64,000 nt of DNA. Origin: Acuticoccus yangtzensis. GTDB lineage: Bacteria; Pseudomonadota; Alphaproteobacteria; Rhizobiales; Amorphaceae. The stretch is taken from assembly GCF_001927245.1 (NCBI RefSeq), contig NZ_MJUX01000001.1:682001-746000 (forward strand), in the 5' to 3' direction. Of the stretch, positions 1 to 64,000 are shown piece by piece; positions within the stretch are counted from its first letter, which is position 1, and every line of letters begins with the position of its first letter. The position numbers and the translations under genes were made by a program. The notes beneath the pieces were generated by a model. That model had not been told where the DNA came from and did no database searches. It worked only from the letters and a program-made list of their open reading frames with translations.

Positions 1-1
1 C

Positions 2-967
2 GGCGGCAACGCACAGGCGGCGTCGCTCTTCCAGCTCGCGATCTACCTCGACCCCGAGAACTATTTCGCCGCGATGGCGCTGGGCCAGGTGATGGAATTC
101 CTGCGCCAGCACGAGGCTGCGATCGAGATCTATCGTCAGATCCCCGAATCGAGCCCACTCGCGCGCACCGCACGTGTCCAGGAGGCGTTGAACCTCAACG
201 CTCTGGAGCGCAACACCGAAGCGATCGCGCTTCTGGAAGAGGCCGTGGCCGCCGATCCGTCGGACGTGTCGACGATCATCGTCCTCGGCAACATCTTCCG
301 CAGCATGGAAGATTTCGAGCGGTCGCGCGCCACCTACACCCAGGCGATCGAGACGCTGGGCACCGTGCCGCCCCCCTATTGGACGCTGTTCTATTATCGC
401 GGCATCGCCCGCGAGCGGACCGACGACTGGGCCGGGGCAGAGCGCGACTTCCGCCTCGCCCTCACCTATCAGCCGAACAACGCGCACACCTTGAATTACC
501 TCGGCTACTCGCTGATCGACCGGGGCGAGAAGCTCGACGAGGCGATCGACATGGTGCGCCGGGCCGTCGCCGCGGAGCCGTCCAACGGCTACATCGTCGA
601 CAGTCTCGGCTGGGCCTATTACCGGCTCGGCCGCTATCAGGACGCGGTGAACGAGCTGGAGCGGGCGATCAGCCTGAAGCCGATCGACCCGGTGATCAAC
701 GACCACCTGGGCGACGCCTATTGGCAGGTCGGCCGCAAGCGTGAAGCCTTGTTCCAATGGTCCCACGCGCAGGAGTTCGGGCCGGACGCGACGCTCGCCG
801 CCGCCATCGCCACCAAGCTGGCGAACGGGCTGGAGGCGCCGGAGCCGGTGACCGAGCATACGGACGCCTCGCGCGCCACCGAGGAGGCACCGTCGACCAC
901 GACCGCCGAAGCCGGCACCGCGGCCGGGGACGGAACAGAGCGGCCGTCCGGATCCACGACGCAGTAA
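2..967 (+). CDS. Tetratricopeptide-repeat protein, 5' end outside the window
   Basis: The reading frame is open from the first base of the window, so this is the C-terminal part of a longer TPR protein and the ATG at 74 is only an internal methionine. The visible 321 residues contain several 34-residue TPR units; the clearest lie around 480-760, with the W/Y/L/G/A pattern typical of the fold (for example LGYSLIDRGEKLDEAI and LGWAYYRLGRYQDAV). A disordered tail rich in A/E/T/S follows from about 840. TPR arrays are protein-interaction scaffolds; no catalytic domain is visible. The gene ends 10 bp before ispE and is probably co-transcribed with it. The specific partner and cellular location cannot be read from this fragment. 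Confidence 0.85.
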   Translation, partial: GGNAQAASLFQLAIYLDPENYFAAMALGQVMEFLRQHEAAIEIYRQIPESSPLARTARVQEALNLNALERNTEAIALLEEAVAADPSDVSTIIVLGNIFRSMEDFERSRATYTQAIETLGTVPPPYWTLFYYRGIARERTDDWAGAERDFRLALTYQPNNAHTLNYLGYSLIDRGEKLDEAIDMVRRAVAAEPSNGYIVDSLGWAYYRLGRYQDAVNELERAISLKPIDPVINDHLGDAYWQVGRKREALFQWSHAQEFGPDATLAAAIATKLANGLEAPEPVTEHTDASRATEEAPSTTTAEAGTAAGDGTERPSGSTTQ

Positions 968-977
968 CGGCCGGGCG

Positions 978-2105
978 ATGAGCGGGACGACGACACGGGC
1001 GCGCACCGCCGGTCCGACGGCCGGCGCCGATGTGCCGCATGGAGACGTCCCGGAGCGCGATCCCGGTCGGGGCGCGTCGGCGGCTGTGGATCATACGGTG
1101 GGCAGTCTGGCGGCTGGCGGTCCGGGGGTTGGCGATTTGGGGCGTGGCAATGCGGAAGGCGGCGTGCCGGACGACGTCGGCACCGCGCTGCGTGACAGTA
1201 CCGCGCTGCGCCTCACCGTCCCCGCCAAGGTGAACCTGGCGCTCCACGTCCTCGGGCGCCGGACGGACGGCTACCACGAGCTGCAAAGCCTCGTCGCGTT
1301 CGCCGCCATCGACGACGGCGACGTGGTGGAGGTCGGCTTTGGCCCGCCCGCAGAGGAGGCGCCCGCCTTCACCGTCTCGGGCCGCTTCGGGAGCAGCGTC
1401 CCGGCTGGGCCGGAAAATCTCGCCGCCGCTGCCGCACGCCATTGTCCCCAAATTCGGGCGGTGCACCTCGTCAAGGGTCTGCCCGTCGCGGCGGGTATCG
1501 GCGGCGGATCGGCCGACGCGGCCGCCGTCTTGCGCGCAGCCGCGCATCGGTACCGCATCGACCCCGCATCCCTTGCCGCCGACGCCCTGTCGCTCGGCGC
1601 CGACGTACCCGTTTGCTTGGACGGGCGGCCCTGCTTGATGGAAGGGATCGGCGAGAAGCTGACGCCGGTCGACCTGCCGGCGATCCACGCCATCCTGATC
1701 AATCCCGGCCGGCCGCTCGCCACCGCCGACGTGTTCGGCAACCTCGCAACGCCGGACAATGCGCCCTTCATGCCTCCGTCCGTCGGCGGCTTGGAAGAGC
1801 TTTTCGCCTGGCTGCGGACGACCCGCAACGACCTCGAAGGCCCCGCTCACGCGGCCATGCCTGAGATCGGCACGCTGCTTCAGGCGCTGCGATCGACCGA
1901 CGGGTGCCGCATCGCCCGCATGTCCGGCTCAGGACCGACCGTGTTCGGCCTCTATGACGACGCGGCGAGCCGTGATGGCGCGTTGGACACGCTCCGTGCG
2001 CGCGCGCCGCAGCGCTGGTGGATCCGCGCGGCCAGGTTCGCCGCCGGCACCGAGCCCGTGCCATTGCCGCAGCCGTGCGCCTTCCCCGGCCCCGCACCGC
2101 GCTGA
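978..2105 (+). CDS. ispE: 4-diphosphocytidyl-2-C-methyl-D-erythritol kinase
   Basis: Fourth enzyme of the MEP (non-mevalonate) isoprenoid pathway: ATP-dependent phosphorylation of CDP-methylerythritol in the cytosol. GHMP-kinase features are clear: the N-terminal PAKVNLALHVLGRRTDGYHE segment, the ATP loop VAAGIGGGSADAA, and the C-terminal motif ARMSGSGPTVFG. The frame from 978 gives 375 residues, but the family is usually about 290-300. The first 70 or so residues are low-complexity G/A/R/D without conservation, so translation may begin at the GTG at 1164, which has GGAAGG five bases upstream. The gene follows the TPR gene closely and converges on the DUF2007 gene. A polyprenyl diphosphate synthase gene nearby acts later in the same pathway. 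Confidence 0.93.
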   Translation: MSGTTTRARTAGPTAGADVPHGDVPERDPGRGASAAVDHTVGSLAAGGPGVGDLGRGNAEGGVPDDVGTALRDSTALRLTVPAKVNLALHVLGRRTDGYHELQSLVAFAAIDDGDVVEVGFGPPAEEAPAFTVSGRFGSSVPAGPENLAAAAARHCPQIRAVHLVKGLPVAAGIGGGSADAAAVLRAAAHRYRIDPASLAADALSLGADVPVCLDGRPCLMEGIGEKLTPVDLPAIHAILINPGRPLATADVFGNLATPDNAPFMPPSVGGLEELFAWLRTTRNDLEGPAHAAMPEIGTLLQALRSTDGCRIARMSGSGPTVFGLYDDAASRDGALDTLRARAPQRWWIRAARFAAGTEPVPLPQPCAFPGPAPR

Positions 2106-2120
2106 GGGTGCGCCCTCAGC
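2101..2120. terminator. Hairpin shared by two convergent genes, containing both stop codons
   Basis: A perfect 8-bp stem (GCTGAGGG / CCCTCAGC) encloses the 4-nt loop TGCG. The left arm contains the TGA of ispE (2103-2105). The right arm contains the stop of the opposite-strand DUF2007 gene (2116-2118). No T-run follows on either strand, so intrinsic termination is plausible but not proven. Confidence 0.5.
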
Positions 2121-2349
2121 TCCTGCGGGGCGCCGACAATTCCACACCGATCCCGGCCTCGCTGACGAGGCGGCGCGCTTCGTGCGCACGATCCCTATCG
2201 ACGAGGACGCGCTGCGGGAGTACGCCGAGCGACCCCTCCAGGACGCTCATGTTCTGGTCGACGACGAGATGGTGGATCTTTGCGTCAGACAGCAAGGCGT
2301 TTACGAAGGAAATCAGGACGAGGTCGTTCGTCCGCAACAGTTCGTCCAC
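2116..2349 (-). CDS. DUF2007 family small protein (putative signal-transducing protein)
   Basis: A 77-residue protein starting with GTG at 2349, preceded by AAGGGA at good spacing. The sequence has the DUF2007 pattern: an N-terminal stretch reading ELLRTNDLVLISFVNALL, the core DQNMSVLEGSLGVLP, and the C-terminal LVDRDRAHEARRLVSEAG. The family is a small ACT-like fold often annotated as a putative signal-transducing protein; its biochemical role is not established. In related alphaproteobacteria the gene is commonly found beside the polyprenyl diphosphate synthase gene, which here is divergent and starts 134 bp away. It converges on ispE with only 10 bp between stop codons. Confidence 0.85.
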   Translation of the reverse strand: MDELLRTNDLVLISFVNALLSDAKIHHLVVDQNMSVLEGSLGVLPQRVLVDRDRAHEARRLVSEAGIGVELSAPRRS

Positions 2350-2482
2350 ACGGGTCCCTTGGATCGTTGGTGATGGATGGTTTTGATCGTGCCCTGCGGC
2401 AGCGGGTCCCCTCCCCGCGGTTGCCGTTCCGAGCCTGTGAGCCTATGGTCCGCCCCATGCAAAATCGTGCGAGTAACCAGCC

Positions 2483-3493
2483 GTGACTGCCCCTGCCGCC
2501 CTGGCCTCGGCGCCGACCACACGCGGAATTGACCGCCTCGTTGGAAGCGTCGCCGATCGGATGACCAAGGTCAACGCACTGATTGCGACGCACGCCGGGT
2601 CCGACGTCACGATGATCCCGGAAGTCGCGGACCATCTGATCTCGTCCGGCGGCAAGCGCATCCGCCCGATGCTCACGCTCGGCACCGCGAAGCTGTTCGA
2701 CTATGAGGGCGAAGGCGACGTGAAGCTCGCCACCGCCGTCGAATACATGCACACCGCGACGCTGCTGCATGACGACGTGGTGGACGACAGCGCGATGCGC
2801 CGCGGCAAACCCGCCGCGCGGATGATCTGGGGCAACCAGGCCAGCGTCCTCGTCGGCGACTTCCTGCTCGGCCAGGCGTTCAAGCTGATGGTCGACGTCG
2901 GCTCGCTCGAAGCGCTGGACGTCTTCTCCCGCGCCGCCGCGACCATCTCCGAGGGCGAAGTCCGCCAGCTCGCCGGGGCGAAGAGCCTGTCGGTGGGCGA
3001 GGCGCACTACATGGCGGTGATCGACGCCAAGACCGCCGCCCTGTTCGCCGCAGCCACCGCCGCGGGCCCGATCATCGCCGGCACTCCGGAATATCGTGCG
3101 CCGCTCGAATCCTATGGCCGCAATCTCGGCCTCGCCTTCCAATTGATCGACGATGCGCTCGACTTCGGCGGCGACGCGGAGACGCTCGGCAAGAATGTCG
3201 GCGACGACCTGAGGGAGGGCAAAGCGACGCTGCCGGTGCTCCTCGCCTACGCCCGCGGCTCGGCCGAGGATCGCGCCTTCTGGGAACGCTGCATCGAAAA
3301 GAGCGACGTGCGCGACGAGGACGTCCTCACCGCGCGCGACCTTGTGACCGCGACCGGCGCCCTCGCCGAGACCCGCGAGCGCGCGCAGGCTTTCGCCGAC
3401 CGGGCGCTGAACGACCTGTCGGCCGTGCCCGACACGCCGATGCGCGAGGCGCTGGCGGACGTCGTCGGATTCGCGGTCGCGCGTCTTCATTGA
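2483..3493 (+). CDS. Polyprenyl (octaprenyl/decaprenyl-type) diphosphate synthase
   Basis: Trans-prenyltransferase that extends FPP/GGPP with IPP to the long side chain of ubiquinone. Both aspartate-rich motifs are present: the first region reads LHDDVVDDSAMRRG, and the second LIDDALDF. The SSGGKRIRPML segment that binds IPP is also visible. The 336-residue length fits the IspB/decaprenyl synthase group. The start is a GTG at 2483 without a strong ribosome-binding site; an ATG at 2561 (MTKVNALIATHAG) is an alternative. The chain length of the product cannot be assigned from sequence alone, although alphaproteobacteria mostly make ubiquinone-10. Confidence 0.93.
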   Translation: MTAPAALASAPTTRGIDRLVGSVADRMTKVNALIATHAGSDVTMIPEVADHLISSGGKRIRPMLTLGTAKLFDYEGEGDVKLATAVEYMHTATLLHDDVVDDSAMRRGKPAARMIWGNQASVLVGDFLLGQAFKLMVDVGSLEALDVFSRAAATISEGEVRQLAGAKSLSVGEAHYMAVIDAKTAALFAAATAAGPIIAGTPEYRAPLESYGRNLGLAFQLIDDALDFGGDAETLGKNVGDDLREGKATLPVLLAYARGSAEDRAFWERCIEKSDVRDEDVLTARDLVTATGALAETRERAQAFADRALNDLSAVPDTPMREALADVVGFAVARLH

Positions 3494-3758
3494 CACGCGG
3501 CGCCGCTCCGTCGCGGTCGACTGACACGCTGCGCCGTGACGGTCCGCGGCGACCGGTGCCCTGCGCGGCAGTGCGCTGACTTATAGCGCAGATTGAGACC
3601 CGCGGGATTGTATGCTATTCTGCAACGTGTGGACAGGTCGGGCTTCGCGCGCCCGGTACTGTCGGCCGTGAGGACCGAAGTGGAGCCGTACCAGTCCCTG
3701 CGAGCGCTCGGCCGATGGGCCGCCTCCGCGTTCTGCCGTCGCCCGGAACAATGGCTGT

Positions 3759-4691
3759 ATGACAACCCATGTCGTCAACGGATATAGGACGGCCGGTCTG
3801 GATGCGTCCCTACACACCCCATCCAATCCAACCACGTTGACACGCTCTGCCGTCCTCAAAGACGTCGACGGGCTCCACCAGAGGCTCAACCTGCCCTGGC
3901 CGGTCGCAATCGCGCTTATCGATTGGCTGGAATCCGCGGACCACGAGGCGCTCCTGCGGCTCGCGCGCCTCGTCGTCGGTTGCCCCACGGCCGTCATCAC
4001 CACGCTGCTTGACGCCGACCATGCCGCACAGCCGGACGCGATGAACAGCAAATCCATGCTGGCGCTGGCGCACCGGGAACGTCAGGCGGTCGACGTCGCG
4101 GACGCTGCGGAAGACACCCGTTTCGGCGACGATCTCCTGGTTCACGCCTTCCCGCATGCGCGCTTCTTCGTCGGCGCACCGATCCACGTGAAGACGCAGG
4201 TCGTCGGGACGCTCTTCGCCATCGACTATCACCCCCGCCGGCGGCCCAGCGAAGAGACGATGGCCTCGTTCTCCGCGCTCGCCCATCTGTGCGGCCAAGC
4301 CGTGGAGCTGGGTGCGCGCCGCCTCGCCGCCCCGGCCGAGCGCAGCCAGCTCGACATGATGGCCGAGCGCTCCCACGCCGCCGTACTCGTCGTCGACCAC
4401 AGCGGGAGGATCGAGAGCGCCAACCGCGCGGCCAGCATGCTGCTGCGCGAGCGGATCGATTCGTTGAAGACGCAAACGGTGGAGAGCTTCGTCGTCGGGT
4501 GGCAGTCCCTCGTCGGCGTCGTCGCCAACCATGCGCTGGCGGCAAGCCGCAACGGCATGGAAACGATGGCCCCGTTGCTCGTCGAGATCATCACCCGCGA
4601 GGGGACGATCATCCCCGCCCGCGCCTCGATCACCTACGAGGTGGGGGACGGCACGCCGCGCTACCGCCTCGTCGTGGAAGAGCTGCCCTGA
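3759..4691 (+). CDS. GAF-PAS sensory protein without an output domain
   Basis: A 310-residue soluble protein. Residues about 60-190 look like a GAF domain; the segment FFVGAPIHVKTQVVGTLFAI is the characteristic central strand region. Residues about 200-308 look like a PAS domain, with MMAERSHAAVLVVDHSGRI followed by ANRAASMLL. No histidine kinase, GGDEF, EAL, HTH or sigma-54 domain follows, so it must signal to a partner or act as a stand-alone sensor. Similar GAF-only or GAF-PAS proteins exist in alphaproteobacteria and most have no assigned function. The ligand is unknown. The gene is isolated: a 265-bp gap with no recognisable gene lies before it, and the CoxG-like gene converges on it. 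Confidence 0.7.
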   Translation: MTTHVVNGYRTAGLDASLHTPSNPTTLTRSAVLKDVDGLHQRLNLPWPVAIALIDWLESADHEALLRLARLVVGCPTAVITTLLDADHAAQPDAMNSKSMLALAHRERQAVDVADAAEDTRFGDDLLVHAFPHARFFVGAPIHVKTQVVGTLFAIDYHPRRRPSEETMASFSALAHLCGQAVELGARRLAAPAERSQLDMMAERSHAAVLVVDHSGRIESANRAASMLLRERIDSLKTQTVESFVVGWQSLVGVVANHALAASRNGMETMAPLLVEIITREGTIIPARASITYEVGDGTPRYRLVVEELP

Positions 4692-4719
4692 GCGCGGACT
4701 GCACCGAAGAGGGCGCCGG

Positions 4720-5208
4720 TCAGACGGCGGCGCGGCGCTCGGAGCGGATCGCCTTTTCCAGCCGCGCGTAGAACTTCTCGATCAGCTTGTCCGCTGCCCC
4801 GTCGATCAGCTTGCCGCCGACCTTCGCCACCATCCCGGAAATCAGGATCGCGTAGGAATAGGTGATCCGGGTGCCGCCATCGACCGGCTCGAAGTCGATC
4901 CACCCTTCGCCGAACGACTTGCCCAGAGGCCCGTCCGCCCCGCCGAACAGGACGATGTGGGCGGGCTCGATCACCTCGGCGAACCGGGCATGGACCTTCC
5001 AGACGCCCTTGATCGGACCGACCCCGATCCCGACGTCCGCCGCATAGGTCCGGTCCTCGGCCCCCTCCACGCGGTGCAGCGTTTCCGCCCCCGGAATGGC
5101 CGCGGCGAGGCGGCTCTCGTCCATGATGAGATCCCACAGCTTCTGCCGCCGCACGGCGATGACGGTGGACCCGCCGCCGCGCAGCGCGTGGCCCTTGCCC
5201 TCCGGCAT
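4720..5208 (-). CDS. CoxG/SRPBCC family protein (carbon monoxide dehydrogenase subunit G-like)
   Basis: A 162-residue protein with the CoxG-type SRPBCC lipid/ligand-binding fold: VIAVRRQKLWDLIMDESRLA, AAIPGAETL, FGGADGPLGKSFGEGWIDFE, and a C-terminal amphipathic helix GGKLIDGAADKLIEKFYARL. CoxG is known to tether CO dehydrogenase to the membrane, but many homologues occur without cox structural genes. No coxSML is visible here, so a CO role is not supported. I chose the ATG at 5208 because the family alignment begins just after it; in-frame ATGs at 5256 and 5295 would add a non-conserved leader. It is divergent from the cysteine synthase gene. Confidence 0.78.
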   Translation of the reverse strand: MPEGKGHALRGGGSTVIAVRRQKLWDLIMDESRLAAAIPGAETLHRVEGAEDRTYAADVGIGVGPIKGVWKVHARFAEVIEPAHIVLFGGADGPLGKSFGEGWIDFEPVDGGTRITYSYAILISGMVAKVGGKLIDGAADKLIEKFYARLEKAIRSERRAAV

Positions 5209-5380
5209 CGTGGGTTCGGCGCGCCCGGCGCGCAGCGGCGTATCGGCAAGTGTCATGGCGTGGTTCAAATGTTCCGAACGTGTCAGCCATGCCAATTTAA
5301 GCAGTGCTCCTATCTTTGGGTAGATGCCGATCCTTGAAGCGGGCCGCAGCGAGGCCTATTGCGGCATCAAGGAGTGCCCC

Positions 5381-6406
5381 ATGACCAACATGATCGACCT
5401 GATCGGCAACACGCCGCTCGTGAAGCTGAAGCGCGCGTCCGAGGAAACCGGCTGCACCATTCTCGGCAAGGCGGAGTTTCTGAACCCCGGCCAGTCGGTC
5501 AAAGACCGCGCGGCGCTCTACATCATCCGTGACGCGGTGAAGCGTGGCGCCCTGCAACCCGGCGGCACCATCGTCGAGGGAACCGCAGGCAACACCGGCA
5601 TCGGCCTGGCGCTGGTCGGCAACGCGATGGGCTTCCGCACCGTCATCGTCATCCCCGAGACGCAGAGCGCGGAGAAGAAAGAGGCGATCAAGCTCGCCGG
5701 TGCGGAGCTGATCGAGGTCCCCGCGGTCCCCTACAAGAACCCCAACAACTACGTGAAGCTGTCCGGCCGCCTCGCCGCCGAAATGGCGAAGACCGAGGCG
5801 AAGGGCGCCATCTGGGCCAACCAGTTCGACAACACCGCCAATCGCGACGCGCACATTCACGGCACCGGGCCGGAGATCTGGGCGCAGACCGAGGGGAAGG
5901 TGGACGGCTTCATCTGCGCGGTCGGCTCCGGCGGCACGCTCGGCGGTGTCTCCATGGCGCTGAAGGAGCGCGGCGACGTGAAGATCGGCCTCGCCGACCC
6001 GATGGGCGCGGCGCTCTACCATTATTATGCCGACGGCGAGCTGAGGTCCGAGGGATCGTCCATCACCGAGGGCATCGGCCAGGGGCGCATCACCGCCAAC
6101 CTGGAAGGCGTCCAGGTGGACATGCCGTTCCAGATCCAAGATGCGGAGGCGCTGCCGCTGGTCTACGACCTCATCCGCGAGGAGGGGCTGGTGCTGGGCG
6201 GATCGTCGGCCATCAACATCGCCGGGGCGATCCGCATGGCGCGCGAGATGGGGCCGGGCCACACCATCGTCACCATCCTGTGCGACTACGGCAACCGCTA
6301 CGCCTCCAAGATGTTCAACCCGGACTTCCTGCGCTCCAAGGACCTGCCGGTGCCCGAATGGATGGAGCGCACGCCCAACATCGCCGTGCCGTTCGAGGAC
6401 GCCTGA
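5381..6406 (+). CDS. cysK: Cysteine synthase family (O-acetylserine sulfhydrylase), PLP-dependent
   Basis: Beta-family PLP enzyme forming L-cysteine from O-acetylserine and sulfide. Visible motifs are IDLIGNTPLVKLKR, the Schiff-base lysine in NPGQSVKDRAA, the substrate loop GTAGNTGIGLA, and the phosphate loop GSGGTLGGVS. At 341 residues it is longer than E. coli CysK, as in a common alphaproteobacterial subgroup. The start at 5381 is supported by AAGGAG six bases upstream; an upstream in-frame ATG at 5324 is less likely. Serine or cystathionine specificity cannot be excluded from sequence. The sulfurtransferase gene two genes downstream is a possible functional partner in sulfur metabolism. 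Confidence 0.9.
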   Translation: MTNMIDLIGNTPLVKLKRASEETGCTILGKAEFLNPGQSVKDRAALYIIRDAVKRGALQPGGTIVEGTAGNTGIGLALVGNAMGFRTVIVIPETQSAEKKEAIKLAGAELIEVPAVPYKNPNNYVKLSGRLAAEMAKTEAKGAIWANQFDNTANRDAHIHGTGPEIWAQTEGKVDGFICAVGSGGTLGGVSMALKERGDVKIGLADPMGAALYHYYADGELRSEGSSITEGIGQGRITANLEGVQVDMPFQIQDAEALPLVYDLIREEGLVLGGSSAINIAGAIRMAREMGPGHTIVTILCDYGNRYASKMFNPDFLRSKDLPVPEWMERTPNIAVPFEDA

Positions 6407-6425
6407 CGCACCGTCTCGCTCTGGT

Positions 6426-6461
6426 GGTTCACCCGTTCCAGGTTAAATGAAGGGGTGAACC
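6426..6461. promoter_or_regulatory. 9-bp inverted repeat between the cysteine synthase and alaX genes
   Basis: The perfect arms GGTTCACCC (6426-6434) and GGGTGAACC (6453-6461) are separated by 18 bases. The site lies 20 bp after the cysteine synthase stop and 47 bp before the alaX start. It could be an operator with two half-sites about 2.5 helical turns apart, or a weak terminator hairpin. No T-tract follows. Confidence 0.4.
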
Positions 6462-6507
6462 CTTCCATCCGGGTGCCCTTCGCGGCGCCCGCACACGGTG
6501 AGACCCC

Positions 6508-7209
6508 ATGAGCGAGCCCCTCTTCCGCGACGATCCCTATCTGAAGTCGGCGGAGGCCACGGTCACGGAGGTGGGCGAAGGCTTCCTGGTGCTGGACCGT
6601 TCGCTGTTCTACGCGGCGGGCGGAGGCCAGCCGGGCGACACCGGGCGCATCGACCTCGGCGACGGCACAAGCCTTGCCGTGACCGACGCGCGCTATGGTG
6701 AAAACCGCACCACCATCCGTCTCGCCGTGGCGACGCCGCCGCCGGTGGGCACCGCCGTCACCCAGCACCTCGACTGGGCGCGCCGCCACCGGCTGATGCG
6801 CATGCACACCGCGCTGCATCTGTTGTCCGTCGCCCTCCCCTTCCCCGTCACCGGCGGGCAGATCGGCGAGACCGAAAGCCGGCTCGACTTCGACCTGCCC
6901 GACAGCCCCGACAAGGATGCGGTGACGGCGGAGGTGATGGCGCTGATCGAGGCGGACCACCCTGTCACCACCGAGTGGATCACCGACGCCGAGCTCGACG
7001 CCAACCCGGAGCTGGTGAAGACGATGGCGGTGCAGCCGCCGCGCGGATCGGGCCGTGTGCGCCTCGTTCGCATCGGAACGGTGGACCTGCAGCCCTGCGG
7101 CGGCACACATGTCGCCTCCACGGCCGAGATCGGCCGTGTGGCGGTGACGAAGATCGAGAAGAAGGGCCGGCAGAACCGCCGCGTCCGCCTGACCTTGCTG
7201 GAAGACTGA
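6508..7209 (+). CDS. alaX: Alanyl-tRNA editing protein, AlaX family
   Basis: Stand-alone homologue of the AlaRS editing domain that hydrolyses mischarged Ser- or Gly-tRNA(Ala). The metal-binding motifs are present: HTALHLL (HxxxH) around residue 95 and the distal CGGTH near residue 195. The YAAGGGQPGDTG segment near the N-terminus is conserved in the family. The 233-residue length fits the medium form (AlaX-M). It ends 5 bp before the sulfurtransferase ATG, so the two genes are probably co-transcribed and coupled. Confidence 0.92.
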   Translation: MSEPLFRDDPYLKSAEATVTEVGEGFLVLDRSLFYAAGGGQPGDTGRIDLGDGTSLAVTDARYGENRTTIRLAVATPPPVGTAVTQHLDWARRHRLMRMHTALHLLSVALPFPVTGGQIGETESRLDFDLPDSPDKDAVTAEVMALIEADHPVTTEWITDAELDANPELVKTMAVQPPRGSGRVRLVRIGTVDLQPCGGTHVASTAEIGRVAVTKIEKKGRQNRRVRLTLLED

Positions 7210-7214
7210 ACGCC

Positions 7215-8051
7215 ATGCTGATCACTCCCGAGGACCTGAAGGCGCGTCTCGGCGACGTCGCCGTGCTCGACGCCTCCTGGCACATGCCCGACGCCAAACG
7301 CGACGCGGGCGCCGAGTTCGCCGCCGCCCACATTCCGGGCGCGCTGCGGTTCGACATCGACCGCATCGCCGACACCTCGAGCGGCCTGCCCCACACGCTG
7401 CCCTCGCCGGAGGTGTTCGCCGAGATGGTCGGCGCGCTCGGCATCTCCAATTCCACGCCGGTGGTGGTCTACGAGACCGGCGGCGTGTTCGCTGCACCGC
7501 GGGCGTGGTGGATGTTCCGCGTCATGGGCCACGACGCCCTGGTGCTGGACGGCGGACTGAAGGCCTGGACCGACGCCGGCTACCCCACCGAATCGGGGCC
7601 TCCCGCGACGCCCGCCCCCGCCACCTTCACCCCGACCTTCAACCCGGACCTCTTCGCCAGCGGCGACGACGTGGCCGCCACCCTCGCCGCCGGTGGCCAG
7701 GTGGCCGACGCCCGCTCGGCCGAGCGTTACGAGGGCCGGGTGGACGAGCCGCGCCCCGGCCTGCGCGCCGGTCACATGCCGGGGGCCCGCAACGTCCACT
7801 ATGCCAGCCTCGTGACGCCGGACGGGCGGCTGAAGGACGAGGCGGGGCTGCGCGCCGCCTTCGAGGCCGGCGGCGTCGACCTCGACCGGAAGGTCACCAC
7901 CTCCTGCGGTTCGGGCGTCACCGCCTCCATCCTCACCCTGGCGCTCGCCAAGCTCGGCACGCCGAGCGCGGTCTATGACGGTTCGTGGACCGAATGGGGC
8001 GGCGACCCGAAACGCGAGGTGGTAAAGGGCCCGGCGGACGCGACGGACTGA
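7215..8051 (+). CDS. sseA: 3-mercaptopyruvate/thiosulfate sulfurtransferase (two rhodanese domains)
   Basis: A 278-residue tandem-rhodanese enzyme that transfers sulfur from 3-mercaptopyruvate (or thiosulfate) to a thiol acceptor. The N-terminal inactive domain contains VVVYETGGVFAAPRAWWMF and LDGGLKAW. The C-terminal domain carries the catalytic loop TSCGSGVTAS with Cys231; the CGSGV loop is typical of mercaptopyruvate sulfurtransferases rather than the CRxGx of thiosulfate-preferring rhodaneses. The ATG at 7215, 5 bp after the alaX stop, matches the family N-terminus; a longer open frame from 6975 overlaps alaX and is not used. Confidence 0.92.
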   Translation: MLITPEDLKARLGDVAVLDASWHMPDAKRDAGAEFAAAHIPGALRFDIDRIADTSSGLPHTLPSPEVFAEMVGALGISNSTPVVVYETGGVFAAPRAWWMFRVMGHDALVLDGGLKAWTDAGYPTESGPPATPAPATFTPTFNPDLFASGDDVAATLAAGGQVADARSAERYEGRVDEPRPGLRAGHMPGARNVHYASLVTPDGRLKDEAGLRAAFEAGGVDLDRKVTTSCGSGVTASILTLALAKLGTPSAVYDGSWTEWGGDPKREVVKGPADATD

Positions 8052-8127
8052 GGCATCCGAAGCGCCCGGGAAAGGGAAGGTTAACCCTGTTCGTCAATAC
8101 TCCGAGCCGATCAATCGGAGGTTCGAC

Positions 8128-8727
8128 ATGCGCGAGACAGGGTCGTTTCAATTCGGGCTTCTTGTTCCCGGAACGCCGACCTTCCTGACACAGTGGCGCC
8201 TCGCCGCGCAGACGACGGTGTGGGACCGTCACTACATCGTCGGCGAGGGATACTCGGTGAAAATCGCGTCCGGCACGCGGCTCGAGGTGAATCGCCGCAG
8301 CCGCAGCGGCGGTTTCCGCAAGGAGGAGGAGGTCATCTCCTCCGCCTTCCCGCTGGATTGGATGGTCAGCCTGGCGCTGCGCAAGGTGGTGCCGAAGCCG
8401 CTGCGGGCGGCCGCGGCGGACGGGCGCGGCTCGGCCCAGTCGCTCGTCAACGCTCTCGCCGTCGACTGGCTGCCCCAGGCGAGCGTTCACAAATATGCCC
8501 GCGTGTTCGAGAAGGGTCCGGTGACGGCCACCGTCACGCACCTGACCGTGCCGGACTGGAACGCCAGCGGCATCCTTCTCAACCTTCGGGCAATGGAGTC
8601 GCGGCAGCTCCTGCCCTTCATGGCCGATTACCGTCTGGAGCCGGAGAACGATCTCAGCCTCGACGATTGGCTGGCGGACGCCTTCGTGAAGCACGACGCT
8701 GCCGCCGAGACGCCCAAGGCCGCGTAA
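8128..8727 (+). CDS. Conserved-looking protein of unknown function
   Basis: A 199-residue soluble protein with a strong ribosome-binding site (GGAGG seven bases before the ATG). I do not recognise the family. It has no signal peptide or membrane segment, mixed alpha/beta character, and a basic stretch around residues 50-65 (LEVNRRSRSGGFRKEEE). Codon usage matches its neighbours, and the reading frame is intact up to a GC-rich hairpin just downstream, which supports a real gene. It sits between the sulfurtransferase and lipA genes, and nothing in that context suggests a role. Confidence 0.7.
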   Translation: MRETGSFQFGLLVPGTPTFLTQWRLAAQTTVWDRHYIVGEGYSVKIASGTRLEVNRRSRSGGFRKEEEVISSAFPLDWMVSLALRKVVPKPLRAAAADGRGSAQSLVNALAVDWLPQASVHKYARVFEKGPVTATVTHLTVPDWNASGILLNLRAMESRQLLPFMADYRLEPENDLSLDDWLADAFVKHDAAAETPKAA

Positions 8728-8744
8728 GCCCCTCCCTCACGCCC

Positions 8745-8772
8745 CCGCCGCGGCCTCCGGAGGGCGCGGCGG
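8745..8772. terminator. GC-rich hairpin after the 8128-8727 gene
   Basis: The arms CCGCCGCG (8745-8752) and CGCGGCGG (8765-8772) form a perfect 8-bp stem with a 12-nt spacer, 17 bp after the stop codon. There is no T-run, so intrinsic termination would be weak. Confidence 0.4.
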
Positions 8773-8898
8773 AACCGCGCGGGCTGAGCCGGGTTTGCCC
8801 GTCTTCTGTTGCAAGGCTGGCGCGCCTATGCGCCGCCGCCCTCGCATCGCGCGGCGATGCCGACTATGTTGCAGTCAGAAGACAAGGGATTTCGTGAG

Positions 8899-9870
8899 AT
8901 GGTGACCGTCCTCGATCGCACCAGCGTGCGCCACCCGGAGAAGGCGAACCGGCCCGATGCGCCCGTGATGCGCAAACCGGACTGGATTCGCGTGCGTGCT
9001 CCGGGCTCGCCCGTCTATCGCGAGACGAAGGAGATCGTGAAGGAGAACGGCCTCGTCACCGTGTGCGAGGAGGCCGGCTGCCCGAACATCGGCGAGTGCT
9101 GGTCCAAGAAGCACGCCACCTTCATGATCATGGGCGACACCTGCACCCGCGCCTGCGCCTTCTGCAACGTGCGCACGGGGATACCGCAGGCACTCGACCC
9201 GAACGAGCCCCAGCACGTGGCCGATGCGACGGCCAAGCTCGGCCTCAACCACGTCGTGGTGACCTCCGTCGACCGTGACGACCTCGCCGACGGCGGCGCG
9301 CGCCACATGGCCGACACCATCCGCGCCATCCGCGCAACCGCACCGGGCACGACGATCGAGGTGCTGACGCCCGACTTCCTGAGGAAGCCCGGCGCGCTGG
9401 AAATCGTCGTCGAGGCGCGGCCGGACGTCTTCAACCACAATCTGGAGACGGTGCCTTCGCTCTACCTCAACGTCCGTCCCGGTGCGCGTTACTATCACTC
9501 GATCCGGCTGCTGGACCGGGTGAAGATGCTGGACCCCACCATCTTCACCAAGAGCGGAATCATGGTCGGCCTCGGCGAGCAGCGCAACGAGGTGCTGCAG
9601 CTGATGGACGATCTGCGCTCCGCCGACGTCGACTTCCTGACCATCGGCCAGTACCTCCAGCCGACGCGCAAGCATTATCCGGTGAAGGATTATGTGACGC
9701 CCGAGGCGTTCAAGGCCTACCACACGATCGCGATGGCCAAGGGCTTCCTGATGGTGTCCGCCTCGCCGCTCACCCGCTCGTCCCATCACGCGGGGGATGA
9801 CTATGCGCGGCTGAAGGCGGCGCGCGAGGCACGTGCGGCGACCGGGTCGGCCGGTCTCGTGAGGGCCTGA
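8899..9870 (+). CDS. lipA: Lipoyl synthase (radical SAM)
   Basis: Inserts two sulfur atoms into protein-bound octanoyl groups to make lipoate. The 323-residue protein shows both cluster motifs. The auxiliary [4Fe-4S] ligands are in [14 protein letters not shown], and the radical-SAM CxxxCxxC is in [13 protein letters not shown]. The C-terminal [13 protein letters not shown] contains the conserved RSS serine that ligates the auxiliary cluster. The ATG at 8899 gives the usual alphaproteobacterial N-terminus (MVTVLDR followed by [10 protein letters not shown]); the frame is open from 8809 but that leader is not conserved. Its TGA overlaps the ATG of the following RatA/Coq10 gene, a common alphaproteobacterial arrangement. 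Confidence 0.96.
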
Positions 9871-10328
9871 TGCCCCAGTTCGAGACCACGCGCCGCGTCA
9901 ACCACAGCGTCGACAACATGTTCGACCTGGTGGCCGACGTGAGCGCCTATCCGCGTTTCGTGCCGCTGTGCAAGGCGCTCAGCGTGCGGCGGCGCGACAC
10001 CTTGCCGGATGGGCGTGAGGTCCTCGTCGCCGAGATGACGGTGGCCTACAAGTTCATCCGGGAGACCTTCACCTCGCGGGTGGTGCTGGACCGCGCCAAC
10101 AACGTGATCGACGTGACCTATCTGGACGGCCCCTTCAAGGAGCTGTTCAACCGCTGGACCTTCACGCCGGTGGACGACACGACCACGGACGTCCACTTCT
10201 CGATCCGCTACGAGTTCAAGAGCCGCACCCTGGCCGCGGTGATGGGCCAGGTGTTCGACCACGCCTTCCGCCGCTTCGCCGCCGCGTTCGAGGAGCGCGC
10301 CGACAAGGTCTACGGCCTCCCCGCCTGA
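9870..10328 (+). CDS. RatA/Coq10-family START-domain protein
   Basis: A 152-residue SRPBCC/START protein with the family pattern: FETTRRVNHSVDNMFDLVAD, VSAYPRFVPLC, and a C-terminal helix VMGQVFDHAFRRFAAAFEERA. Homologues are described either as coenzyme Q-binding Coq10 proteins, which support respiration, or as the RatA toxin, which binds the 50S subunit. In alphaproteobacteria next to lipA, the ubiquinone-binding role is the more likely reading, but the sequence does not decide it. The start codon overlaps the lipA stop by one base (TGATG), indicating translational coupling. Confidence 0.9.
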   Translation: MPQFETTRRVNHSVDNMFDLVADVSAYPRFVPLCKALSVRRRDTLPDGREVLVAEMTVAYKFIRETFTSRVVLDRANNVIDVTYLDGPFKELFNRWTFTPVDDTTTDVHFSIRYEFKSRTLAAVMGQVFDHAFRRFAAAFEERADKVYGLPA

Positions 10329-10416
10329 AGGCCGGTCGCCGGCGCGCGCAAAGGTGCGGACAGCGCCGGAACGAGGGTGCCCCTGCCGCTCGCCGCGTGC
10401 TAGTGTCTCGCCCGTC

Positions 10417-10493
10417 GTCCTCGTAGCTCAGCAGGATAGAGCACAGGATTCCTAATCCTGGGGTCGCAGGTTCGAATCCTGCCGGGGACACCA
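10417..10493 (+). tRNA. tRNA-Arg(CCT)
   Basis: A complete 77-nt cloverleaf. The acceptor stem pairs GTCCTCG with CGGGGAC, and the D arm is GCTC/GAGC. The anticodon stem CAGGA/TCCTG encloses the loop TTCCTAA with anticodon CCT. The T arm is GCAGG/CCTGC around TTCGAAT. A genomically encoded CCA occupies 10491-10493. It reads AGG arginine codons, rare in this GC-rich genome. Confidence 0.97.
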
Positions 10494-10514
10494 TTTCGCC
10501 CCACACCGGCCCGC

Positions 10515-11486
10515 TCACGCCGGGGTGCCTTGCGCCGGTCGCGGGGCGGCGAGGGCGGCGGCATGGTCGCGGGTGGCGGCGATGAAATCGTCGACGCTGC
10601 GTTCCAGCTCCTCCACTTCGGCCGTGAACCAGTCCACCAGCGTCTTGACGTGGGGCGGCGCGTCATCGGCCACCATCAGGAAAAAGCTGCGATCGAGGCT
10701 CGCGACATAGGGGAAGGGCGCAACGAGGCGGCCTGCCCGTAAATCTCCCATCACGAGGGCCAATTGGCCCATCGCGACGCCAGAGCCGCCCAGCGCGGCC
10801 TCATAGGCGAGGTCGGAGTTGCCGAACAGGATCGAACGCTCGGGCCGCGCCATCGTGTTCGGCAGGGAGGCCCGCCAGAACGGCCAGTCGTCCAACCGGT
10901 TCTGCGACTCCAGCAAGATCGCCCTGTCGAGATCCTCCAGCCGCCGCAACGGGTTCTGCTCCAGATAGGCCGGGCTCGCCACCGGCGTCAGGCGGGCACT
11001 GTGAAGACGCACGCTGCGCACACCCGGCCAGCCGCCGAACCCGTCGCGGACGGCGATGGAGGACCCCGCCGGCGCCCGCGTGATCCAGTGGGACGACGTG
11101 ATCTGCACCTCGATGTCCGGAAAGAGTGCGTAAAAGCGCGGCAGACGCGGGATCAGAACCCGCCGCGCGTGGGTCGGATAGATCAGGATCTGGATCGCGC
11201 CCTTGTCGGTGCCGCGGCTCGCGACCGCGTTGACGGCCGAGTCGATCTGCTGGAACGCCGGCATCAACACCGCCGCCAGCATCTGCCCCTCCCGCGTCAA
11301 CGTCACCGACTGGTGGCCGCGCTCGAAAAGCGCGCAGCCGATGCGCTTTTCCAGCGTGCGGATCTGCTGGCTCACCGCGCTCTGCGTCACGCAAATTTCC
11401 GCCGCCGCCTGGGTGAAGCTCGAATGGCGGGCAGCCGCCTCGAAGGCCCGCAGGTGGTTGAGGGGCAGCTTCAACTCATTAGCCAT
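10515..11486 (-). CDS. LysR-family transcriptional regulator (GcvA-like)
   Basis: A 323-residue LTTR. The N-terminal winged helix reads LNHLRAFEAAARHSSFTQAA and VTQSAVSQQIRTLEKRIG; the remainder is the periplasmic-binding-like effector domain. The ATG at 11486 (MANELKLPLNHLRAFE) gives the standard family start; the frame is open to 11540. It is divergent from the CoA-transferase/TRAP cluster, with 126 bp between start codons, and is the obvious candidate regulator of that cluster. A perfect ATTAG-N5-CTAAT dyad overlaps its own start codon, consistent with autoregulation. The effector is unknown but is probably the imported acid or its CoA ester. Confidence 0.92.
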   Translation of the reverse strand: MANELKLPLNHLRAFEAAARHSSFTQAAAEICVTQSAVSQQIRTLEKRIGCALFERGHQSVTLTREGQMLAAVLMPAFQQIDSAVNAVASRGTDKGAIQILIYPTHARRVLIPRLPRFYALFPDIEVQITSSHWITRAPAGSSIAVRDGFGGWPGVRSVRLHSARLTPVASPAYLEQNPLRRLEDLDRAILLESQNRLDDWPFWRASLPNTMARPERSILFGNSDLAYEAALGGSGVAMGQLALVMGDLRAGRLVAPFPYVASLDRSFFLMVADDAPPHVKTLVDWFTAEVEELERSVDDFIAATRDHAAALAAPRPAQGTPA

Positions 11487-11493
11487 GCTAATG
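11477..11493. promoter_or_regulatory. LysR-type (T-N11-A) operator overlapping the regulator's start codon
   Basis: CATTAGCCATGCTAATG is a perfect 6-bp inverted repeat with a 5-base spacer. It satisfies the T-N11-A rule for LTTR recognition sites. It spans the LysR ATG (11486-11484 on the minus strand). A looser similar element lies at about 11539-11553 nearer the CoA-transferase gene. Confidence 0.5.
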
Positions 11494-11612
11494 CATTCGA
11501 CCTCTTTTTTATCGCTTGCCGCAAATCGGTGCGTGATCATTAATCTCTAAGTGCCTGCAAAAAATACACAAGAAAGCCCGGTCAAGCCGGGTCGGGGCAC
11601 CGGGGAGGAACC

Positions 11613-12836
11613 ATGCGGAAAGACGTGCATCAGAAGAGCTTCACGCCGGAGGCGGTGGGGCCGCTGAAAGGCGTGCGGGTCGTCGATGCCTCGCGCCTCG
11701 TGTGCGGTAATACGTTGACTTTCATGCTCGCCGACTTCGGCGCCGAGGTCATCAAGGTGGAGCGTCCCGTGACGGGCGATCCCTTGCGCGAGTGGAAGAA
11801 CGGCGGCCACAGCCTTTATTGGAAGATTTTCGGCCGCAACAAGAAGAGCACCGCCATCGACTTCGCCCGCCCCGAGGGGCGCGACGTGCTCTTGCGCCTT
11901 CTGGAAGCCGCGGACTGCTTCGTTGAAAGCTTCCGCTACGGCACGCTGGAAAAGCTGGGCCTTGGGCCGGACGACCTGTTGAAGCGCAATCCGCGCCTCG
12001 TCATCGTGCGGGTCTCCGGCTGGGGCCAGACCGGGCCGTACCGCACGCGGCCGGGCTTCGGCACGCTCATCGAATCCTTCGCAGGCTTTGCCGAGAAGAG
12101 CGGCTATCCGGACCGGCCGCCGCTTCTGCCCAACATGCCGCTCGCCGACCAGGTGGCGGGCCTCACGGGCGCCTTCGCCACGCTCGCCGCCCTGCGCCAT
12201 GCGGAGGCGACCGGCGAGGGCCAGGTGGTGGACCTTTCCATCCTCGAACCGCTGCACGCGCTGATTTCGGCGGACGCCGCCATCTACGACGCCTGTGGCG
12301 AGAAGCCCCAGCGCACCGGCAGCCGCTCGGTCACGGTCGCCCCGCGCAACGTCTATCAGACCGCGGACGGGCCCTATATCGCGATCGCCGCGTCCATGCA
12401 GTCGATGGCGCATCGCCTGCTGGCGGCCATCGGACGGCCCGAGTTGAACGAGGATCCGCGCTACCGCCTGCCCGAGGACCGGGTGCGCAACGCCGATGAT
12501 CTCGACCAGATCATCGCCGACTGGGTGCGCAGCCGCTCCCTCGCCGACAACCTGAAGATCCTTGGCGATGCCGGCGTCACCGTCGGCCCCGTCAACGCCG
12601 TCGACATGCTGATCGAGGATGAGCACGTCGCCGAACGTGAGGTGCTGGTGCGGGTTCCGGACGAGGAGGCCGGCACGGTTTTGATGCCCGGCATCTTCCC
12701 GCGGCTGGACCGATCTCCCGGTGCCCTGCGCACCCCCGCCCCCGGCATCGGCGACCATACCGAAGAGATCCTGACCGGCCTCGGCGTCGAGCCGTCACAG
12801 CTCGCGGCGCTGCGCGAAAGCGGCGCGGTCCAGTAG
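11613..12836 (+). CDS. Family III CoA transferase (CaiB/BaiF type)
   Basis: A 407-residue enzyme that moves CoA between carboxylic acids. Family hallmarks are LKGVRVVDASRLVCGNTLTF, the ADFGAEVIKVERP segment, and the GRNKKSTAIDFARPEGRD segment. The catalytic aspartate is Asp179 in MPLADQVAGLTGAFA. GGGGAGGA precedes the ATG. The gene opens the catabolic cluster and is followed by TRAP transporter genes, two MaoC-type hydratase genes and an HMG-CoA-lyase-type gene. It probably loads CoA onto the imported acid using succinyl-CoA or acetyl-CoA as donor. The family includes succinyl-CoA:mesaconate/itaconate, formyl-CoA and crotonobetainyl-CoA transferases, and specificity cannot be read from the sequence. 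Confidence 0.9.
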   Translation: MRKDVHQKSFTPEAVGPLKGVRVVDASRLVCGNTLTFMLADFGAEVIKVERPVTGDPLREWKNGGHSLYWKIFGRNKKSTAIDFARPEGRDVLLRLLEAADCFVESFRYGTLEKLGLGPDDLLKRNPRLVIVRVSGWGQTGPYRTRPGFGTLIESFAGFAEKSGYPDRPPLLPNMPLADQVAGLTGAFATLAALRHAEATGEGQVVDLSILEPLHALISADAAIYDACGEKPQRTGSRSVTVAPRNVYQTADGPYIAIAASMQSMAHRLLAAIGRPELNEDPRYRLPEDRVRNADDLDQIIADWVRSRSLADNLKILGDAGVTVGPVNAVDMLIEDEHVAEREVLVRVPDEEAGTVLMPGIFPRLDRSPGALRTPAPGIGDHTEEILTGLGVEPSQLAALRESGAVQ

Positions 12837-12975
12837 CGCCCGACGCCGCCGCGCCGCTGCGCGACGGGCAGGCGCCCCCCTTCACGAAATCCGGTAGCGG
12901 CCGCCAAGAGCCGCACCACCTTCGTCAGCCGGCTCGTTCCGGCGATCACGACACGCCCGGGAGGCACACCGCTCA

Positions 12976-14268
12976 ATGGACTTCGTATTCGTGCTTTTGA
13001 CCCTGTTCGGGTTGCTGCTCATCGGCGCGCCGATCTTTCTGGCGCTCGGGACGGCGGGCCTCTTGGGTCTGTTCCTGGAGCGCGGACCGATGGCGCTGAC
13101 CCTCGCCAGCTCCTCGATCTTCAGCCAGCTCCACCACTTCGAGCTCGTCGCTCTGCCGCTCTTCATCCTGATGGGCTTCGTGCTGGTCGAAACGCCGATC
13201 GGGCGCGACCTCTTCCGCGCCGCGGAGCAATGGTTCGGCTGGCTGCGCGGCGGCCTCGCCATCTCCTCGGTCGGCACCTGCACCGTGTTCGGTGCGATGA
13301 GCGGCGTCTCCATCGCCGGCGTCGCCTCGGTCGGGGCGCTCGCGGTGCCGGAGATGATCGACCGCGGCTATTCCCGTTCGCTCGCCGCCGGCAGCGTGGT
13401 GACGGCCGGGGCGCTCGCGATGCTCATTCCCCCCAGCGTCCCCTTCATCATCTACAGCGCGATGACCGGCGTCTCGATCGCCGACCTCTTCGTGGCGGGC
13501 ATCGTCCCGGGCCTGTCGCTCGCGCTCGCCTTCTCGGTCTACATCTATATCCGCGCGACCTTGAACCCGTCCGAGGCGCCGCAGCCCGAGGGCAGCGTCG
13601 GCTGGGGGTCCAAGTTCAAGAGCCTGTCGCGCGTGTGGCACGCTCTGCTGCTCATCTTCATCGTGCTCGGCGCCATCTATGGCGGCGTCGCGACGCCCAG
13701 CGAGGCGTCCGCGGTCGGCGCGCTCGGCGCCTTCATCATCGCCGGTGCCGTCTATCGCACGCTGGACTGGGCGGCGGTGAAGCGCATCTTCGTCACCAGC
13801 CTCAACGTGACGGCGGCCGTCCTTCTCATCATGGCCGCCGCGCGCATCTTCGGCGACTATCTCAACCTCGCCCGCATTCCGTTCTTCCTCTCGGAATCGA
13901 TCGTGGCGATGGACATCACCCCGCTTGCGGTGATCCTCGTCATCGCCACCTTCCTCATCCTGCTCGGCATGTTCGTCGACGCGGGGTCGATCATCGTGGT
14001 GACGACGCCGATCCTGCTGCCGGTGATCCTGGCGCTCGGCTACGATCCGCTCTGGTTCGGCGTCGTTCTGGTGCTCACCCTGGAAATCGCGGTGGTGACG
14101 CCGCCGGTGGGCCTCAACCTCTACGCGCTGCGGGGTACGTGCCCGTTCCTGAGGATCGAGGAAATCATCCGCAGTGCCATGCCCTTCGTCGGCATCCAGA
14201 TCCTGGTGCTGCTCCTCTTCATCCTGATCCCCGAGCTGGCCCTCTGGCTGCCGCACGCGGTCCGCTAA
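12976..14268 (+). CDS. TRAP transporter large permease (DctM-like)
   Basis: A 430-residue membrane protein with about 12 hydrophobic segments, the Na+/substrate-translocating subunit of a tripartite ATP-independent periplasmic transporter. DctM landmarks include LVALPLFILMGFVL near residue 60, SGVSIAGVASVGALAVPEM, and the C-terminal VVTPPVGLNLYALRG loop. GGGAGG precedes the ATG. The order here is M-P-Q, with the binding protein and small permease genes following immediately. The position after the CoA transferase gene argues that the ligand is the substrate of that enzyme. Confidence 0.95.
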   Translation: MDFVFVLLTLFGLLLIGAPIFLALGTAGLLGLFLERGPMALTLASSSIFSQLHHFELVALPLFILMGFVLVETPIGRDLFRAAEQWFGWLRGGLAISSVGTCTVFGAMSGVSIAGVASVGALAVPEMIDRGYSRSLAAGSVVTAGALAMLIPPSVPFIIYSAMTGVSIADLFVAGIVPGLSLALAFSVYIYIRATLNPSEAPQPEGSVGWGSKFKSLSRVWHALLLIFIVLGAIYGGVATPSEASAVGALGAFIIAGAVYRTLDWAAVKRIFVTSLNVTAAVLLIMAAARIFGDYLNLARIPFFLSESIVAMDITPLAVILVIATFLILLGMFVDAGSIIVVTTPILLPVILALGYDPLWFGVVLVLTLEIAVVTPPVGLNLYALRGTCPFLRIEEIIRSAMPFVGIQILVLLLFILIPELALWLPHAVR

Positions 14269-14292
14269 CAAAAAACCAAGGGAAAAACGTCC

Positions 14293-15324
14293 GTGATTTC
14301 GAAGCGTTCACTCCTCAAGGGGGCCATGGCCCTTCCGGCTCTCGCCGCCCTTCCCGGCAGCCTCCGCCCCGCCTTCGCGGCGCAGAAGATGACCGGCGTC
14401 ACCTACCTGACGCCCGCCTACGAGTCGCTGCTGTGGGGCTTTCACGGCTTCGTCGACGCGCTGAAGGAAGCCGGCGGCGGCGAGATCGAGGTCGACTTCT
14501 ACGACTCCGGCACGCTGCTGTCGGCCGCCGAGCAGGTCTCGGGCCTGCGCTCCGGCCTGATCGACTTCATGTTCCACACCACCAGCTACATCAACGGCTC
14601 CTTCCCGATCCTCGGCGTGACGGGCCTGCCTTATGTGGTGGACGAGCTGTTCCGGAACCCGGACCGGCTGAAGATCGGTAGCCCCCTCTTCACGCTGATC
14701 AAAGAGGAAGTCGCCAAGCAGAACATGGAGCTTCTCTCGCTGAGCGGCGGCATCCTCGAGCCGGACTATCTGTGGAGCGGCAGCAGCGCCATCAACTCCA
14801 TGGACGCCATCTCCGGTAAGCGCATCCGCGTTCAGGGCCTCGAGGCGTCGACGGTGCTCGAGAATCTCGGCGCCGCGGTGGTCTCCCTGCCCTCCTCCGA
14901 GCTCTACCTCGCCATCCAGCGCGGCACGATCGACGGCCTGGTGGCCAACGTCGCGACCGTCGACGGGCGCCGCCTGCAGGAGCAGACCAGCCAGGTGCTG
15001 AAGCTCCCCATCGGCGCCAACACGCAAGGCCTCTTCATGCTGAAGAGCAGCTACGAGCGCCTCCCCGACGAGACGAAGGACGCACTCGCCACCGCCACCG
15101 CCTGGTTCGACGAGAACGCCGCGCGCCACATCGTCGAGGACGACATCCCGACCGTGTGGCCGAAGATGGTCGAGGCGGGCGTCGACGTGATCGAGCCGTC
15201 CGAGGCCGACATGGAGAAGTTCCGCGAGATGTCCGAGCCGATCTGGGAGACCTGGAAGGGTCAGGTCGGCGAGGAGGTCGGCGACCGGGCGCTGAAGCTC
15301 GCCCTCGGCCAGACCGAGGGCTGA
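14293..15324 (+). CDS. TRAP transporter substrate-binding protein (DctP-like)
   Basis: A 343-residue periplasmic receptor starting with GTG at 14293 (AAGGGA upstream). The leader ISKRSLLKGAMALPALAALP is a signal peptide with a KR pair resembling, but not matching, a canonical twin-arginine motif; cleavage is likely after AFAA. The DctP fold is indicated by QVSGLRSGLIDFMFHTTSYI and GKRIRVQGLEASTVLENLGA. The arginine in the IRVQG stretch occupies the region where DctP proteins hold the ligand carboxylate. Only 24 bp separates it from the DctM gene, and the small permease gene follows at once. The ligand is unknown; a carboxylate is expected. Confidence 0.93.
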   Translation: MISKRSLLKGAMALPALAALPGSLRPAFAAQKMTGVTYLTPAYESLLWGFHGFVDALKEAGGGEIEVDFYDSGTLLSAAEQVSGLRSGLIDFMFHTTSYINGSFPILGVTGLPYVVDELFRNPDRLKIGSPLFTLIKEEVAKQNMELLSLSGGILEPDYLWSGSSAINSMDAISGKRIRVQGLEASTVLENLGAAVVSLPSSELYLAIQRGTIDGLVANVATVDGRRLQEQTSQVLKLPIGANTQGLFMLKSSYERLPDETKDALATATAWFDENAARHIVEDDIPTVWPKMVEAGVDVIEPSEADMEKFREMSEPIWETWKGQVGEEVGDRALKLALGQTEG

Positions 15325-15327
15325 GTG

Positions 15328-15870
15328 ATGCAGACGGTCGCCCGCTTCATCGTCACGGTCGAGCGCTGGTGTGCCGTCAGCGCCCAGCTCGCCCTCGCCT
15401 TCATGATGGTGTCGATCTCCTACGACGCCATCATGCGCTACGCCTTCGCCGCTCCGACACGCTGGAGCTTCGAGGTGAACGGCTTCCTGATGATCTACAT
15501 CGCGATGATTCCGGCCGCGAGCATCCTACGCACCGGCGATCATCTCAACGTGGAGTTCATCTCGAACCTGATGAAGGGATGGCTGCGCACGGTGCAGCGG
15601 ATCGTGGTGTGGACCCTCGGCCTCGCGTTCTCGCTCCTCATGCTGAAGTACACCTTCATCGGCGCGCACGAGGCGTGGGCCTACAACGAACGGATGTCGA
15701 CGACCCTCGGGACGCCGATGGTCCTGCCCAAGGCCATCCTGCCGTTCGGCTTCACGCTGCTGTCCCTGCAGTTCGGCCTGAACCTCCTCGGAGAGTTCAT
15801 GCGCCTGCCGGCCGGCACCGTCACCGGCGCTCCCACCGACCCGCTCGATGAGCCCAAGCCCGCGATCTGA
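15328..15870 (+). CDS. TRAP transporter small permease (DctQ-like)
   Basis: A 180-residue protein with four predicted membrane helices and the DctQ segments RYAFAAPTRWSFEVNGFLMI and RTGDHLNVEFI. An ATG at 15328 is used; the GTG at 15325 directly before it would add one residue. It begins 3 bp after the DctP stop, completing the M-P-Q operon, and precedes the two hydratase genes by 80 bp. Confidence 0.92.
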   Translation: MQTVARFIVTVERWCAVSAQLALAFMMVSISYDAIMRYAFAAPTRWSFEVNGFLMIYIAMIPAASILRTGDHLNVEFISNLMKGWLRTVQRIVVWTLGLAFSLLMLKYTFIGAHEAWAYNERMSTTLGTPMVLPKAILPFGFTLLSLQFGLNLLGEFMRLPAGTVTGAPTDPLDEPKPAI

Positions 15871-15950
15871 CCCGCGCGGCACGTGCCGGGCCGCCCCCAT
15901 CGCGGGCGCGGCGGCCCGGCCTCATCGGCTTTTGGAAAGACCTCATCATC

Positions 15951-16478
15951 ATGACCGACCTGGACGTGAACTACATCACCGATGACGTGAAGGCGCTCAT
16001 CGGCATGGAGTCCGACTTTTGCGAGATGCCTCACCCCGTGGAGGCGTCCGAAGTGCGCCGCTTCCACCACGCGGTGATGGACGATTCGCCCCGCTACTCC
16101 GACGCCGGCGCCTCGCGCTATGGCGGCCCGGTCGCCCCGCTCGGCTTCCCCGTCCACATGTATCGCCGCCGGCCGGGCGAACCGGACCCGCTCGACGGGA
16201 TGGACCGTCCCGACCGTGACGGCCTCGACCGCAAGCTGCGCCCCGGCCTTCCGCCGATCGACGTGCCGCTGACCCGGCTGTTGAATGGCGGCTACCGCTA
16301 CACCTTCTACCGCTACGCCGAGATCGGCGACCGCATCTTCGTGAAGAGCCGGTACCGCGACATCTACCAGCGCAGCGGGCGCTCGGGCGTGATGGTGCTG
16401 TTCGACATCGAAGACACCTACGTCAACCAGGATCGCGAGCTGCTCCTGGAGACGAAAAACACCATCATCTTGCGCTGA
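15951..16478 (+). CDS. FAS1-like (MaoC N-terminal type) dehydratase-domain protein
   Basis: A 175-residue single hot-dog domain of the FAS1-like/MaoC_dehydrat_N type, seen in VEASEVRRFHHAVMDDSPRY, APLGFPVHMY, and RLLNGGYRYTFYRYAEIGDRI. In this group two half-size hot-dog proteins usually pair to form one enoyl-CoA hydratase; this one lacks the catalytic D-x-x-x-x-H motif, which is supplied by the next gene. It sits 10 bp before that gene, so a heteromeric hydratase is likely. Known two-part or fused relatives hydrate mesaconyl-CoA, itaconyl-CoA or similar substrates. Confidence 0.78.
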   Translation: MTDLDVNYITDDVKALIGMESDFCEMPHPVEASEVRRFHHAVMDDSPRYSDAGASRYGGPVAPLGFPVHMYRRRPGEPDPLDGMDRPDRDGLDRKLRPGLPPIDVPLTRLLNGGYRYTFYRYAEIGDRIFVKSRYRDIYQRSGRSGVMVLFDIEDTYVNQDRELLLETKNTIILR

Positions 16479-16488
16479 GGAGACCGCC

Positions 16489-16983
16489 GTGTTGGCAAAA
16501 ACGCCGCTATTCGACAGCATCAACGTCGGCGATTCCATCACGCCGCTCGTCAAAGGGCCGATGACGACCGCGCACATCATGCGCTGGTCCTCGGCGATCG
16601 AGAATTGGCATCGCATCCACTATGACCGGACCTACGCCCAGGAGCACGACAAGCTACCGGACGTGATGGTCAACGGCTCGTGGAAGCAGCACGTGCTCAT
16701 CCAGCTCGTCAGCGACTGGGCGGGCGAGGACGGCTGGGTGGTCGAGATCGACTTCCAGTTCCGCGGCATGGACGTGCCGGGCAACACCCTCACCGCCTTC
16801 GGCACCGTGACCGAGACGCGCGATTGCGGCGCCTACGGTCTCGTCATGCTGGAGATCGGCCTGAAGAACGAGACCGGCCAGAACGGCACGCCCGGCACCG
16901 CGAGCGTACTTCTGCCCAAGGCGGGCGGGCCGCCGGTCCCCTACCCGTTCGACCCGGCCATCCTCGCCGGCGCCGAGAGCTGA
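16489..16983 (+). CDS. MaoC-like acyl-CoA hydratase (hot-dog fold)
   Basis: A 164-residue hot-dog protein starting at GTG 16489 (AGGAGA upstream). The hydratase-2 catalytic region is recognisable as MRWSSAIENWHRIHYDRTYA, with the active-site Asp/His pair represented around NWHRIHYD, followed by LPDVMVNGSWKQHVLIQLV. This is probably the catalytic half of a two-subunit enoyl-CoA hydratase with the preceding FAS1-like protein. It likely adds water to an unsaturated acyl-CoA made by the CoA transferase. Substrate identity is inferred from context only. Confidence 0.82.
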   Translation: MLAKTPLFDSINVGDSITPLVKGPMTTAHIMRWSSAIENWHRIHYDRTYAQEHDKLPDVMVNGSWKQHVLIQLVSDWAGEDGWVVEIDFQFRGMDVPGNTLTAFGTVTETRDCGAYGLVMLEIGLKNETGQNGTPGTASVLLPKAGGPPVPYPFDPAILAGAES

Positions 16984-16996
16984 GAGGAGCGACACG

Positions 16997-17956
16997 ATGT
17001 CTGATCTTCCCAAGACCTGCCACATCATGGAAGTCGGCCCGCGCGACGGGCTGCAGATCGAACCCAAGGTGCTCACCGTCGAGGAGAAGCTGCGGCTGAT
17101 CGACGGGCTGGAGAAGGCCGGCTTCACCGAGATCGAGGCCGGCTCCTTCGTCAACCCGAAGGCGGTGCCGCAGATGGCGAACACGCCCGAGGTGTTCGCG
17201 GGCATCACGCCCAAGCCCGGCGTCCTCTACCGCGCCCTCTGGCTGAACGCGAAGGGGCTTGAGCGCGCCGTCGCCACGCCCAATGTCGCCGTCGACGGGG
17301 TGCTGCATCTCACCGCCAGCGAAGTCTTCGTGAAGCGCAACACCAACCGCTCCATCGCCGAGACCTTCGAGCAGCTCCCCTCGTGGATCGAGCTCTACCG
17401 CACCCACGGCATCCCGGTCGACAGCATGGGCGTCATGGCGGCGTTCGGCTGCAACTTCGAAGGCAACGTGCCGCCGCAGCGTGTGGTCGACATCATCGCC
17501 CGCACGCGCGACATCATCGCCGAGCACGGCGGGGCGCTGAAATATGTCAACCTGGCCGACACCATGGGCTGGGCGGTGCCGGACGGCATCAAGCGCCTTT
17601 GCGGGATGGTGCAGGAGCGCTGGCCCGAGCTGGAACTGAAGCTCCACCTTCACGACACGCGCGGCATGGCGATGGCCAACGCGCTGGCCGGCCTCGAGGC
17701 GGGCGTCGCCAAATATGACGGGTCGATCGCCGGGCTCGGCGGCTGTCCCTTCGCGGGCCACAAGGGCGCCGCGGGCAACATCTGCAGCGAAGACCTCGCC
17801 TTCATGTGCGCCGAGATGGGGATCGACACCGGCCTCGACCTCGACGCCTTGATCGAGGTCGCCGCGCTTGCCGAAGAGCTGGTCGGCCGCACGGTGCCCG
17901 GCAAGGTGATGAAGGGCGGCTCGCTGGAGCGCATCCGCCACGCCGTCGCGTCCTGA
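16997..17956 (+). CDS. Hydroxymethylglutaryl-CoA lyase family enzyme
   Basis: A 319-residue TIM-barrel (HMGL-like) C-C lyase. Signatures are HIMEVGPRDGLQIEPK at the N-terminus (catalytic Arg-Asp), LHLHDTRGMAMANALAG (metal-binding His-x-His), and the glycine-rich active-site loop GLGGCPFAGHKGAAGN with the catalytic Cys. AGAGGAG precedes the ATG. Canonical members cleave 3-hydroxy-3-methylglutaryl-CoA to acetyl-CoA and acetoacetate. No leucine-degradation genes accompany it here; it follows a CoA transferase, a TRAP system and hydratases. I infer a tertiary 3-hydroxyacyl-CoA (HMG-CoA or citramalyl-CoA-like) as substrate. Confidence 0.9.
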   Translation: MSDLPKTCHIMEVGPRDGLQIEPKVLTVEEKLRLIDGLEKAGFTEIEAGSFVNPKAVPQMANTPEVFAGITPKPGVLYRALWLNAKGLERAVATPNVAVDGVLHLTASEVFVKRNTNRSIAETFEQLPSWIELYRTHGIPVDSMGVMAAFGCNFEGNVPPQRVVDIIARTRDIIAEHGGALKYVNLADTMGWAVPDGIKRLCGMVQERWPELELKLHLHDTRGMAMANALAGLEAGVAKYDGSIAGLGGCPFAGHKGAAGNICSEDLAFMCAEMGIDTGLDLDALIEVAALAEELVGRTVPGKVMKGGSLERIRHAVAS

Positions 17957-18000
17957 GCCGCCACCCGCGTGGCGCGCCAGGCCGCCGTGTGACCGCCCAC

Positions 18001-18026
18001 GGCGCCGTTGCGAAGGCAACGGCGCC
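18001..18026. terminator. Perfect 11-bp hairpin at a convergent junction
   Basis: GGCGCCGTTGC pairs with GCAACGGCGCC around the loop GAAG. It lies 44 bp after the lyase stop and 10 bp from the end of the oppositely oriented carboxymuconolactone-decarboxylase-family gene, so it can serve both. No T-tract is present. Confidence 0.65.
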
Positions 18027-18036
18027 GCCTCGCGGC

Positions 18037-18414
18037 TCAGTCCTCGCTGTCCAACACCTCACGCGCGGTGCGGAAGGCGTCGATCCCTGCGGGAAGTCCG
18101 CAATAGACCGATGCCTGAAGCAACACTTCGGTGATTTCGGCCTTCGTCACGCCGTTGGTCAGAGCGCCGCGCACATGGGCTTTCAGTTCGTGCGGGCGGT
18201 TCAGCGCCGTCAGCATGGCGAGGTTGATGAGGCTCCGGCTTCTCCTGTCGAGCCCCGGCCGGTTCCAGATCTCGCCCCATCCATAGGTGGTCACGAGCTC
18301 CTGCAGCGGCGCGTTGAAGTCGTCCATTCCGGCCATCGCGCGGTCGACATAAGCGTCGCCCAGCACCTCGCGGCGCACCTTCATGCCCCGCTCGAAGATT
18401 TCTTTTTTGTCCAT
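18037..18414 (-). CDS. Carboxymuconolactone decarboxylase family protein (PcaC-like)
   Basis: A 125-residue all-helical AhpD/CMD-fold protein: ERGMKVRREVLGDAYVDRA, WNRPGLDRRSRSLINLAM, and EITEVLLQASVYCGLPAG. PcaC of the beta-ketoadipate pathway decarboxylates gamma-carboxymuconolactone, and the length and motifs fit that subgroup closely. However, no other pca ring-cleavage genes are visible, and many PcaC paralogues have other roles. An alpha/beta hydrolase resembling enol-lactonase is divergent from it at 18811. The start at 18414 has GAGGAT upstream. Confidence 0.83.
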   Translation of the reverse strand: MDKKEIFERGMKVRREVLGDAYVDRAMAGMDDFNAPLQELVTTYGWGEIWNRPGLDRRSRSLINLAMLTALNRPHELKAHVRGALTNGVTKAEITEVLLQASVYCGLPAGIDAFRTAREVLDSED

Positions 18415-18810
18415 GAATATCCTCCCCGAGACCCGCTATCCGGCTCTGTCGCCGGATGGCATATCGGAATATGATCCACCGTCTTTTTTTGATGCAGTAG
18501 ACGGGGCGGCAAACGATGGTCCACGGCGGTGAAGATGAGCCGCGCACCACGTCTCCTCGGTCTCCGGCGCGCTGCGCACCGCCGATCCTGCCGCGTCCCG
18601 CCGTCCCGGCGGCGCCGGCTTCGGACCGGAGGCGCGTGGTGCCTCTTGCGAACGGCCGCGAAATCGGCTTCGGGGAAGTCGGCCAATCGACCTTCCCCCC
18701 GGCCGAAGGCATCCGACACCTTTTCCCCCGCCCCGACGACATCTCGACGATCAAGCGGCGCACCGCCTTCGCGCCGCCACCCAACGACAAGCGCACACCG
18801 GAGTGAGCCG
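18415..18810. other. 396-bp divergent intergenic region
   Basis: It lies between the PcaC-like gene (minus) and the alpha/beta hydrolase gene (plus). It contains an ATCCGGC/GCCGGAT inverted repeat near 18436-18455, just upstream of the minus-strand gene, and a T7 run near 18483-18489. Two overlapping plus-strand frames cross it but have no recognisable protein motifs. Regulation of both flanking genes from here is plausible. Confidence 0.5.
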
Positions 18811-19599
18811 ATGCCCACTTTCACCGCCGACGACGGCTGTCCCATCTACTACGAGGACGAAGGCGACGGCCCGGCGATCCTCTTCATTCCGGGCCTGGCC
18901 GGCAGCGGCAATTTCTGGTCGGGCGTACGCGCCGGACTGCCGGGCTACCGCACGCTCACCCTCGACCACCGCGGCACGGGCCGCAGCGGCATGGCAGGCG
19001 ACAGCCATACGATCCCGCGGATCGCCCGCGACGCGCTGGCCCTGCTCGACGCGGCCGGCCTCGAAAGCGCGCACATCGCCGGCCACTCCACCGGCGGGAT
19101 GGCCGCACAACACATCGCGGTGACGGCGCCCCCGCGCGTGGAGAGGCTCGTCCTCAGCAGCACGTGGGGCCATGCCGACCGGCGCTTCCGGCTGATGTTC
19201 GAGGCGCGCCTCGCCCTTCTCACCGGCGCGGGGCTCTATGCCTATACGCAGCTGACACAGGCCATCGGCTACGACGCGGCGACCTTGGACGCGAACGCGG
19301 CGGCGCTCGACGCCGACCTCGAGGCGACCCGCGACGCCGGTCCGCAACCGGTGCAGGAGGCGCGCATCCGCATGCTGCTCGGCGAGCCCGGCATTCCTGA
19401 CCACGCCGACATCATCCAGCCCACCATGGTCATCGGTGCGCCGGACGACGCGATGATCGCCTTCACCCATTCGGAGCGACTGGCGGCGGCCATTCCGAAC
19501 TCGATCCTGGTGCGGCAGATGGGCGGCCACTTCTTCCCCCGCGCCTATCCCGACGCCTATTGCGCCGCTTTGAAGGCCTTCCTCGGCGGGCAGAGGTGA
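18811..19599 (+). CDS. Alpha/beta hydrolase (3-oxoadipate enol-lactonase/RutD-like)
   Basis: A 262-residue hydrolase with the nucleophile elbow AGHSTGGMAAQ (Ser), an acid in IGAPDDAMI, and a histidine in MGGHFFPRAYP. The oxyanion region ILFIPGLAGSGNFW and DHRGTGRS are typical of the lactonase/haloperoxidase-like group. Start 18811 (GGAGTGAG upstream) is preferred over the open frame from 18529. Its TGA overlaps the GTG of the aspartate dehydrogenase gene (GTGA), so the two are translationally coupled. Possible substrates are an enol-lactone or a small ester or amide; the coupling suggests the product feeds a nitrogen-containing C4 acid, which is inference. Confidence 0.85.
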   Translation: MPTFTADDGCPIYYEDEGDGPAILFIPGLAGSGNFWSGVRAGLPGYRTLTLDHRGTGRSGMAGDSHTIPRIARDALALLDAAGLESAHIAGHSTGGMAAQHIAVTAPPRVERLVLSSTWGHADRRFRLMFEARLALLTGAGLYAYTQLTQAIGYDAATLDANAAALDADLEATRDAGPQPVQEARIRMLLGEPGIPDHADIIQPTMVIGAPDDAMIAFTHSERLAAAIPNSILVRQMGGHFFPRAYPDAYCAALKAFLGGQR

Positions 19600-20423
19600 C
19601 CGCGATTGCCGAGGAGACCGCTAGCGCCGCGGGCGGGAAACACGTCGCGGTCATCGGCTTCGGCGCCATGGGCCGCGCCGTCACGACGTCGCTCGCGGCG
19701 CGCGGCGGGCCGGCACTGATCCGCACGGCCCTGCTGCGTCCGGGCTCGGCGGCCCCGTTGCCGGACGATGTCACGCGCGTCACCAGCGTCGACGATCTCA
19801 TCGCCGCTCGCCCCGATCTCGTCGTGGAGTGCGCCACCCACGCGGCGGTGGCCACCAGCGTTCCGGCGCTTCTGGCGGCGGGGATCGACGTCGTCATCGC
19901 CTCCGTCGGCGCGCTCGGCAAGCCGGAGATCCACGCCGCGGTGACCCAAGCTGCGGCGCGAGGCGGTTCGCGTGCGATCGTCGCCACCGGGGCGATCGGC
20001 GGGCTGGACGCGCTGCGCTCGGCCGCCTGTGCAGGGCTCTCGTCGGTCCTCTATACGGGGATCAAGCCCGCAGCCGCCTGGACCGGCACACCGGCCGAGG
20101 AGGTGCTGGACCTCGGCGCCCTCACAGCGCCCGCCACGTTTTTCGAGGGCACGGCGCGCGAGGCGGCAGAACGCTTCCCCAAGAACGCCAACGTCACGGC
20201 CGCGGTCGCGCTCGCGGGTGTCGGCTTCGACGCGACGCGGGTCCGCCTCGTCGCCGATGTCGCCGGCGGCAACCGGCACGAAGTGAGCGCAGAGGGTCCG
20301 TTCGGCTCGTTCCACATCGCGCTCACCAACGCGCCCCTTCCGGACAATCCGAAGACATCCTGGCTCGCCGCTCTCAGCGTGGAACAGGCGATCCTGCGGC
20401 AATTCCAACATCTGGAGGCGTGA
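19596..20423 (+). CDS. L-aspartate dehydrogenase (NadX-like)
   Basis: A 275-residue NAD(P)-dependent amino-acid dehydrogenase of the aspartate dehydrogenase family. The Rossmann motif is VAVIGFGAMGRAV. The family-typical VVECATHAAV, ATGAIGGLDALRSA, and FPKNANVTAAVALAGVGFD segments are present; NANVTAA with its lysine and asparagine surrounds the active site. It catalyses oxidative deamination of aspartate (or reductive amination of oxaloacetate) via iminosuccinate. The GTG start at 19596 overlaps the stop of the hydrolase gene by four bases. No nadA or nadC is adjacent, so a catabolic role is as likely as NAD synthesis. Confidence 0.88.
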   Translation: MTAIAEETASAAGGKHVAVIGFGAMGRAVTTSLAARGGPALIRTALLRPGSAAPLPDDVTRVTSVDDLIAARPDLVVECATHAAVATSVPALLAAGIDVVIASVGALGKPEIHAAVTQAAARGGSRAIVATGAIGGLDALRSAACAGLSSVLYTGIKPAAAWTGTPAEEVLDLGALTAPATFFEGTAREAAERFPKNANVTAAVALAGVGFDATRVRLVADVAGGNRHEVSAEGPFGSFHIALTNAPLPDNPKTSWLAALSVEQAILRQFQHLEA

Positions 20424-20554
20424 CGGCGGCGGGACCGGCCGGCGGCGCCCCCTGCGGCGCGCCGATGCTGCACCGCGCTACCCATCGCGCCATCTTCGTA
20501 TAGGGTTGGCGGCATTCTCGCATACGGGGGCCTGACGGCCGCGAAGGGATGAGA

Positions 20555-21940
20555 ATGGGCTACAAGTACGCAGTGGGCCACGAGGTCCATCGGTTCGACA
20601 CGCTCGCCGTGCTGATGGCGAAGGCGACGCCGCGCCGTTCGGGGGACGAACTCGCCGGTGTCGCGGCGGCGGACCCGGAGGAACGCGCCGCCGCCCAGTT
20701 GGCGCTGGCGGACCTGCCGCTGAAGACCTTCCTCGACGAGCCTCTCGTCCCCTACGAGTCAGACGAGGTGACCCGCCTCATCCTCGACAGCCACGACCGG
20801 GACGCCTTCGCCCCCATCGCCCACCTGACCGTGGGCGACTTCCGCGACCTTCTGCTGACGGACGACGTGGACGGCGCGGTGCTGGCGGCGCTCGCCCCCG
20901 GCCTGACGCCGGAGATGGCGGCGGCGGTCTCCAAGATCTCGCGCAATCAAGACTTGGTCCTCGTCGCCCAGAAGGCGGAGGTGGTCACGCGCTTCCGCAA
21001 CACCATCGGCCTCAAGGGCCGCTTCTCGACGCGGCTTCAGCCCAACCATCCGACGGACGATCCCAACGGCATCGCCGCGGTGATCCTGGACGGGCTGATG
21101 TATGGCAGCGGCGACGCGGTGATCGGCATCAACCCGGTGTCGGACTCCATCCCCGCGGTGATGACGCTCCTGAAGATGCTGGACGATGTGATCCAGACCT
21201 ACGCCATCCCCACGCAGGGGTGCATTCTCTCCCACGTGACGACCTCGCTCGAATGCATCGAGCGCGGTGCCCCGGTGGACCTCACCTTCCAGTCGATCGG
21301 CGGCACGGAGGGCACCAACCGCTCCTTCGGCGTGACGCTCTCCATCCTACAGGAGGCGATGGAGGCGACGCGCAGCCTGAAGCGCGGAACGGTGGGTGAC
21401 AACGTGATGTATTTCGAGACCGGCCAGGGGAGCGCGCTCTCGGCCGGGGCACACCACGGGGTGGACCAGCAGACGCTGGAGGCGCGGGCCTACGGCGTGG
21501 CGCGGGCCTTCTCGCCGCTTCTCGTCAACACGGTGGTCGGCTTCATCGGCCCGGAATATCTCTATGACGGACGGCAGATCCTGCGCGCGGGGCTGGAGGA
21601 CCATTTCTGCGGCAAGCTGCTCGGCCTGCCGATGGGGTGCGACATCTGCTACACCAACCACGCCGACGCCGACCAGAACGACATGGACACGCTGCTGACG
21701 ATGCTGGCGGTGGCGGGCGTCACCTACATCATGGGCATTCCGGGGTCGGACGACGTGATGCTGAACTACCAGACGACCTCGTTCCACGACGCGCTCTATG
21801 CCCGCCGCGTTCTGGGCCGCCAGCCGGCGCCGGAGTTCGCCGCGTGGCTGGAGAAGACGGGCCTTTTCGACGGGGAGACGCTGACGCGGCGCGCCAGCCC
21901 CTCCGGCCCGTTCCAGGCCGTTCTGGAGGCGGCGCGATGA
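20555..21940 (+). CDS. eutB: Ethanolamine ammonia-lyase large subunit
   Basis: Catalytic subunit of the adenosylcobalamin-dependent lyase converting ethanolamine to acetaldehyde and ammonia. The 461-residue sequence tracks E. coli EutB throughout: RSGDELAGVAAADPEERAAA, SRNQDLVLVAQKAEVVTRF, ETGQGSALSAGAHHGVDQQT, NTVVGFIGPEYLYDGRQI and CYTNHADADQND. The start at 20555 is placed by GAAGGG six bases upstream; the ATG at 20549 abuts that site. The eutC start overlaps its stop (ATGA). No microcompartment shell genes, EutA reactivase or transporter gene is in the window. Confidence 0.97.
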   Translation: MGYKYAVGHEVHRFDTLAVLMAKATPRRSGDELAGVAAADPEERAAAQLALADLPLKTFLDEPLVPYESDEVTRLILDSHDRDAFAPIAHLTVGDFRDLLLTDDVDGAVLAALAPGLTPEMAAAVSKISRNQDLVLVAQKAEVVTRFRNTIGLKGRFSTRLQPNHPTDDPNGIAAVILDGLMYGSGDAVIGINPVSDSIPAVMTLLKMLDDVIQTYAIPTQGCILSHVTTSLECIERGAPVDLTFQSIGGTEGTNRSFGVTLSILQEAMEATRSLKRGTVGDNVMYFETGQGSALSAGAHHGVDQQTLEARAYGVARAFSPLLVNTVVGFIGPEYLYDGRQILRAGLEDHFCGKLLGLPMGCDICYTNHADADQNDMDTLLTMLAVAGVTYIMGIPGSDDVMLNYQTTSFHDALYARRVLGRQPAPEFAAWLEKTGLFDGETLTRRASPSGPFQAVLEAAR

Positions 21941-22755
21941 GCGGGAGCGACCCCAAGTCCGCCCTCCCCGCCGCGGTGGTTCCGGACCGCTGGGAGGCGC
22001 TGCGCGAGCTGACCCCGGCGCGGATCGCGCTCGGCCACACGGGGGTGAGCCTGCCGACGAAGCACCACCTCGCCTTTCAGATGGCGCACGCGCGCGCCGC
22101 GAAAGCCGTGCACGAGGCGCTGGACCCGGACGCCTTCGCGGCGCTCCTGGCGGCGAGAGGCTGGCCCGCCATCGCCCTCTCAAGCGCGGTGGCGGACCGC
22201 ACGGAGTACCTCACCCGGCCCGACCGCGGACGGCGCCTGTCGGACGCGAGCCGTACGGCGCTGAGCGCCGTTGTCTCGGCTGAAGCCCCGCAGCTCGCCT
22301 TCGTGGTGGTGGACGGTCTGTCGCGCGCGGCGATCGAGTCGCATGCGCTGCCCTTCCTGGATGCGGCGATGCCGATGGCGGCGGAGGCGGGGTGGACGGT
22401 CGGCCCCATCGCGGTGGTGCGCAACGGGCGCGTGGCGGTCGGCGACGAGGTGGGCGAGGTGTTGGCGGCGACGATCACGGTCGTCCTCATCGGCGAGCGT
22501 CCGGGCCTCTCCTCGCCGGACAGTCTGGGCGTCTACCTCACCCACGGGGCGAAGGTCGGCACCACGGACGAGGCGCGCAACTGCATCTCCAACGTGCGCG
22601 GCGCGGGCCTTCCCCCGGCGGATGCGGCGGCCAAACTGTTCTGGTTGCTGAAGGAAAGTTTCGGGCGCGGCTTCTCAGGCGTCGCGCTGAAGGACGACGC
22701 GCCGGTGTCCCAGGCGATCGACGGCGGCGGCCAGAATTTTCTGACGGGGCGCTGA
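21937..22755 (+). CDS. eutC: Ethanolamine ammonia-lyase small subunit
   Basis: A 272-residue small subunit that with EutB forms the cobalamin-binding interface. Conserved stretches include LTPARIALGHTGVSLPTKH, LAFQMAHARAAKAVH, VADRTEYLTRPDRGRRL, and VLIGERPGLSSPDSLGVYL. The C-terminal NCISNVRGAGLPPADAA is also typical. The frame is open further upstream but the ATG at 21937 overlaps the eutB stop, the normal eutBC arrangement. A short hairpin-rich region follows. Confidence 0.96.
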   Translation: MSGSDPKSALPAAVVPDRWEALRELTPARIALGHTGVSLPTKHHLAFQMAHARAAKAVHEALDPDAFAALLAARGWPAIALSSAVADRTEYLTRPDRGRRLSDASRTALSAVVSAEAPQLAFVVVDGLSRAAIESHALPFLDAAMPMAAEAGWTVGPIAVVRNGRVAVGDEVGEVLAATITVVLIGERPGLSSPDSLGVYLTHGAKVGTTDEARNCISNVRGAGLPPADAAAKLFWLLKESFGRGFSGVALKDDAPVSQAIDGGGQNFLTGR

Positions 22756-22953
22756 AGCCCCTCAGTTCATCGGGACCTATGAGGATCGTGGCGGGGTCAA
22801 GATCTCGCCCGGACCCGCGCGCAGGCCGCTTCTTCAGCGGGCGAGCACGGGGAGGACGAGGTCTTGACGCCGTCACGATCCTCGACAGCCTTGCATCAGG
22901 TGGTCAGTCTCGGGCTTCTTCAGCCCGAACTGACCGCCTGCCCGGTGGCGAGA

Positions 22954-22979
22954 CCCAACTGCGCTTTTGCGCAGTTGGG
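22954..22979. terminator. Perfect 11-bp hairpin with TTTT loop
   Basis: CCCAACTGCGC (22954-22964) pairs with GCGCAGTTGGG (22969-22979). It is one of two adjacent equal-sized stems. No T-tract follows the stem on either strand; bidirectional termination or mRNA 3'-end protection is possible. Confidence 0.5.
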
Positions 22980-22990
22980 CAACAAGGATG

Positions 22991-23016
22991 CTGAAGTCGG
23001 CAACAGCCGACTTCAG
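22991..23016. terminator. Perfect 11-bp hairpin with AACA loop
   Basis: CTGAAGTCGGC (22991-23001) pairs with GCCGACTTCAG (23006-23016), 11 bp after the preceding hairpin. Stem and loop lengths are identical to those of the neighbour although the sequence differs. Confidence 0.5.
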
Positions 23017-23104
23017 GGGGAGCGCGAGGGGGGAACGCCCTCGCTGCGGGGGCTCCGCCGGCATGCTGCCGACGAAGTCACGCCAACGGCGCCGCCCGCC
23101 AGCG

Positions 23105-24190
23105 TCAGCGGTAGGGATACCCCGCCTTTTCCTGATTGGCGGCGTACTCCTTGAAGATCTCCACCACCTTGGCGTTGCGCGGGGAGCTTTCGGCGATCTC
23201 GTCCCAGAAGCTCTCGGCGTCCTTGACGACCTGGTTCCACTCCTCGGTCGGGATGGACGTCAGCTCCATCTTCTCGCCTTCCACACGCAGCTTCGCCTCG
23301 CCGCCCCAGTACCAGACGTTCCGGTAATAGTGGGACTGGTCGATCGTCGACTTGAAGAGCTGCTGCAGGTGCGGCGGCACCTTGGCCCAGCTTTCGGTGT
23401 TCGCGAAGTAGGAGCCGAACCACGCGCCGGTGACGGAGTTGGTCAGCGCGTAGTTGCAAACGTCCGCCCAGCCGACCTCGTAGGCCTCGGTGAAGCCGCA
23501 CCAGGCGACGCCGTCGAGTTCGCCAGTTTGCATCGCCACTTCCACATCGTCCCACGGCACGGTGACGGGGATCAGCCCGTAGCGCGACAGGAAGCGCCCG
23601 GCGGTGGGGACGCCGAAGACGCGCTTGCCGCGCATGTCGGCGAGCGAGCGGATCGGCTCGTTGACGGTGAAGATGTGGAGAGGATCCCACGCGCCGGTGG
23701 AGAGCCAGGTGACGTTGTCGACCTCGCCGTAGGCCTCGGCCCAGATCTCGTCGAGGCCGTAGTACATGAACATCGACGCGACATCGAGCGAGAAGCGGGT
23801 GGCGAAGGGGAAGTAGCCGCCGAACACGGAGATGTCGACCGGCGAGGCCATGGTGGCGTCGTCGGACTGCACGGCGTCGATGGTGCCGTTCTGCATGGCG
23901 CGGAACAGCTCACCGGTGGGGACGAGCTGATCGGCGTAGTAGAGCTCGATCTCCATCTCGCCGTTGGCGGCGGCGTTGAAGGCGTCGATCTGCGGCTTGA
24001 TCACGTGGGCGCCGAGCGGTGCGCCCGAGTAGGTCTGGAGGCGCCACTTGATCGGCGCCTGGGCGCGCACGATGGCGGGGGCGGCCAGGGTGGATGCGCC
24101 GAGCGCCGCACCGCCGAGGCCGGCCTTCTTCATGAAGGCGCGGCGGCTGGCCAGAATGCGGTCGGACGGGCTCCTGTTGTCGTCGCTCAT
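23105..24190 (-). CDS. TRAP transporter substrate-binding protein, Tat-exported
   Basis: A 361-residue DctP-family receptor with a canonical twin-arginine leader, SRRAFMKKAGLGGAALG, followed by APAIVRAQA. The body reads IKWRLQTYSGAPLGAHVIKP and GELFRAMQNGTIDAVQSDD, typical of the Tat-dependent DctP subgroup (TakP-like) whose known ligands include 2-oxo acids. The ATG at 24190 has AAGGAG upstream and overlaps the stop of alaE by four bases. It is the last gene of a Q-M-alaE-P operon on the minus strand. The ligand is unknown; the alaE neighbour hints at an amino or oxo acid. Confidence 0.93.
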   Translation of the reverse strand: MSDDNRSPSDRILASRRAFMKKAGLGGAALGASTLAAPAIVRAQAPIKWRLQTYSGAPLGAHVIKPQIDAFNAAANGEMEIELYYADQLVPTGELFRAMQNGTIDAVQSDDATMASPVDISVFGGYFPFATRFSLDVASMFMYYGLDEIWAEAYGEVDNVTWLSTGAWDPLHIFTVNEPIRSLADMRGKRVFGVPTAGRFLSRYGLIPVTVPWDDVEVAMQTGELDGVAWCGFTEAYEVGWADVCNYALTNSVTGAWFGSYFANTESWAKVPPHLQQLFKSTIDQSHYYRNVWYWGGEAKLRVEGEKMELTSIPTEEWNQVVKDAESFWDEIAESSPRNAKVVEIFKEYAANQEKAGYPYR

Positions 24191-24636
24191 GAGACGTCTC
24201 CTTCTTTCTCGGGGGTGTGGGGAACAGCGCTCGGCGGCACGATGCCGGCCATACGGCGCACGGTGTCGAGAACGAGGCCGAACGGGCGGCCGAGGACCAG
24301 CATGAAGGCCGATGCGGAGGCGATGGCCGCCGCGATCTCGGCCCCGTCCGCCCCGGCGACCACCAGGGTCGCGGCATAGAGCGGCACCTGAAAGGACAGG
24401 AAGGCGGCGGTGTCGACCACCGCGCGCAGGGCGGCGGACCCGGCGCCGGCGCGGCGCAGCAGGAGGTCGCGCCACATGCCGTAAGGCCGGGCGGTGGCGA
24501 TCATGATCGGCACCATCACCGCGCGTGTCAGGGCGACTTCGGCGGGCGACAGGCCGGCGATCAGGAGTTCGGTGGATGCGGCGACGACGGTGAAGAAGAC
24601 GACGCTGGTGAGCGTATCGACGAGGAAGAGCTTCAT
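24187..24636 (-). CDS. alaE: L-alanine exporter, AlaE family
   Basis: A 149-residue membrane protein, exactly the length of E. coli AlaE, with four hydrophobic segments. Corresponding motifs are VDTLTSVVFFTVVAASTELL, TRAVMVPIMIATARPYGMWR, and DTAAFLSFQVPLYAATLVVA, then GRPFGLVLDTVRR. The ATG at 24636 is chosen for this match; the frame is open to 24753 but that leader is not conserved. AlaE exports L-alanine and relieves alanine or alanyl-dipeptide excess. Its stop overlaps the start of the TRAP binding-protein gene (ATGA), so it is translationally embedded in the TRAP operon, an unusual context. Confidence 0.86.
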   Translation of the reverse strand: MKLFLVDTLTSVVFFTVVAASTELLIAGLSPAEVALTRAVMVPIMIATARPYGMWRDLLLRRAGAGSAALRAVVDTAAFLSFQVPLYAATLVVAGADGAEIAAAIASASAFMLVLGRPFGLVLDTVRRMAGIVPPSAVPHTPEKEGDVS

Positions 24637-24742
24637 GTCCCCGGTGTTGGCCGGCGGGCCGGTGCGAGACCAGCGGCCACGCCCCCCGCCGCCGTACCGA
24701 GGGCGCGAGACACGGGCCGCCATGGGCCAGAAGGGCCGCGCC

Positions 24743-26065
24743 TCAGTAGCCACGGACGGTCTGCGGCAGCCAGAGGGCGATCTGCGGGAAGGCCATCACC
24801 AGGGCGATGGTCAGCCCGATCATCAGCACGAACGGCCAGATCGACCGATAGATGTCCGGCAAGGTGATTTCCTTCGGCGCCAAGGCCCGCATCAGGAAAA
24901 GGTTATAACCGAAGGGGGGTGTGATGTAGGCGATCTGGCACGTCATCGTATAGAGGACGCCGAACCAGATGAGATCGAACTCCAGGATCTTCACCAGCGG
25001 GATATAGAGCGGCGCGACGATGACGAGCATCGCCGTATCGTCCAGGAACATCCCCATGATGATGAACGAGATCTGCATCATGATGATGACCTGCCAGGGC
25101 GTCAGCTCCCAGCGGGTGATGAAGAGGCTTTCGATGGCCCGCACCGCGCCGAGCCCGTCGAACACCGCTCCGAAGGCGAGCGCCGCCAGGATCAGCCACA
25201 GGAAGAGCGACGACACCGCGAGAGTCTTGCGCGCCGTCGAGTGGATCATCGCGAAGGACAGGCGGCGCTTGGCGGCGGCGGCCAGCGTGGCGGCGGTGGC
25301 CCCCACGGCCGAGCTTTCGACGAGGCTTATGTAGCCCATCAGAAATAGCCCGGTCATGGAGAAGAAGATGAGGAACGGGATGATCCCCGCGCGCAAGAGC
25401 TTCAGCTTTTCGCCGAGTGGGATCGCCAGCTCCTCGTCCGACAGGCGCGGTGCCAGGCTGGGGTTGGCCTTCGCCCGCATCCACACGTAGACGCCGAACA
25501 TCACCGCCATCAGGAGGCCGGGGACGACACCCGCCAGCCACAATTGGCTCACCGGCTGGCGCGCGATCATGCCGTAGAGCACCATCACCACCGACGGCGG
25601 CACCAGGATGCCGAGCGATGACCCGCCCTGCACCACGCCGGTGATCAACACCTTGTCGTAGCCGCGGCGCAGCATCTCCGGAATGGCGATGGTGGCGCCG
25701 ATGGCCATCCCCGCCACCGACAGGCCGTTGATGGCCGAGATGATGACGCACAGCATGATGGTGCCGATGGCAAGGCCCCCCGGCAGCCGCCCGAACCAGA
25801 CGTGCATCATCCGGTAGAGGTCCTCGGCGATGCCGGATTCGGACAGGATGTAGCCCATGTAGATGAACAAGGGCAGCGTCAGCATCGGGAACCAGTTGAA
25901 CAGCTTGAACGCCGCCGCGAAGGGGAGTTCCACGCCGCCGGTGCCGTAGAGCAGCATCACCGCGGCCGACGCGACGAAGCCGATCGCCGCGAACACCCGC
26001 TGCCCCGTGAGGAGGAGCAGCAGCATCGAGGCGAACATGAGAATGGCGATGAGTTCGTTCGTCAT
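24743..26065 (-). CDS. TRAP transporter large permease (DctM-like)
   Basis: A 440-residue, roughly 12-helix large permease: FNWFPMLTLPLFIYMGYILS, INGLSVAGMAIGATIAIPEM, GGSSLGILVPPSVVMVLYGM and AYITPPFGYNLFLMRAL. It follows the small permease with one base between stop and start, and ends 106 bp before alaE. Together with the Tat-exported binding protein it forms TRAP system 2 in the window. Confidence 0.95.
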   Translation of the reverse strand: MTNELIAILMFASMLLLLLTGQRVFAAIGFVASAAVMLLYGTGGVELPFAAAFKLFNWFPMLTLPLFIYMGYILSESGIAEDLYRMMHVWFGRLPGGLAIGTIMLCVIISAINGLSVAGMAIGATIAIPEMLRRGYDKVLITGVVQGGSSLGILVPPSVVMVLYGMIARQPVSQLWLAGVVPGLLMAVMFGVYVWMRAKANPSLAPRLSDEELAIPLGEKLKLLRAGIIPFLIFFSMTGLFLMGYISLVESSAVGATAATLAAAAKRRLSFAMIHSTARKTLAVSSLFLWLILAALAFGAVFDGLGAVRAIESLFITRWELTPWQVIIMMQISFIIMGMFLDDTAMLVIVAPLYIPLVKILEFDLIWFGVLYTMTCQIAYITPPFGYNLFLMRALAPKEITLPDIYRSIWPFVLMIGLTIALVMAFPQIALWLPQTVRGY

Positions 26066-26066
26066 G

Positions 26067-26570
26067 TCAGGCCGGTTGCCGCAAGGTCTTGATGTCTTTG
26101 ATGACGAGGGCGATGGCCTGGGCGATCATCAGGGCGATGCAGCAGCACATCAGCACCTTGATCGGGATCATCGACGGGTTCCACATGGAGAACCGCTTTT
26201 CGCCGGTCTGTACGGCGTATTGGGTAGACGACACCGCGCCCCACAAAAGTACGCCCAGATAGAAGAGAAGGCAGCCGGAGAAGACGAGATCCAGCACCGC
26301 CTTGCCGCGCGCGGAGAGGCGCTCGTAGAGGAGGTCCATGCGCGCGTGGTCGTTGTCGCGCAGGGTCATGGGGCCGCCGGTGAAGTAGTAGGCCGTCAGG
26401 GTGAACTGCGCCGCCTCGATGCACCAGTGCAGCGGAATGTCGATCACGTTGCGGGTGACGGCGTCGAGCAGCAGGATGCCGATCATCATGAAGATCAGGT
26501 ACATCGCGCAGATGCCGACATAGCCGGAAAGCTTGTCGACGACCCGGACGTAGGTGTCTGCGGCCTTCAT
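26067..26570 (-). CDS. TRAP transporter small permease (DctQ-like)
   Basis: A 167-residue, four-helix DctQ protein with DAVTRNVIDIPLHWCIEAAQ and TLRDNDHARMDLLYERL. The ATG at 26570 has AGGGGGA upstream; the longer frame to 26633 lacks this. It is the first gene of the second TRAP operon, reading away from a divergent 305-bp promoter region shared with the dehydrogenase operon. Confidence 0.92.
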   Translation of the reverse strand: MKAADTYVRVVDKLSGYVGICAMYLIFMMIGILLLDAVTRNVIDIPLHWCIEAAQFTLTAYYFTGGPMTLRDNDHARMDLLYERLSARGKAVLDLVFSGCLLFYLGVLLWGAVSSTQYAVQTGEKRFSMWNPSMIPIKVLMCCCIALMIAQAIALVIKDIKTLRQPA

Positions 26571-26875
26571 CCGTCCCCCTTGGTTCGGGCCTCGGCCCGG
26601 CTTTCGTGTGCGCTGCGCGACGAAGAGTGCCACGGCAACGCGGGCGGCCCATGCAGGATGCCTGCCAGGACCAGGCCCCGCCGCAGCGGTCCGGTATGTG
26701 TGTGGATCATTCGCGCACCATCGACCCCCTCACCGCTGCACAGCAGCCGGGATGCGCATGGTGACGCAGCTCGTGATTATGTTCTAGGCATAATGAGCGG
26801 GTGGAACGAATTTGACCCGCTCGCCGCAAGCGGCAACAAGGGCGCCTTCGCCAGGCTGGACGGGAGCCGACAGAG
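26571..26875. promoter_or_regulatory. 305-bp divergent promoter region
   Basis: It lies between the TRAP operon (minus) and the GlpA-like operon (plus). No gene is recognised in it. A 19-bp dyad at 26776-26794 is listed separately; its A/T-rich arms stand out from the GC-rich surroundings and could overlap a -10 element. Confidence 0.5.
26776..26794. promoter_or_regulatory. Putative operator, 19-bp inverted repeat
   Basis: ATTATGTTCTAGGCATAAT has perfect 6-bp arms and a 7-bp spacer; the flanking G and C also differ from random GC-rich sequence. It lies 82 bp before the GlpA-like start. The size suits a dimeric HTH regulator, but no regulator gene is adjacent. Confidence 0.4.
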
Positions 26876-28609
26876 ATGACACCGGCCGTGCCGCACGCCA
26901 CGCCCTCTTCAGCCGCCGCGGCGGCGACGGACACGGCGCCTTACGACGTTGCGGTCGTCGGGGCGGGCGTCGTCGGCTGTGCCATCGCCCGGCGTCTTGC
27001 GCTGGAGGGGGCGCGTGTCGTGGTGCTGGAGAAGGCGGCGGACGTGCTCGCCGGCGCGTCCAAGGCCAACAGCGCGATCCTGCACACCGGGTTCGATGCG
27101 CCGCCCGGCACGCTTGAGGCCGCGTGTATCGCCGCCGGACACGCCGAATATCGCGCCATCCACGACCGGCTCGGCCTGCCGCTGATCGAGACCGGCGCGC
27201 TGGTGATCGCCTGGAACGAGACGGAAGCGGCGCGCCTTCCCGCCCTGATGGCCGACGCGGAGCGGAACGATGTCCCGGTCCATCCCCTCACGGCCGCCGA
27301 GATCCGCCGGATGGAGCCCAACCTCGGCGCCGGTGTCGCGGGCGGCTTCCGCGTGGCGGGCGAGGCGATCATCGACCCCTGGTCCACGCCGCATGCCTAT
27401 CTGGCCCAGGCGCTCGCCAACGGCGCGGCTTTGATGACGGGGGCGGAGGTGACCGGCGGCACGTTCGACGGCGCGGCGTGGACGCTTGCCGTCGCCCACC
27501 GCGATGCCGTGCGGGCGCGGGTCGTCGTCAACGCCGCAGGGCTGTTCGGCGACCGGGTGGAGGCGGCGCTGCTGGGCGCATCGTCGTTCCAGATCCGCCC
27601 GCGCAAAGGCCAGTTCATCGTCTACGACAAGCCGGCCGCCGCGCTTGCCGGGCACATCCTCTTGCCGGTGCCGACGGAGATCACCAAGGGAGTCGTCGTG
27701 TGCCGCACGGCGTTCGGCAACCTCCTGGTGGGGCCGACCGCCGAGGAGCAGGAGGACCGCACCACCGCCGCGCTCGACGCCGCCTTGCTGGAGCGGCTGA
27801 AGAAGCGGGCCGAGGCGATCGTCCCGGCGCTGGAGGGCGAGACCGTCACCGCGCTCTATGCCGGGCTGCGTCCGGCGAGCGAGGCCAAGGAATACCGCGT
27901 CGCGGCGCACCCGGACCGGCGCTATGTGGCGGTCGGCGGTATCCGCTCCACCGGCCTCAGCGCGGCTCTGGGCCTCGCCGTCCACATTCATGGCCTGGTC
28001 GCGGGAATGGCGACCGGCGTGATGGGTGGCGCTGCGCCGGCCGATCCGGTGTGGCCGCGCGTGCCCAACATCGCCGAGGGAGCCCCGCGCGATTGGGAGC
28101 GTCCCGGCAACGGCGGCATCGTGTGCCACTGCGAAAGCGTGACGCGGCGCGAGATCGAGGCGGCGCTCGCCGGTCCGCTCGGCGCGCGCACGGTCGCCGG
28201 GCTGAAGCGCCGCACCCGCGTCACCATGGGCCGCTGCCAGGGCTTTTATTGCAGCGCCGCCCTCGCCGCGCTGACGGACGGGCGCCTCGCCGAACCCTTT
28301 GTGCCCGCTCATCCCACGCCGCTGGGCGCCGGCGCCGATCACCCCGCCGCCTCCGTACACGTCGCGGCCGGACGCGCCCTGCCCGCCATGCCGGCAGATG
28401 CCCTGCCCTCGGATGCCGCGCCCACAGGTTCCGCACGCGCAGAAGCACCGCCCGCAGAAACCGCATGCGCAGGTGCCGCGCGCGCAGACGGCCAACCCGC
28501 AGAAACCGCGCGCCGCGATGCCGGGCCTGCTGACGCGACGCGGGCAGCCGTGTCCGACACCGCTCCATCGCCCGCCACCGTACGTGCCACGCGCGAGGCG
28601 GGCCGATGA
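26876..28609 (+). CDS. GlpA-like FAD-dependent dehydrogenase with BFD-type [2Fe-2S] domain
   Basis: A 577-residue flavoprotein. Residues about 20-390 form a DAO-type FAD fold, with VAVVGAGVVGCAIARRLALE, ASKANSAILHTGFDAPPGTL, and VVNAAGLFGD. Residues about 410-465 form a BFD-like iron-sulfur domain with four cysteines in VCHCESVTRREIEAAL and MGRCQGFYCSAAL. This is the architecture of anaerobic glycerol-3-phosphate dehydrogenase subunit A and of the Thermotoga-type relatives. The last 100 residues are a low-complexity Ala/Pro/Arg tail not found in GlpA. Its stop overlaps the next start (ATGA). No GlpC gene is present, so electrons may pass to the partner oxidoreductase. Confidence 0.88.
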   Translation: MTPAVPHATPSSAAAAATDTAPYDVAVVGAGVVGCAIARRLALEGARVVVLEKAADVLAGASKANSAILHTGFDAPPGTLEAACIAAGHAEYRAIHDRLGLPLIETGALVIAWNETEAARLPALMADAERNDVPVHPLTAAEIRRMEPNLGAGVAGGFRVAGEAIIDPWSTPHAYLAQALANGAALMTGAEVTGGTFDGAAWTLAVAHRDAVRARVVVNAAGLFGDRVEAALLGASSFQIRPRKGQFIVYDKPAAALAGHILLPVPTEITKGVVVCRTAFGNLLVGPTAEEQEDRTTAALDAALLERLKKRAEAIVPALEGETVTALYAGLRPASEAKEYRVAAHPDRRYVAVGGIRSTGLSAALGLAVHIHGLVAGMATGVMGGAAPADPVWPRVPNIAEGAPRDWERPGNGGIVCHCESVTRREIEAALAGPLGARTVAGLKRRTRVTMGRCQGFYCSAALAALTDGRLAEPFVPAHPTPLGAGADHPAASVHVAAGRALPAMPADALPSDAAPTGSARAEAPPAETACAGAARADGQPAETARRDAGPADATRAAVSDTAPSPATVRATREAGR

Positions 28610-29874
28610 GTGCGGCCACGCCAGACGCGCCGGACCTCGCCATCATCGGCAGCGGCCCGGCGGGGCTTGCGGCGGCCATCGCCGCACGCGCGCTCGGCCT
28701 CTCGGTCCTCGTCATCGAGCGCGAGGCGGAGCCCGGCGGCATCCCGCGCCACTGCGCCCACTCGCCTTACGGCTGGCGCGAATATCGCCGGCTGATGACC
28801 GGACCCGCATTCGCCCGCCGCCTTGCCGACGACGCGGCGCGGGCGGGCGCCGTCATCGCCTGCGGCACCACGGTGATGGCGCTGAACCCCGGCCCGGCCC
28901 TGACGCTGGCGAGCGACAGAGGCATAGAGACGATCACCCCCGCCCGCGTGCTCCTGGCGATGGGCGCGCGCGAAACGCCGCGCTCCACGCGCCTCATCGG
29001 CGGCACCAAGCCGGGCGGCGTCCTCAACACAGGCGCGCTGCAGGGCCTCGTCCATCTCAACGGCATGCTGCCCTTCCGCCGTCCGGTCGTGCTCGGCACC
29101 GAGCTCGTCGCCTTCTCCGCCCTCCTCACGCTGCGCCTTGCCGGGGCCAACGCCGCGGCGATGGTGGAACCCGCCGACGCGCCCACCGCACGCTGGCCGG
29201 CCGCGCTCCTCCCCCGGCTCCTCAGGGTGCCGCTCCACCTCGGCACCCGCATCGACGCCATCGAGGGAACAAGCCGCGTGGAAGGGGTACGCGTCACCGG
29301 CCCGCGCGGGACGAGGCGCATCGCGGCGGACGGGGTCGTCGTCACCGGCGGCTTCCGTCCCGAGGCGGCGTTGCTGCGTGGCACCACGATCGCGCTGGAT
29401 CCAGCGACCGGCGGCCCCGTCGTCGACCAGTTCGGCCGCACGTCCGACCCCGCCGTGTTCGCCGCGGGCAACCTCCTTCGCCCGGTGGAGACGGCCGGAT
29501 GGTGCCACCGGGAGGGGCGCGCCGCCGCCGCCACCATCGCCGCCAGCCTCGCCGGGGAGCTGCCGCCGCACGGCCCCGCGCTGAGCATCACGCTCGGCGA
29601 TGGCGTCGCCTACGTGGTGCCGCAGCGCATCGCACTCGGGACCGGCCCGCACCACGCCCGCGGCCCAGGCGCCGGCTCGGCCCCCGATGCCGCGCAGGTG
29701 CGCCTGCAATTGCGCCTCACCGCTCCGGTGCGCGGCGAGGTGCGGGTGGAGGTGGACGGCCGCCGCATCGCCTCCCTCCCCGTCGATTCGCGGCCCGAAC
29801 GGCGCCTCGTCCTCACCCTCCCGCCGGACGTTCCGCCAGGGTCCGCTACGGTGCGCGTGGAGGCGGAGGCGTGA
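28606..29874 (+). CDS. FAD/NAD(P)-dependent oxidoreductase, partner of the GlpA-like protein
   Basis: A 422-residue pyridine-nucleotide-disulfide-type flavoprotein: LAIIGSGPAGLAAAIAARAL near the N-terminus, LLAMGARETPRSTRLIGGTK in the middle, and TSDPAVFAAGNLLRPVETAG as the second FAD-binding motif. No redox-active CxxC is visible. Such proteins accompany GlpA-like dehydrogenases in three-gene glp-type operons and in opine/HCN-type dehydrogenase complexes, where they relay electrons. The C-terminal 80 residues (after about 335) look like a small beta domain and contain no cysteines. It is coupled by 4-bp overlaps at both ends. Confidence 0.82.
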   Translation: MSAATPDAPDLAIIGSGPAGLAAAIAARALGLSVLVIEREAEPGGIPRHCAHSPYGWREYRRLMTGPAFARRLADDAARAGAVIACGTTVMALNPGPALTLASDRGIETITPARVLLAMGARETPRSTRLIGGTKPGGVLNTGALQGLVHLNGMLPFRRPVVLGTELVAFSALLTLRLAGANAAAMVEPADAPTARWPAALLPRLLRVPLHLGTRIDAIEGTSRVEGVRVTGPRGTRRIAADGVVVTGGFRPEAALLRGTTIALDPATGGPVVDQFGRTSDPAVFAAGNLLRPVETAGWCHREGRAAAATIAASLAGELPPHGPALSITLGDGVAYVVPQRIALGTGPHHARGPGAGSAPDAAQVRLQLRLTAPVRGEVRVEVDGRRIASLPVDSRPERRLVLTLPPDVPPGSATVRVEAEA

Positions 29875-31355
29875 GCATCATCGCCATCGACCAGGGGACG
29901 ACGAGCACGCGCGTCCTCCTCGCCGGGCCGGATGCGCCGCGCGTGGTCCACAGCATCGAGCATCGGCAGATCTACCCGGCGCCGGGCCGCGTGGAGCACG
30001 ATCCGGAGGAGCTTCTCGCCAACATCGTCACCTGCCTGGGCCGCGGCGCGGAGGCGGCGGGCGGACCGGTGACGGCGGCCGGCCTCGCCAACCAGGGCGA
30101 AAGCTGCCTCGCCTGGGACCGCGACACGGGCGAGGCGATCACCCCGGTTCTCGTCTGGCAGGACCAGCGCGGGCAGGCGGCACTGGACCGGCTCGCCGCG
30201 CGCATTATGCCGCACGGTGGCGGCGCAGACGCCCTCTCGCGCGCCCGCTCCGGCCTGCCGCTGGACCCCTATTTCTCCGCCTCCAAGCTCGGCTGGATCA
30301 TGGCGGAGGTGCCGGCCGCGCGCCGTCTCGCTGCCGCCGGGCGCCTCGCCCTCGGCACCACCGACGCCTTCTTCCGCCACCGCCTGACCGGCCGCATCGC
30401 GACCGACATCACCACCGCCGCCCGCACCGGGCTGATGGCGCTGGACACCGGCAGTTGGGACCGGGATCTGTGCGACCTCTACGGCGTTCCGGTCGAAGCG
30501 CTGCCCGCGATCGGCCCCTCCAGCGGTGACCTCGGCGCGCTCACTGCGGGCGGCCGTCCTGTGCCGCTCAACGCCAGTTTGACCGACCAGCAGGCCGCGC
30601 TCTACGGCCATGGCTGCCGCGCCCCCGGCGATGCGAAGATCACCTGCGGCACCGGCGCCTTCATGCTGGCGGTGACCGGCGCCGGCCGGCCGCCGGACGC
30701 CGGAGGAGCGCTCCCGGCCGTCCTGTGGCGGCGCGAGGGAGAGGCGCCCGTGTTCGGGCTCGACGGCGGGGTCTATACCGCCGCGGCCGCCGTCAACTGG
30801 GCCCGCCGCACCGGACTGGTGGATGATCTCGCCGCGTTGAACAGGCTGACCGGCCCGCCCGCGATCCAGCGCGGCCTCATCTTCGTTCCCGCGTTGTCGG
30901 GCCTCGCCTGCCCGCATTGGGACCCATCGGCGCGCGGCAGCTTCGTCGGCCTGTCGCTGGACACGACGCGCGAGGACATCGCTCGCGCACTGCTGGAAGG
31001 CATCGCACTGCGCATCGCCGAAGTGGCGGCGGCGTTCGGCGCGGCCGTCCCGCTGGCGGACGCCATCCCCGTGGACGGAGGGCTGTGCAACAACCGCTAT
31101 TTCGTGGACATGCTGGCCGCCTTCACCGGGCGCACGCTCAAGCTCGCCGCCTTCGCGGACGTGACCGCCTACGGCACCGCGAGCCTGGCCGCCGACGTCA
31201 CCGGCACCCGCATCGCCCCTCCGCCCCCGGCCCGGCTGGTGACACCGGAGCGCGACCTCACCGGCGCCCTTCCCGCCTTCGCCCACGCGGTCGCCGCCAC
31301 CCGCGCCGCCGCACGCGGCCCGGCCCCGGCAGGCGACGGCCCCGGCACGACGTAA
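29871..31355 (+). CDS. FGGY-family carbohydrate/polyol kinase, glycerol-kinase-like
   Basis: A 494-residue ATP-dependent kinase starting with GTG at 29871, overlapping the previous stop. Glycerol-kinase-like signatures: IAIDQGTTSTRVLLAG, RSGLPLDPYFSASKLGWIM, DAKITCGTGAFML, and ALSGLACPHWDPSARGSFVG. However, the NQRET motif that holds glycerol in GlpK (Arg83-Glu84 in E. coli) reads NQGES here, and only the aspartate of the TDQQAALYGHG loop is retained. Glycerol is therefore possible but uncertain; a related polyol is equally plausible. It completes the dehydrogenase/oxidoreductase/kinase operon. Longer upstream open frame is not used. Confidence 0.85.
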   Translation: MSIIAIDQGTTSTRVLLAGPDAPRVVHSIEHRQIYPAPGRVEHDPEELLANIVTCLGRGAEAAGGPVTAAGLANQGESCLAWDRDTGEAITPVLVWQDQRGQAALDRLAARIMPHGGGADALSRARSGLPLDPYFSASKLGWIMAEVPAARRLAAAGRLALGTTDAFFRHRLTGRIATDITTAARTGLMALDTGSWDRDLCDLYGVPVEALPAIGPSSGDLGALTAGGRPVPLNASLTDQQAALYGHGCRAPGDAKITCGTGAFMLAVTGAGRPPDAGGALPAVLWRREGEAPVFGLDGGVYTAAAAVNWARRTGLVDDLAALNRLTGPPAIQRGLIFVPALSGLACPHWDPSARGSFVGLSLDTTREDIARALLEGIALRIAEVAAAFGAAVPLADAIPVDGGLCNNRYFVDMLAAFTGRTLKLAAFADVTAYGTASLAADVTGTRIAPPPPARLVTPERDLTGALPAFAHAVAATRAAARGPAPAGDGPGTT

Positions 31356-31401
31356 CGTCGGCCACACATCGTTTCAGAGTCACCGCTCCATAAGTGGTCC
31401 G

Positions 31402-32217
31402 TCAGTGGATGAGGGCGCCGCCGTTGGCACTGATCTCGATGCCGGTGCAGTAGGCGGACAGGTCGGACGCGAGAAAGAGCGCACAGCCGGCGACATCGTC
31501 CGGCGCGCCGGCGCGGCCGAGAGGGATGCCGGTCAAAATGTCGGACAGCATGCCGGGGGCAAGGCGCGCCTTGGTGAAGTCGGTCGCGATGAAGCCGGGG
31601 CAGATGGCATTCACCCGCACACGGTCGGGCGCCAGTTCGCGCGCCAACGCCTTCGTCAGGCCGAGGACGCCCGCTTTGGCGGCACAATAATGCGCGCCGG
31701 AGAACACCGTGCCTCCACTCAACGCCGCAATGGAGCTGAGGTTGATGATCGACCCCTTGCCGCCCGTGCGCATCCTCGGGATGACCGCCTGACTCATCTG
31801 CAACGTACCGCGCAGATTGACGTCGATCACCGCGTTGAAATTGTGGTGCTCGATGTCCATCACCCCCAGCGACTGGGTGAGGCCCGCATTGTTGACGAGG
31901 ATGTCGATGCGGCCCCACCGGGTGTCGAGCTGGCGCACGACGTCCTCACAGGCCGCCATGTCGGTGACGTCGCAGGCGAGGCCGATATGGCCGACGCCGA
32001 TGTCGACCGCCGCATCGGCCGCCTGCGTCTTGTCGAGATCCAGGATGGCGACTTGCGCCCCCTGGGCGGCGAACAGGCGGGCCATCGCGCGCCCCAACCC
32101 GTTCGGACCGGCCGCCCCGGTGATGATCGCGGTCCGCCCTGCCAAAAGTCCCGTTCCCGCTCCGGCCTGTGCCGCAGCGCTCCCCTCCCTGACGTTACGC
32201 AGCGAACTGGTGAACAT
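31402..32217 (-). CDS. Short-chain dehydrogenase/reductase
   Basis: A 271-residue classical SDR. Motifs are the cofactor loop TGAAGPNGLGRAM, NNAG in IDILVNNAGLTQSLG, the catalytic Ser in INLSSIAALSGG, and Tyr-Lys in HYCAAKAG. Asp in VAILDLDK after the second strand suggests NAD(H) preference. The N-terminal 25 residues are not conserved. It ends 46 bp from the kinase end on the other strand, so it is a separate unit. The substrate cannot be assigned; the alcohol/ketone chemistry could serve the adjacent polyol operon. Confidence 0.88.
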   Translation of the reverse strand: MFTSSLRNVREGSAAAQAGAGTGLLAGRTAIITGAAGPNGLGRAMARLFAAQGAQVAILDLDKTQAADAAVDIGVGHIGLACDVTDMAACEDVVRQLDTRWGRIDILVNNAGLTQSLGVMDIEHHNFNAVIDVNLRGTLQMSQAVIPRMRTGGKGSIINLSSIAALSGGTVFSGAHYCAAKAGVLGLTKALARELAPDRVRVNAICPGFIATDFTKARLAPGMLSDILTGIPLGRAGAPDDVAGCALFLASDLSAYCTGIEISANGGALIH

Positions 32218-32562
32218 TGTGTGTCGTCGACCCCCCGCGAGGCTCTTCTACCGTTGTTGAAGTTGGTGACTTTCCACCCGGATCTCACCACACCGTACCC
32301 GATCGACCCGCCGATCGTGGCGCAAGACTGCGACAAAGCTGACGCCCAACGGACCGCTGGACGTCTAAACTGATCAATTCGATCGAAGGACTTGTTCGAC
32401 CTTCGGTGCGTCACCCGCACGGCGGGGACAGGTGCGCGAAGTCGGCCCGCGCAAGCATCGGCTCGGATCGGGCTCTTGCGGCGCCATTGCAAGACGGATC
32501 CGTGCTGTTTGGCACTTCCCTTGCAGCATTTTGTTACACGATTTTGATACAGAGAGACGATC
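32218..32562. promoter_or_regulatory. 345-bp divergent intergenic region
   Basis: It lies between the SDR gene (minus) and the exported amidase gene (plus). It holds short inverted repeats CGAAGG/CCTTCG (about 32384-32405) and CTTGC/GCAAG (about 32475-32493). An A/T-rich stretch at about 32515-32552 is a plausible promoter for the amidase gene. No coding sequence is recognised. Confidence 0.4.
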
Positions 32563-33942
32563 ATGAACGTCCGCACCGCGCTCCTGGCCAACCGCGCACT
32601 CGGCTGTGCCACCGCACTCGCCACGCTGATGGCCGCCTCCGCCGCCTGGTCCCAGGAGGCGCCCGACGCTTGCGCCACCGCGCCCGACGCGCCGGCCCAC
32701 CACCACATCCCGGCGAGTGCCGACACCGTCCACTGGGGCTACTTCTCCAAGACGCTGGAGCCGGCCGCGACCGTCCATTCGGGGGATCTCGTCACCATCG
32801 AGACGCTGACCCACCACGCCAATGACGACGCCTCGCGCATGGTCGACGGTGATCCCGGTGCGGAAAGCGTGTTCCACTGGGAGGCGGGCGAAAAGGGCGT
32901 CGATCGCCGCGGAGCGGGTCCGGTCGACGCCTCGATCCACGGGCGCGGTGCCGGTGAAGGCTTCGGCGTCCACATCCTCACCGGGCCGATCTACGTTTGC
33001 GGCGCCGAGCCCGGCGACGTCCTGAAGGTCGAGATCCTGGACCTTGCCCCCCGCCCCTCCGCCAACCCGGACTTCGCAGGCCGCACCTTCGGCTCCAACG
33101 CGGCCGCCTGGTGGGGCTACCACTATGGCGACTTCATCGGCGGCGAGGAGGCCAAGCGCGAGGTCATCACGATCTACGAGCTGGACGCCACCGGCAAGGA
33201 GGACTGGGCGAAAGCCGTCTACAGCTTCAAGTGGACGCCGCAGACCGATCCCGACGGCGTCACCCACGAGATGATCGACTATCCGGGCGTTCCGGTCGAT
33301 CACTCCACCGTGGAGGAGGTCGAGGGTGTGCTGGAGGGCGTGCGCGTGCCGATCCGCCCGCACTTCGGCACGATGGGCGTCGCCCCGGCCCAGGCGGACT
33401 TCGTCGATTCCATCCCGCCCTCGTCCTTCGGCGGCAACATCGACAACTGGCGCGTCGGCGCGGGCGGGACGATGTATTATCCGATCGCCGTTCCGGGTGC
33501 GCTTCTGTCGGCGGGCGACCCCCACGCCGCGCAGGGCGATTCCGAGCTCGCCGGCACCGCGATCGAAACCTCGCTCACCGGCCTCGTGCGCGTGACCCTG
33601 GTGAAGGCGGACGAGCTGGAGGGCACACCCATCGCCGGGCTCGACTTCCCGCTGCTTGAGACCGCGAACGAGTGGGTCGTCCACGGCTTTTCCTACGCGG
33701 ACTATCTGGACGACCTCGGCGAGAGCGCGCAGAGCGACATCTACGGCAAGTCCTCCGTCGACGGTGCCATGCGCGACGCCTTCCGCAAGATGCGCGCCTT
33801 CCTCATGACCGCCTACGGCCTGTCCGAAGACGAGGCCATTTCGCTGATGTCCGTCGCCTCGGACTTCGGCGTGACGCAGGTGGTGGACGGCAATTGGGGC
33901 GTCCACGGCGTGCTCGAAAAGCGCGTTTTCGCCGGCCGCTGA
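32563..33942 (+). CDS. Exported acetamidase/formamidase family protein
   Basis: A 459-residue protein of the FmdA/AmdA family with a typical Sec signal peptide (residues 1-30, cleavage near AAWSQ). Family segments include VHWGYFSKTLEPAATVHSGD, VHILTGPIYVCGAEPGDVLK, RPHFGTMGVAP, and GGTMYYPIAVPGALLSAGDP followed by HAAQGDSE. Characterised members are cytosolic, hydrolysing formamide or short amides to ammonia and the acid, so predicted export is notable. The family also includes longer variants of unknown substrate in marine bacteria. The gene stands alone, followed by GC-rich hairpins. Confidence 0.87.
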   Translation: MNVRTALLANRALGCATALATLMAASAAWSQEAPDACATAPDAPAHHHIPASADTVHWGYFSKTLEPAATVHSGDLVTIETLTHHANDDASRMVDGDPGAESVFHWEAGEKGVDRRGAGPVDASIHGRGAGEGFGVHILTGPIYVCGAEPGDVLKVEILDLAPRPSANPDFAGRTFGSNAAAWWGYHYGDFIGGEEAKREVITIYELDATGKEDWAKAVYSFKWTPQTDPDGVTHEMIDYPGVPVDHSTVEEVEGVLEGVRVPIRPHFGTMGVAPAQADFVDSIPPSSFGGNIDNWRVGAGGTMYYPIAVPGALLSAGDPHAAQGDSELAGTAIETSLTGLVRVTLVKADELEGTPIAGLDFPLLETANEWVVHGFSYADYLDDLGESAQSDIYGKSSVDGAMRDAFRKMRAFLMTAYGLSEDEAISLMSVASDFGVTQVVDGNWGVHGVLEKRVFAGR

Positions 33943-33997
33943 GGCCGCATCGCGGGGGCCGGCCCTTCGCGCCGGTCCCTGCTGCATCCGCCGCGGC

Positions 33998-34027
33998 GGG
34001 CCGCCGTAGCGGGGGCGCCGGCGGCCC
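33998..34027. terminator. GC-rich hairpin between convergent genes
   Basis: GGGCCGCCG (33998-34006) pairs perfectly with CGGCGGCCC (34019-34027). A second, weaker GGGCCGGC/GCCGGTCC stem lies at about 33957-33979. They separate the amidase and glycosyltransferase gene ends. No T-tract is present. Confidence 0.45.
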
Positions 34028-34060
34028 CTCTCCTGTGAGCGGTCCGCGCGGCGCGCCATC

Positions 34061-35116
34061 TCAGTGCAGGGTCCGCGCGCCGGTGTGGCCGGTCCGGATC
34101 GGGGCCATGAAGCCTTCCGCCCCGTTCTGCATGCGCAGCAGAAGCCCGTTCCAGTCGGCCGCAAAGCGCGCCGCCGCATCCGGCGCCAGCGGTCCGGGCA
34201 CGGCCGCGCCGGTGATCGACATCGTCGACAACGCGTCCGCCCACCCCGCAACCGTGTTGGACAAGACGCGGATCGCCCCGTTCGCGATGTGATCGGACAG
34301 GCCGTCCGTGCGCGGGCACATGATCGTGCGCCCCGCAGCGAACGCCTTCAAGGCGACCACACCGAACGGCTCCCAACGCGACGGGAGGGCAATCACATCG
34401 CAGGTGCCGATGGCAGCCGAGTCCGCCGTCGGCGCATGGAACGAGATATCCGGCCGGTCGCCTGCGAGCTGGCGCAGCAGCGGCTCCTCCGATCCCTTGC
34501 CGAAGATGTTGAGCCGCACCTGATCGACCTGCAACTCGCGCACGGCGCGGACCAGAATGTCGAAGCCTTTCTGGATCTCCAGCCGGCCGATCCCGCCGAC
34601 GACCAGCGGGCCGGAGCGGCGCGGCGCGGCGAGACCGCGAAACGGGTCGAGATCGACACACGGGGCGATCATCACCAGCGCGTCGGGCACAGCGAAGCCC
34701 TTGCGCACGAGCCAGCCGGCTTGCGGACGGCTCACCGCGACCACCTGATCGAACATGGCGAAGGCGGCATTCATCAGCGCGTCGAAGCGCCGGTGGTTGT
34801 CGATGTTGTGGGCCGCGAAGGCCTCCGAATAGGTGTGCTCGACGTGCACGATCGGCGTATCCGGATAGCGCCCGCGGAGCGCCGAGAGCACCGGCAGGCT
34901 TTCCCAGCTGATGACGAGGTGGGACACGATCACGTCCGCGTCCACCTTGAGCATCCCCCGCCCGGCGATCGCCTTCGGGGCATCCGCGCCGAGCGAGAGG
35001 GGCCGCACCGAATGGCGCGCCACGCGCTTCAGCCGCTCGCAGGCGGCCATGTGATCGACCATCTGGTGCACGCTGCTGTCGGCAGCCTCGTCGATGAGGT
35101 GCGTCACGGCGATCAT
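34061..35116 (-). CDS. Glycosyltransferase family 4 protein
   Basis: A 351-residue GT-B glycosyltransferase. The C-terminal nucleotide-sugar domain is evident in VVGGIGRLEIQKGFDILVRA, LNIFGKGSEEPLL, and ALPSRWEPFGVVALKAFAAG. In the usual EPFG-x4-E signature the second glutamate is replaced by lysine (EPFGVVALK), which may affect ribose binding. The N-terminal domain has SHLVISWESLPVLSALRGRY. The ATG at 35116 (GGAGAC upstream) is preferred over the frame start at 35218. It is not in a polysaccharide cluster; the acceptor and the sugar are unknown. Confidence 0.86.
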   Translation of the reverse strand: MIAVTHLIDEAADSSVHQMVDHMAACERLKRVARHSVRPLSLGADAPKAIAGRGMLKVDADVIVSHLVISWESLPVLSALRGRYPDTPIVHVEHTYSEAFAAHNIDNHRRFDALMNAAFAMFDQVVAVSRPQAGWLVRKGFAVPDALVMIAPCVDLDPFRGLAAPRRSGPLVVGGIGRLEIQKGFDILVRAVRELQVDQVRLNIFGKGSEEPLLRQLAGDRPDISFHAPTADSAAIGTCDVIALPSRWEPFGVVALKAFAAGRTIMCPRTDGLSDHIANGAIRVLSNTVAGWADALSTMSITGAAVPGPLAPDAAARFAADWNGLLLRMQNGAEGFMAPIRTGHTGARTLH

Positions 35117-35315
35117 CGAGGGTCTCCGTCCTGGTGCGCAACTGAGGGATGGGGCCGGATCGAGCCCGCCTGCAGCGACACCGTCCGCCGGGCACTCGCC
35201 CGCGTCGGTGGTCACCATCTGGTCAGTCCCCGTCCCGTTCGCTCTTTATGTACGAGATGCATCCGGCAAGGGTTGGGCGACTCCGGCGGATTTAATGCTC
35301 TTCAGACTACGCGCC

Positions 35316-35352
35316 CTATCCTTTTGGATAGTCAGGAGAGAGAACCCTCTCC
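35316..35352 (-). terminator. Two short hairpins after the hybrid kinase gene
   Basis: GGAGAG/CTCTCC (35335-35340 with 35347-35352) and CTATCC/GGATAG with a TTTT loop (35316-35331) lie just downstream of the kinase stop on the minus strand. Both stems are perfect but only 6 bp long. Confidence 0.45.
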
Positions 35353-35356
35353 GGCG

Positions 35357-38122
35357 TCAGGCGGACGCCGCGGCCTCTCGCTCCGAAATCCTCTCCACGG
35401 CGCAATCCAGCGCCTGAAGGGCGGGGCCGGCCGCCTCTTGGAATGCGCCGATGAGAGGGAGGGCGAACTCCGCCTCGCCCTCCACACAGGACTCCTCCAG
35501 CGTGGCGAGGATGTCTTGCAGGCCGACCAGGCCGAAGATGGCGGCCGACCCGCAGGTCTTGTGCGCGGTGCGGCCGAGGGCGGGAAGATCGCCCGCCTCC
35601 GCCTCGGTCCTGAGGGCGGCCAGCGTCTCGTCGAGCTCGATGCGGAAGGCGTCGACCTGTGCCGCGAATGCCGCCGGCGGGATGATGCTGAGGAGTTCGT
35701 CCAGCACCGCGCGGTCGACCACGTCGCCGTCGTCCCGCGCATCTCCCTGTGCGTCGTCGTCACAGAACGCGGCCGCGGCGCCGGGGGGCCGAGGCGTGGC
35801 GGCCGGCGCGGAAGGCGTCCCCCCTTCGCCGAGACCCGCAAAGGCCGGGAGGCGTTCGAGGAGGCCGGTCAGGTTCTTGAAACGCAGGGGCTTCAAGAGG
35901 CAGTCTTCCATTCCTGCGCGCCGCGCTTCGGCCTGCTCCTCCGGCATCGCCTGCGCCGTCAGGCCGATGATCGGCACATCGGCGGACCGGCCGCTGCCGG
36001 CGCGGATGCGGCGTGTGGCCTCCAGCCCGTCCACATGCGGCATCCGCAGATCCATGAGAATGAGGTCGAACCTCTCGCGGTCCGCCCGCACCACGCCGAT
36101 GAAGCCATCCGCCGCCTCCGTCACGCGGCAACCCGCCTGTTGCAGCATCTGCCGCGCGGCGAAGCGGTTGGTCTCGTTGTCCTCCACAAGGAGAACGCTG
36201 GGCGCGGTGCCCGGAGCCTGCGGATGCGGCTCGCCGTCCGGCGCATCCGCCTCCTGCGCGGCCGCCAGCACCGGCCGTCGCGCGCCCGCCGCAGGTCCCG
36301 GTACGGCCGCACCCACGTCGGGCGCCTCGGCGGTGAAGGCGAGCGGCAGGCGCACCGTGAAGGCGCTGCCATAGCCGGGGTCGCTCTTCACGGTGATCGC
36401 CCCGCCCATCGCCTCGACGATCCGCCGGCAGATGGAAAGGCCGAGCCCGTAGCCCGAAACCGTCCGCTTGTAGGACGGATCCAGCGTCACGAAATCCTCG
36501 AAAATGCGCTCCAGATCGTCGGAGGCGATGCCGATGCCGGTGTCACGCACGGTGAGCACGACCGTATGAAGCCGCCCGTCGAGCACATTGCGGCGCGTGT
36601 CCTCAAGCCGCGCGCCGATCGTGATGACCCCCCCTTCGGTGAATTTGACGGCATTGCCGACGAGGTTGAGGAGCACCTGGCCGATGCGGTGGCTGTCGCC
36701 GACAACCGCCGTGTCAGGCAGCCGCACGTCGCGCCGCAACGTGTTGTGCCGCGCCTCGGCCAGCGGCAGGTTGATCCGCTCCATCTCCTCCAGCAAGCCG
36801 ACGAGACTGAAGGGTTGCCGCTTGAAGCTCAGCCGCCCCGACTCGATGCGCGTCACGTCGAGCACATCGTCGATGTGGTGCTGCAGGATTTCGCCCGAGC
36901 GGGTGGCGGTGTCGACATAGCGGCGCTGCAACGGGGAGAGCGCCGTCGCCCCGAGAAGGTCGAGAATGGCGAGCACGCCGTTCAACGGTGTCCGCATTTC
37001 ATGGCTCATGACGGCGAGGAACTGAGCGCGCGCCTTGGCGGCGGCAAGCGCCTTGTCGCGCGCGGCGGTCAATTCCATCTCGGTCTCCAGCCGCTCGGTG
37101 ATGTCGCGGACATAGGCGAGGAAGATCTGCCCCTGGGGTGCGGTCGCCGCGGCGAGCGCCATTTCGATCGGGAAGACGGTGCCGTTGGCGCGCTGCGCGT
37201 CGAGCTGGACACGCCCGCGCCCGACCAACCGACCCACTCCGGTCTCTTTGTAGCGATGCAGACTGTTGCGATGCTGGGCGCGGCGCTCGGCCGGAACGAT
37301 GAGGTCCTCCACCTTTGCGCCGATGGCCACCGCACGCGAATACCCGAAGATTTCCGCCGCGGCCGGATTGAAGTCGATGATCCGCCCGTCCGCATCGGTG
37401 ATCACGATGGCGTTCGGCGACGAGTTGATGGTCGTCTGGAATCGCTCGGCGCTGAGGCGCACCTCGTCCGCCCGGCGATTGGCGACCCTGTTCAGCCGCA
37501 CCAACGCGGCGAGCGACACCATCAGAAGGACGATCAGCGTGGCCGCGATGAGGGCGGTGCGCACCAGCAGAGTGCTGAATTCGACGCGGCGGGCATCGGA
37601 CGCGACGGCGAACTGACGGATGCCGCGCAGCGAGATCGCCCGCAGATCCGGCCGGACCGCGTCGAACCGATCGAGCATGAGGGGGAGCGACGCGCCGAGC
37701 TCGGCATCGTTGCCGTCGATGGCGGGGATGCTGCGGTCGAGCGCATCGCGGATGCCGCTCAGGCGGTTGCGCATCTCGTCATCGGCGATCAGCGGCTCGA
37801 ACACGGCGCCGTGGCTCAGCGTGGCGGCGCGGCTATAGAAGATGTCGAACCGCTGGCGCAGGTCCGCCAAGCTCTCCTCGTCCTCCGGAGAGGCGGTGCG
37901 CAACGCATTCAGCAGGGTGTAATATTCGACTTCGAACTGGGCGAGGGTCCATTGGACATTGTCGCGCGAGGTGGCCTGAAGGCTCTTCAGCTCGGCGACG
38001 ATCTCCACCGCGAACAGCGACAGCGCCGCGACGAGGGCGGCGCCGAGACAGCCGGCGGCGAGCCCCGCGCCGAGGCGCGACGGACCCTTCCGCCAAGCGT
38101 TTCTGATGCGGGATCTAATCAA
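35357..38122 (-). CDS. Hybrid sensor histidine kinase: TM-sensor-PAS-HisKA-HATPase-REC-HPt
   Basis: A 921-residue membrane kinase. Helices at about 18-43 and 184-208 flank a 140-residue periplasmic helical region. PAS spans about 228-340 (NSSPNAIVITDADGRIIDFN). HisKA has His374 in MSHEMRTPLNG, and the ATPase domain shows NLVGNAVKFTEGG, DTGIGI and GYGLGLSICRRIVE. A receiver domain has Asp691 in LILMDLRMP, and a C-terminal HPt has His854 in RTAHKTCGSAAIF. This gives an internal His-Asp-His phosphorelay. Its start overlaps the end of the molybdopterin-fold gene by 8 bp, and a NarL-type regulator gene lies upstream in the same orientation as likely final acceptor. Confidence 0.94.
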   Translation of the reverse strand: MIRSRIRNAWRKGPSRLGAGLAAGCLGAALVAALSLFAVEIVAELKSLQATSRDNVQWTLAQFEVEYYTLLNALRTASPEDEESLADLRQRFDIFYSRAATLSHGAVFEPLIADDEMRNRLSGIRDALDRSIPAIDGNDAELGASLPLMLDRFDAVRPDLRAISLRGIRQFAVASDARRVEFSTLLVRTALIAATLIVLLMVSLAALVRLNRVANRRADEVRLSAERFQTTINSSPNAIVITDADGRIIDFNPAAAEIFGYSRAVAIGAKVEDLIVPAERRAQHRNSLHRYKETGVGRLVGRGRVQLDAQRANGTVFPIEMALAAATAPQGQIFLAYVRDITERLETEMELTAARDKALAAAKARAQFLAVMSHEMRTPLNGVLAILDLLGATALSPLQRRYVDTATRSGEILQHHIDDVLDVTRIESGRLSFKRQPFSLVGLLEEMERINLPLAEARHNTLRRDVRLPDTAVVGDSHRIGQVLLNLVGNAVKFTEGGVITIGARLEDTRRNVLDGRLHTVVLTVRDTGIGIASDDLERIFEDFVTLDPSYKRTVSGYGLGLSICRRIVEAMGGAITVKSDPGYGSAFTVRLPLAFTAEAPDVGAAVPGPAAGARRPVLAAAQEADAPDGEPHPQAPGTAPSVLLVEDNETNRFAARQMLQQAGCRVTEAADGFIGVVRADRERFDLILMDLRMPHVDGLEATRRIRAGSGRSADVPIIGLTAQAMPEEQAEARRAGMEDCLLKPLRFKNLTGLLERLPAFAGLGEGGTPSAPAATPRPPGAAAAFCDDDAQGDARDDGDVVDRAVLDELLSIIPPAAFAAQVDAFRIELDETLAALRTEAEAGDLPALGRTAHKTCGSAAIFGLVGLQDILATLEESCVEGEAEFALPLIGAFQEAAGPALQALDCAVERISEREAAASA

Positions 38123-38627
38123 GGATCTCCAGCTCGGAGAGCTGCCATATACTGCGGGTGTAGATCACCTCTGAGCGATAGGCCGCGTCGCTGTCGTAGG
38201 GATAGACGATCCAGAGCGGCCCCTTGTCCCGCACGGACATCGGGTGGCCGTCCAGCGCATAGGCGACGAGCGCGGCATCCGTCGTCTCCTCGTCCAGCGG
38301 GATATCGATCGCATAGTCGTTGAGGGCGATGGCGCGAACGCGCGTGCCGCTCGCCCCGGCGGCCGCCAGAAGATCGCGCAGAAGCACGCCCTCGAAGGTA
38401 TGGGGACCGTCGGTCCAGATGGTTCCGGTGCGGTAGCGTTCCGCCGGCAGGCTCCGCAGCGTCTCGAGGTCGAGGCGGATGGTCGGGCGATCCTGTGCAC
38501 CGCCGCCGGCGTCCGTCATCGTCAGCACCACGGCGCCCGACGGTACCGGCAGACTGTTGGCCTCGGCGGCCTGCGACAGCGTGAGGACGCCTGTCAGAAC
38601 CATCACGATATGAATGATTGTGCGCAC
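38115..38627 (-). CDS. Exported molybdopterin-oxidoreductase-fold protein, probably non-catalytic sensor
   Basis: A 170-residue protein whose signal peptide (TIIHIVMVLTGVLTLSQAAE) is followed by a small SUOX/YedY-like domain: TFEGVLLRDLLAAAG, VRAIALNDYAIDIPLDE, and GPLWIVYPYDSD. The enzymes of this fold ligate molybdenum through a conserved cysteine; the mature protein here has no cysteine at all, and the W-x-G-V-x-L-x-x-L region reads HTFEGVLLRDLL. A catalytic role is therefore unlikely. The GTG start at 38627 gives a standard leader; an ATG at 38657 is possible. It overlaps the hybrid kinase gene by 8 bp, suggesting it feeds a periplasmic signal to that kinase. Confidence 0.75.
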   Translation of the reverse strand: MRTIIHIVMVLTGVLTLSQAAEANSLPVPSGAVVLTMTDAGGGAQDRPTIRLDLETLRSLPAERYRTGTIWTDGPHTFEGVLLRDLLAAAGASGTRVRAIALNDYAIDIPLDEETTDAALVAYALDGHPMSVRDKGPLWIVYPYDSDAAYRSEVIYTRSIWQLSELEILD

Positions 38628-38761
38628 GGGACACCTATCTTGCGTGAAGTCGCGCATCGTACCGCGAGGTCGCTCGCAGCGTCCGGCTTCATCGGGATCG
38701 CGGCACCTATTCAGACGTATAGGCAACGGCGAATCCGAACTGTCGCGCCCTGTCCCGTCGC

Positions 38762-39376
38762 TCAAAACAGCCCCGCTTCCTTGGCGATCATTGCCGCCTG
38801 CGTGCGATTGCGTGCCTCCAATTTGCGGCAGAGCGTCTTCACGTGCAGCTTGATCGTCACCTCCTGAAGGGCGAGGTCGCGGGCAATCTCCTTGTTGGAC
38901 TTGCCCTGCGCCAAGCCCTGCAACACCTCGCGCTCACGCGGGGTCAGGCGTGCGGCCAGAGGGTGCGCGTCCGCCTCTTCCTTCTCGGTCATGAAGGCGA
39001 TCGGCGCATATTGCTCGCCCGCGGCCATAAAGCGGATGGCGTGGATCAGGCTGCGCGCGGCCATGCTCTTGGGAAGGAAGCCCGCCGCGCCGGAGGCCAG
39101 CGCATCCTCCGCCACCTGACGCGAGGCGCTGCCGGACAGGATCGCGACCGGGTTGTTGAAGTTGAGCTCACGCGCCCGCGCGAGGCCCTCCAGCCCGTTC
39201 ATCCCCGGCATCTCGTAGTCCAGCAGGACGATGTCGAACGGGCCTTCGCGGGTGATGATCTCGGCCGCGGCGTCGAAATCGGAGGCGCTGACGATCTGAA
39301 AGTCCGGCTCGCCCGCGAGGTAGGCGCAAAGCGTGTCCCGGACGAGGTCGTGATCGTCTGCCAAGAGGAGTTTCAT
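38762..39376 (-). CDS. NarL/FixJ-family response regulator
   Basis: A 204-residue regulator. The receiver domain has the acidic pair in LLLADDHDLVRD, phospho-acceptor Asp53 in IVLLDYEMPG, and lysine in AAGFLPKS. The C-terminal LuxR-type helix-turn-helix reads LTPREREVLQGLAQGKSNKE then IARDLALQEVTIKLHVKTL. The ATG at 39376 gives the correct N-terminus; the frame opens at 39487. It is first in the minus-strand signalling cassette, 134 bp before the exported sensor gene, and is the likely output of the hybrid kinase phosphorelay. Target genes are unknown. Confidence 0.94.
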   Translation of the reverse strand: MKLLLADDHDLVRDTLCAYLAGEPDFQIVSASDFDAAAEIITREGPFDIVLLDYEMPGMNGLEGLARARELNFNNPVAILSGSASRQVAEDALASGAAGFLPKSMAARSLIHAIRFMAAGEQYAPIAFMTEKEEADAHPLAARLTPREREVLQGLAQGKSNKEIARDLALQEVTIKLHVKTLCRKLEARNRTQAAMIAKEAGLF

Positions 39377-39538
39377 CCCCTGCCTTCTCCATCCCCTCCC
39401 GGTCTCGGCCGGGGTGCTGCTCCGGTTCGTCGAGGTTTTGGCCCCGAAGCAGATTAGCGCATGGAAAGGCGCGGGGTGCACCTGCAATTTCGTCCAGACG
39501 TTGTATCCTTAGGACAGAACTTGTCGCTCGGGTCCCGC

Positions 39539-40693
39539 TCAGGCAGAAAGGCGGTCGATCAGGCGCGACATGAACCGTTCGCCGGCCACCATCTGATTTT
39601 CTTCGATGTACTCGTTCGCCTTGTGCGCCACGGCGATGTCGCCCGGCCCGCAGATGATCGTCGGCCAGCCCGCCTCGCGGAACATGCCGCCCTCGGTGCC
39701 GAAGGCGACGACGCCGGGGCTGGCGTTGACGCCGAGTTCGGCGACCAGCCGCTCGGCCTCGCTGCCCGGCTCCGGCATCAACGGCGGCACGTGGCTGCGC
39801 CGCTCGATGGCAATGCCCGCCCCCGCCCACTTCGCCTTCATCCCCGGCTCCACCGTCTCGCGGATGAACGCCTCATATTCGGCGATGATGGCCGCGGCAT
39901 CGTCAGGCGGCACCACGCGGATATCCGTGATGAAGCGGCAATGGTCGGCGACGATGTTGGCCGCGGTGCCGCCCTCGATCATGCCGCAATGGACGGTCGT
40001 ATAAGGCGGCACGAAGAGGCTATCGGGGTCCGCCTCCCGCGCGGCCTTCTCCATCCGCGCCTCCAGCCAGCCGATCAGCCTTGCCGCCACCATCACCGCG
40101 CTGACACCGATGTCGATGCGGCTCGAATGCACGGCATAGCCGGTCACGTCGGTATAGAAGGCGGTCGACCCCTTGTGGCCGTTGACGGGCAGCATCATCG
40201 ACGGCTCGCCGACGATCACCGCGCGCGGCTGCGGGATGGTGAGGCCCATGCGGTCGATCATCGGCTGAACGCCGCGGCAGCCGATCTCCTCGTCGTAGGA
40301 CAGGGCGATGTGGATCGGCGCCTTCAGATCGCGCTTCACCATCTCGGGCACGGCGGCCAGAACGAGGGCGTCGAACCCTTTCATATCGGCCGAGCCGCGG
40401 CCATAGAGCCGGCCGTCCCGTGCCGTCAGCGTCCAAGGGCTGGAGACCCAGGTGTCCTCTTCGGCGGGCACCACGTCGGTGTGGCCGGAGAGGATGATGC
40501 CGCCCTCCACCATCGGCCCGATGGTGGCGAAGAGCGCGGCCTTCTCCCCCGTCTCGTCCGGCACCACCGTCGCGGCGACGCCGTGGGCTGCAAGATAGTC
40601 CTTCACGAACCCGATGAGATCGAGGTTCGAGTTGGCGGACACGGTGGGGAACGCGACGAGGCGCTCCAGCATCTGGATGGCACTGAGGTTCAT
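39539..40693 (-). CDS. argE: Acetylornithine deacetylase (M20 family)
   Basis: A 384-residue di-zinc amidohydrolase. M20 metal and catalytic residues are visible: His in ILSGHTDVVP, Asp in RGSADMKGFDALV, Glu pair in LSYDEEIGCRG, Glu in VIVGEPS, and the C-terminal His in DIAVAHKANEYIE. The sequence follows the ArgE/acetylornithine deacetylase branch and would release ornithine from N-acetylornithine. Alphaproteobacteria often carry several ArgE paralogues acting on other N-acyl amino acids, and no arginine genes are adjacent, so the exact substrate remains open. It is divergent from sthA. Confidence 0.9.
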   Translation of the reverse strand: MNLSAIQMLERLVAFPTVSANSNLDLIGFVKDYLAAHGVAATVVPDETGEKAALFATIGPMVEGGIILSGHTDVVPAEEDTWVSSPWTLTARDGRLYGRGSADMKGFDALVLAAVPEMVKRDLKAPIHIALSYDEEIGCRGVQPMIDRMGLTIPQPRAVIVGEPSMMLPVNGHKGSTAFYTDVTGYAVHSSRIDIGVSAVMVAARLIGWLEARMEKAAREADPDSLFVPPYTTVHCGMIEGGTAANIVADHCRFITDIRVVPPDDAAAIIAEYEAFIRETVEPGMKAKWAGAGIAIERRSHVPPLMPEPGSEAERLVAELGVNASPGVVAFGTEGGMFREAGWPTIICGPGDIAVAHKANEYIEENQMVAGERFMSRLIDRLSA

Positions 40694-40885
40694 GCGCCAT
40701 GAGATGCGCTAAGCCACGGCGCGGTCAAGCTCCCTCAGCCGCGCACAAGGGCCGTCCCGCATCATGTCCCCGGCGGGGTGGCACGGGATTCGCCTGCCTC
40801 GCACGCAACAGCACGGCGCCGGGCGCCGTCACGATACGCACACCGCACTCTCCCACACCGGAGCGCGGCACGAGGGGAGAAGCCG

Positions 40886-42307
40886 ATGCAACAGATCGAC
40901 ATGCTGGTGATCGGCAGCGGACCGGCCGGCCGCCGCGCCGCGGTGCAGTCCGCCAAGCTCGGCAAATCGGTGCTGGTGGTCGACCGCGGCACGCGCCACG
41001 GCGGCGTCTCCGTCCACACCGGAACGATCCCCTCGAAGACGTTGCGCGAGACGGTCCTGAACCTCTCCGGGTGGCGCGAGCGGGGCTTCTACGGCCAGAG
41101 CTACCGGGTGAAGAAGGACATCTCCGCACTCGACCTGATGCAGCGGCTGCACAAGACGCTGGATCACGAGGTGGAGGTCCTGCAGCACCAGTTCATGCGC
41201 AACATGGTGCAGAGCGCCTTCGCCGAGGCGACCTTCGTCGACGCCAACACCGTGGCGCTGACGGACCAGGACGGCGACGTCCACAAGATCACCTTCGACA
41301 AGGCGCTGATCGCCACCGGCACCACGCCCTTTCGCCCGGCCCACGTGCCGTTCGACAAGACACGCGTGTTCGACAGTGACGAGATCCTCGAAATCTCCGC
41401 CCTTCCCCGCACGCTGACGGTGATCGGCGGCGGCGTCATCGGCGTGGAATATGCCACCATCTTCTCCGCGCTCGACGTCCCGGTGACCTTGATCGAGGCG
41501 CGCCCGACCATCCTCGACTTCGTCGACAAGGAGATCGTCGACGACTTCATCCACCAGATGCGCGATCGGGGCATGACGGTTCGGCTCGGCACGGCGGTGA
41601 AGTCGATAGAGACGGGGGCGTCCGGCGTGGAGGTCGGGCTGGCGGACGGGCGGCGGGTGCGCTCGCAGGTCCTCCTCTTCGCGGCAGGGCGGGCGGGCAA
41701 CGTGGACGCCTTGGGGCTGGAGGCGCTCGGCATAAGGCCGGATTCGCGCGGCCGCATCCCGGTCGACGCGAAAACCTTTCAGACGGCGGTCCCCAACATC
41801 TATGCTGCGGGCGACGTGATCGGCTTTCCGAGCCTCGCCTCCACGTCGATGGAGCAGGGGCGCGTCGCGGCCTGCCACGCCTTCGGCATGCCGCTGCCGC
41901 CGGCGCCGGAGAGCTTTCCCTATGGCATCTACGCGGTGCCGGAGATTTCCACGGTGGGGCTCTCCGAAGAGGAGGCCCGGCAACAGGGCATCCCCTACGA
42001 ATGCGGCATCGCGCGGTTCCGCGAGACGTCGCGCGGCCACATCATGGGCGTCAATTCGGGCTTTCTGAAGCTGATCTTCTCGATCGAGACGCGGCGGCTT
42101 CTCGGCGCGCACATCGTCGGCGAAGGGGCGACGGAGTTGATCCATATCGGCCAGGCGGTGATCAACCTGAAAGGCACGGTGGATTTCTTCGTCGAAAACA
42201 CCTTCAACTATCCAACGCTGGCGGAAGCCTACAAGGTGGCCGGCCTCGACGCATGGAACCGCATGGGCACCGAAATCCCCGCCGCCGAACACCTGGACGA
42301 CGCCTGA
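40886..42307 (+). CDS. sthA: Soluble (Si-specific) NAD(P)+ transhydrogenase
   Basis: A 473-residue flavoprotein of the pyridine nucleotide-disulfide oxidoreductase family that re-oxidises NADPH with NAD+. It has IDMLVIGSGPAGRRAAVQSA at the N-terminus, and the position of the redox-active CxxxxC is GGVSVHTGTIPSKTL without cysteines, as expected for SthA rather than dihydrolipoamide dehydrogenase. Other motifs are LTVIGGGVIGVEYATIF, NIYAAGDVIGFPSLAS, and a C-terminal dimer interface VENTFNYPTLAEAYKVAG. GGGGAGAAG precedes the ATG at 40886; the open frame from 40778 is not conserved. Confidence 0.94.
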   Translation: MQQIDMLVIGSGPAGRRAAVQSAKLGKSVLVVDRGTRHGGVSVHTGTIPSKTLRETVLNLSGWRERGFYGQSYRVKKDISALDLMQRLHKTLDHEVEVLQHQFMRNMVQSAFAEATFVDANTVALTDQDGDVHKITFDKALIATGTTPFRPAHVPFDKTRVFDSDEILEISALPRTLTVIGGGVIGVEYATIFSALDVPVTLIEARPTILDFVDKEIVDDFIHQMRDRGMTVRLGTAVKSIETGASGVEVGLADGRRVRSQVLLFAAGRAGNVDALGLEALGIRPDSRGRIPVDAKTFQTAVPNIYAAGDVIGFPSLASTSMEQGRVAACHAFGMPLPPAPESFPYGIYAVPEISTVGLSEEEARQQGIPYECGIARFRETSRGHIMGVNSGFLKLIFSIETRRLLGAHIVGEGATELIHIGQAVINLKGTVDFFVENTFNYPTLAEAYKVAGLDAWNRMGTEIPAAEHLDDA

Positions 42308-42371
42308 CGTCCCCCTGACCGCCCCCTCACCTGCCCACGCCCACGCGGACGGAACCCACCCCCGCTCAGCC

Positions 42372-42511
42372 TGTTCCGCGGAGCCTGCCGTCGCTGAAGC
42401 CGGACGGCCTGAAAGGGTGGGCCTCACAAGGCCGCAGAGCCGAAGGCGTGCCTTGTGAGGCCCGCCGTTTCGGGCCAGGAGGCGGTAAGCGACGGCGGGC
42501 TCCGTGGGACA
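42372..42511. repeat. 140-nt extended palindrome at a convergent gene junction
   Basis: The outer arms 42372-42395 and 42488-42511 pair over 24 positions (21 Watson-Crick and 3 G-T pairs read on the plus strand). A middle section (42396-42418 with 42464-42487) pairs imperfectly around GGCCTGAAA/TTTCGGGCC. The inner arms GGGCCTCACAAGGC (42419-42432) and GCCTTGTGAGGCCC (42450-42463) pair perfectly for 14 bp. The 17-nt apical loop contains GCCGAAGGC. It lies between the ends of sthA (plus) and an SDR gene (minus). The structure far exceeds an intrinsic terminator and could be a palindromic repeat element or a structured 3' RNA. Confidence 0.75.
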
Positions 42512-42577
42512 GGCGGGCCCTGTTCCGTGGAGGGTCCAGAGCGCCGCCGGCCGTTCCGCCGCCGCAGCGTCGCCCGG

Positions 42578-43312
42578 TCAGGCGCAGAGGTAGCCGCCGT
42601 CCACCGGCAGGATCGTGCCGGTGATGTAGGCGGCCATGGGGGACGCCAGGAAGAGGACGGCACCGGCGAGGTCGGAAGGCTCGCCCCACCTTTTCAGCGC
42701 CGTGCGCCCCATGATCGCCTCGTTGCGCACCGGATCCTCCCGCAGCGCCTTCGTGAGCGGCGTCGCGATCCATCCCGGCGCGATGGCGTTCACGCGGATG
42801 CCGTCCGCCGCATAGGCCAGCGCCAGGGACTTGGTGAGCTGGCCGATGCCGCCCTTCGACGCCGAATAGGCCGGCACCAGCGCGCCGCCGAAATAGGTCA
42901 GCATCGACGCGGTGTTGGTGATCGTCCCGCCGGACGCGGCCAACAGAGGGCGTGCCGCGGCGGCGGTGCGCATCGACCCGGTGAGGTTGATGTCCACCAC
43001 ATCGGCGAAGACGTCCGGCGCCAGCTCGTCGCCGCGGCGGATGATCCCGGCGCAGTTCACCAGATGGTCGAGCCGCGCGAAGCCGCCGACGAGTGCATCC
43101 ACCGCGGACTTGTCGCGCACGTCGAGCTGCAGGACCCGCACGCCCTCCATGGCGGCGGAAGCGGCCTCCACCTCGGCGGGCGTCGCGCCGGTGACGGTGA
43201 CGTTCGCCCCCGCGGCGCGGAAGCCGGCGGCGATGGCGGCGCCGATGCCGGACGTCGCGCCGACGACCAGCACCTCGGCGCCGGTGAAACAGTCCGTGGG
43301 CCAGACACTCAT
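42578..43312 (-). CDS. Short-chain dehydrogenase/reductase
   Basis: A 244-residue SDR with the cofactor loop VVGATSGIGAAIA, NCAGIIRRGDELA, and the catalytic Tyr-Lys in AYSASKGGIGQL. The TG of the usual TGxxxGIG is VG here. PILPVDGGYLCA-like ending matches 3-oxoacyl reductase-type SDRs. Its ATG overlaps the stop of the upstream Fe-ADH-type gene by four bases, so it is the third gene of a cupin/ADH/SDR operon. The pair of dehydrogenases suggests stepwise oxidation or reduction of a hydroxylated compound. Confidence 0.88.
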   Translation of the reverse strand: MSVWPTDCFTGAEVLVVGATSGIGAAIAAGFRAAGANVTVTGATPAEVEAASAAMEGVRVLQLDVRDKSAVDALVGGFARLDHLVNCAGIIRRGDELAPDVFADVVDINLTGSMRTAAAARPLLAASGGTITNTASMLTYFGGALVPAYSASKGGIGQLTKSLALAYAADGIRVNAIAPGWIATPLTKALREDPVRNEAIMGRTALKRWGEPSDLAGAVLFLASPMAAYITGTILPVDGGYLCA

Positions 43313-44397
43313 GCGGTCATACTCTGAATGCTGAGACCGAGCGCATCGGCGCGGCGGATCGCATCGGCGACGATCGCTGCGGTCATCGGGCGCGGCTCAT
43401 TGTGGATGTTGTCGGTGGGGCGGATCGCGCGCTCGACGATGACGGGCAAGGCCGCCTCGACGTCGCCGATACCGAGCTCAGCCAACGTCACGGGAAGGCC
43501 GGCTGCGGCAAGGAAGGTGGCGATGCGGCGGATCTCGTCCTCGCTCGCCTCGCCCAGAACCAGCTCGACGAGGGTGCCGAAGGCCACCTTCTCGCCGTGC
43601 AGCGCGCCGTGGGTCTCGTGAAGCTCGGCGAGGCCGTTGTGGATCGCGTGTGCCGCGGCGAGGCCGCCGGATTCGAAGCCGAGGCCGGAGAGCAGAATGT
43701 TGGCTTCCACCACGGCCTCGAGCGCCTCGCCGGGCACACCGGCGCGGCATTCCTCCATAGCGGCGAGCCCGTGGTCCAGCACCGTATCGCGGCAGACGGC
43801 GGCGGCGGCCAGCGCCAGGCGCGTCGCCTGCCCGCCCAGCTTGTTGGGGGCGCCGGAGCGCGCGCACGCCTCGGCCTCGTAATAGGTCGCCAGCGCATCG
43901 CCGATGCCGGCGGCGAGGAAGCGCGGCGGCGCGGCGGCGATCACGGCGGTGTCGACCAGGACGAGGCGTGGATTGACCCGTGCGCGGGCCGCCCGCACCA
44001 CCGCGCCCGCGGCGTCATAGACGATGACCACCGCCGAGCACGGCGCGTCGGACGCGGCGACGGTCGGGATGGCGACGAAGGGCACGTCCATCGCGTCGGC
44101 GACGGCGCGGCCGAGGTCGATCACCTTGCCCCCGCCCATCCCGGCGATCGCGTCGGCGCCCGCCGCGCGCGCCTCGGCGACGGTGGCCTCGATCGCCTCG
44201 TCGGTACACGCGGCGGCGGTGGCGACGAGCAGGGCGGCGACGCCATCCACCGCCCCCAGCGCGCCGGTGACACCGTCCGGCAATCCGGCGTCGGCCAGCA
44301 CCAGCGGGCGGCGGGCGAACGGCGCCACCTCCGCGCCGAAGCGGCCGAGCGCACCCGGTCCCTGCACATAGCGGGCCGGAAAAGCTGCGATTTTCAT
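43309..44397 (-). CDS. Iron-containing alcohol dehydrogenase family, glycerol-dehydrogenase-like
   Basis: A 362-residue group III metal-dependent dehydrogenase with the NAD loop AIAGMGGGKVIDLGRAVAD, AIPTVAASDAPCSA, and three metal ligands: Asp in AAGIGDALATYYEAE, His in GGLAAAHAIHNG, and His in GALHGEKVAFG. These match glycerol dehydrogenase GldA, which oxidises glycerol to dihydroxyacetone, though related enzymes accept other vicinal diols. It lies 13 bp after the cupin gene and overlaps the SDR gene by 4 bp. No dihydroxyacetone kinase gene is nearby, so a function tied to the cupin enzyme is more likely. Confidence 0.88.
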   Translation of the reverse strand: MKIAAFPARYVQGPGALGRFGAEVAPFARRPLVLADAGLPDGVTGALGAVDGVAALLVATAAACTDEAIEATVAEARAAGADAIAGMGGGKVIDLGRAVADAMDVPFVAIPTVAASDAPCSAVVIVYDAAGAVVRAARARVNPRLVLVDTAVIAAAPPRFLAAGIGDALATYYEAEACARSGAPNKLGGQATRLALAAAAVCRDTVLDHGLAAMEECRAGVPGEALEAVVEANILLSGLGFESGGLAAAHAIHNGLAELHETHGALHGEKVAFGTLVELVLGEASEDEIRRIATFLAAAGLPVTLAELGIGDVEAALPVIVERAIRPTDNIHNEPRPMTAAIVADAIRRADALGLSIQSMTA

Positions 44398-44410
44398 GGG
44401 GTTCGGCGAG

Positions 44411-44938
44411 CTAGCGGATGAACTGGTCGACGTAGTCCGCCCCCAGACCGACCTCTTCGAAGTGCTTGCGGCACATGTCGATCTTGGTGAAGACGTCCTC
44501 GTAGCCCATGCCCTTCCCCCAGGGGTCGACGTAATACATGATCCCGTTGACCTGGAAGTAGGTGATCATCTCGTCGACGCCTTCCGGCACCACCAGCGTG
44601 TGGGTCTCGCCCGGCGGCTCGTAGACATAGCCGCCCTCCTCGGCCACCCAGTCGTGCTCGAGGTAGTACCAGCGGCCCTTCAGGACGAAGCCGTGCACCG
44701 CCTGCGGATGGCGGTGGCGCGACAGCACGCCGGACTTCTTCACCTTGAGAAGGTTCATCCAATAGCCCTGCGAGCGGTTGAGGCAGAGCGGGCGGAAGAA
44801 GACGTTCTCCGCCTGCGGCACCCACAGGCGCTCGTCGTCGGGTATCGCTTTGGGGACGACGATTTCCTCCAGCGCTTCCTTCGGGAAGGGCAGCTGGTAG
44901 GGCATGCGCGGATCCGCATCCTTGGCGTCGAGCGGCAT
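44411..44938 (-). CDS. Cupin protein, 2,4'-dihydroxyacetophenone dioxygenase-like
   Basis: A 175-residue cupin beginning at ATG 44938 with GGAGGA upstream. The first cupin motif is GVLSRHRHPQAVHGFVLKGR (two or three His and a possible Glu-equivalent position), and the second is PPGETHTLVVPEG. These match 2,4'-dihydroxyacetophenone dioxygenases, which cleave the C-C bond next to a carbonyl using iron. Many members of the family have no tested substrate. The downstream dehydrogenases suggest a catabolic operon for a hydroxyketone or similar compound. Confidence 0.78.
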   Translation of the reverse strand: MPLDAKDADPRMPYQLPFPKEALEEIVVPKAIPDDERLWVPQAENVFFRPLCLNRSQGYWMNLLKVKKSGVLSRHRHPQAVHGFVLKGRWYYLEHDWVAEEGGYVYEPPGETHTLVVPEGVDEMITYFQVNGIMYYVDPWGKGMGYEDVFTKIDMCRKHFEEVGLGADYVDQFIR

Positions 44939-45345
44939 GGCTCCTCCACATGTTCTTGCCGGCCCTTGCGGTGGCCGGGTGTCCGTCCGGCCCGATGCCG
45001 GTGGTTGGGGCCAACCTAGCGCCACCCCGGCCGCTTTGCACAAGATTTGACAAACTGAAATGTGAATTACCTATGCCGCGAGGTCCGGCCGCGCGTCCAC
45101 CGACGAAGCCGGACGGACCTGCGCACGCTCACCCGGCCAGGGACGCGGCCTACGCCCATGGTCTGCCGGAGTGCATGGCAGGTCCGCCCGCCCTTGCGTC
45201 AACGGCCCCTGGCGCCGGCGCGGGGTTGCGATATTTTCGCCCCGCACACGCTGAGCGATGATCCACGCACGGCCCGGCGCGCCCCTGGGGCCGGCGGGCG
45301 GCTTGCCGCACATCACGACTGACCGCTTCCCTGGAAAGGGCCGCC
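44939..45345. promoter_or_regulatory. 407-bp divergent intergenic region
   Basis: It lies between the cupin operon (minus) and the MFS exporter gene (plus). The only A/T-rich island, 45037-45074, includes TTGACA at 45047-45052 in plus orientation; no good -10 follows at 17 bp. No gene is recognised, although several small frames exist. Confidence 0.35.
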
Positions 45346-46623
45346 ATGAGCCACGACCTGACCGCGCCCGGCGCCGCGCTGCCCCGCGCCGACGCCCCGA
45401 TGGCCGCCTCGTCCGCCGCGACCCCATCCGCAGGGGTCCCGACCTCCCCGCGCGCGGGACCGACAGAAGGGCACGCGCTCTTCGTCATTCTGGCGCTGGC
45501 GCTCGGCGGATTTGCGATCGGCACCTCAGAGTTCGCCTCCATGGCGCTGGTCCCCTACTATTCCGCGGCCTTCGGGGTGACGGAGGCGGCCGCGTCGGAC
45601 GTGATCAGCGCCTATGCGCTCGGCGTCGTCGTCGGCGCGCCGGTCCTCGTCGTGCTGGGCGCATCGGTGGCGAAACGCTGGCTCTTGATCGGCTTCATGA
45701 CTGCCTTCGCCCTCTTTAACGCCCTCTCGGCGCTCGCCCCCAGCTACGACCTTCTCGTCGCGGCGCGGTTCCTGTCGGGACTGCCGCACGGGGCCTATTT
45801 CGGCGTCGCGGCGCTGGTGGCGGCGCGCCAGGTTCCGGCCAACAGGCGCTCCTCGGCGGTCGCCAAGGTGATGCTGGGGCTCACCTTCGCCACCATCATC
45901 GGCGTCCCCTTCGCCAACGTGCTCGGCCAAACCGTGGGCTGGCGGGCGGCCTATGGCGTGGTCACACTCATCGCCCTCGCCACGGCGGCGGCCGTCTTCA
46001 TGACCGTTCCGGCCGGGCGCATGACCAAGGTGTCCAGCCCGCTCACCGAGCTCGGCGCGCTCGCCAACCGGCAGGTCCTCCTCACGCTCGCCACAGGGGC
46101 GATCGGGTTCGGCGGCATGTTCGCGGTCTACACCTACATCGCGTCCACGATGATCACCGACATGGCGCTGCCGGAAACGCTGGTGCCGGTGGCGCTGGCG
46201 GTGATCGGCACGGGAATGACCGTGGGCGCCATCCTGTCCGGCTGGGCGGCGGACAGGGCACAGACGTTGGCGGGCTACGTCATCCTCATCGGCGCGACGG
46301 CGGCGATGCTCGTCTACCCGTTCGCGGCCGCATCGCTGCCGACCTATCTCCTGGTGGTGTTCGCCGTCGGCGCGACGGGCGGCCTCTCCACCGTGCTGCA
46401 GACGCGGCTGATGGACGTCGCCGGTGATGCGCAGCAGCTGGCCGCGGCGATGAACCATTCGGCCTTCAACATGGCCAATGCTTTGGGGCCGTGGGCGGCG
46501 TCGATGGCGATCACCGCCGGCTACAGCTTCGCCGATGCGTCGGGCTATGTCGGCGCCGGGCTGTGCGTCCTCGGTCTCATCGTCTTCACCATCACCGTGC
46601 TGGACGCGCGGCGCCCCCGCTGA
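45346..46623 (+). CDS. MFS transporter, drug/sugar-efflux (AraJ/DHA1) type
   Basis: A 425-residue protein with 12 predicted membrane helices preceded by a 42-residue Ala/Pro-rich cytoplasmic leader. DHA1-type features are GGFAIGTSEFASMALVPYYS in helix 1, RFLSGLPHGAYFGVAALVAA in helix 4, and VTLIALATAAAVFMTVPAGR near helix 6. These exporters use the proton gradient to expel sugars, purines or drugs; no substrate can be assigned. GGAAAGGG precedes the ATG. It is divergent from the cupin operon and has no adjacent regulator gene. Confidence 0.9.
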   Translation: MSHDLTAPGAALPRADAPMAASSAATPSAGVPTSPRAGPTEGHALFVILALALGGFAIGTSEFASMALVPYYSAAFGVTEAAASDVISAYALGVVVGAPVLVVLGASVAKRWLLIGFMTAFALFNALSALAPSYDLLVAARFLSGLPHGAYFGVAALVAARQVPANRRSSAVAKVMLGLTFATIIGVPFANVLGQTVGWRAAYGVVTLIALATAAAVFMTVPAGRMTKVSSPLTELGALANRQVLLTLATGAIGFGGMFAVYTYIASTMITDMALPETLVPVALAVIGTGMTVGAILSGWAADRAQTLAGYVILIGATAAMLVYPFAAASLPTYLLVVFAVGATGGLSTVLQTRLMDVAGDAQQLAAAMNHSAFNMANALGPWAASMAITAGYSFADASGYVGAGLCVLGLIVFTITVLDARRPR

Positions 46624-47042
46624 GGCCGGCGCCGGCCTTATGCGCGGCGACTACGCATTCGGCGTTCCGGCTTCGGCGACCGGGCTCAGCCGATCGACGA
46701 GGGGCAGCCGCAGCTCTCGCCTGGCGGGTCGTCGATCGGGTTGACATCGTCGCCGTGGTGAGGGACGGCATTCATTCCTGAGTGGTTGCGGCAAATCTCG
46801 CTCATCCTGCGTGCCGCCCGCCTCGCCGCGGGGCCGGACCGGCGATTTTTCTGGCACACCCCATGCATGGCCGGGCGACGCAGTGATAGAGACGTGAGTG
46901 GCGTTGCATTCAGGCAGAGGAGGCCTGGGCCGAGTGCAAGATGGCGCGAAGGTTTCGCTCCTCACGGCAATGATATTTCTGCGCCACGCCCCATAGTGAT
47001 ACGTTATCCCACGGAGCGGAAACAGCAATTGGGCGGAACTGG
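46624..47042. other. 419-bp intergenic region
   Basis: No gene, repeat or strong hairpin is recognised between the MFS gene and the 47043 gene. A moderately A/T-rich stretch at about 46960-47030 may carry the promoter of the downstream gene. Confidence 0.4.
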
Positions 47043-47435
47043 ATGAACGAGGCGATCAAGGTCGCGCTGAAACGGCGGCAAGAGCTGATGCGCGAACTGG
47101 AATTGGTCGACCGGTTCATCGCGGCATATGAAGCGCTCTACGGATCAGTGGACGCCCAGCCCGCGGAGGCCCCTTCGCTGACCGGCGTCACGACCGGCAA
47201 GCCGATCGGTCCGGATGAAGTGGCTGATATCGCTGAAGAATTGATCCGTCAAAACGGCGCACCGATGACCCGCGCCCAATTGTCCGCAGCGTTCGACGAG
47301 CTGGGCTACATTCTGCCGAGTGCTCAGAAGACGCGGTATATCGGGACCATCCTTTGGCGCCACAAAGGCCGGTTCATCAACGTCTATCGCAAGGGCTACA
47401 CGATCCCGTCGCTGCAGACGCCCGCCGCGGGCTGA
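47043..47435 (+). CDS. Small protein with coiled-coil start and winged-helix-like C-terminus
   Basis: A 130-residue protein. Residues 5-32 form a charged helix (KVALKRRQELMRELELVDRF). Residues about 57-125 resemble a winged-helix module of the restriction-associated or HARE type, with ADIAEELIRQNGAPMTRAQL and TILWRHKGRFINVYRKGY. I do not recognise a named family. GC content is lower than in the neighbours and it is unaccompanied, which may indicate recent acquisition. DNA binding is a reasonable guess only. The RTX gene lies 570 bp downstream. Confidence 0.65.
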   Translation: MNEAIKVALKRRQELMRELELVDRFIAAYEALYGSVDAQPAEAPSLTGVTTGKPIGPDEVADIAEELIRQNGAPMTRAQLSAAFDELGYILPSAQKTRYIGTILWRHKGRFINVYRKGYTIPSLQTPAAG

Positions 47436-47501
47436 GCCTCATCACCCCCTGAACTAAGCTGATCCGCCCGCGGGAATGGGCACTTATGTCGCCGTGTGCC
47501 G

Positions 47502-47651
47502 TCAGTTGACGGTGACACAGTCCTCGGCATGAGTGTCCACAGGTGCCGGGAGGCTCGACCGGCAAAGCTCAAGATAGCGTTGAATTTCCGGCTCTCCCTG
47601 GGCGGCTGCGATTTCGTACGCAATATCGATGAGCTCTCTGAGCATCATCAT
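47502..47651 (-). CDS. Possible 49-residue small protein
   Basis: A short frame starting at an ATG triplet run (47651) with GGAG six bases upstream. It encodes an amphipathic, Leu/Ile-rich helix LRELIDIAYEIAAAQGEPEI followed by QRYLELCRSSLPA. The pattern looks like a real folded small protein rather than random sequence, and third positions are G/C-biased. The frame extends to a GTG at 47693 with no ribosome-binding site. The function is unknown; a two-helix regulator of the Spo0E/Sda size class is conceivable but unsupported. Confidence 0.45.
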   Translation of the reverse strand: MMMLRELIDIAYEIAAAQGEPEIQRYLELCRSSLPAPVDTHAEDCVTVN

Positions 47652-47693
47652 CCCGCACTCCGGGTGCTCTGGGTCCAAAAACCTTGGATTCAC

Positions 47694-48007
47694 AACCGTA
47701 TTCTCACGTTAAATAGCAAAAAAGTCGGCAAAGATGAGACGATCATATCTGCCGCCTCTCACCACAAGTCCATTTCCTTATACTACACGCCGCGCTTGGT
47801 GCAAGCCGACGCCTACAATGTTGCCAACGTTGCAATTTTGCACACTGCAAGCTGAAAATTGAACCTCAACGCACAAAAAAATCCTATTTAGCTCTGGAAA
47901 CGCATAAGAGTTCCGGTATGAGTGTTGATGGGAACTCAGGAGTCGCCCCTCCGCTGAGTGCTGAGTGTCCGCTTTAGGAATTTGTTGGGAATACGGAAAC
48001 AAGAGCA
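47694..48007. promoter_or_regulatory. A/T-rich leader region of the RTX gene
   Basis: 314 bp of markedly lower GC than the surroundings, including A-runs at about 47718-47723 and 47873-47879 and the dyad TTGCA/TGCAA near 47830-47851. It probably holds the promoter and regulatory sites of the 48008 gene. No gene is recognised. Confidence 0.45.
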
Positions 48008-51000
48008 ATGGCGCGTATATTCGGAACAAAGAAGCTGATCAGCTTGATCGGCGAACAGGACGCCAGCCTCCTGCGGGGAGCGCTCATCGGAAACCAGCTC
48101 AATGGCGGTTTCCGTGACGATAATTTGACGGGCACGAGCGCCGGCGATGTCATGAACGGCAGGTTCGGCGATGATACGCTGGACGGGCTCGACGGGCCTG
48201 ACACCATGGACGGCGGCTTCGGTGACGACACCTTCATCGCCGGTGAAGGCGACGTCATCGACGGTGGCCGCGGCAACGACACCGCGGAATTCGACTTCGA
48301 TTTCGACGACGCCGACTTTGCCCTTCAGGGCTCCGTTCTCGTCGTCACCGTCGGCACCGACGAACCGATCCGCCTGAACAGCGTCGAAACCTTCGTCTTC
48401 AACGACGTCACCTATTCCTACTCGCAGCTTCTCGACGCCATCGTCAACGACGCCCCGGTGATCGACGAAGACCAAACCTTCTCGGTTGCCGAGGATGCCG
48501 AGGCCGGCGACGTCGTCGGCACCGTCACGGCCAGCGATGCCGATGGCGACGCGATCACCTACGCGATCGCATCGGGCAACGCCGACGGCATCTTCGCCAT
48601 CGACGAATTCACCGGCGAGATCACCATCGCCAACCCCGCGAACCTCGATTTCGAAACGACCGAGTCCTACGACCTCGTCATCCGCGCCACCGACTCCGAG
48701 GGCGCCAGCGATCTGCAGACGGTCACGATCGATGTGACCGACGTCGAGGAGCCGCTCCCGCCGGAAATCACGGTTGTCGAGACCGACCCGCTGGACTATT
48801 CGCTCGACGAGGACCTGACCGACGCCGCCGCCGTGGTCAATCCGGACGGCGACTATAATGGCGGGACGGTCACGATCGCCGTCAACGACGAGTTCGGAGC
48901 CTACTTCGGCAGCGATTCCATCGTCTTCGTCGGCGAAGGTGACACGGAAGCGCGCTTCTCTCTCGCCGGCAATCAAATCATTGCCGACGGCTCGGTCACG
49001 GCTTCCGGCGAAGACGAGGTCATCGGTGAGGTGGCCTTCGACGACGATGACCGCCTATTTTTCACGATTACGTTCACGTCGGATGAGGTGAATGACGCAA
49101 CGGTCTCTGCTCTTCTGACGGACCTTCAGCTTGCCGGTCCGATCGAGATCGACGGTTGCGCCAGCATCGGTGAAGTCACCGTCACGGTGACGGACGCTGC
49201 CGGTCTCTCCGATTCGTTCACCCGTGTGCTCGACTCCAGCGCCGAAGTGATGGCGTTCTCCGGGCTGAGCGGCGACGACCGCGTGGTCGAAGAGGGCGAC
49301 GCCACGAATGTCGCCATCGACGTCGGCGGCGATGCATCGCTCGACAACGTGGAAATCGTCTCCGGCACCGTCCTGACGGTCGGATCCTCCGTCGCAACCG
49401 ATGCGCTTCATTTCGACAACACCACCGGGGCACGCGGTGCGGCCGGCACCGTTCGTGCGGTCGGCGAGTTCGTCACGATCAGCCTGGGCAGCACGGAAAA
49501 GATCGTCGGCACCGTGACGGGGCGCAACACGGCGAACCTCACGATCACCTTCGATAATACGGCGACCGAGGAGGACATCGCCAACGTCCTCGATTCGATC
49601 CAGATCAATCTCGACACCAACGACCGCACCGTCCGTACGATCACCACCACGGCGACCGACGGCGGCGGGTTCGAGACGGACAGCGTTTCGTCGACGATCG
49701 AAATCATCGACGATTTCGTCAACGCGACGGTGGACGGCGAAGACGTCGGCGGCGACTCCTACGCCAACCCGCTGCTGTGGTCCGAGATCGACGCCGCGCT
49801 GAACGCCGATCCCGGCCAGACCGTCGTCATCAACGGCAACACCTATATCCAGCTCGACGTCGAAGCGCCGGATACCGACCTCACCGACGCTCTCGTCACC
49901 ATCGCGCCCGGCGCCACCATCCGCTTCGTCAGCGACGGTCCCGTCGACCTCACCGCGGTCACCGGGCTGAACACCCTCGGCGATCTGGTGTTCGGTACGG
50001 ATCTTCCCGACGAGCCGTTCCAGGCCGACCTGACGCTGACCGCCACGCAGATCGACGGCGCCACGATCAACAGCGAAGCGGATGTCACCGTCACCGAGCT
50101 GCAAGCGAACCCGGACGTCGACCTGTCGGGCTTCAGCATCGACGGCGGGACCTATGCGACCGCCTCCGTGCCTCCCGGCTCGCCGTTCACCTTCACCGGC
50201 GATCTCGGCGACTTCAGCCTCCATGTCTCGCGTGACGGCGACACCGGCACGGCCGTCTTCCGCATCGACGCCGATCTGGCCACCGGCAAGGACATCTGCG
50301 TCGAGGACGGCAACTTCTTCATCACCAATCTGCAGCCGGCGACGGACTACGACTTCTCCGGCTTCTATTCCGAAGGGCTGCTGCAGGCCCTGATCACCGC
50401 CGATCTCGACCTGTCGGGCGATGCGGAACTGAACTTCTGCGAAGTCGAACTCGTCGTCTCGCCGAACGCGACCCTCACCATCGATGCCGAAGACGCCGAC
50501 GGCGAGGTCATCACAGGCGTCATCGGGACGACCGGAACCACCGGCGGGTCCATCGTCATCCTGCCGCCGGAGCCGGAGGGCGAGGCCACCAGCATCACCC
50601 TCAACAACCTCGACTTCGACGACATCACGCCGGGCGCTGCGGGGACGGGTACCGCCGGCACCGCGACGATGACCCTCACCTCCGACACCACCTTCACCAA
50701 TACGCGGGTGGAGTGGGGCGATTTCGGCGGCGTCACGGTCGAGGTCCCGGCAGGGATCACGGTGACGGCCGAAGCCGACGACTTCCTCGACGGGGACGTC
50801 TTCGCCGCCCCGCTGACCGGCGCCGGCAACCTCATCCTCACCGACCTGACCAACGGCGCGGCCGACCTTTCGCCGATCGCGCTGACCGGCGAGCTGACGG
50901 CCGAAGTTCCCGCCGACCTCGAATTCACCGGCGACCTCGGTGAGGTCGACGTCGAAGTCGCAGCCGGCGCGACCTTCACCGCCGACATCGACCTGGTCAG

Positions 51001-52150
51001 CGGTAAGACCATCGAGGGCGAGGCCGCTGTGGCCGGCCTCAATGGTGGCAGCATCGTCGTCACCCTCCCCGGCGGCGACATCGACACGCCGGTCTTCGAT
51101 CTCAGCGGCATCCTTCCGGGTGCGCCGCTGGTCGAACCGGCGCAGCCCGGCGGAACGGTGGTGGTCGATGTCGACGTCGACTGGTCACCCAATGCGGCGA
51201 CCGACCTCGGCGTCGCCGAGCTCGATCTCGCCGAGGAGGCCGACGTCGACCTGTCCCCTGCGCAGCTCGACGGGCGGATCATCTCCGGCCAGGGCAGCAT
51301 TGCGGTGGAGGACCTGACCGCGGCGACCGATGTCACCGGCGTCGGCTCTCTGATCTCCTCGACCTTCACCTTCACCGCGGACACGGACCTCTCCGCCAAT
51401 GCCGGCCTCGCCGGACTTGGCGGGCCGATCGAGTACGTGATCGACGACGGTCTGGCCTCCGTCAGCGGCGGGATCGACGTCACCATGACCGCCTCGCAGG
51501 CGGACGAGCGTGACTTGATCTCCGAGACCGGAGACGGCCGCTTCGTGGTGACCGCGGTCACCGGCCTCACCGGCGACGGCGTCGTCATCGGCGGGTCCGC
51601 CGCGGGCGACATCCTCGGCGGCTCGAACCTCAGCGATGAGATCGCCGGCGGTGCGGGTGCCGACTCGATCACCGGCGGCGACGGCGCCGACGAGCTTCTC
51701 GGCCAGGGCGGCGCGGACACGATTGTCGGTGGTGCGGGCGATGACATCATCACCGGCGGAGCCGCGACGGACTCTCTGACTGGTGGCGACGGAGACGATG
51801 ATTTCGTCTTTACCGTCGGTGACAGCGGCATCGGCACCGGCAACCGCGACGTCATCATTGGATTTGACGATCCGGGCATCGCCGGAGGTGACGAGATCGA
51901 TCTGCGGCCGATTCTGGAGTACTATGCCGAAGAGGACGATTATTCTCTCGAATTCATCGAGACCAGCAGCTTCTCTGGACCGGGCGGCATAGACGATCCG
52001 ATCGTCGGCGAGGTGCGCTACGCAATCGTCAGCGGCAATGCCGTCGTGGAAATCGACCACAACGGCGATGGTTCGGCCGACATGCAGATCCAGCTCAACG
52101 GTGTGGCGAGCCTCACCGAGAGCGACTTCCTGCTGACGGGCTTCGAATAA
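48008..52150 (+). CDS. Large secreted cadherin/RTX calcium-binding protein
   Basis: A 1380-residue, very acidic protein without an N-terminal signal peptide, as expected for type I secretion. An N-terminal RTX-like block lies at about 41-95 (GRFGDDTLDGLDGPDTMDGG). A cadherin-like repeat lies at about 148-248 (TASDADGDAITYAIASGNAD, and LDFETTESYDLVI). About 950 residues of repetitive beta domains follow. A C-terminal RTX block spans about 1198-1264 (GGAGADSITGGDGADELLGQ), followed by a secretion-type tail ending VNGVASLTESDFLLTGFE-like. Calcium would fold it outside the cell. It is most likely an adhesin or biofilm/surface-layer protein; no enzymatic domain is visible and no type I secretion genes are in the window. 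Confidence 0.88.
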   Translation: MARIFGTKKLISLIGEQDASLLRGALIGNQLNGGFRDDNLTGTSAGDVMNGRFGDDTLDGLDGPDTMDGGFGDDTFIAGEGDVIDGGRGNDTAEFDFDFDDADFALQGSVLVVTVGTDEPIRLNSVETFVFNDVTYSYSQLLDAIVNDAPVIDEDQTFSVAEDAEAGDVVGTVTASDADGDAITYAIASGNADGIFAIDEFTGEITIANPANLDFETTESYDLVIRATDSEGASDLQTVTIDVTDVEEPLPPEITVVETDPLDYSLDEDLTDAAAVVNPDGDYNGGTVTIAVNDEFGAYFGSDSIVFVGEGDTEARFSLAGNQIIADGSVTASGEDEVIGEVAFDDDDRLFFTITFTSDEVNDATVSALLTDLQLAGPIEIDGCASIGEVTVTVTDAAGLSDSFTRVLDSSAEVMAFSGLSGDDRVVEEGDATNVAIDVGGDASLDNVEIVSGTVLTVGSSVATDALHFDNTTGARGAAGTVRAVGEFVTISLGSTEKIVGTVTGRNTANLTITFDNTATEEDIANVLDSIQINLDTNDRTVRTITTTATDGGGFETDSVSSTIEIIDDFVNATVDGEDVGGDSYANPLLWSEIDAALNADPGQTVVINGNTYIQLDVEAPDTDLTDALVTIAPGATIRFVSDGPVDLTAVTGLNTLGDLVFGTDLPDEPFQADLTLTATQIDGATINSEADVTVTELQANPDVDLSGFSIDGGTYATASVPPGSPFTFTGDLGDFSLHVSRDGDTGTAVFRIDADLATGKDICVEDGNFFITNLQPATDYDFSGFYSEGLLQALITADLDLSGDAELNFCEVELVVSPNATLTIDAEDADGEVITGVIGTTGTTGGSIVILPPEPEGEATSITLNNLDFDDITPGAAGTGTAGTATMTLTSDTTFTNTRVEWGDFGGVTVEVPAGITVTAEADDFLDGDVFAAPLTGAGNLILTDLTNGAADLSPIALTGELTAEVPADLEFTGDLGEVDVEVAAGATFTADIDLVSGKTIEGEAAVAGLNGGSIVVTLPGGDIDTPVFDLSGILPGAPLVEPAQPGGTVVVDVDVDWSPNAATDLGVAELDLAEEADVDLSPAQLDGRIISGQGSIAVEDLTAATDVTGVGSLISSTFTFTADTDLSANAGLAGLGGPIEYVIDDGLASVSGGIDVTMTASQADERDLISETGDGRFVVTAVTGLTGDGVVIGGSAAGDILGGSNLSDEIAGGAGADSITGGDGADELLGQGGADTIVGGAGDDIITGGAATDSLTGGDGDDDFVFTVGDSGIGTGNRDVIIGFDDPGIAGGDEIDLRPILEYYAEEDDYSLEFIETSSFSGPGGIDDPIVGEVRYAIVSGNAVVEIDHNGDGSADMQIQLNGVASLTESDFLLTGFE

Positions 52151-52206
52151 TCCGAGCCGGAGGCCGGGGCTTGTTCCGGCCTCCTCGCTCTGGAGCACGA
52201 CATTCG

Positions 52207-52236
52207 AAAATGGCGGCGCCTCGGCGCCGCCATTTT
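52207..52236. terminator. Strong intrinsic terminator after the RTX gene
   Basis: AAAATGGCGGCGCC (52207-52220) and GGCGCCGCCATTTT (52223-52236) are perfect complements. The stem is GC-rich with an A-tract on the left and a T-tract on the right, so it can act in both directions. It lies 57 bp after the RTX stop. Confidence 0.88.
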
Positions 52237-52334
52237 GCGTTGCGGCACTGAGAGAGGCGATGCGGACACGCCCTCGCGCGCAGCAGTCTTGATGAGGAAG
52301 GGTTCGGGGACGGACCAAGCCCAGAAATGCGAAC

Positions 52335-52353
52335 GCCGGGCACAAGGCCCGGC
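52335..52353 (-). terminator. Terminator hairpin downstream of tRNA-fMet
   Basis: GCCGGGC (52335-52341) pairs with GCCCGGC (52347-52353) around ACAAG. It lies about 40 bp downstream of the tRNA on the minus strand; the following sequence is only moderately T-rich. Confidence 0.5.
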
Positions 52354-52393
52354 GGTTTCAGCATAACCTGACGTGAGCGAGTCAGGGTCTCGA

Positions 52394-52470
<77 letters not shown>

Positions 52471-52596
52471 CCAGTTGCCGATCCGGTGAACCACTGTGGG
52501 CTCCGTCCCGGCGACGACCTCTACCTAGCAACCTCGGCGGCCGAGATAAAGGGGGGTCGACACCGAAAAGTCATAAAAGGTGGCGAGGCATAGCTC

Positions 52597-53988
52597 CTAT
52601 GCCTTTTTGGGAGGCATCGCTGCCCGCGCCGCAGGCGACTCGAGCCCAACCCCCTGGAGAGCCGCGGCCTGCCGCGCCTCCACAGCCCCTGTGGAAAAGC
52701 CTTCAAGCTGGGCACGAAAGATCTGATAAAAGTTCAGCTCGGCCTGGAGGTGCAGAAGGACGGCACCGAGACCCACCGCCGCACGGTCCATGAACACGAA
52801 CTCTCGCGGCACCGTCACCGGCCCCTTCTCCTTCAGCGCCTGGTGCACCTTGAACGCCTCCCGCCGGCCGTACTCGCCGGGCTTGGTGCCATCGGCGAGG
52901 CTGCGCACCCGGTCGTCCAGGATCGGCCCGTAAATGAACCTCGCCCAGATGTTCAGGACCTCGATCAGATCGCGCGACAGACCGCGGAAGCCCCACGTCT
53001 CGTAGGCGTGGACGACGCGCGCCTCGTCGCCGGTGCGCAAGCCCTCGTAAAGGTCCACCACACCGCCGACGAAGCTGACGGGGAAGATGCGGATGCAGCC
53101 ATAGTCGAGGAGGTTGATGCCGGCCGGCCTCCCCTCCTCCTCGAACACCGTGTAATTGCCGAGGTGCGGGTCGCCGTGGATCACGCCGACCGCGACGAAC
53201 GGCGCCCAGTAGGCGCGGAACAGCGCCGTGGCGATCCTGTTGCGGTCCTCGAGCGGCGCATCGCGGTAGGTCAGGAGGCGATTGCCGTCGAGCCAGCCCA
53301 TCGTCAGGAGGCGGCGGGTGGAGAGGTCCTCGTGGACCTTCGGCACGCGGATCACCGGATCGTCCGCGAAGATCGACCCGTAGAGCGCGGCGTGCTGCGC
53401 CTCGCGCCCATAGTCCAGCTCCTCGCGCAGCCGGTCGCCGATCTCCTGCGCGATCTCGGACGTGTCGATCCCCGGCCGCATCCGCCGGTGCAGGCTGAAG
53501 ATGAAACCGAGCTGCGACAGGTCCGCCTCGATCGCCGAATCCATGTTGGGATATTGCAGCTTGCAGGCGACTTCCTCGCCCGCCGGTGTGGCCGCACGGT
53601 GCACCTGGCCGAGCGAGGCGGCGGCGGCGGGCGCCTTGTCGAACCGGGCGAATCGGGTCTGCCAGTTCGGCCCCAGCTCGGCGGCCATGCGGCGCTTCAC
53701 GAAGGGGTAGCCCATCGGCGGGGCGTCGGACTGCAGCGTCTGCAGCTCGGCGGCATATTCGGGCGGCAGCGCGTCGGGGATGGTGGACAGGAGCTGCGCC
53801 ACCTTCATCAGCGGCCCCTTGAGGTTGCCGAGCGCGCGGGCCAGCTCCTCGGCGGTCTTGTCGTGCGCCATCTCGGTGCCGAACAGGCGCGAGGCCATCA
53901 TCTTCGCCGCCACGCCCGACATGTTGCCGCCGACGCGGGCATAGCGCGTGGCCCGCCCGGCAAAGGTGTTGCGCTCGCGGTCGCTCAT
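52597..53988 (-). CDS. ABC1/UbiB-family atypical kinase
   Basis: A 463-residue ABC1 (AarF/UbiB/COQ8-like) protein. The KxGQ-like segment reads LKGPLMKVAQLLS, the alanine-rich nucleotide loop is APAAAASLGQVHRA, and catalytic residues appear in VGVIHGDPHLGNYTVF and INLLDYG. These proteins have a protein-kinase-like fold with ATPase activity and support ubiquinone synthesis or lipid handling. Unlike UbiB, no C-terminal transmembrane pair is visible; this fits a second, soluble alphaproteobacterial ABC1 group. GGGAG precedes the ATG at 53988. It is divergent from the dCTP deaminase gene. Confidence 0.9.
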   Translation of the reverse strand: MSDRERNTFAGRATRYARVGGNMSGVAAKMMASRLFGTEMAHDKTAEELARALGNLKGPLMKVAQLLSTIPDALPPEYAAELQTLQSDAPPMGYPFVKRRMAAELGPNWQTRFARFDKAPAAAASLGQVHRAATPAGEEVACKLQYPNMDSAIEADLSQLGFIFSLHRRMRPGIDTSEIAQEIGDRLREELDYGREAQHAALYGSIFADDPVIRVPKVHEDLSTRRLLTMGWLDGNRLLTYRDAPLEDRNRIATALFRAYWAPFVAVGVIHGDPHLGNYTVFEEEGRPAGINLLDYGCIRIFPVSFVGGVVDLYEGLRTGDEARVVHAYETWGFRGLSRDLIEVLNIWARFIYGPILDDRVRSLADGTKPGEYGRREAFKVHQALKEKGPVTVPREFVFMDRAAVGLGAVLLHLQAELNFYQIFRAQLEGFSTGAVEARQAAALQGVGLESPAARAAMPPKKA

Positions 53989-54190
53989 TCCTCAAACTCC
54001 CTGACACCGTCCCCCGCTATATAGAGAGTGCGGGCCGAACCAATCCAGGCTGCGACGATGCGGCGGTTGCGCCGCCGCGGCCCACGTCCTGCCCCGGCCG
54101 CAGCGGGGCCTTGCGAAATGGCCGGGCGGGTCCACAAAAGGCTGTCCTTCGGCGCGGCGCCTGCTAAGGCAGGGAAGGGCTGGAGGACAT

Positions 54191-55261
54191 ATGGCGACAG
54201 GCATTCTGCCGCGGCAGGTGATTGCCGCGATGATCGAGGACGGGGCGCTGACGGCGGACGTGCCCATTCTCCCCGACCAGTTGCAGCCCGCGAGCCTTGA
54301 CCTCAGGCTCGGTACCAAGGCGCACCGCATCCGCGCCAGCTTCCTCCCCGCCCCCGGCGAGGCGATGGCCGACAAGGTCGCCCGTGTCGTCCTCCACACC
54401 ATCGACCTCACGCAAGGCGCCGTGCTGGAGACGGGCTGCGTCTACCTCGTCCCGCTGATGGAGCGCCTCGCCTTGCCCGCGGACGTTTCCGCCACCACCA
54501 ATCCTAAAAGCTCCACCGGGCGGCTCGACGTCTTCACCCGCGTCATCGCCGACGGTGCGGGCGGGTTCGATTTCGCCCCCGCCGGCTACCACGGCGCGCT
54601 GGCGCTGGAGATCAGCCCGCGCACCTTCCCGGTGCTGGTGCGGGCGGGGTCGCGCCTCAGCCAGATCCGCTTTCGCACCGGCGACGCGCGCCTCAGCGAT
54701 GTCGACCTCGCCGCGCTCCACGCTTCGAGCCCCGTCGCGGTGCCGGACGCGGTCATCAAGGACGGGCTGAACCTCACCATCGACCTGAAGCCGGAGTCCG
54801 GCCCCGTCGGCTACCGCGCCAAGCGCCACACCTCGGTGATCGACGTCGACAAGCGCGACGCGCTGGCGATGCGCGACTTCTGGGACCCGATCGAGGCGAC
54901 GGACGGACGGCTGATCCTCGACCCCAACGAGTTCTACATCCTGATGAGCCGCGAGGCGGTCGCCGTACCGCCCGATTATGCCGCCGAGATGGTGCCGTTC
55001 GACCCGCTGGTGGGCGAGTTCCGCGTCCACTATGCCGGCTTCTTCGACCCCGGATTCGGCCACGGCCCCGGACTTGCCGCCCGCGGCGTGCTGGAGGTGC
55101 GCTCGCGCGAGGTCCCCTTCATCCTTGAGCACGGCCAGGTGGTGGCGCGCCTTGCCTACGAGCGGCTGTCCGCCACGCCCGACCAGCTCTACGGTGCGGG
55201 ACTGAAGTCGAACTATCAGGGCCAGGCGCTGAAGCTGTCGAAGCATTTTCACGGCGGCTGA
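54191..55261 (+). CDS. dcd: 2'-deoxycytidine 5'-triphosphate deaminase, long alphaproteobacterial form
   Basis: A 356-residue protein of the long DCD family (two dUTPase-like folds in one chain), which converts dCTP to dUTP for dTTP synthesis. Recognisable regions are GILPRQVIAAMIEDGAL, PDQLQPASLDLRLGTKAHRI, ATTNPKSSTGRLDVFTRVIA and AGSRLSQIRFRTGDARLSD. The second half repeats the fold (EFYILMSREAVAVPPDYAAE). GGAGG precedes the ATG. The family is typical of Rhizobiales and relatives, unlike the roughly 190-residue E. coli Dcd. Confidence 0.92.
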   Translation: MATGILPRQVIAAMIEDGALTADVPILPDQLQPASLDLRLGTKAHRIRASFLPAPGEAMADKVARVVLHTIDLTQGAVLETGCVYLVPLMERLALPADVSATTNPKSSTGRLDVFTRVIADGAGGFDFAPAGYHGALALEISPRTFPVLVRAGSRLSQIRFRTGDARLSDVDLAALHASSPVAVPDAVIKDGLNLTIDLKPESGPVGYRAKRHTSVIDVDKRDALAMRDFWDPIEATDGRLILDPNEFYILMSREAVAVPPDYAAEMVPFDPLVGEFRVHYAGFFDPGFGHGPGLAARGVLEVRSREVPFILEHGQVVARLAYERLSATPDQLYGAGLKSNYQGQALKLSKHFHGG

Positions 55262-55415
55262 ACGGAGGATCCGGTGGACCCGTCCCGCCGGGCGGGCGCT
55301 CACCCGTGACATCCCCCGCCCGATCGGTTAGCCCAGGAACAAAGTCGGACTGTGCCGGGCGGCGCGGCACTTTCGTATGGGACCAGCGTGGGGGACTAAG
55401 GGTGGCAGCATCATC

Positions 55416-57503
55416 ATGAGCGACCCCTCCCTGTTCGGCCGCCCCAACACGGCTAGCCCCCAGCACGATGCCCCCAATTATGACGGCCCCGACTATGACG
55501 GGCCGGACTATGGCGCTCCTCCCTACGACGGCCTCCCGTTTGACGGGCCGGCCTACGACGCGCCTCCGTTCGACGGCCCCGCGTACGACAGCCCTCCGTT
55601 CGACGGGCCCGACCCTTACGGTCCGGACGCCTACGGCCCCGACCCCTACGGCCCCGACGACCGTGCCGAGATCGCCGCCCCCACGCCGATCCCGCAGACC
55701 GCAGAGGGCGTGCTGCACGAGGTCTTCGGCTTTTCCGAGTTCCGCCCCGGCCAGCGCGAGATCGTCGACGCGGTGATGGCGGGCGAGGACGTGCTCGCCG
55801 TGATGCCGACGGGCGGCGGCAAGAGCCTGTGCTATCAGCTCCCCGCCCTCTTGAAGCCGGGCGTCACCATCGTCGTCTCGCCGCTCATCGCCCTGATGCG
55901 CGATCAGGTGATGTCGCTCCAGGCGCAGGGCGTCGCCGCCGCGGCGCTCAACTCGTCGAACGATTGGGACGCCAACCGGCGCACCTTGCACCGGGCGATC
56001 AACGGCACCCTGAAGCTCCTCTATATTTCGCCCGAACGGCTCGCCCACGCCGAGACCCTGGAGCGGCTGCGCGAGGCGCCGATCTCGCTCATCGCCGTGG
56101 ACGAGGCGCACTGCGTCTCCCAATGGGGCCACGATTTCCGCCCCGAATATCGCCAGATCGGCGCGGTGCGCAAAGACCTCGGCATCAAGCAGACGGTCGC
56201 CTTCACCGCCACCGCCGACAAGATGACGCGCGAGGACATCGCCGAACGCCTGTTCGAGGGCGAGCGCAAGGTGTTCCTGCGCTCCTTCGACCGGCCGAAC
56301 ATCTCTCTCGCCATGAGCCAGCGGGACGAGGGCGGGCGCCAACAGTTCGTCGCCTTCCTGAAGGCGCATGCGGGCGAGGCGGGCGTCGTCTACTGCCAAT
56401 CGCGCAAGAAGGTGGACGAGACGGCCGCCTTCCTCGCCTCGCGCGGGTTCAACGCGGTCCCCTATCACGCCGGACTGACGCGCGAGGAGCGCGACCACAA
56501 CCAGGACGTCTTCGTGAAGGGGGACGGGGTGATCGTGGTGGCGACGGTGGCGTTCGGCATGGGCGTCGACAAGCCGGACGTGCGCTTCGTCTTCCACATG
56601 AACCTGCCGAAGAACATCGAGTCCTACTACCAGGAGATCGGCCGCGCCGGGCGTGACGGGCTGCCCGCCAGCGCCCACGCCCTCTACGGCTTCGGCGAGA
56701 TCCGCCAGTACCGCCAGTGGATCGAGGGGTCCGAGGCGCCGCCCCACATCATCGAGGTGGAGAACCAGAAGCTGAACGCACTGGTGCGCATGTTCGAGGC
56801 GCCGAATTGCCGGCGGGTGCAGCTCCTCGCCTATTTCGGCGAGACGGCCGAGCCTTGCGGCAACTGCGACACCTGCAACGGCCGCGTGGAGACCTTCGAC
56901 GCCACGGTGCTGGCGCAGAAGGCGCTGTCCGCCGTCGCCCGCACGCGCGAGAGGTTCGGCACCGAGCACCTCATCGCCGTTCTGCGCGGCGAGCGGACGG
57001 AGAAGGTGGAGAAGCACGGCCACGACACGCTGAAGACCTTCGGTGTCGGGGCGGACCAGTCGAAGAAGTCGTGGAAGTCGATCTTCCGGCAGCTCGAAGG
57101 CCTCGGCCTCGCCGGGCCGGACGCGGACGATTATCACGCCTGGAAGATCACCGCCGCCGGATGGCAGGTGCTGAAGGGCGAAACGCCGGTGCTCCTGCGC
57201 AAGGACACGATGAGCCTGAAGGACAAGCCCGCCCCGGTCGCCAAGGACAAGCCGCTGCCGACCGACTACGACGCAGCCCTGTTCGAGGCGCTGAAGGTGC
57301 TGCGCCGTCAGTTGGCGTCCGAGCGCGGCATCCCGCCTTACATGATCTTCCAGGACAGGACGCTGATGGAGATGGCAGCGCGCGCGCCGGAGACGTCGGG
57401 CGAACTGCGCGGCATTCACGGCATCGGCGAGCGCAAGCTCAACGACTACGGCCCGGCTTTCCTGGAGGTGATCCGCAACACGGTGGGCAGCACGGCGAAG
57501 TAG
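55416..57503 (+). CDS. recQ: ATP-dependent DNA helicase RecQ with a repetitive N-terminal leader
   Basis: A 695-residue superfamily 2 helicase that unwinds DNA 3'-5' in recombination and fork repair. It has the Walker A VMPTGGGKSLCYQLPALL, DEAH in AVDEAHCVSQWGHDF, FTATADKMTREDI, the motif VI region QEIGRAGRDGLPA, the zinc cysteines in AEPCGNCDTCNG, and a C-terminal HRDC domain (LRRQLASERGIPPYMIFQD). Residues about 19-84 precede the usual start of RecQ and consist of degenerate PDYDGP/PFDGP repeats, which is unusual. The ATG at 55416 is preferred; an upstream ATG at 55377 is possible. Confidence 0.94.
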   Translation: MSDPSLFGRPNTASPQHDAPNYDGPDYDGPDYGAPPYDGLPFDGPAYDAPPFDGPAYDSPPFDGPDPYGPDAYGPDPYGPDDRAEIAAPTPIPQTAEGVLHEVFGFSEFRPGQREIVDAVMAGEDVLAVMPTGGGKSLCYQLPALLKPGVTIVVSPLIALMRDQVMSLQAQGVAAAALNSSNDWDANRRTLHRAINGTLKLLYISPERLAHAETLERLREAPISLIAVDEAHCVSQWGHDFRPEYRQIGAVRKDLGIKQTVAFTATADKMTREDIAERLFEGERKVFLRSFDRPNISLAMSQRDEGGRQQFVAFLKAHAGEAGVVYCQSRKKVDETAAFLASRGFNAVPYHAGLTREERDHNQDVFVKGDGVIVVATVAFGMGVDKPDVRFVFHMNLPKNIESYYQEIGRAGRDGLPASAHALYGFGEIRQYRQWIEGSEAPPHIIEVENQKLNALVRMFEAPNCRRVQLLAYFGETAEPCGNCDTCNGRVETFDATVLAQKALSAVARTRERFGTEHLIAVLRGERTEKVEKHGHDTLKTFGVGADQSKKSWKSIFRQLEGLGLAGPDADDYHAWKITAAGWQVLKGETPVLLRKDTMSLKDKPAPVAKDKPLPTDYDAALFEALKVLRRQLASERGIPPYMIFQDRTLMEMAARAPETSGELRGIHGIGERKLNDYGPAFLEVIRNTVGSTAK

Positions 57504-57585
57504 CGGCACGGCCGCCCGCCCCATCGCTGCCGCTCGCCCAGCGCGCAGGCGTAAACCGGTTTCACCATGTTTGAAGGGTGGCGAA

Positions 57586-57661
57586 TGGTGCCGCGGAAGG
57601 GACTCGAACCCCCGACCCCATCATTACGAATGACGTGCTCTACCAACTGAGCTACCGCGGC
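57586..57661 (-). tRNA. tRNA-Thr(CGT)
   Basis: A complete 76-nt cloverleaf on the minus strand. The acceptor pairs GCCGCGG with CCGCGGC. The D arm is GCTC/GAGC. The anticodon stem CGTCA/TGATG (one G-T pair) encloses TTCGTAA with anticodon CGT. The T arm is GGGGG with a TTCGAGT loop and its partner. CCA is encoded (57586-57588 as TGG). It reads ACG threonine codons. Confidence 0.95.
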
Positions 57662-57773
57662 CCGCAGGCGACGGGCTCTCTTTAGTGTGGTTTGGCGGCG
57701 CCCGCAACCCGCTAATCGGCCTCTCCACCGTCTTGCTCCAGCTTCATGCAGGAACGCACGGCGGCGGCGCGCC

Positions 57774-58367
57774 TCAGGGCTCCAGAACGGCGCCGATCAC
57801 GCTCTGCACCATCGTGCGCGGCACCACGCCGGCCTTGCGTTTGAAGACCGCCAACGAGTCCGCGACATCCACCACTTCGAAGAACTTCTCCACCTCCGAA
57901 TAAAAGCCGCGCAGGGTGTAGTCGTGGATGGCGAGGCGGGCGCCGTCCAGCATCATCGCCCATGCGACATAGGCGCACAGACGGCGAAAGCGCCCGTCGA
58001 TCAGGATGACGTCATAGGGATAGTCGAACCGCGTGAACGGCAGCAGCGCGTAGTTCGGCCAGCGCTTCACGCCGCTCATGTCGCTGGGCACGCCCCAGGC
58101 GCCGACGGGGCCGATATCGGCATGGAGGAATTGCAGCCGGTTGCTCTTCACGGCGGCGGCGAGAGTCTCCTTTTCCTTCAACTGCTCGATCCACTTGGCG
58201 TCGCTCTCGACCGAGATGATGCGTTTCACGCCCGCCGCGACGGCCACCTCGGTGCTGCCGCCGCAGCCATATTCCAGATAATAAGTTTTGCCTTTGATGA
58301 GATCCTCAAACAACACGCGTTCCGGGTTCGTCATTCGGATCGCGATGCCATCGTTCTGCTCGGCCAC
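57774..58367 (-). CDS. Methyltransferase-fold protein (possible SAM-dependent)
   Basis: A 197-residue Rossmann-like protein with TYYLEYGCGGSTEVAVAAGV resembling the SAM-binding motif I, RIISVESDAKW as motif II, and YDVILIDGRFRRLCAYVAWA after the third strand. The order is that of class I methyltransferases, but the motif I glycine pattern is GCGGST rather than GxGxG and a substrate domain is not evident. A GTG start at 58367 has AAGGGG upstream; the frame is open to 58463. It is divergent from the third TRAP operon, and similar proteins are often found in polysaccharide-related loci. Function remains open. Confidence 0.7.
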   Translation of the reverse strand: MAEQNDGIAIRMTNPERVLFEDLIKGKTYYLEYGCGGSTEVAVAAGVKRIISVESDAKWIEQLKEKETLAAAVKSNRLQFLHADIGPVGAWGVPSDMSGVKRWPNYALLPFTRFDYPYDVILIDGRFRRLCAYVAWAMMLDGARLAIHDYTLRGFYSEVEKFFEVVDVADSLAVFKRKAGVVPRTMVQSVIGAVLEP

Positions 58368-58486
58368 AGCCAACCCCTTGCAAGAATTAATTGAAATGTC
58401 CGTACAATTCCATGGACTATCCGGCTTCCGGCGCGAGGGCAAATGTGGCAATGAAGTCCTCACAACAATGACATATGGGGAGTGCT

Positions 58487-59491
58487 ATGAAATCCTTCCT
58501 TTCCGCAGCCCTCGTTCTCGGCTTCTGCGCGTCTCCCGCGCTCGCCCAGGATGCTTGCGATGACGGCGAAGTTGTTATCAAGTTTAGTCACGTCGTTGCC
58601 GCCCAAGGCCATCCCAAGGGCGAAATGGCCGACGCGCTCGGCCAGCGCATCAACGAAGAGATGGACGGCAAAGCCTGCATGCAGGTCTTCCCGAACTCCC
58701 AGCTCTACGACGACGATAAAGTGATGGAGGCGCTGCTGCTGGGCGATGTTCAGCTCGCCGCCCCGTCGCTGTCCAAATTCGGCGCCTACACCGCGAAATT
58801 GAACCTGTTCGACCTGCCCTTCCTGTTCACGGACATGGCCGCGGTCGACACCTTCCTGAAGACCGACGAAGCCAACAGCCTGCTCACCTCGATGAGCGAC
58901 TACGGCTATATCGGCCTCGGCTACATCAACAACGGCCTGAAGCAGTTCTCCGCCGACAAGCCGCTGATCGTCCCGGCCGATGCGGCGGGCCTCAAGTTCC
59001 GCATCCAGACGTCGGACGTCGCCAGCGCGATGATCGAGGCTCTCGGCGCCAACGCCCAGAAGCTCGCCTTCAACGAGGTCTATGGCGCGCTGCAGACCGG
59101 CGTCGTCGACGGGCAGGAAAACTCCTACACCAACATCTACACGCAGAAGTTCTTCGAGGTGCAGGACGGCATCACGGAGACCAACCACCAGCTCCTGACC
59201 TACTTCATCGTCACCACGCAGGAGTTCCTGGACTCGCTCGACGACGACGTGCGCGAACAGTTCATCACCATCCTGAACGAAACCGCCGACGAGTATAACC
59301 AGAAGTCCGAGGCGCTGAACCAGGAAGCCAAACAGAAGATCATCGATGCGGGCGGCACCGTGCGCACCCTCACCGACGAGCAGCGCCAGCAATGGGTCGA
59401 TACGATGCGCCCCGTCTGGGACAAGTTCGCCGACGATATCGGCCAGGACCTGATCGACGCCGCCGTCGCCGCCGGCAAGTCCCACTCCTAA
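58487..59491 (+). CDS. TRAP transporter substrate-binding protein (DctP/C4-dicarboxylate type)
   Basis: A 334-residue receptor with a Sec signal peptide (KSFLSAALVLGFCASPALAQ) and the DctP core: VVIKFSHVVAAQGHPKGEMA, FPNSQLYDDDKVMEALLLGD, and GLKFRIQTSDVASAMIEALG with the carboxylate-binding arginine. NEVYGALQTGVVDGQENSYT is typical of the C4-dicarboxylate group. GGGGAG precedes ATG 58487. It starts the third TRAP operon (P-Q-M), with 175 bp before the small permease. Succinate, malate or fumarate is the default ligand guess. Confidence 0.94.
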   Translation: MKSFLSAALVLGFCASPALAQDACDDGEVVIKFSHVVAAQGHPKGEMADALGQRINEEMDGKACMQVFPNSQLYDDDKVMEALLLGDVQLAAPSLSKFGAYTAKLNLFDLPFLFTDMAAVDTFLKTDEANSLLTSMSDYGYIGLGYINNGLKQFSADKPLIVPADAAGLKFRIQTSDVASAMIEALGANAQKLAFNEVYGALQTGVVDGQENSYTNIYTQKFFEVQDGITETNHQLLTYFIVTTQEFLDSLDDDVREQFITILNETADEYNQKSEALNQEAKQKIIDAGGTVRTLTDEQRQQWVDTMRPVWDKFADDIGQDLIDAAVAAGKSHS

Positions 59492-59666
59492 TTTACGGCG
59501 CGGGGCCGCCATCCGGCCCCGCTCCACCGCGGCCTCATCTGCCGGGCGCCCGATGGTCGCGCTGCGGGCAGGCGCACCGTCCGCGCACGTCACTGCTGCA
59601 CACACCACCGCCGCAACCGTCACCGCGTCCCTCCGCGCGACGACGACAGACGCCACGGGATGCCGG

Positions 59667-60356
59667 ATGTACGACCTCATCGCCACCTACCCGCTCGGAA
59701 TGCTCGGCGCATTCATCGCGGTCTATTTCCTGCTCGACCGTCTCATGCCGAACGTCATGAACGTGTTCGAGGAGACGGTAATCTCCATCATCCTCGCCCT
59801 CATGGTGCTCGTCGCCTTCGTGCAGGTCATCCTGCGCTACGGCTTCAACACCGGAATCACCGGCGCGCTGGAGCTCAACCGCATCCTGTTCGCCTGGCTC
59901 ATCCTCTTCGGCATGAGCTACGGGTTGAAGATCGGCACCCATCTCGGCATCGATTCCTTGATGCGCGTGTTCCCCAAGCCGGTCTTCAAGGCCCTCGCCC
60001 TCTTCGGCGCCCTCGCCGCGCTCCTGTGGGCCGTCATCCTCATTCACGGCACCTGGCTCACCTATATCGGCGCCACCTCCCGCGGCGGCGGCGCGGTCGA
60101 CTATTGGGTGCGCTTCTTCAAGCTGCCCTTGGGGCTCGACGATCTCGTCTACCCCTCCTTCCTGCGCGAGTTCGCGGGTCAGGAGCGGGTTCACCGCTGG
60201 GTCGCCTACATCATCCTGCCGATCGGCCTCGCCCTCTTCGCCATGCGCGCGCTGCAGGGTGTCATCGACATCGCGCTGGGCAAGCGCGATCTCATCATCG
60301 CCAGCCATGAAGCCGAAGACCTCGTCAACGAAAACAAAGACATTCTGAGGGACTGA
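59667..60356 (+). CDS. TRAP transporter small permease (DctQ-like)
   Basis: A 229-residue small permease, longer than usual, with LGMLGAFIAVYFLLDRLMPN, LALMVLVAFVQVILRYGFNT, and ELNRILFAWLILFGMSYGLK typical of DctQ, followed by a 50-residue loop before the last helix. The ATG at 59667 gives the conserved start; the frame is open from 59553 but that leader is not conserved. Its stop overlaps the next start (TGATG). Confidence 0.9.
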   Translation: MYDLIATYPLGMLGAFIAVYFLLDRLMPNVMNVFEETVISIILALMVLVAFVQVILRYGFNTGITGALELNRILFAWLILFGMSYGLKIGTHLGIDSLMRVFPKPVFKALALFGALAALLWAVILIHGTWLTYIGATSRGGGAVDYWVRFFKLPLGLDDLVYPSFLREFAGQERVHRWVAYIILPIGLALFAMRALQGVIDIALGKRDLIIASHEAEDLVNENKDILRD

Positions 60357-61987
60357 TGGAAGCCGGTATCCTTTTCGCGCTGGTCTTCATCTTTCTTCTG
60401 ATCGGCGTTCCCGTCGCGATTTCGCTGGGCCTGTCCTCGGTCCTGCTCATCGCCTTCTTCTCCAACGACTCGCTGTCCTCCGTGGCGCAGCAGCTCTTCA
60501 CCGCGTCGCAGAACTACACCCTGCTCGCGATCCCCTACTTCATCCTCGCCTCGGCCTTCATGTCGACCGGCGGTGTCGCGCAGCGCATCATCCGCTTCGC
60601 CATCGCCGCCATCGGCTCCTTCCGCGGCGGCCTCGCCATGGCCTCGGTGCTCGCCTGCATGCTGTTCGCGGCGCTGTCGGGCTCCTCCCCCGCCACCGTG
60701 GTCGCCATCGGCACCATCGCCATCGCCGGTATGCGCCAGGTCGGCTATTCCAAGGACTTCGCCGCCGGCATCATCGCCAACGCCGGAACGCTCGGCATCC
60801 TCATCCCGCCGTCCATCGTCATGGTGGTCTACGCGGCGGCGACGGATGTCTCGGTCGGGCGCATGTTCCTCGCCGGCGTCATCCCCGGTCTCGTCGCCGG
60901 GGCGATGCTGATGATCGCCATCTACATCATCGCCCGCGTCAAAGGGCTGCCGAAGGGCGAATGGCTCGGCTGGGGCGAGTTCGTGCGCGCCGGCAAGGAC
61001 GCCGCATGGGGCCTCTTCCTCATCATCATCATCCTCGGCGGCATCTATGGCGGCGTCTTCACGCCGACCGAGGCCGCCGCCGTCGCCGCCGTCTATTCCT
61101 TCCTCGTCGCCCTCTTCATCTACCGCGACATGGGACCGCTGAAGGGCCGCCGCTTCCTGTCGGAAGACACCTCCGCCGTGGCGCGGGCGGGGTTCTTCGC
61201 ATGGGTCTACGGCCTGTCACTCGCCGTCATCACCATCATCGTCGGCTACTTCGTCGGCGGCGAGAACGTCTTCTTCGAGCGCGTGGTGGTCGGCCTCATC
61301 GTGTCCACCGCGGCGGGCATCCTCTATATCTGCGCCCGCACCGGCCCGGCAACGGTCCCCGTGGCGATCGCCATGGGCCTCGGCCTTCTCTTCAAGAACA
61401 TCGCGCAGTCACTCGCCTTCGCGCCGCTCACCATCGTCCACAAGGACACGCGCAAGGTGATGATCGACGCCGCGCGCACGACGATCATGCTGATGTTCAT
61501 CATCGTCAACGCGCTACTCTTCGCCCACGTCCTCACCTCCGAGCGCATCCCCCAGGCGATCACCGGGCTGATGCTGGACGCCGGCTTCACCTGGTTCACC
61601 TTCCTCATCGCGGTGAACGTGCTGCTCCTCATCGGCGGCCAGTTCATGGAGCCGTCCGGCCTCCTCCTCATCGTGGCGCCGGTGGTCTTCCCCATCGCGC
61701 TGGAGCTCGGCGTCGACCCGATCCACCTCGGCATCATCATGGTGGTGAACATGGAGATCGGCATGATCACCCCGCCGATCGGCCTCAACCTCTTCGTCAC
61801 GTCGGGCATCACGGGGATGAGCTTGGTGCAGGTCGTGCGCGCGGCGCTGCCGTTCGTGGCGATCCTGTTCCTCTTCCTCATCCTCGTCACCTACGTGCCG
61901 GCGATCTCCACCTGGCTGCCGACGGAGCTGATGGGGCCGGAAATCTCCACCCGCGCGCCAGCCGCCCCGGCGACGCCGACGAACTGA
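60356..61987 (+). CDS. TRAP transporter large permease, long form (DctM-like)
   Basis: A 543-residue large permease, about 100 longer than the other two in the window. The DctM core is clear: QNYTLLAIPYFILASAFMST, ALSGSSPATVVAIGTIAIAG, NAGTLGILIPPSIVMVVYAA, GGIYGGVFTPTEAAAVAAVY, and MITPPIGLNLFVTSGI near the end. The extra residues (about 255-365) form additional membrane segments after the first domain. It completes the P-Q-M operon and is followed by an intrinsic terminator. Confidence 0.94.
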   Translation: MEAGILFALVFIFLLIGVPVAISLGLSSVLLIAFFSNDSLSSVAQQLFTASQNYTLLAIPYFILASAFMSTGGVAQRIIRFAIAAIGSFRGGLAMASVLACMLFAALSGSSPATVVAIGTIAIAGMRQVGYSKDFAAGIIANAGTLGILIPPSIVMVVYAAATDVSVGRMFLAGVIPGLVAGAMLMIAIYIIARVKGLPKGEWLGWGEFVRAGKDAAWGLFLIIIILGGIYGGVFTPTEAAAVAAVYSFLVALFIYRDMGPLKGRRFLSEDTSAVARAGFFAWVYGLSLAVITIIVGYFVGGENVFFERVVVGLIVSTAAGILYICARTGPATVPVAIAMGLGLLFKNIAQSLAFAPLTIVHKDTRKVMIDAARTTIMLMFIIVNALLFAHVLTSERIPQAITGLMLDAGFTWFTFLIAVNVLLLIGGQFMEPSGLLLIVAPVVFPIALELGVDPIHLGIIMVVNMEIGMITPPIGLNLFVTSGITGMSLVQVVRAALPFVAILFLFLILVTYVPAISTWLPTELMGPEISTRAPAAPATPTN

Positions 61988-61993
61988 ACGCAA

Positions 61994-62021
61994 AAAAGCC
62001 GGGCCCAAGAGCCCGGCTTTT
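61994..62021. terminator. Bidirectional intrinsic terminator
   Basis: AAAAGCCGGGC (61994-62004) pairs with GCCCGGCTTTT (62011-62021) around CCAAGA, with an A-run on the left and T-run on the right. It separates the convergent TRAP operon and PRC-barrel gene. Confidence 0.92.
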
Positions 62022-62042
62022 CCGTCTTGATGGTGCGTCGCC

Positions 62043-63221
62043 TTACTGGACGATCATCGTCTCCGGCAGCTCCTCATAAGCCGCCTCGTCGTATTCCGGC
62101 ATCTCTTCGATCTCGTCTTCCGTCATGTCGGTGTTGAGAACGATCTCGTCGCCGGTGATCGTCAGGTCGCTGTAGGGGAAGGCGATTTCCTTGTCGCCGA
62201 TGCCGAGCACGCCGCCGACCGACAGGATTACCACCGGGGCGTCCGTCGCCGGGTCCAGGAGCACCGCCTCGACCTCGCCGATCTCCTCGCCGGCCGTGTT
62301 CATCACGTCAGCGCCTTCGAGCTCGGCCACGTTGATCTGATAGGTGGTGGTCTTCATCGCAGCGGCATCCGCTTCAATGGACGATGCGTCGACCGCCTGC
62401 GACTCCGTCCCCATCTGGTTCGCACGCGCGGCGGCGGTGTCGACCTCGGGCTCGGTGGTGGTCTGAACCGCGACGTCGGCGGTCTCCTGCGCCACCTCGA
62501 CGTTAGGCTCGGCCTGTTCGACCGCAACGTCGAGCTCGGGCTCGGTCACCTCGACCTCCGGCTCCGGCGTATCGACGGCGACCTCGGGCTCCGGCGTGTC
62601 GACGGAGACGGCGGGCGTCCCCTCCTTGACCGCGACCTCGGGCTGGCTCTGCGTGACCGAAACGCTCGGCTCCGGCTGCGACACGGCCACCTCGGGCGCG
62701 GGCTGGTCGACCGACACGGTCGGCTCGGCCTGGGTGACGGACACCTCGGGCTTGGCCTCAGTCACTGTGACCTCGGGCTGCTTCTGCTCGACGTTCACGA
62801 CGGGCTCGGCCTCGGTCACCGTCACATCGGCGGCGGGCTGCGTCACCTCGACGGTGGCGGCCGGCTGGGTCACCGTGATGGTGCCCTTCGGCGCCTCGGT
62901 GCCGGCATCGGCGGTGTCCGTGCCAGCGGCGTGATCCACCTCGGCGAACATCAGAATGCCGTCACCGTCGCCGTCGACCTCGGAGAAGCGCGCTTCATAC
63001 GCGGTCATCTCGTCGGCCCCGAGCGTGATGCCCTCTTCATCCAGGCACGCCTGCAGCTCGTCCATGGACAGGCCGCGATCGTCGTTCAGATCGTAGCCCA
63101 GAAACTCTTCGTTGGTCATGGCGTCGACGGCGCAGGCGCCGAAGTCGGACTGCTGTGCCAGCGCCGGGCTTGCGGCGAGCATGGCGGCCATCGCGGTTCC
63201 CAGCATCCACCTGTTGGTCAT
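62043..63221 (-). CDS. Exported EF-hand / nonapeptide-repeat / PRC-barrel protein
   Basis: A 392-residue protein: signal peptide (1-22, ending ASPALAQQ); two EF-hand loops (44-55 DLNDDRGLSMDE and 83-94 DGDGDGILMFAE); sixteen tandem 9-residue repeats of the form VxVxxxxPx at about 115-259 (for example VSVTQAEPTVSVDQPAPE); a linker; and a C-terminal PRC-barrel domain at about 285-392 (NVAELEGADVMNTAGEEIGE, VVILSVGGVLGIGDKEIAFP). PRC-barrels bind proteins or RNA and are common in alphaproteobacterial envelope/stress proteins. The alternating V-x-V repeats suggest an extended beta-solenoid or rod. The ATG at 63221 gives the signal peptide. A paralogue lies immediately upstream. Confidence 0.82.
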   Translation of the reverse strand: MTNRWMLGTAMAAMLAASPALAQQSDFGACAVDAMTNEEFLGYDLNDDRGLSMDELQACLDEEGITLGADEMTAYEARFSEVDGDGDGILMFAEVDHAAGTDTADAGTEAPKGTITVTQPAATVEVTQPAADVTVTEAEPVVNVEQKQPEVTVTEAKPEVSVTQAEPTVSVDQPAPEVAVSQPEPSVSVTQSQPEVAVKEGTPAVSVDTPEPEVAVDTPEPEVEVTEPELDVAVEQAEPNVEVAQETADVAVQTTTEPEVDTAAARANQMGTESQAVDASSIEADAAAMKTTTYQINVAELEGADVMNTAGEEIGEVEAVLLDPATDAPVVILSVGGVLGIGDKEIAFPYSDLTITGDEIVLNTDMTEDEIEEMPEYDEAAYEELPETMIVQ

Positions 63222-63332
63222 CGAAGGCTCCCTCGTTGTGATCAATATATGGTGCCCAAAGGCCGCGGCCCTTGCGCACACTCTGAAAGATCAATTCCTG
63301 TCACGCACAAGCCGTTCCGTTTTCCGGTTCAA

Positions 63333-63371
63333 AAAGACAGAAAAGCCGCCGCGGTCCGAGACCACGGCGGC
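63333..63371 (-). terminator. Intrinsic terminator of the 63398 gene (minus strand)
   Basis: GCCGCCGCGGTC (63345-63356) pairs with GACCACGGCGGC (63360-63371) around CGA; on the minus strand the one imperfect pair is a G-U. The plus strand A-rich stretch 63333-63344 gives a T-rich tail on the minus strand, just after the stop of the partial PRC gene. Confidence 0.9.
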
Positions 63372-63397
63372 TACCAATGCTTTAAAATAGATTACTG

Positions 63398-64000
63398 TTA
63401 CTCGACCATGCTGGCCGGAAGCGGTGAATAATCTTCTTCCACATACTCCGGCATGTCCTCGAGCGCGTCGTCACTCGACGAGGTGGCGAGGGTCGCCGTC
63501 TCGCCGTTGTAGCTGAGGTCGCTGTAGGGGAAGACGAGGTGTTTCTGGCCGAGGCCCAGGATGCCCCCGACCGAGATCACCACCATCGGCTCTTCGCCGG
63601 CGTTCGACAGAACGATGGTGTCGATCCGCCCGATCGTGTCACCCTCGACGTTCTGAACACGCATCCCTTCAAGCGCCTCCAACGGGATGACGACCGGAAC
63701 GGACGCGGTCTCCACCTCGCTCGGGCTCTGCTCGGCCTCGATGGCGGCAGGCGTTTCGAGCTCGGCAGGAGCGGTGGCGCTGTCCGTCGCGGGGACGGCC
63801 GCTGCATCGTCCGCCGGCTCCGTGGTGGCTGCGGCCATCTCGGTGTTCGCCGCGTCCGCGGTCTCCTCGGCCGCCGTCTCGACGCTCTGCGCCGCCTCGC
63901 CGGCAGCGTCCGCGGTCTCCTCGGCCGCACTTTCGACCGCCTGCTGGGTGGCGACGGCCGCATCGCCGGCCGCGTCCGCGGCATCGCTCGCCGCCTCCTC
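63398..64000 (-). CDS. PRC-barrel protein with Ala/Glu-rich helical repeats, 5' end outside the window
   Basis: The frame stays open on the minus strand to the window edge, so the start lies beyond 64000; the ATG at 63838 is internal. The visible part (about 200 residues) begins with degenerate Ala/Glu helical repeats such as AAEETADAAGEAAQSVET and AAEETADAAN, then a Pro/Glu/Thr linker, then a PRC-barrel at the C-terminus (IPLEALEGMRVQNVEGDTIG, VVISVGGILGLGQKHLVFPY). The C-terminal domain closely parallels that of the 62043-63221 protein (SVGGxLGxG, FPYSDL, EDMPEY), so the two are tandem paralogues with different spacers. Export is likely but the signal is not in view. Confidence 0.83.
   Translation of the reverse strand, partial: EEAASDAADAAGDAAVATQQAVESAAEETADAAGEAAQSVETAAEETADAANTEMAAATTEPADDAAAVPATDSATAPAELETPAAIEAEQSPSEVETASVPVVIPLEALEGMRVQNVEGDTIGRIDTIVLSNAGEEPMVVISVGGILGLGQKHLVFPYSDLSYNGETATLATSSSDDALEDMPEYVEEDYSPLPASMVE

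Follow-up and report, generated by a model that had tools for sequence, protein, structure and literature searches.

In known itaconate pathways, cleavage is carried out by a CitE-type (S)-citramalyl-CoA lyase (Ccl). The operon at 11613–17956 of the window (the whole 64,000-nucleotide stretch analyzed) instead places an HMGL-family lyase (L) with a CoA-transferase (C), a TRAP transporter and a split hydratase (F and H), raising the question of which acid it serves and how that acid is cleaved. Our best reading, for which we put the chances at about even, is that the operon breaks down a short dicarboxylate that is both branched and unsaturated, most probably an itaconate- or mesaconate-type C5 acid.

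Organization of the operon

The first-pass annotation had described seven genes in the order C, TRAP M-P-Q, F, H and HMGL, with a divergent LysR; all were found as described and identified by Pfam or NCBIfam models, or, for H, by a fold model. On the forward strand, the class III (CaiB/BaiF) CoA-transferase C (11613..12836; PF02515, 2.5e-116) is followed by the TRAP large permease DctM (12976..14268; PF06808, and TIGR00786 above its cut-off), the solute receptor DctP (14293..15324; PF03480) and the small permease DctQ (15325..15870; PF04290), the three components of a DctPQM system lying together. Downstream are F, the FAS1_DH-type half of a split MaoC hydratase (15951..16478; PF13452 FAS1_DH_region, 4.6e-17), its MaoC half H (16489..16983), which has no Pfam match and adopts a hot-dog/MaoC fold in its model, and the HMGL-family (DRE-TIM) lyase L (16997..17956; PF00682, 1.6e-42; NF004283, 282 bits against a cut-off of 246). 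The LysR-type regulator (GcvA-like; 10515..11540, reverse strand; PF00126 and PF03466) lies just beyond the operon and scores 241 bits against NF008352 GcvA, under the cut-off of 288; a tRNA-Arg (CCT) located with ARAGORN (10417..10493, forward strand) flanks the operon.

The gaps between M and P (24 bases), P and Q (0), F and H (10) and H and L (13, beginning with GAGGAG) are short, which fits a single transcription unit; those between C and M (139 bases) and Q and F (80 bases) are wider. In the gap between L and CMD (17957..18036), a GC-rich inverted repeat (GGCGCCGTTGC..GCAACGGCGCC) 3' of L is a probable terminator. In the DctP receptor, an arginine within the stretch GKRIRV is also present in 4mco in the alignment. 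Assigning receptor specificity from its PDB relatives was abandoned, the matches being too distant and too varied.

The lyase and its clade

L belongs to PF00682 rather than to the CitE type found in the ict-ich-ccl cluster, and a Pfam search revealed no CitE-type gene among the genes of the operon. Its model is a TIM barrel that matches HMGCL (3mp4/2cw6) and 6nds, and the HMGL catalytic residues are intact (R41, D42, H233, H235, C266 and N275, human numbering). L resembles the HMG-CoA lyases LiuE, human HMGCL and YngG in fold, in catalytic residues and in the general type of reaction; however, it falls into a separate clade that splits from all characterized HMGLs (SH-aLRT 99), it carries I46/A81 (human numbering) where those enzymes have N46 and W81, and a two-residue insertion after GGCPFA and the gene neighborhood further distinguish them. 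The sole solved HMGL seen with the I46/A81 pair is 6nds, whose title names CoA and the C5 hydroxydicarboxylate 3-methylmalate as the ligands of the complex. Two observations weigh against our best reading: 6nds groups with other HMGLs in the tree, outside the clade of the window, and L scores above the cut-off of the NCBIfam hydroxymethylglutaryl-CoA lyase model. The literature searched contained no activity for any member of this clade, and no paper on 6nds or on an HMGL-type citramalyl-CoA lyase.

The hydratase halves and the CoA-transferase

The PDB profile matches of F are ChsH1/ChsH2 and itaconyl-CoA hydratase. H, with the motif ENWHRIHYD, is likely the catalytic half, and the sole PDB match of its profile is itaconyl-CoA hydratase 8khg/8huc (E 2e-5), a weak match over 38 positions only. 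A fold search with the H model confirmed the MaoC fold, at which level itaconyl-CoA hydratase is not separable from other MaoC enzymes. F–H shares a FAS1-like half, a MaoC half and the HRIHYD region with the split ChsH1–ChsH2 enzyme and with 8khg, the similarity being weak and at profile level; 8khg is a single 275-residue chain, whereas F and H are two genes.

At the family level (PF02515), C is a class III CoA-transferase, as expected of the ict-ich-ccl cluster. Its best PDB match is succinate-hydroxymethylglutarate CoA-transferase (SUGCT), which weighs against our best reading, and its LADQVAG aligns with the Asp-bearing MTDLATG of that enzyme; subunits of benzylsuccinate CoA-transferase are also among its PDB relatives. 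In the clade of C (SH-aLRT 99), a CitE-type lyase adjoins 20 of the 29 other members, one of which is a paralogue from this genome, and this partnership suggests 2-oxo-acid products. All six plasmid loci inspected contain C–CitE, two of them with TRAP and LysR. C–CitE operons, such as those on Ancylobacter and Skermanella plasmids and on contig C27 of the same genome, have the CoA-transferase clade in common with the window; their lyase, in contrast, is of the CitE type, and inspection of the stretches around C revealed no adjoining F–H hydratase. Those that lack a hydratase may serve other acids, a further point against our best reading.

Conservation of the locus

The operon lies in a variable region adjoining the tRNA-Arg. 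Two congeners keep this tRNA with lipA-coq10, and the cargo behind it differs there; a search of congeners recovered neither F nor the operon. No repeat of at least 14 bases that would mark an island boundary through a duplicated tRNA 3' end was present within the window. Across loci the transporter is variously TRAP, TTT, ABC or MFS. With other genes behind the same tRNA-Arg in congeners that lack F, we reject conserved seven-gene synteny.

The F–H–L core, by contrast, is conserved and linked across lineages. Among 80 HMGL loci that were fetched independently, 14 have F or H in the vicinity of L (about 0.017 expected by chance); F–H–L is contiguous in five loci besides the window (L040, L041, L058, L092 and L107), and H and L are adjacent in two others (L088 and L101). 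Lack of synteny had been named in advance as grounds for rejecting the proposal; as the enzyme core is retained and the transporter and regulator are not, that objection holds by half. F–H orthologues beside CitE, sought as direct proof of a lyase exchange, did not occur in the set of distant H homologues that was retrieved, a member of which adjoins C, HMGL and a TRAP permease.

Elsewhere in the HMGL clade, MmgE/PrpD is present in 22 of 82 loci and an acyl-CoA dehydrogenase (ACAD) in 17, and a Variovorax plasmid (L144) combines HMGL-PrpD-ACAD-CoA-transferase with both MaoC halves. The ict-ich-ccl genes are themselves accompanied by an ACAD, methylsuccinyl-C4-CoA dehydrogenase, and by an MmgE/PrpD protein, methylsuccinate isomerase (PMC12290011), so the recurrence of these parts favors an itaconate-type reading. 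The same paper notes that P. putida does not have the known cluster by nature. The Pseudomonas itaconate cluster is fed by a TRAP transporter, although IctPQM itself is confined to a few Pseudomonas species (PMC12599236). Compared with ict-ich-mcd-mmgE-ccl plus IctPQM of Pseudomonas and Cupriavidus, the window similarly unites a class III CoA-transferase, a MaoC-type hydratase, a CoA-ester lyase and TRAP in one locus; it differs in its HMGL-type lyase, in a hydratase split over two genes and in an operon without ACAD and MmgE/PrpD, which are present in its relatives. Weighing against our best reading, the neighbors of many clade members are CoA-transferases in fused or paired form, carboxylases or FAA hydrolases, and the clade may thus act on several substrates.

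Proposed pathway and alternatives

In the proposed route, the TRAP system would import the dicarboxylate and C would transfer CoA to it from a donor such as succinyl-CoA. The F–H heteromer would then hydrate the enoyl-CoA, possibly with isomerization; the product would be a tertiary 3-hydroxyacyl-CoA, in the likeliest case citramalyl-CoA. The metal-dependent, HMGL-type L would cleave this product by a retro-aldol reaction, releasing acetyl-CoA together with pyruvate as the 2-oxo acid, and LysR would sense the substrate or an intermediate. The gene families, the F–H–L linkage, the partner genes and the CitE-paired clade of C support both this route and the earlier point that the lyase here is HMGL-type, where known pathways have the CitE-type Ccl. 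We infer the C5 substrate, the order of the steps, and in which direction and with what stereochemistry each of them proceeds. We hold the general scheme of activation, hydration and cleavage with good confidence; that the substrate is of the C5, citramalyl-CoA type, as judged from sequence, is an evenly balanced proposition. Cleavage of a citramalyl-CoA-type ester is preferred over that of HMG-CoA because the clade of C is CitE-paired, 6nds, which has I46/A81, names 3-methylmalate in its title and the H profile leads to itaconyl-CoA hydratase.

Catabolism of 3-methylglutaconate (or HMG) appears unlikely, if by no means negligible. Here C would form 3-methylglutaconyl-CoA, F–H would form HMG-CoA and L would be an ordinary HMG-CoA lyase yielding acetoacetate and acetyl-CoA, consistent with the model score of L, with SUGCT, a hydroxymethylglutarate CoA-transferase, as the closest PDB sequence to C, and with the carboxylases beside some clade HMGLs; F/H homologues on Cupriavidus plasmids adjoin biotin-dependent carboxylase genes, like glutaconyl-type routes. 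The separate position of L, its lack of N46 and W81, and the 2-oxo-acid products indicated by the clade of C argue against it, as does an operon without an acetoacetate-activating gene.

Paired or fused CaiB genes in several FHL loci, the benzylsuccinate relatives of C and the frequency of TctC/TctA transporters and MmgE/PrpD in the HMGL clade could suit a bulkier acid, cleaved to acetyl-CoA and a larger oxo acid; candidates are itaconate or succinate with a substituent at position 2 or 3, and tricarboxylates (aconitate giving citryl-CoA). A Rhodococcus locus contains a MatC-type carrier and a gene of the aconitase family, but its HMGL is just 34% identical; the window has one CaiB and TRAP rather than TTT, and its operon lacks PrpD, ACAD and aconitase, making this reading rather improbable. 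It is more doubtful still that L splits malyl-CoA or 3-methylmalyl-CoA, from fumarate- or mesaconate-type substrates, to glyoxylate and acetyl- or propionyl-CoA. The 3-methylmalate named in the 6nds title would agree with this, and hydroxydicarboxylates would suit the C–CitE operons without a hydratase; given what is established for the HMGL family, however, citramalyl-CoA better suits its tertiary-alcohol chemistry, and such an operon would be superfluous for free fumarate.

Implications

Returning to the C5 reading, we suggest, tentatively and at somewhat less than even likelihood, that the locus represents a further convergent, horizontally spread C5-dicarboxylate pathway, in which an HMGL acts as citramalyl-CoA lyase with a split MaoC itaconyl-/mesaconyl-CoA hydratase, and that much of the clade is misannotated. 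If so, C5-dicarboxylate breakdown would have arisen once more, with an unrelated lyase, and I46/A81 would be a testable sequence mark of the substrate change. A large HMGL clade of Alpha- and Betaproteobacteria, named HMG-CoA lyase in public genomes, would then be largely misnamed, and predictions of itaconate and methylsuccinate use based on the CitE-type Ccl would overlook these bacteria.

Results

All genes that the first-pass annotation had assigned to a TRAP-fed route are present, each in an open frame and, for all except H, with the expected Pfam family. A LysR gene (10515–11540, minus strand) precedes the CaiB-type CoA-transferase C (11613–12836), TRAP genes M, P and Q, F (FAS1_DH_region), H and the HMGL-family lyase L (16997–17956). 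The genes of M-P-Q and those of F-H-L are closely spaced, with wider gaps at C-M and Q-F; L is followed by an inverted repeat. A consensus promoter scan returned no match, a result of low weight in a high-GC genome. A convergent gene of the PcaC-like carboxymuconolactone decarboxylase family adjoins the operon end (18037–18414; TIGR02425, 160.5 bits, cut-off 155.7); downstream (19560–21940) lie ORFs resembling, by eye, aspartate dehydrogenase and ethanolamine ammonia-lyase large subunit.

H had no match in the Pfam search. Its AlphaFold model (pLDDT 77.9, low around the active-site loop) has a hot-dog fold matching MaoC hydratases. The F and H profiles weakly match ChsH1/ChsH2 and itaconyl-CoA hydratase, and the H profile found only two PDB entries at E <0.01, both of one protein, itaconyl-CoA hydratase, via the motif HRIHYD. 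In two Cupriavidus plasmid loci (L031, L112) the hydratase is encoded as an H-F fusion, together with genes for CoA-transferase, biotin-dependent carboxylase and TTT receptors; no HMGL was seen in the inspected stretch, and these loci represent a different pathway with the same hydratase type.

The operon is not conserved within the genus: seven congeners gave no match to F, and 60 relatives a single weak one. In two congeners (L181, L182) lipA, coq10 and the adjoining tRNA-Arg(CCT) (10417–10493 in the window) are in place, with genes behind them that differ from the window and between the congeners; the operon therefore occupies a site beside the tRNA gene that is variable in the genus. No attachment repeat was found in the window. 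Among the 80 HMGL loci obtained by scanning species genomes with L as query, F or H is present in 14, against an expectation of ~0.017 computed from how often class genomes contain an H homologue (18/384). Contiguous F-H-L occurs in L040 (Rhodobacteraceae), L041 (Falsiroseomonas), L058, L092 and L107, and contiguous H-L in L088 and L101; identities to the two nearest, L040 and L041, are 57–60% (F), 64–69% (H) and 60–65% (L). The transporter near such loci is TRAP in L033 and near L040, and TTT, ABC or MFS in others. Of the expected co-occurrence of the whole set, the F-H-L enzyme core thus recurs in distant lineages, whereas the operon is missing in the congeners searched and the transporter type differs.

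L retains R41, D42, H233, H235, C266 and N275, the catalytic residues of human HMG-CoA lyase (HMGCL), and its predicted model is a TIM barrel with human HMGCL as the closest match. At two other positions L differs from LiuE, human HMGCL and YngG, with I46 in place of N and A81 in place of W; two residues are inserted after GGCPFA. In a quick tree with some long branches, L belongs to a clade of 77 rows that is separate (SH-aLRT 99) from the four solved HMGLs included. Among four solved relatives compared residue by residue, the I46/A81 pair occurs only in 6nds, whose PDB title names an HMG-CoA lyase of Acinetobacter complexed with coenzyme A and 3-methylmalate. As a title is no assay and 6nds branches outside the clade of L, it serves as a pointer only. 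A large group sister to L (most rows of L042–L111) carries Glu instead of the metal ligand Asp42 (EREQ vs ERDQ), with the other HMGL motifs intact.

Homologues of C were drawn from class genomes (41–54% identity). Besides the window there are 26 C loci, in which a CitE-type gene directly adjoins C in 16 and HMGL in two; eight have neither within ~1.5 kb. The C-CitE pair recurs in all six inspected plasmid loci, accompanied in two by TRAP and LysR. Window C lies inside a 30-row clade (SH-aLRT 99), 20 rows of which are CitE-paired, and its sister is a C from the Acidisphaera HMGL/F-H locus. From these comparisons, the window operon appears to combine a C-CitE-type CoA-transferase with an F-H-L module.

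Of 82 HMGL-clade loci, comprising the 80 scanned and two plasmids, 22 carry MmgE/PrpD and 17 acyl-CoA dehydrogenase (ACAD). A Variovorax plasmid holds a thiamine enzyme, HMGL, MmgE/PrpD, ACAD, CoA-transferase and both MaoC halves, and a comparable set is found on a Diaphorobacter plasmid. In the Pseudomonas/Cupriavidus itaconate cluster, ACAD is methylsuccinyl-C4-CoA dehydrogenase and the MmgE/PrpD protein methylsuccinate isomerase (PMC12290011), and in Pseudomonas uptake is via a TRAP system (PMC12599236). The plasmid HMGL loci carry the same parts list, with MmgE/PrpD and ACAD matched by family only, but HMGL stands where that cluster has a CitE-type citramalyl-CoA lyase. Within the same genome as the window, an HMGL paralogue lies in a run HMGL-ACAD-MmgE/PrpD-DctP (L113, 5843–10634) resembling an itaconate/methylsuccinate-type cluster without CitE, and an 8-kb stretch of L114 (2665–10588) combines an HMGL homologue (41%) and a CitE homologue with an acyl-CoA dehydrogenase and three stretches of class III CoA-transferase.

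Discussion

The general scheme of import, CoA transfer, hydration and retro-aldol cleavage is probable. Unlike the itaconate cluster, the window operon has neither ACAD nor MmgE/PrpD, and its substrate should therefore be an already unsaturated (or hydroxylated) acid. CitE-type enzymes mostly cleave 3-hydroxyacyl-CoAs to yield 2-oxo acids, so the pairing within the C clade favours citramalyl-CoA over HMG-CoA.

Among the substrates first proposed (itaconate, mesaconate and 3-methylglutaconate), we give even chances to a C5 compound, with citramalyl-CoA as the ester cleaved. For Sagittula sp. MA-2 (plasmid match H90), where HMGL and an acyl-CoA transferase adjoin maleylpyruvate hydrolase in a gentisate/PAH cluster (PMC11705938), the arrangement suggests cleavage of malyl-CoA or citramalyl-CoA. 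That 3-methylglutaconate is the substrate and HMG-CoA the ester cleaved is unlikely, given the CitE pairing of the C clade; the two chemistries are close, a Mycobacterium enzyme serving both itaconate dissimilation and leucine catabolism (PMC6689899). Bulkier or tricarboxylic substrates are slightly less likely.

The kind of pathway proposed here is known; what is new is the recurring association of an HMGL-type lyase with a split hydratase.
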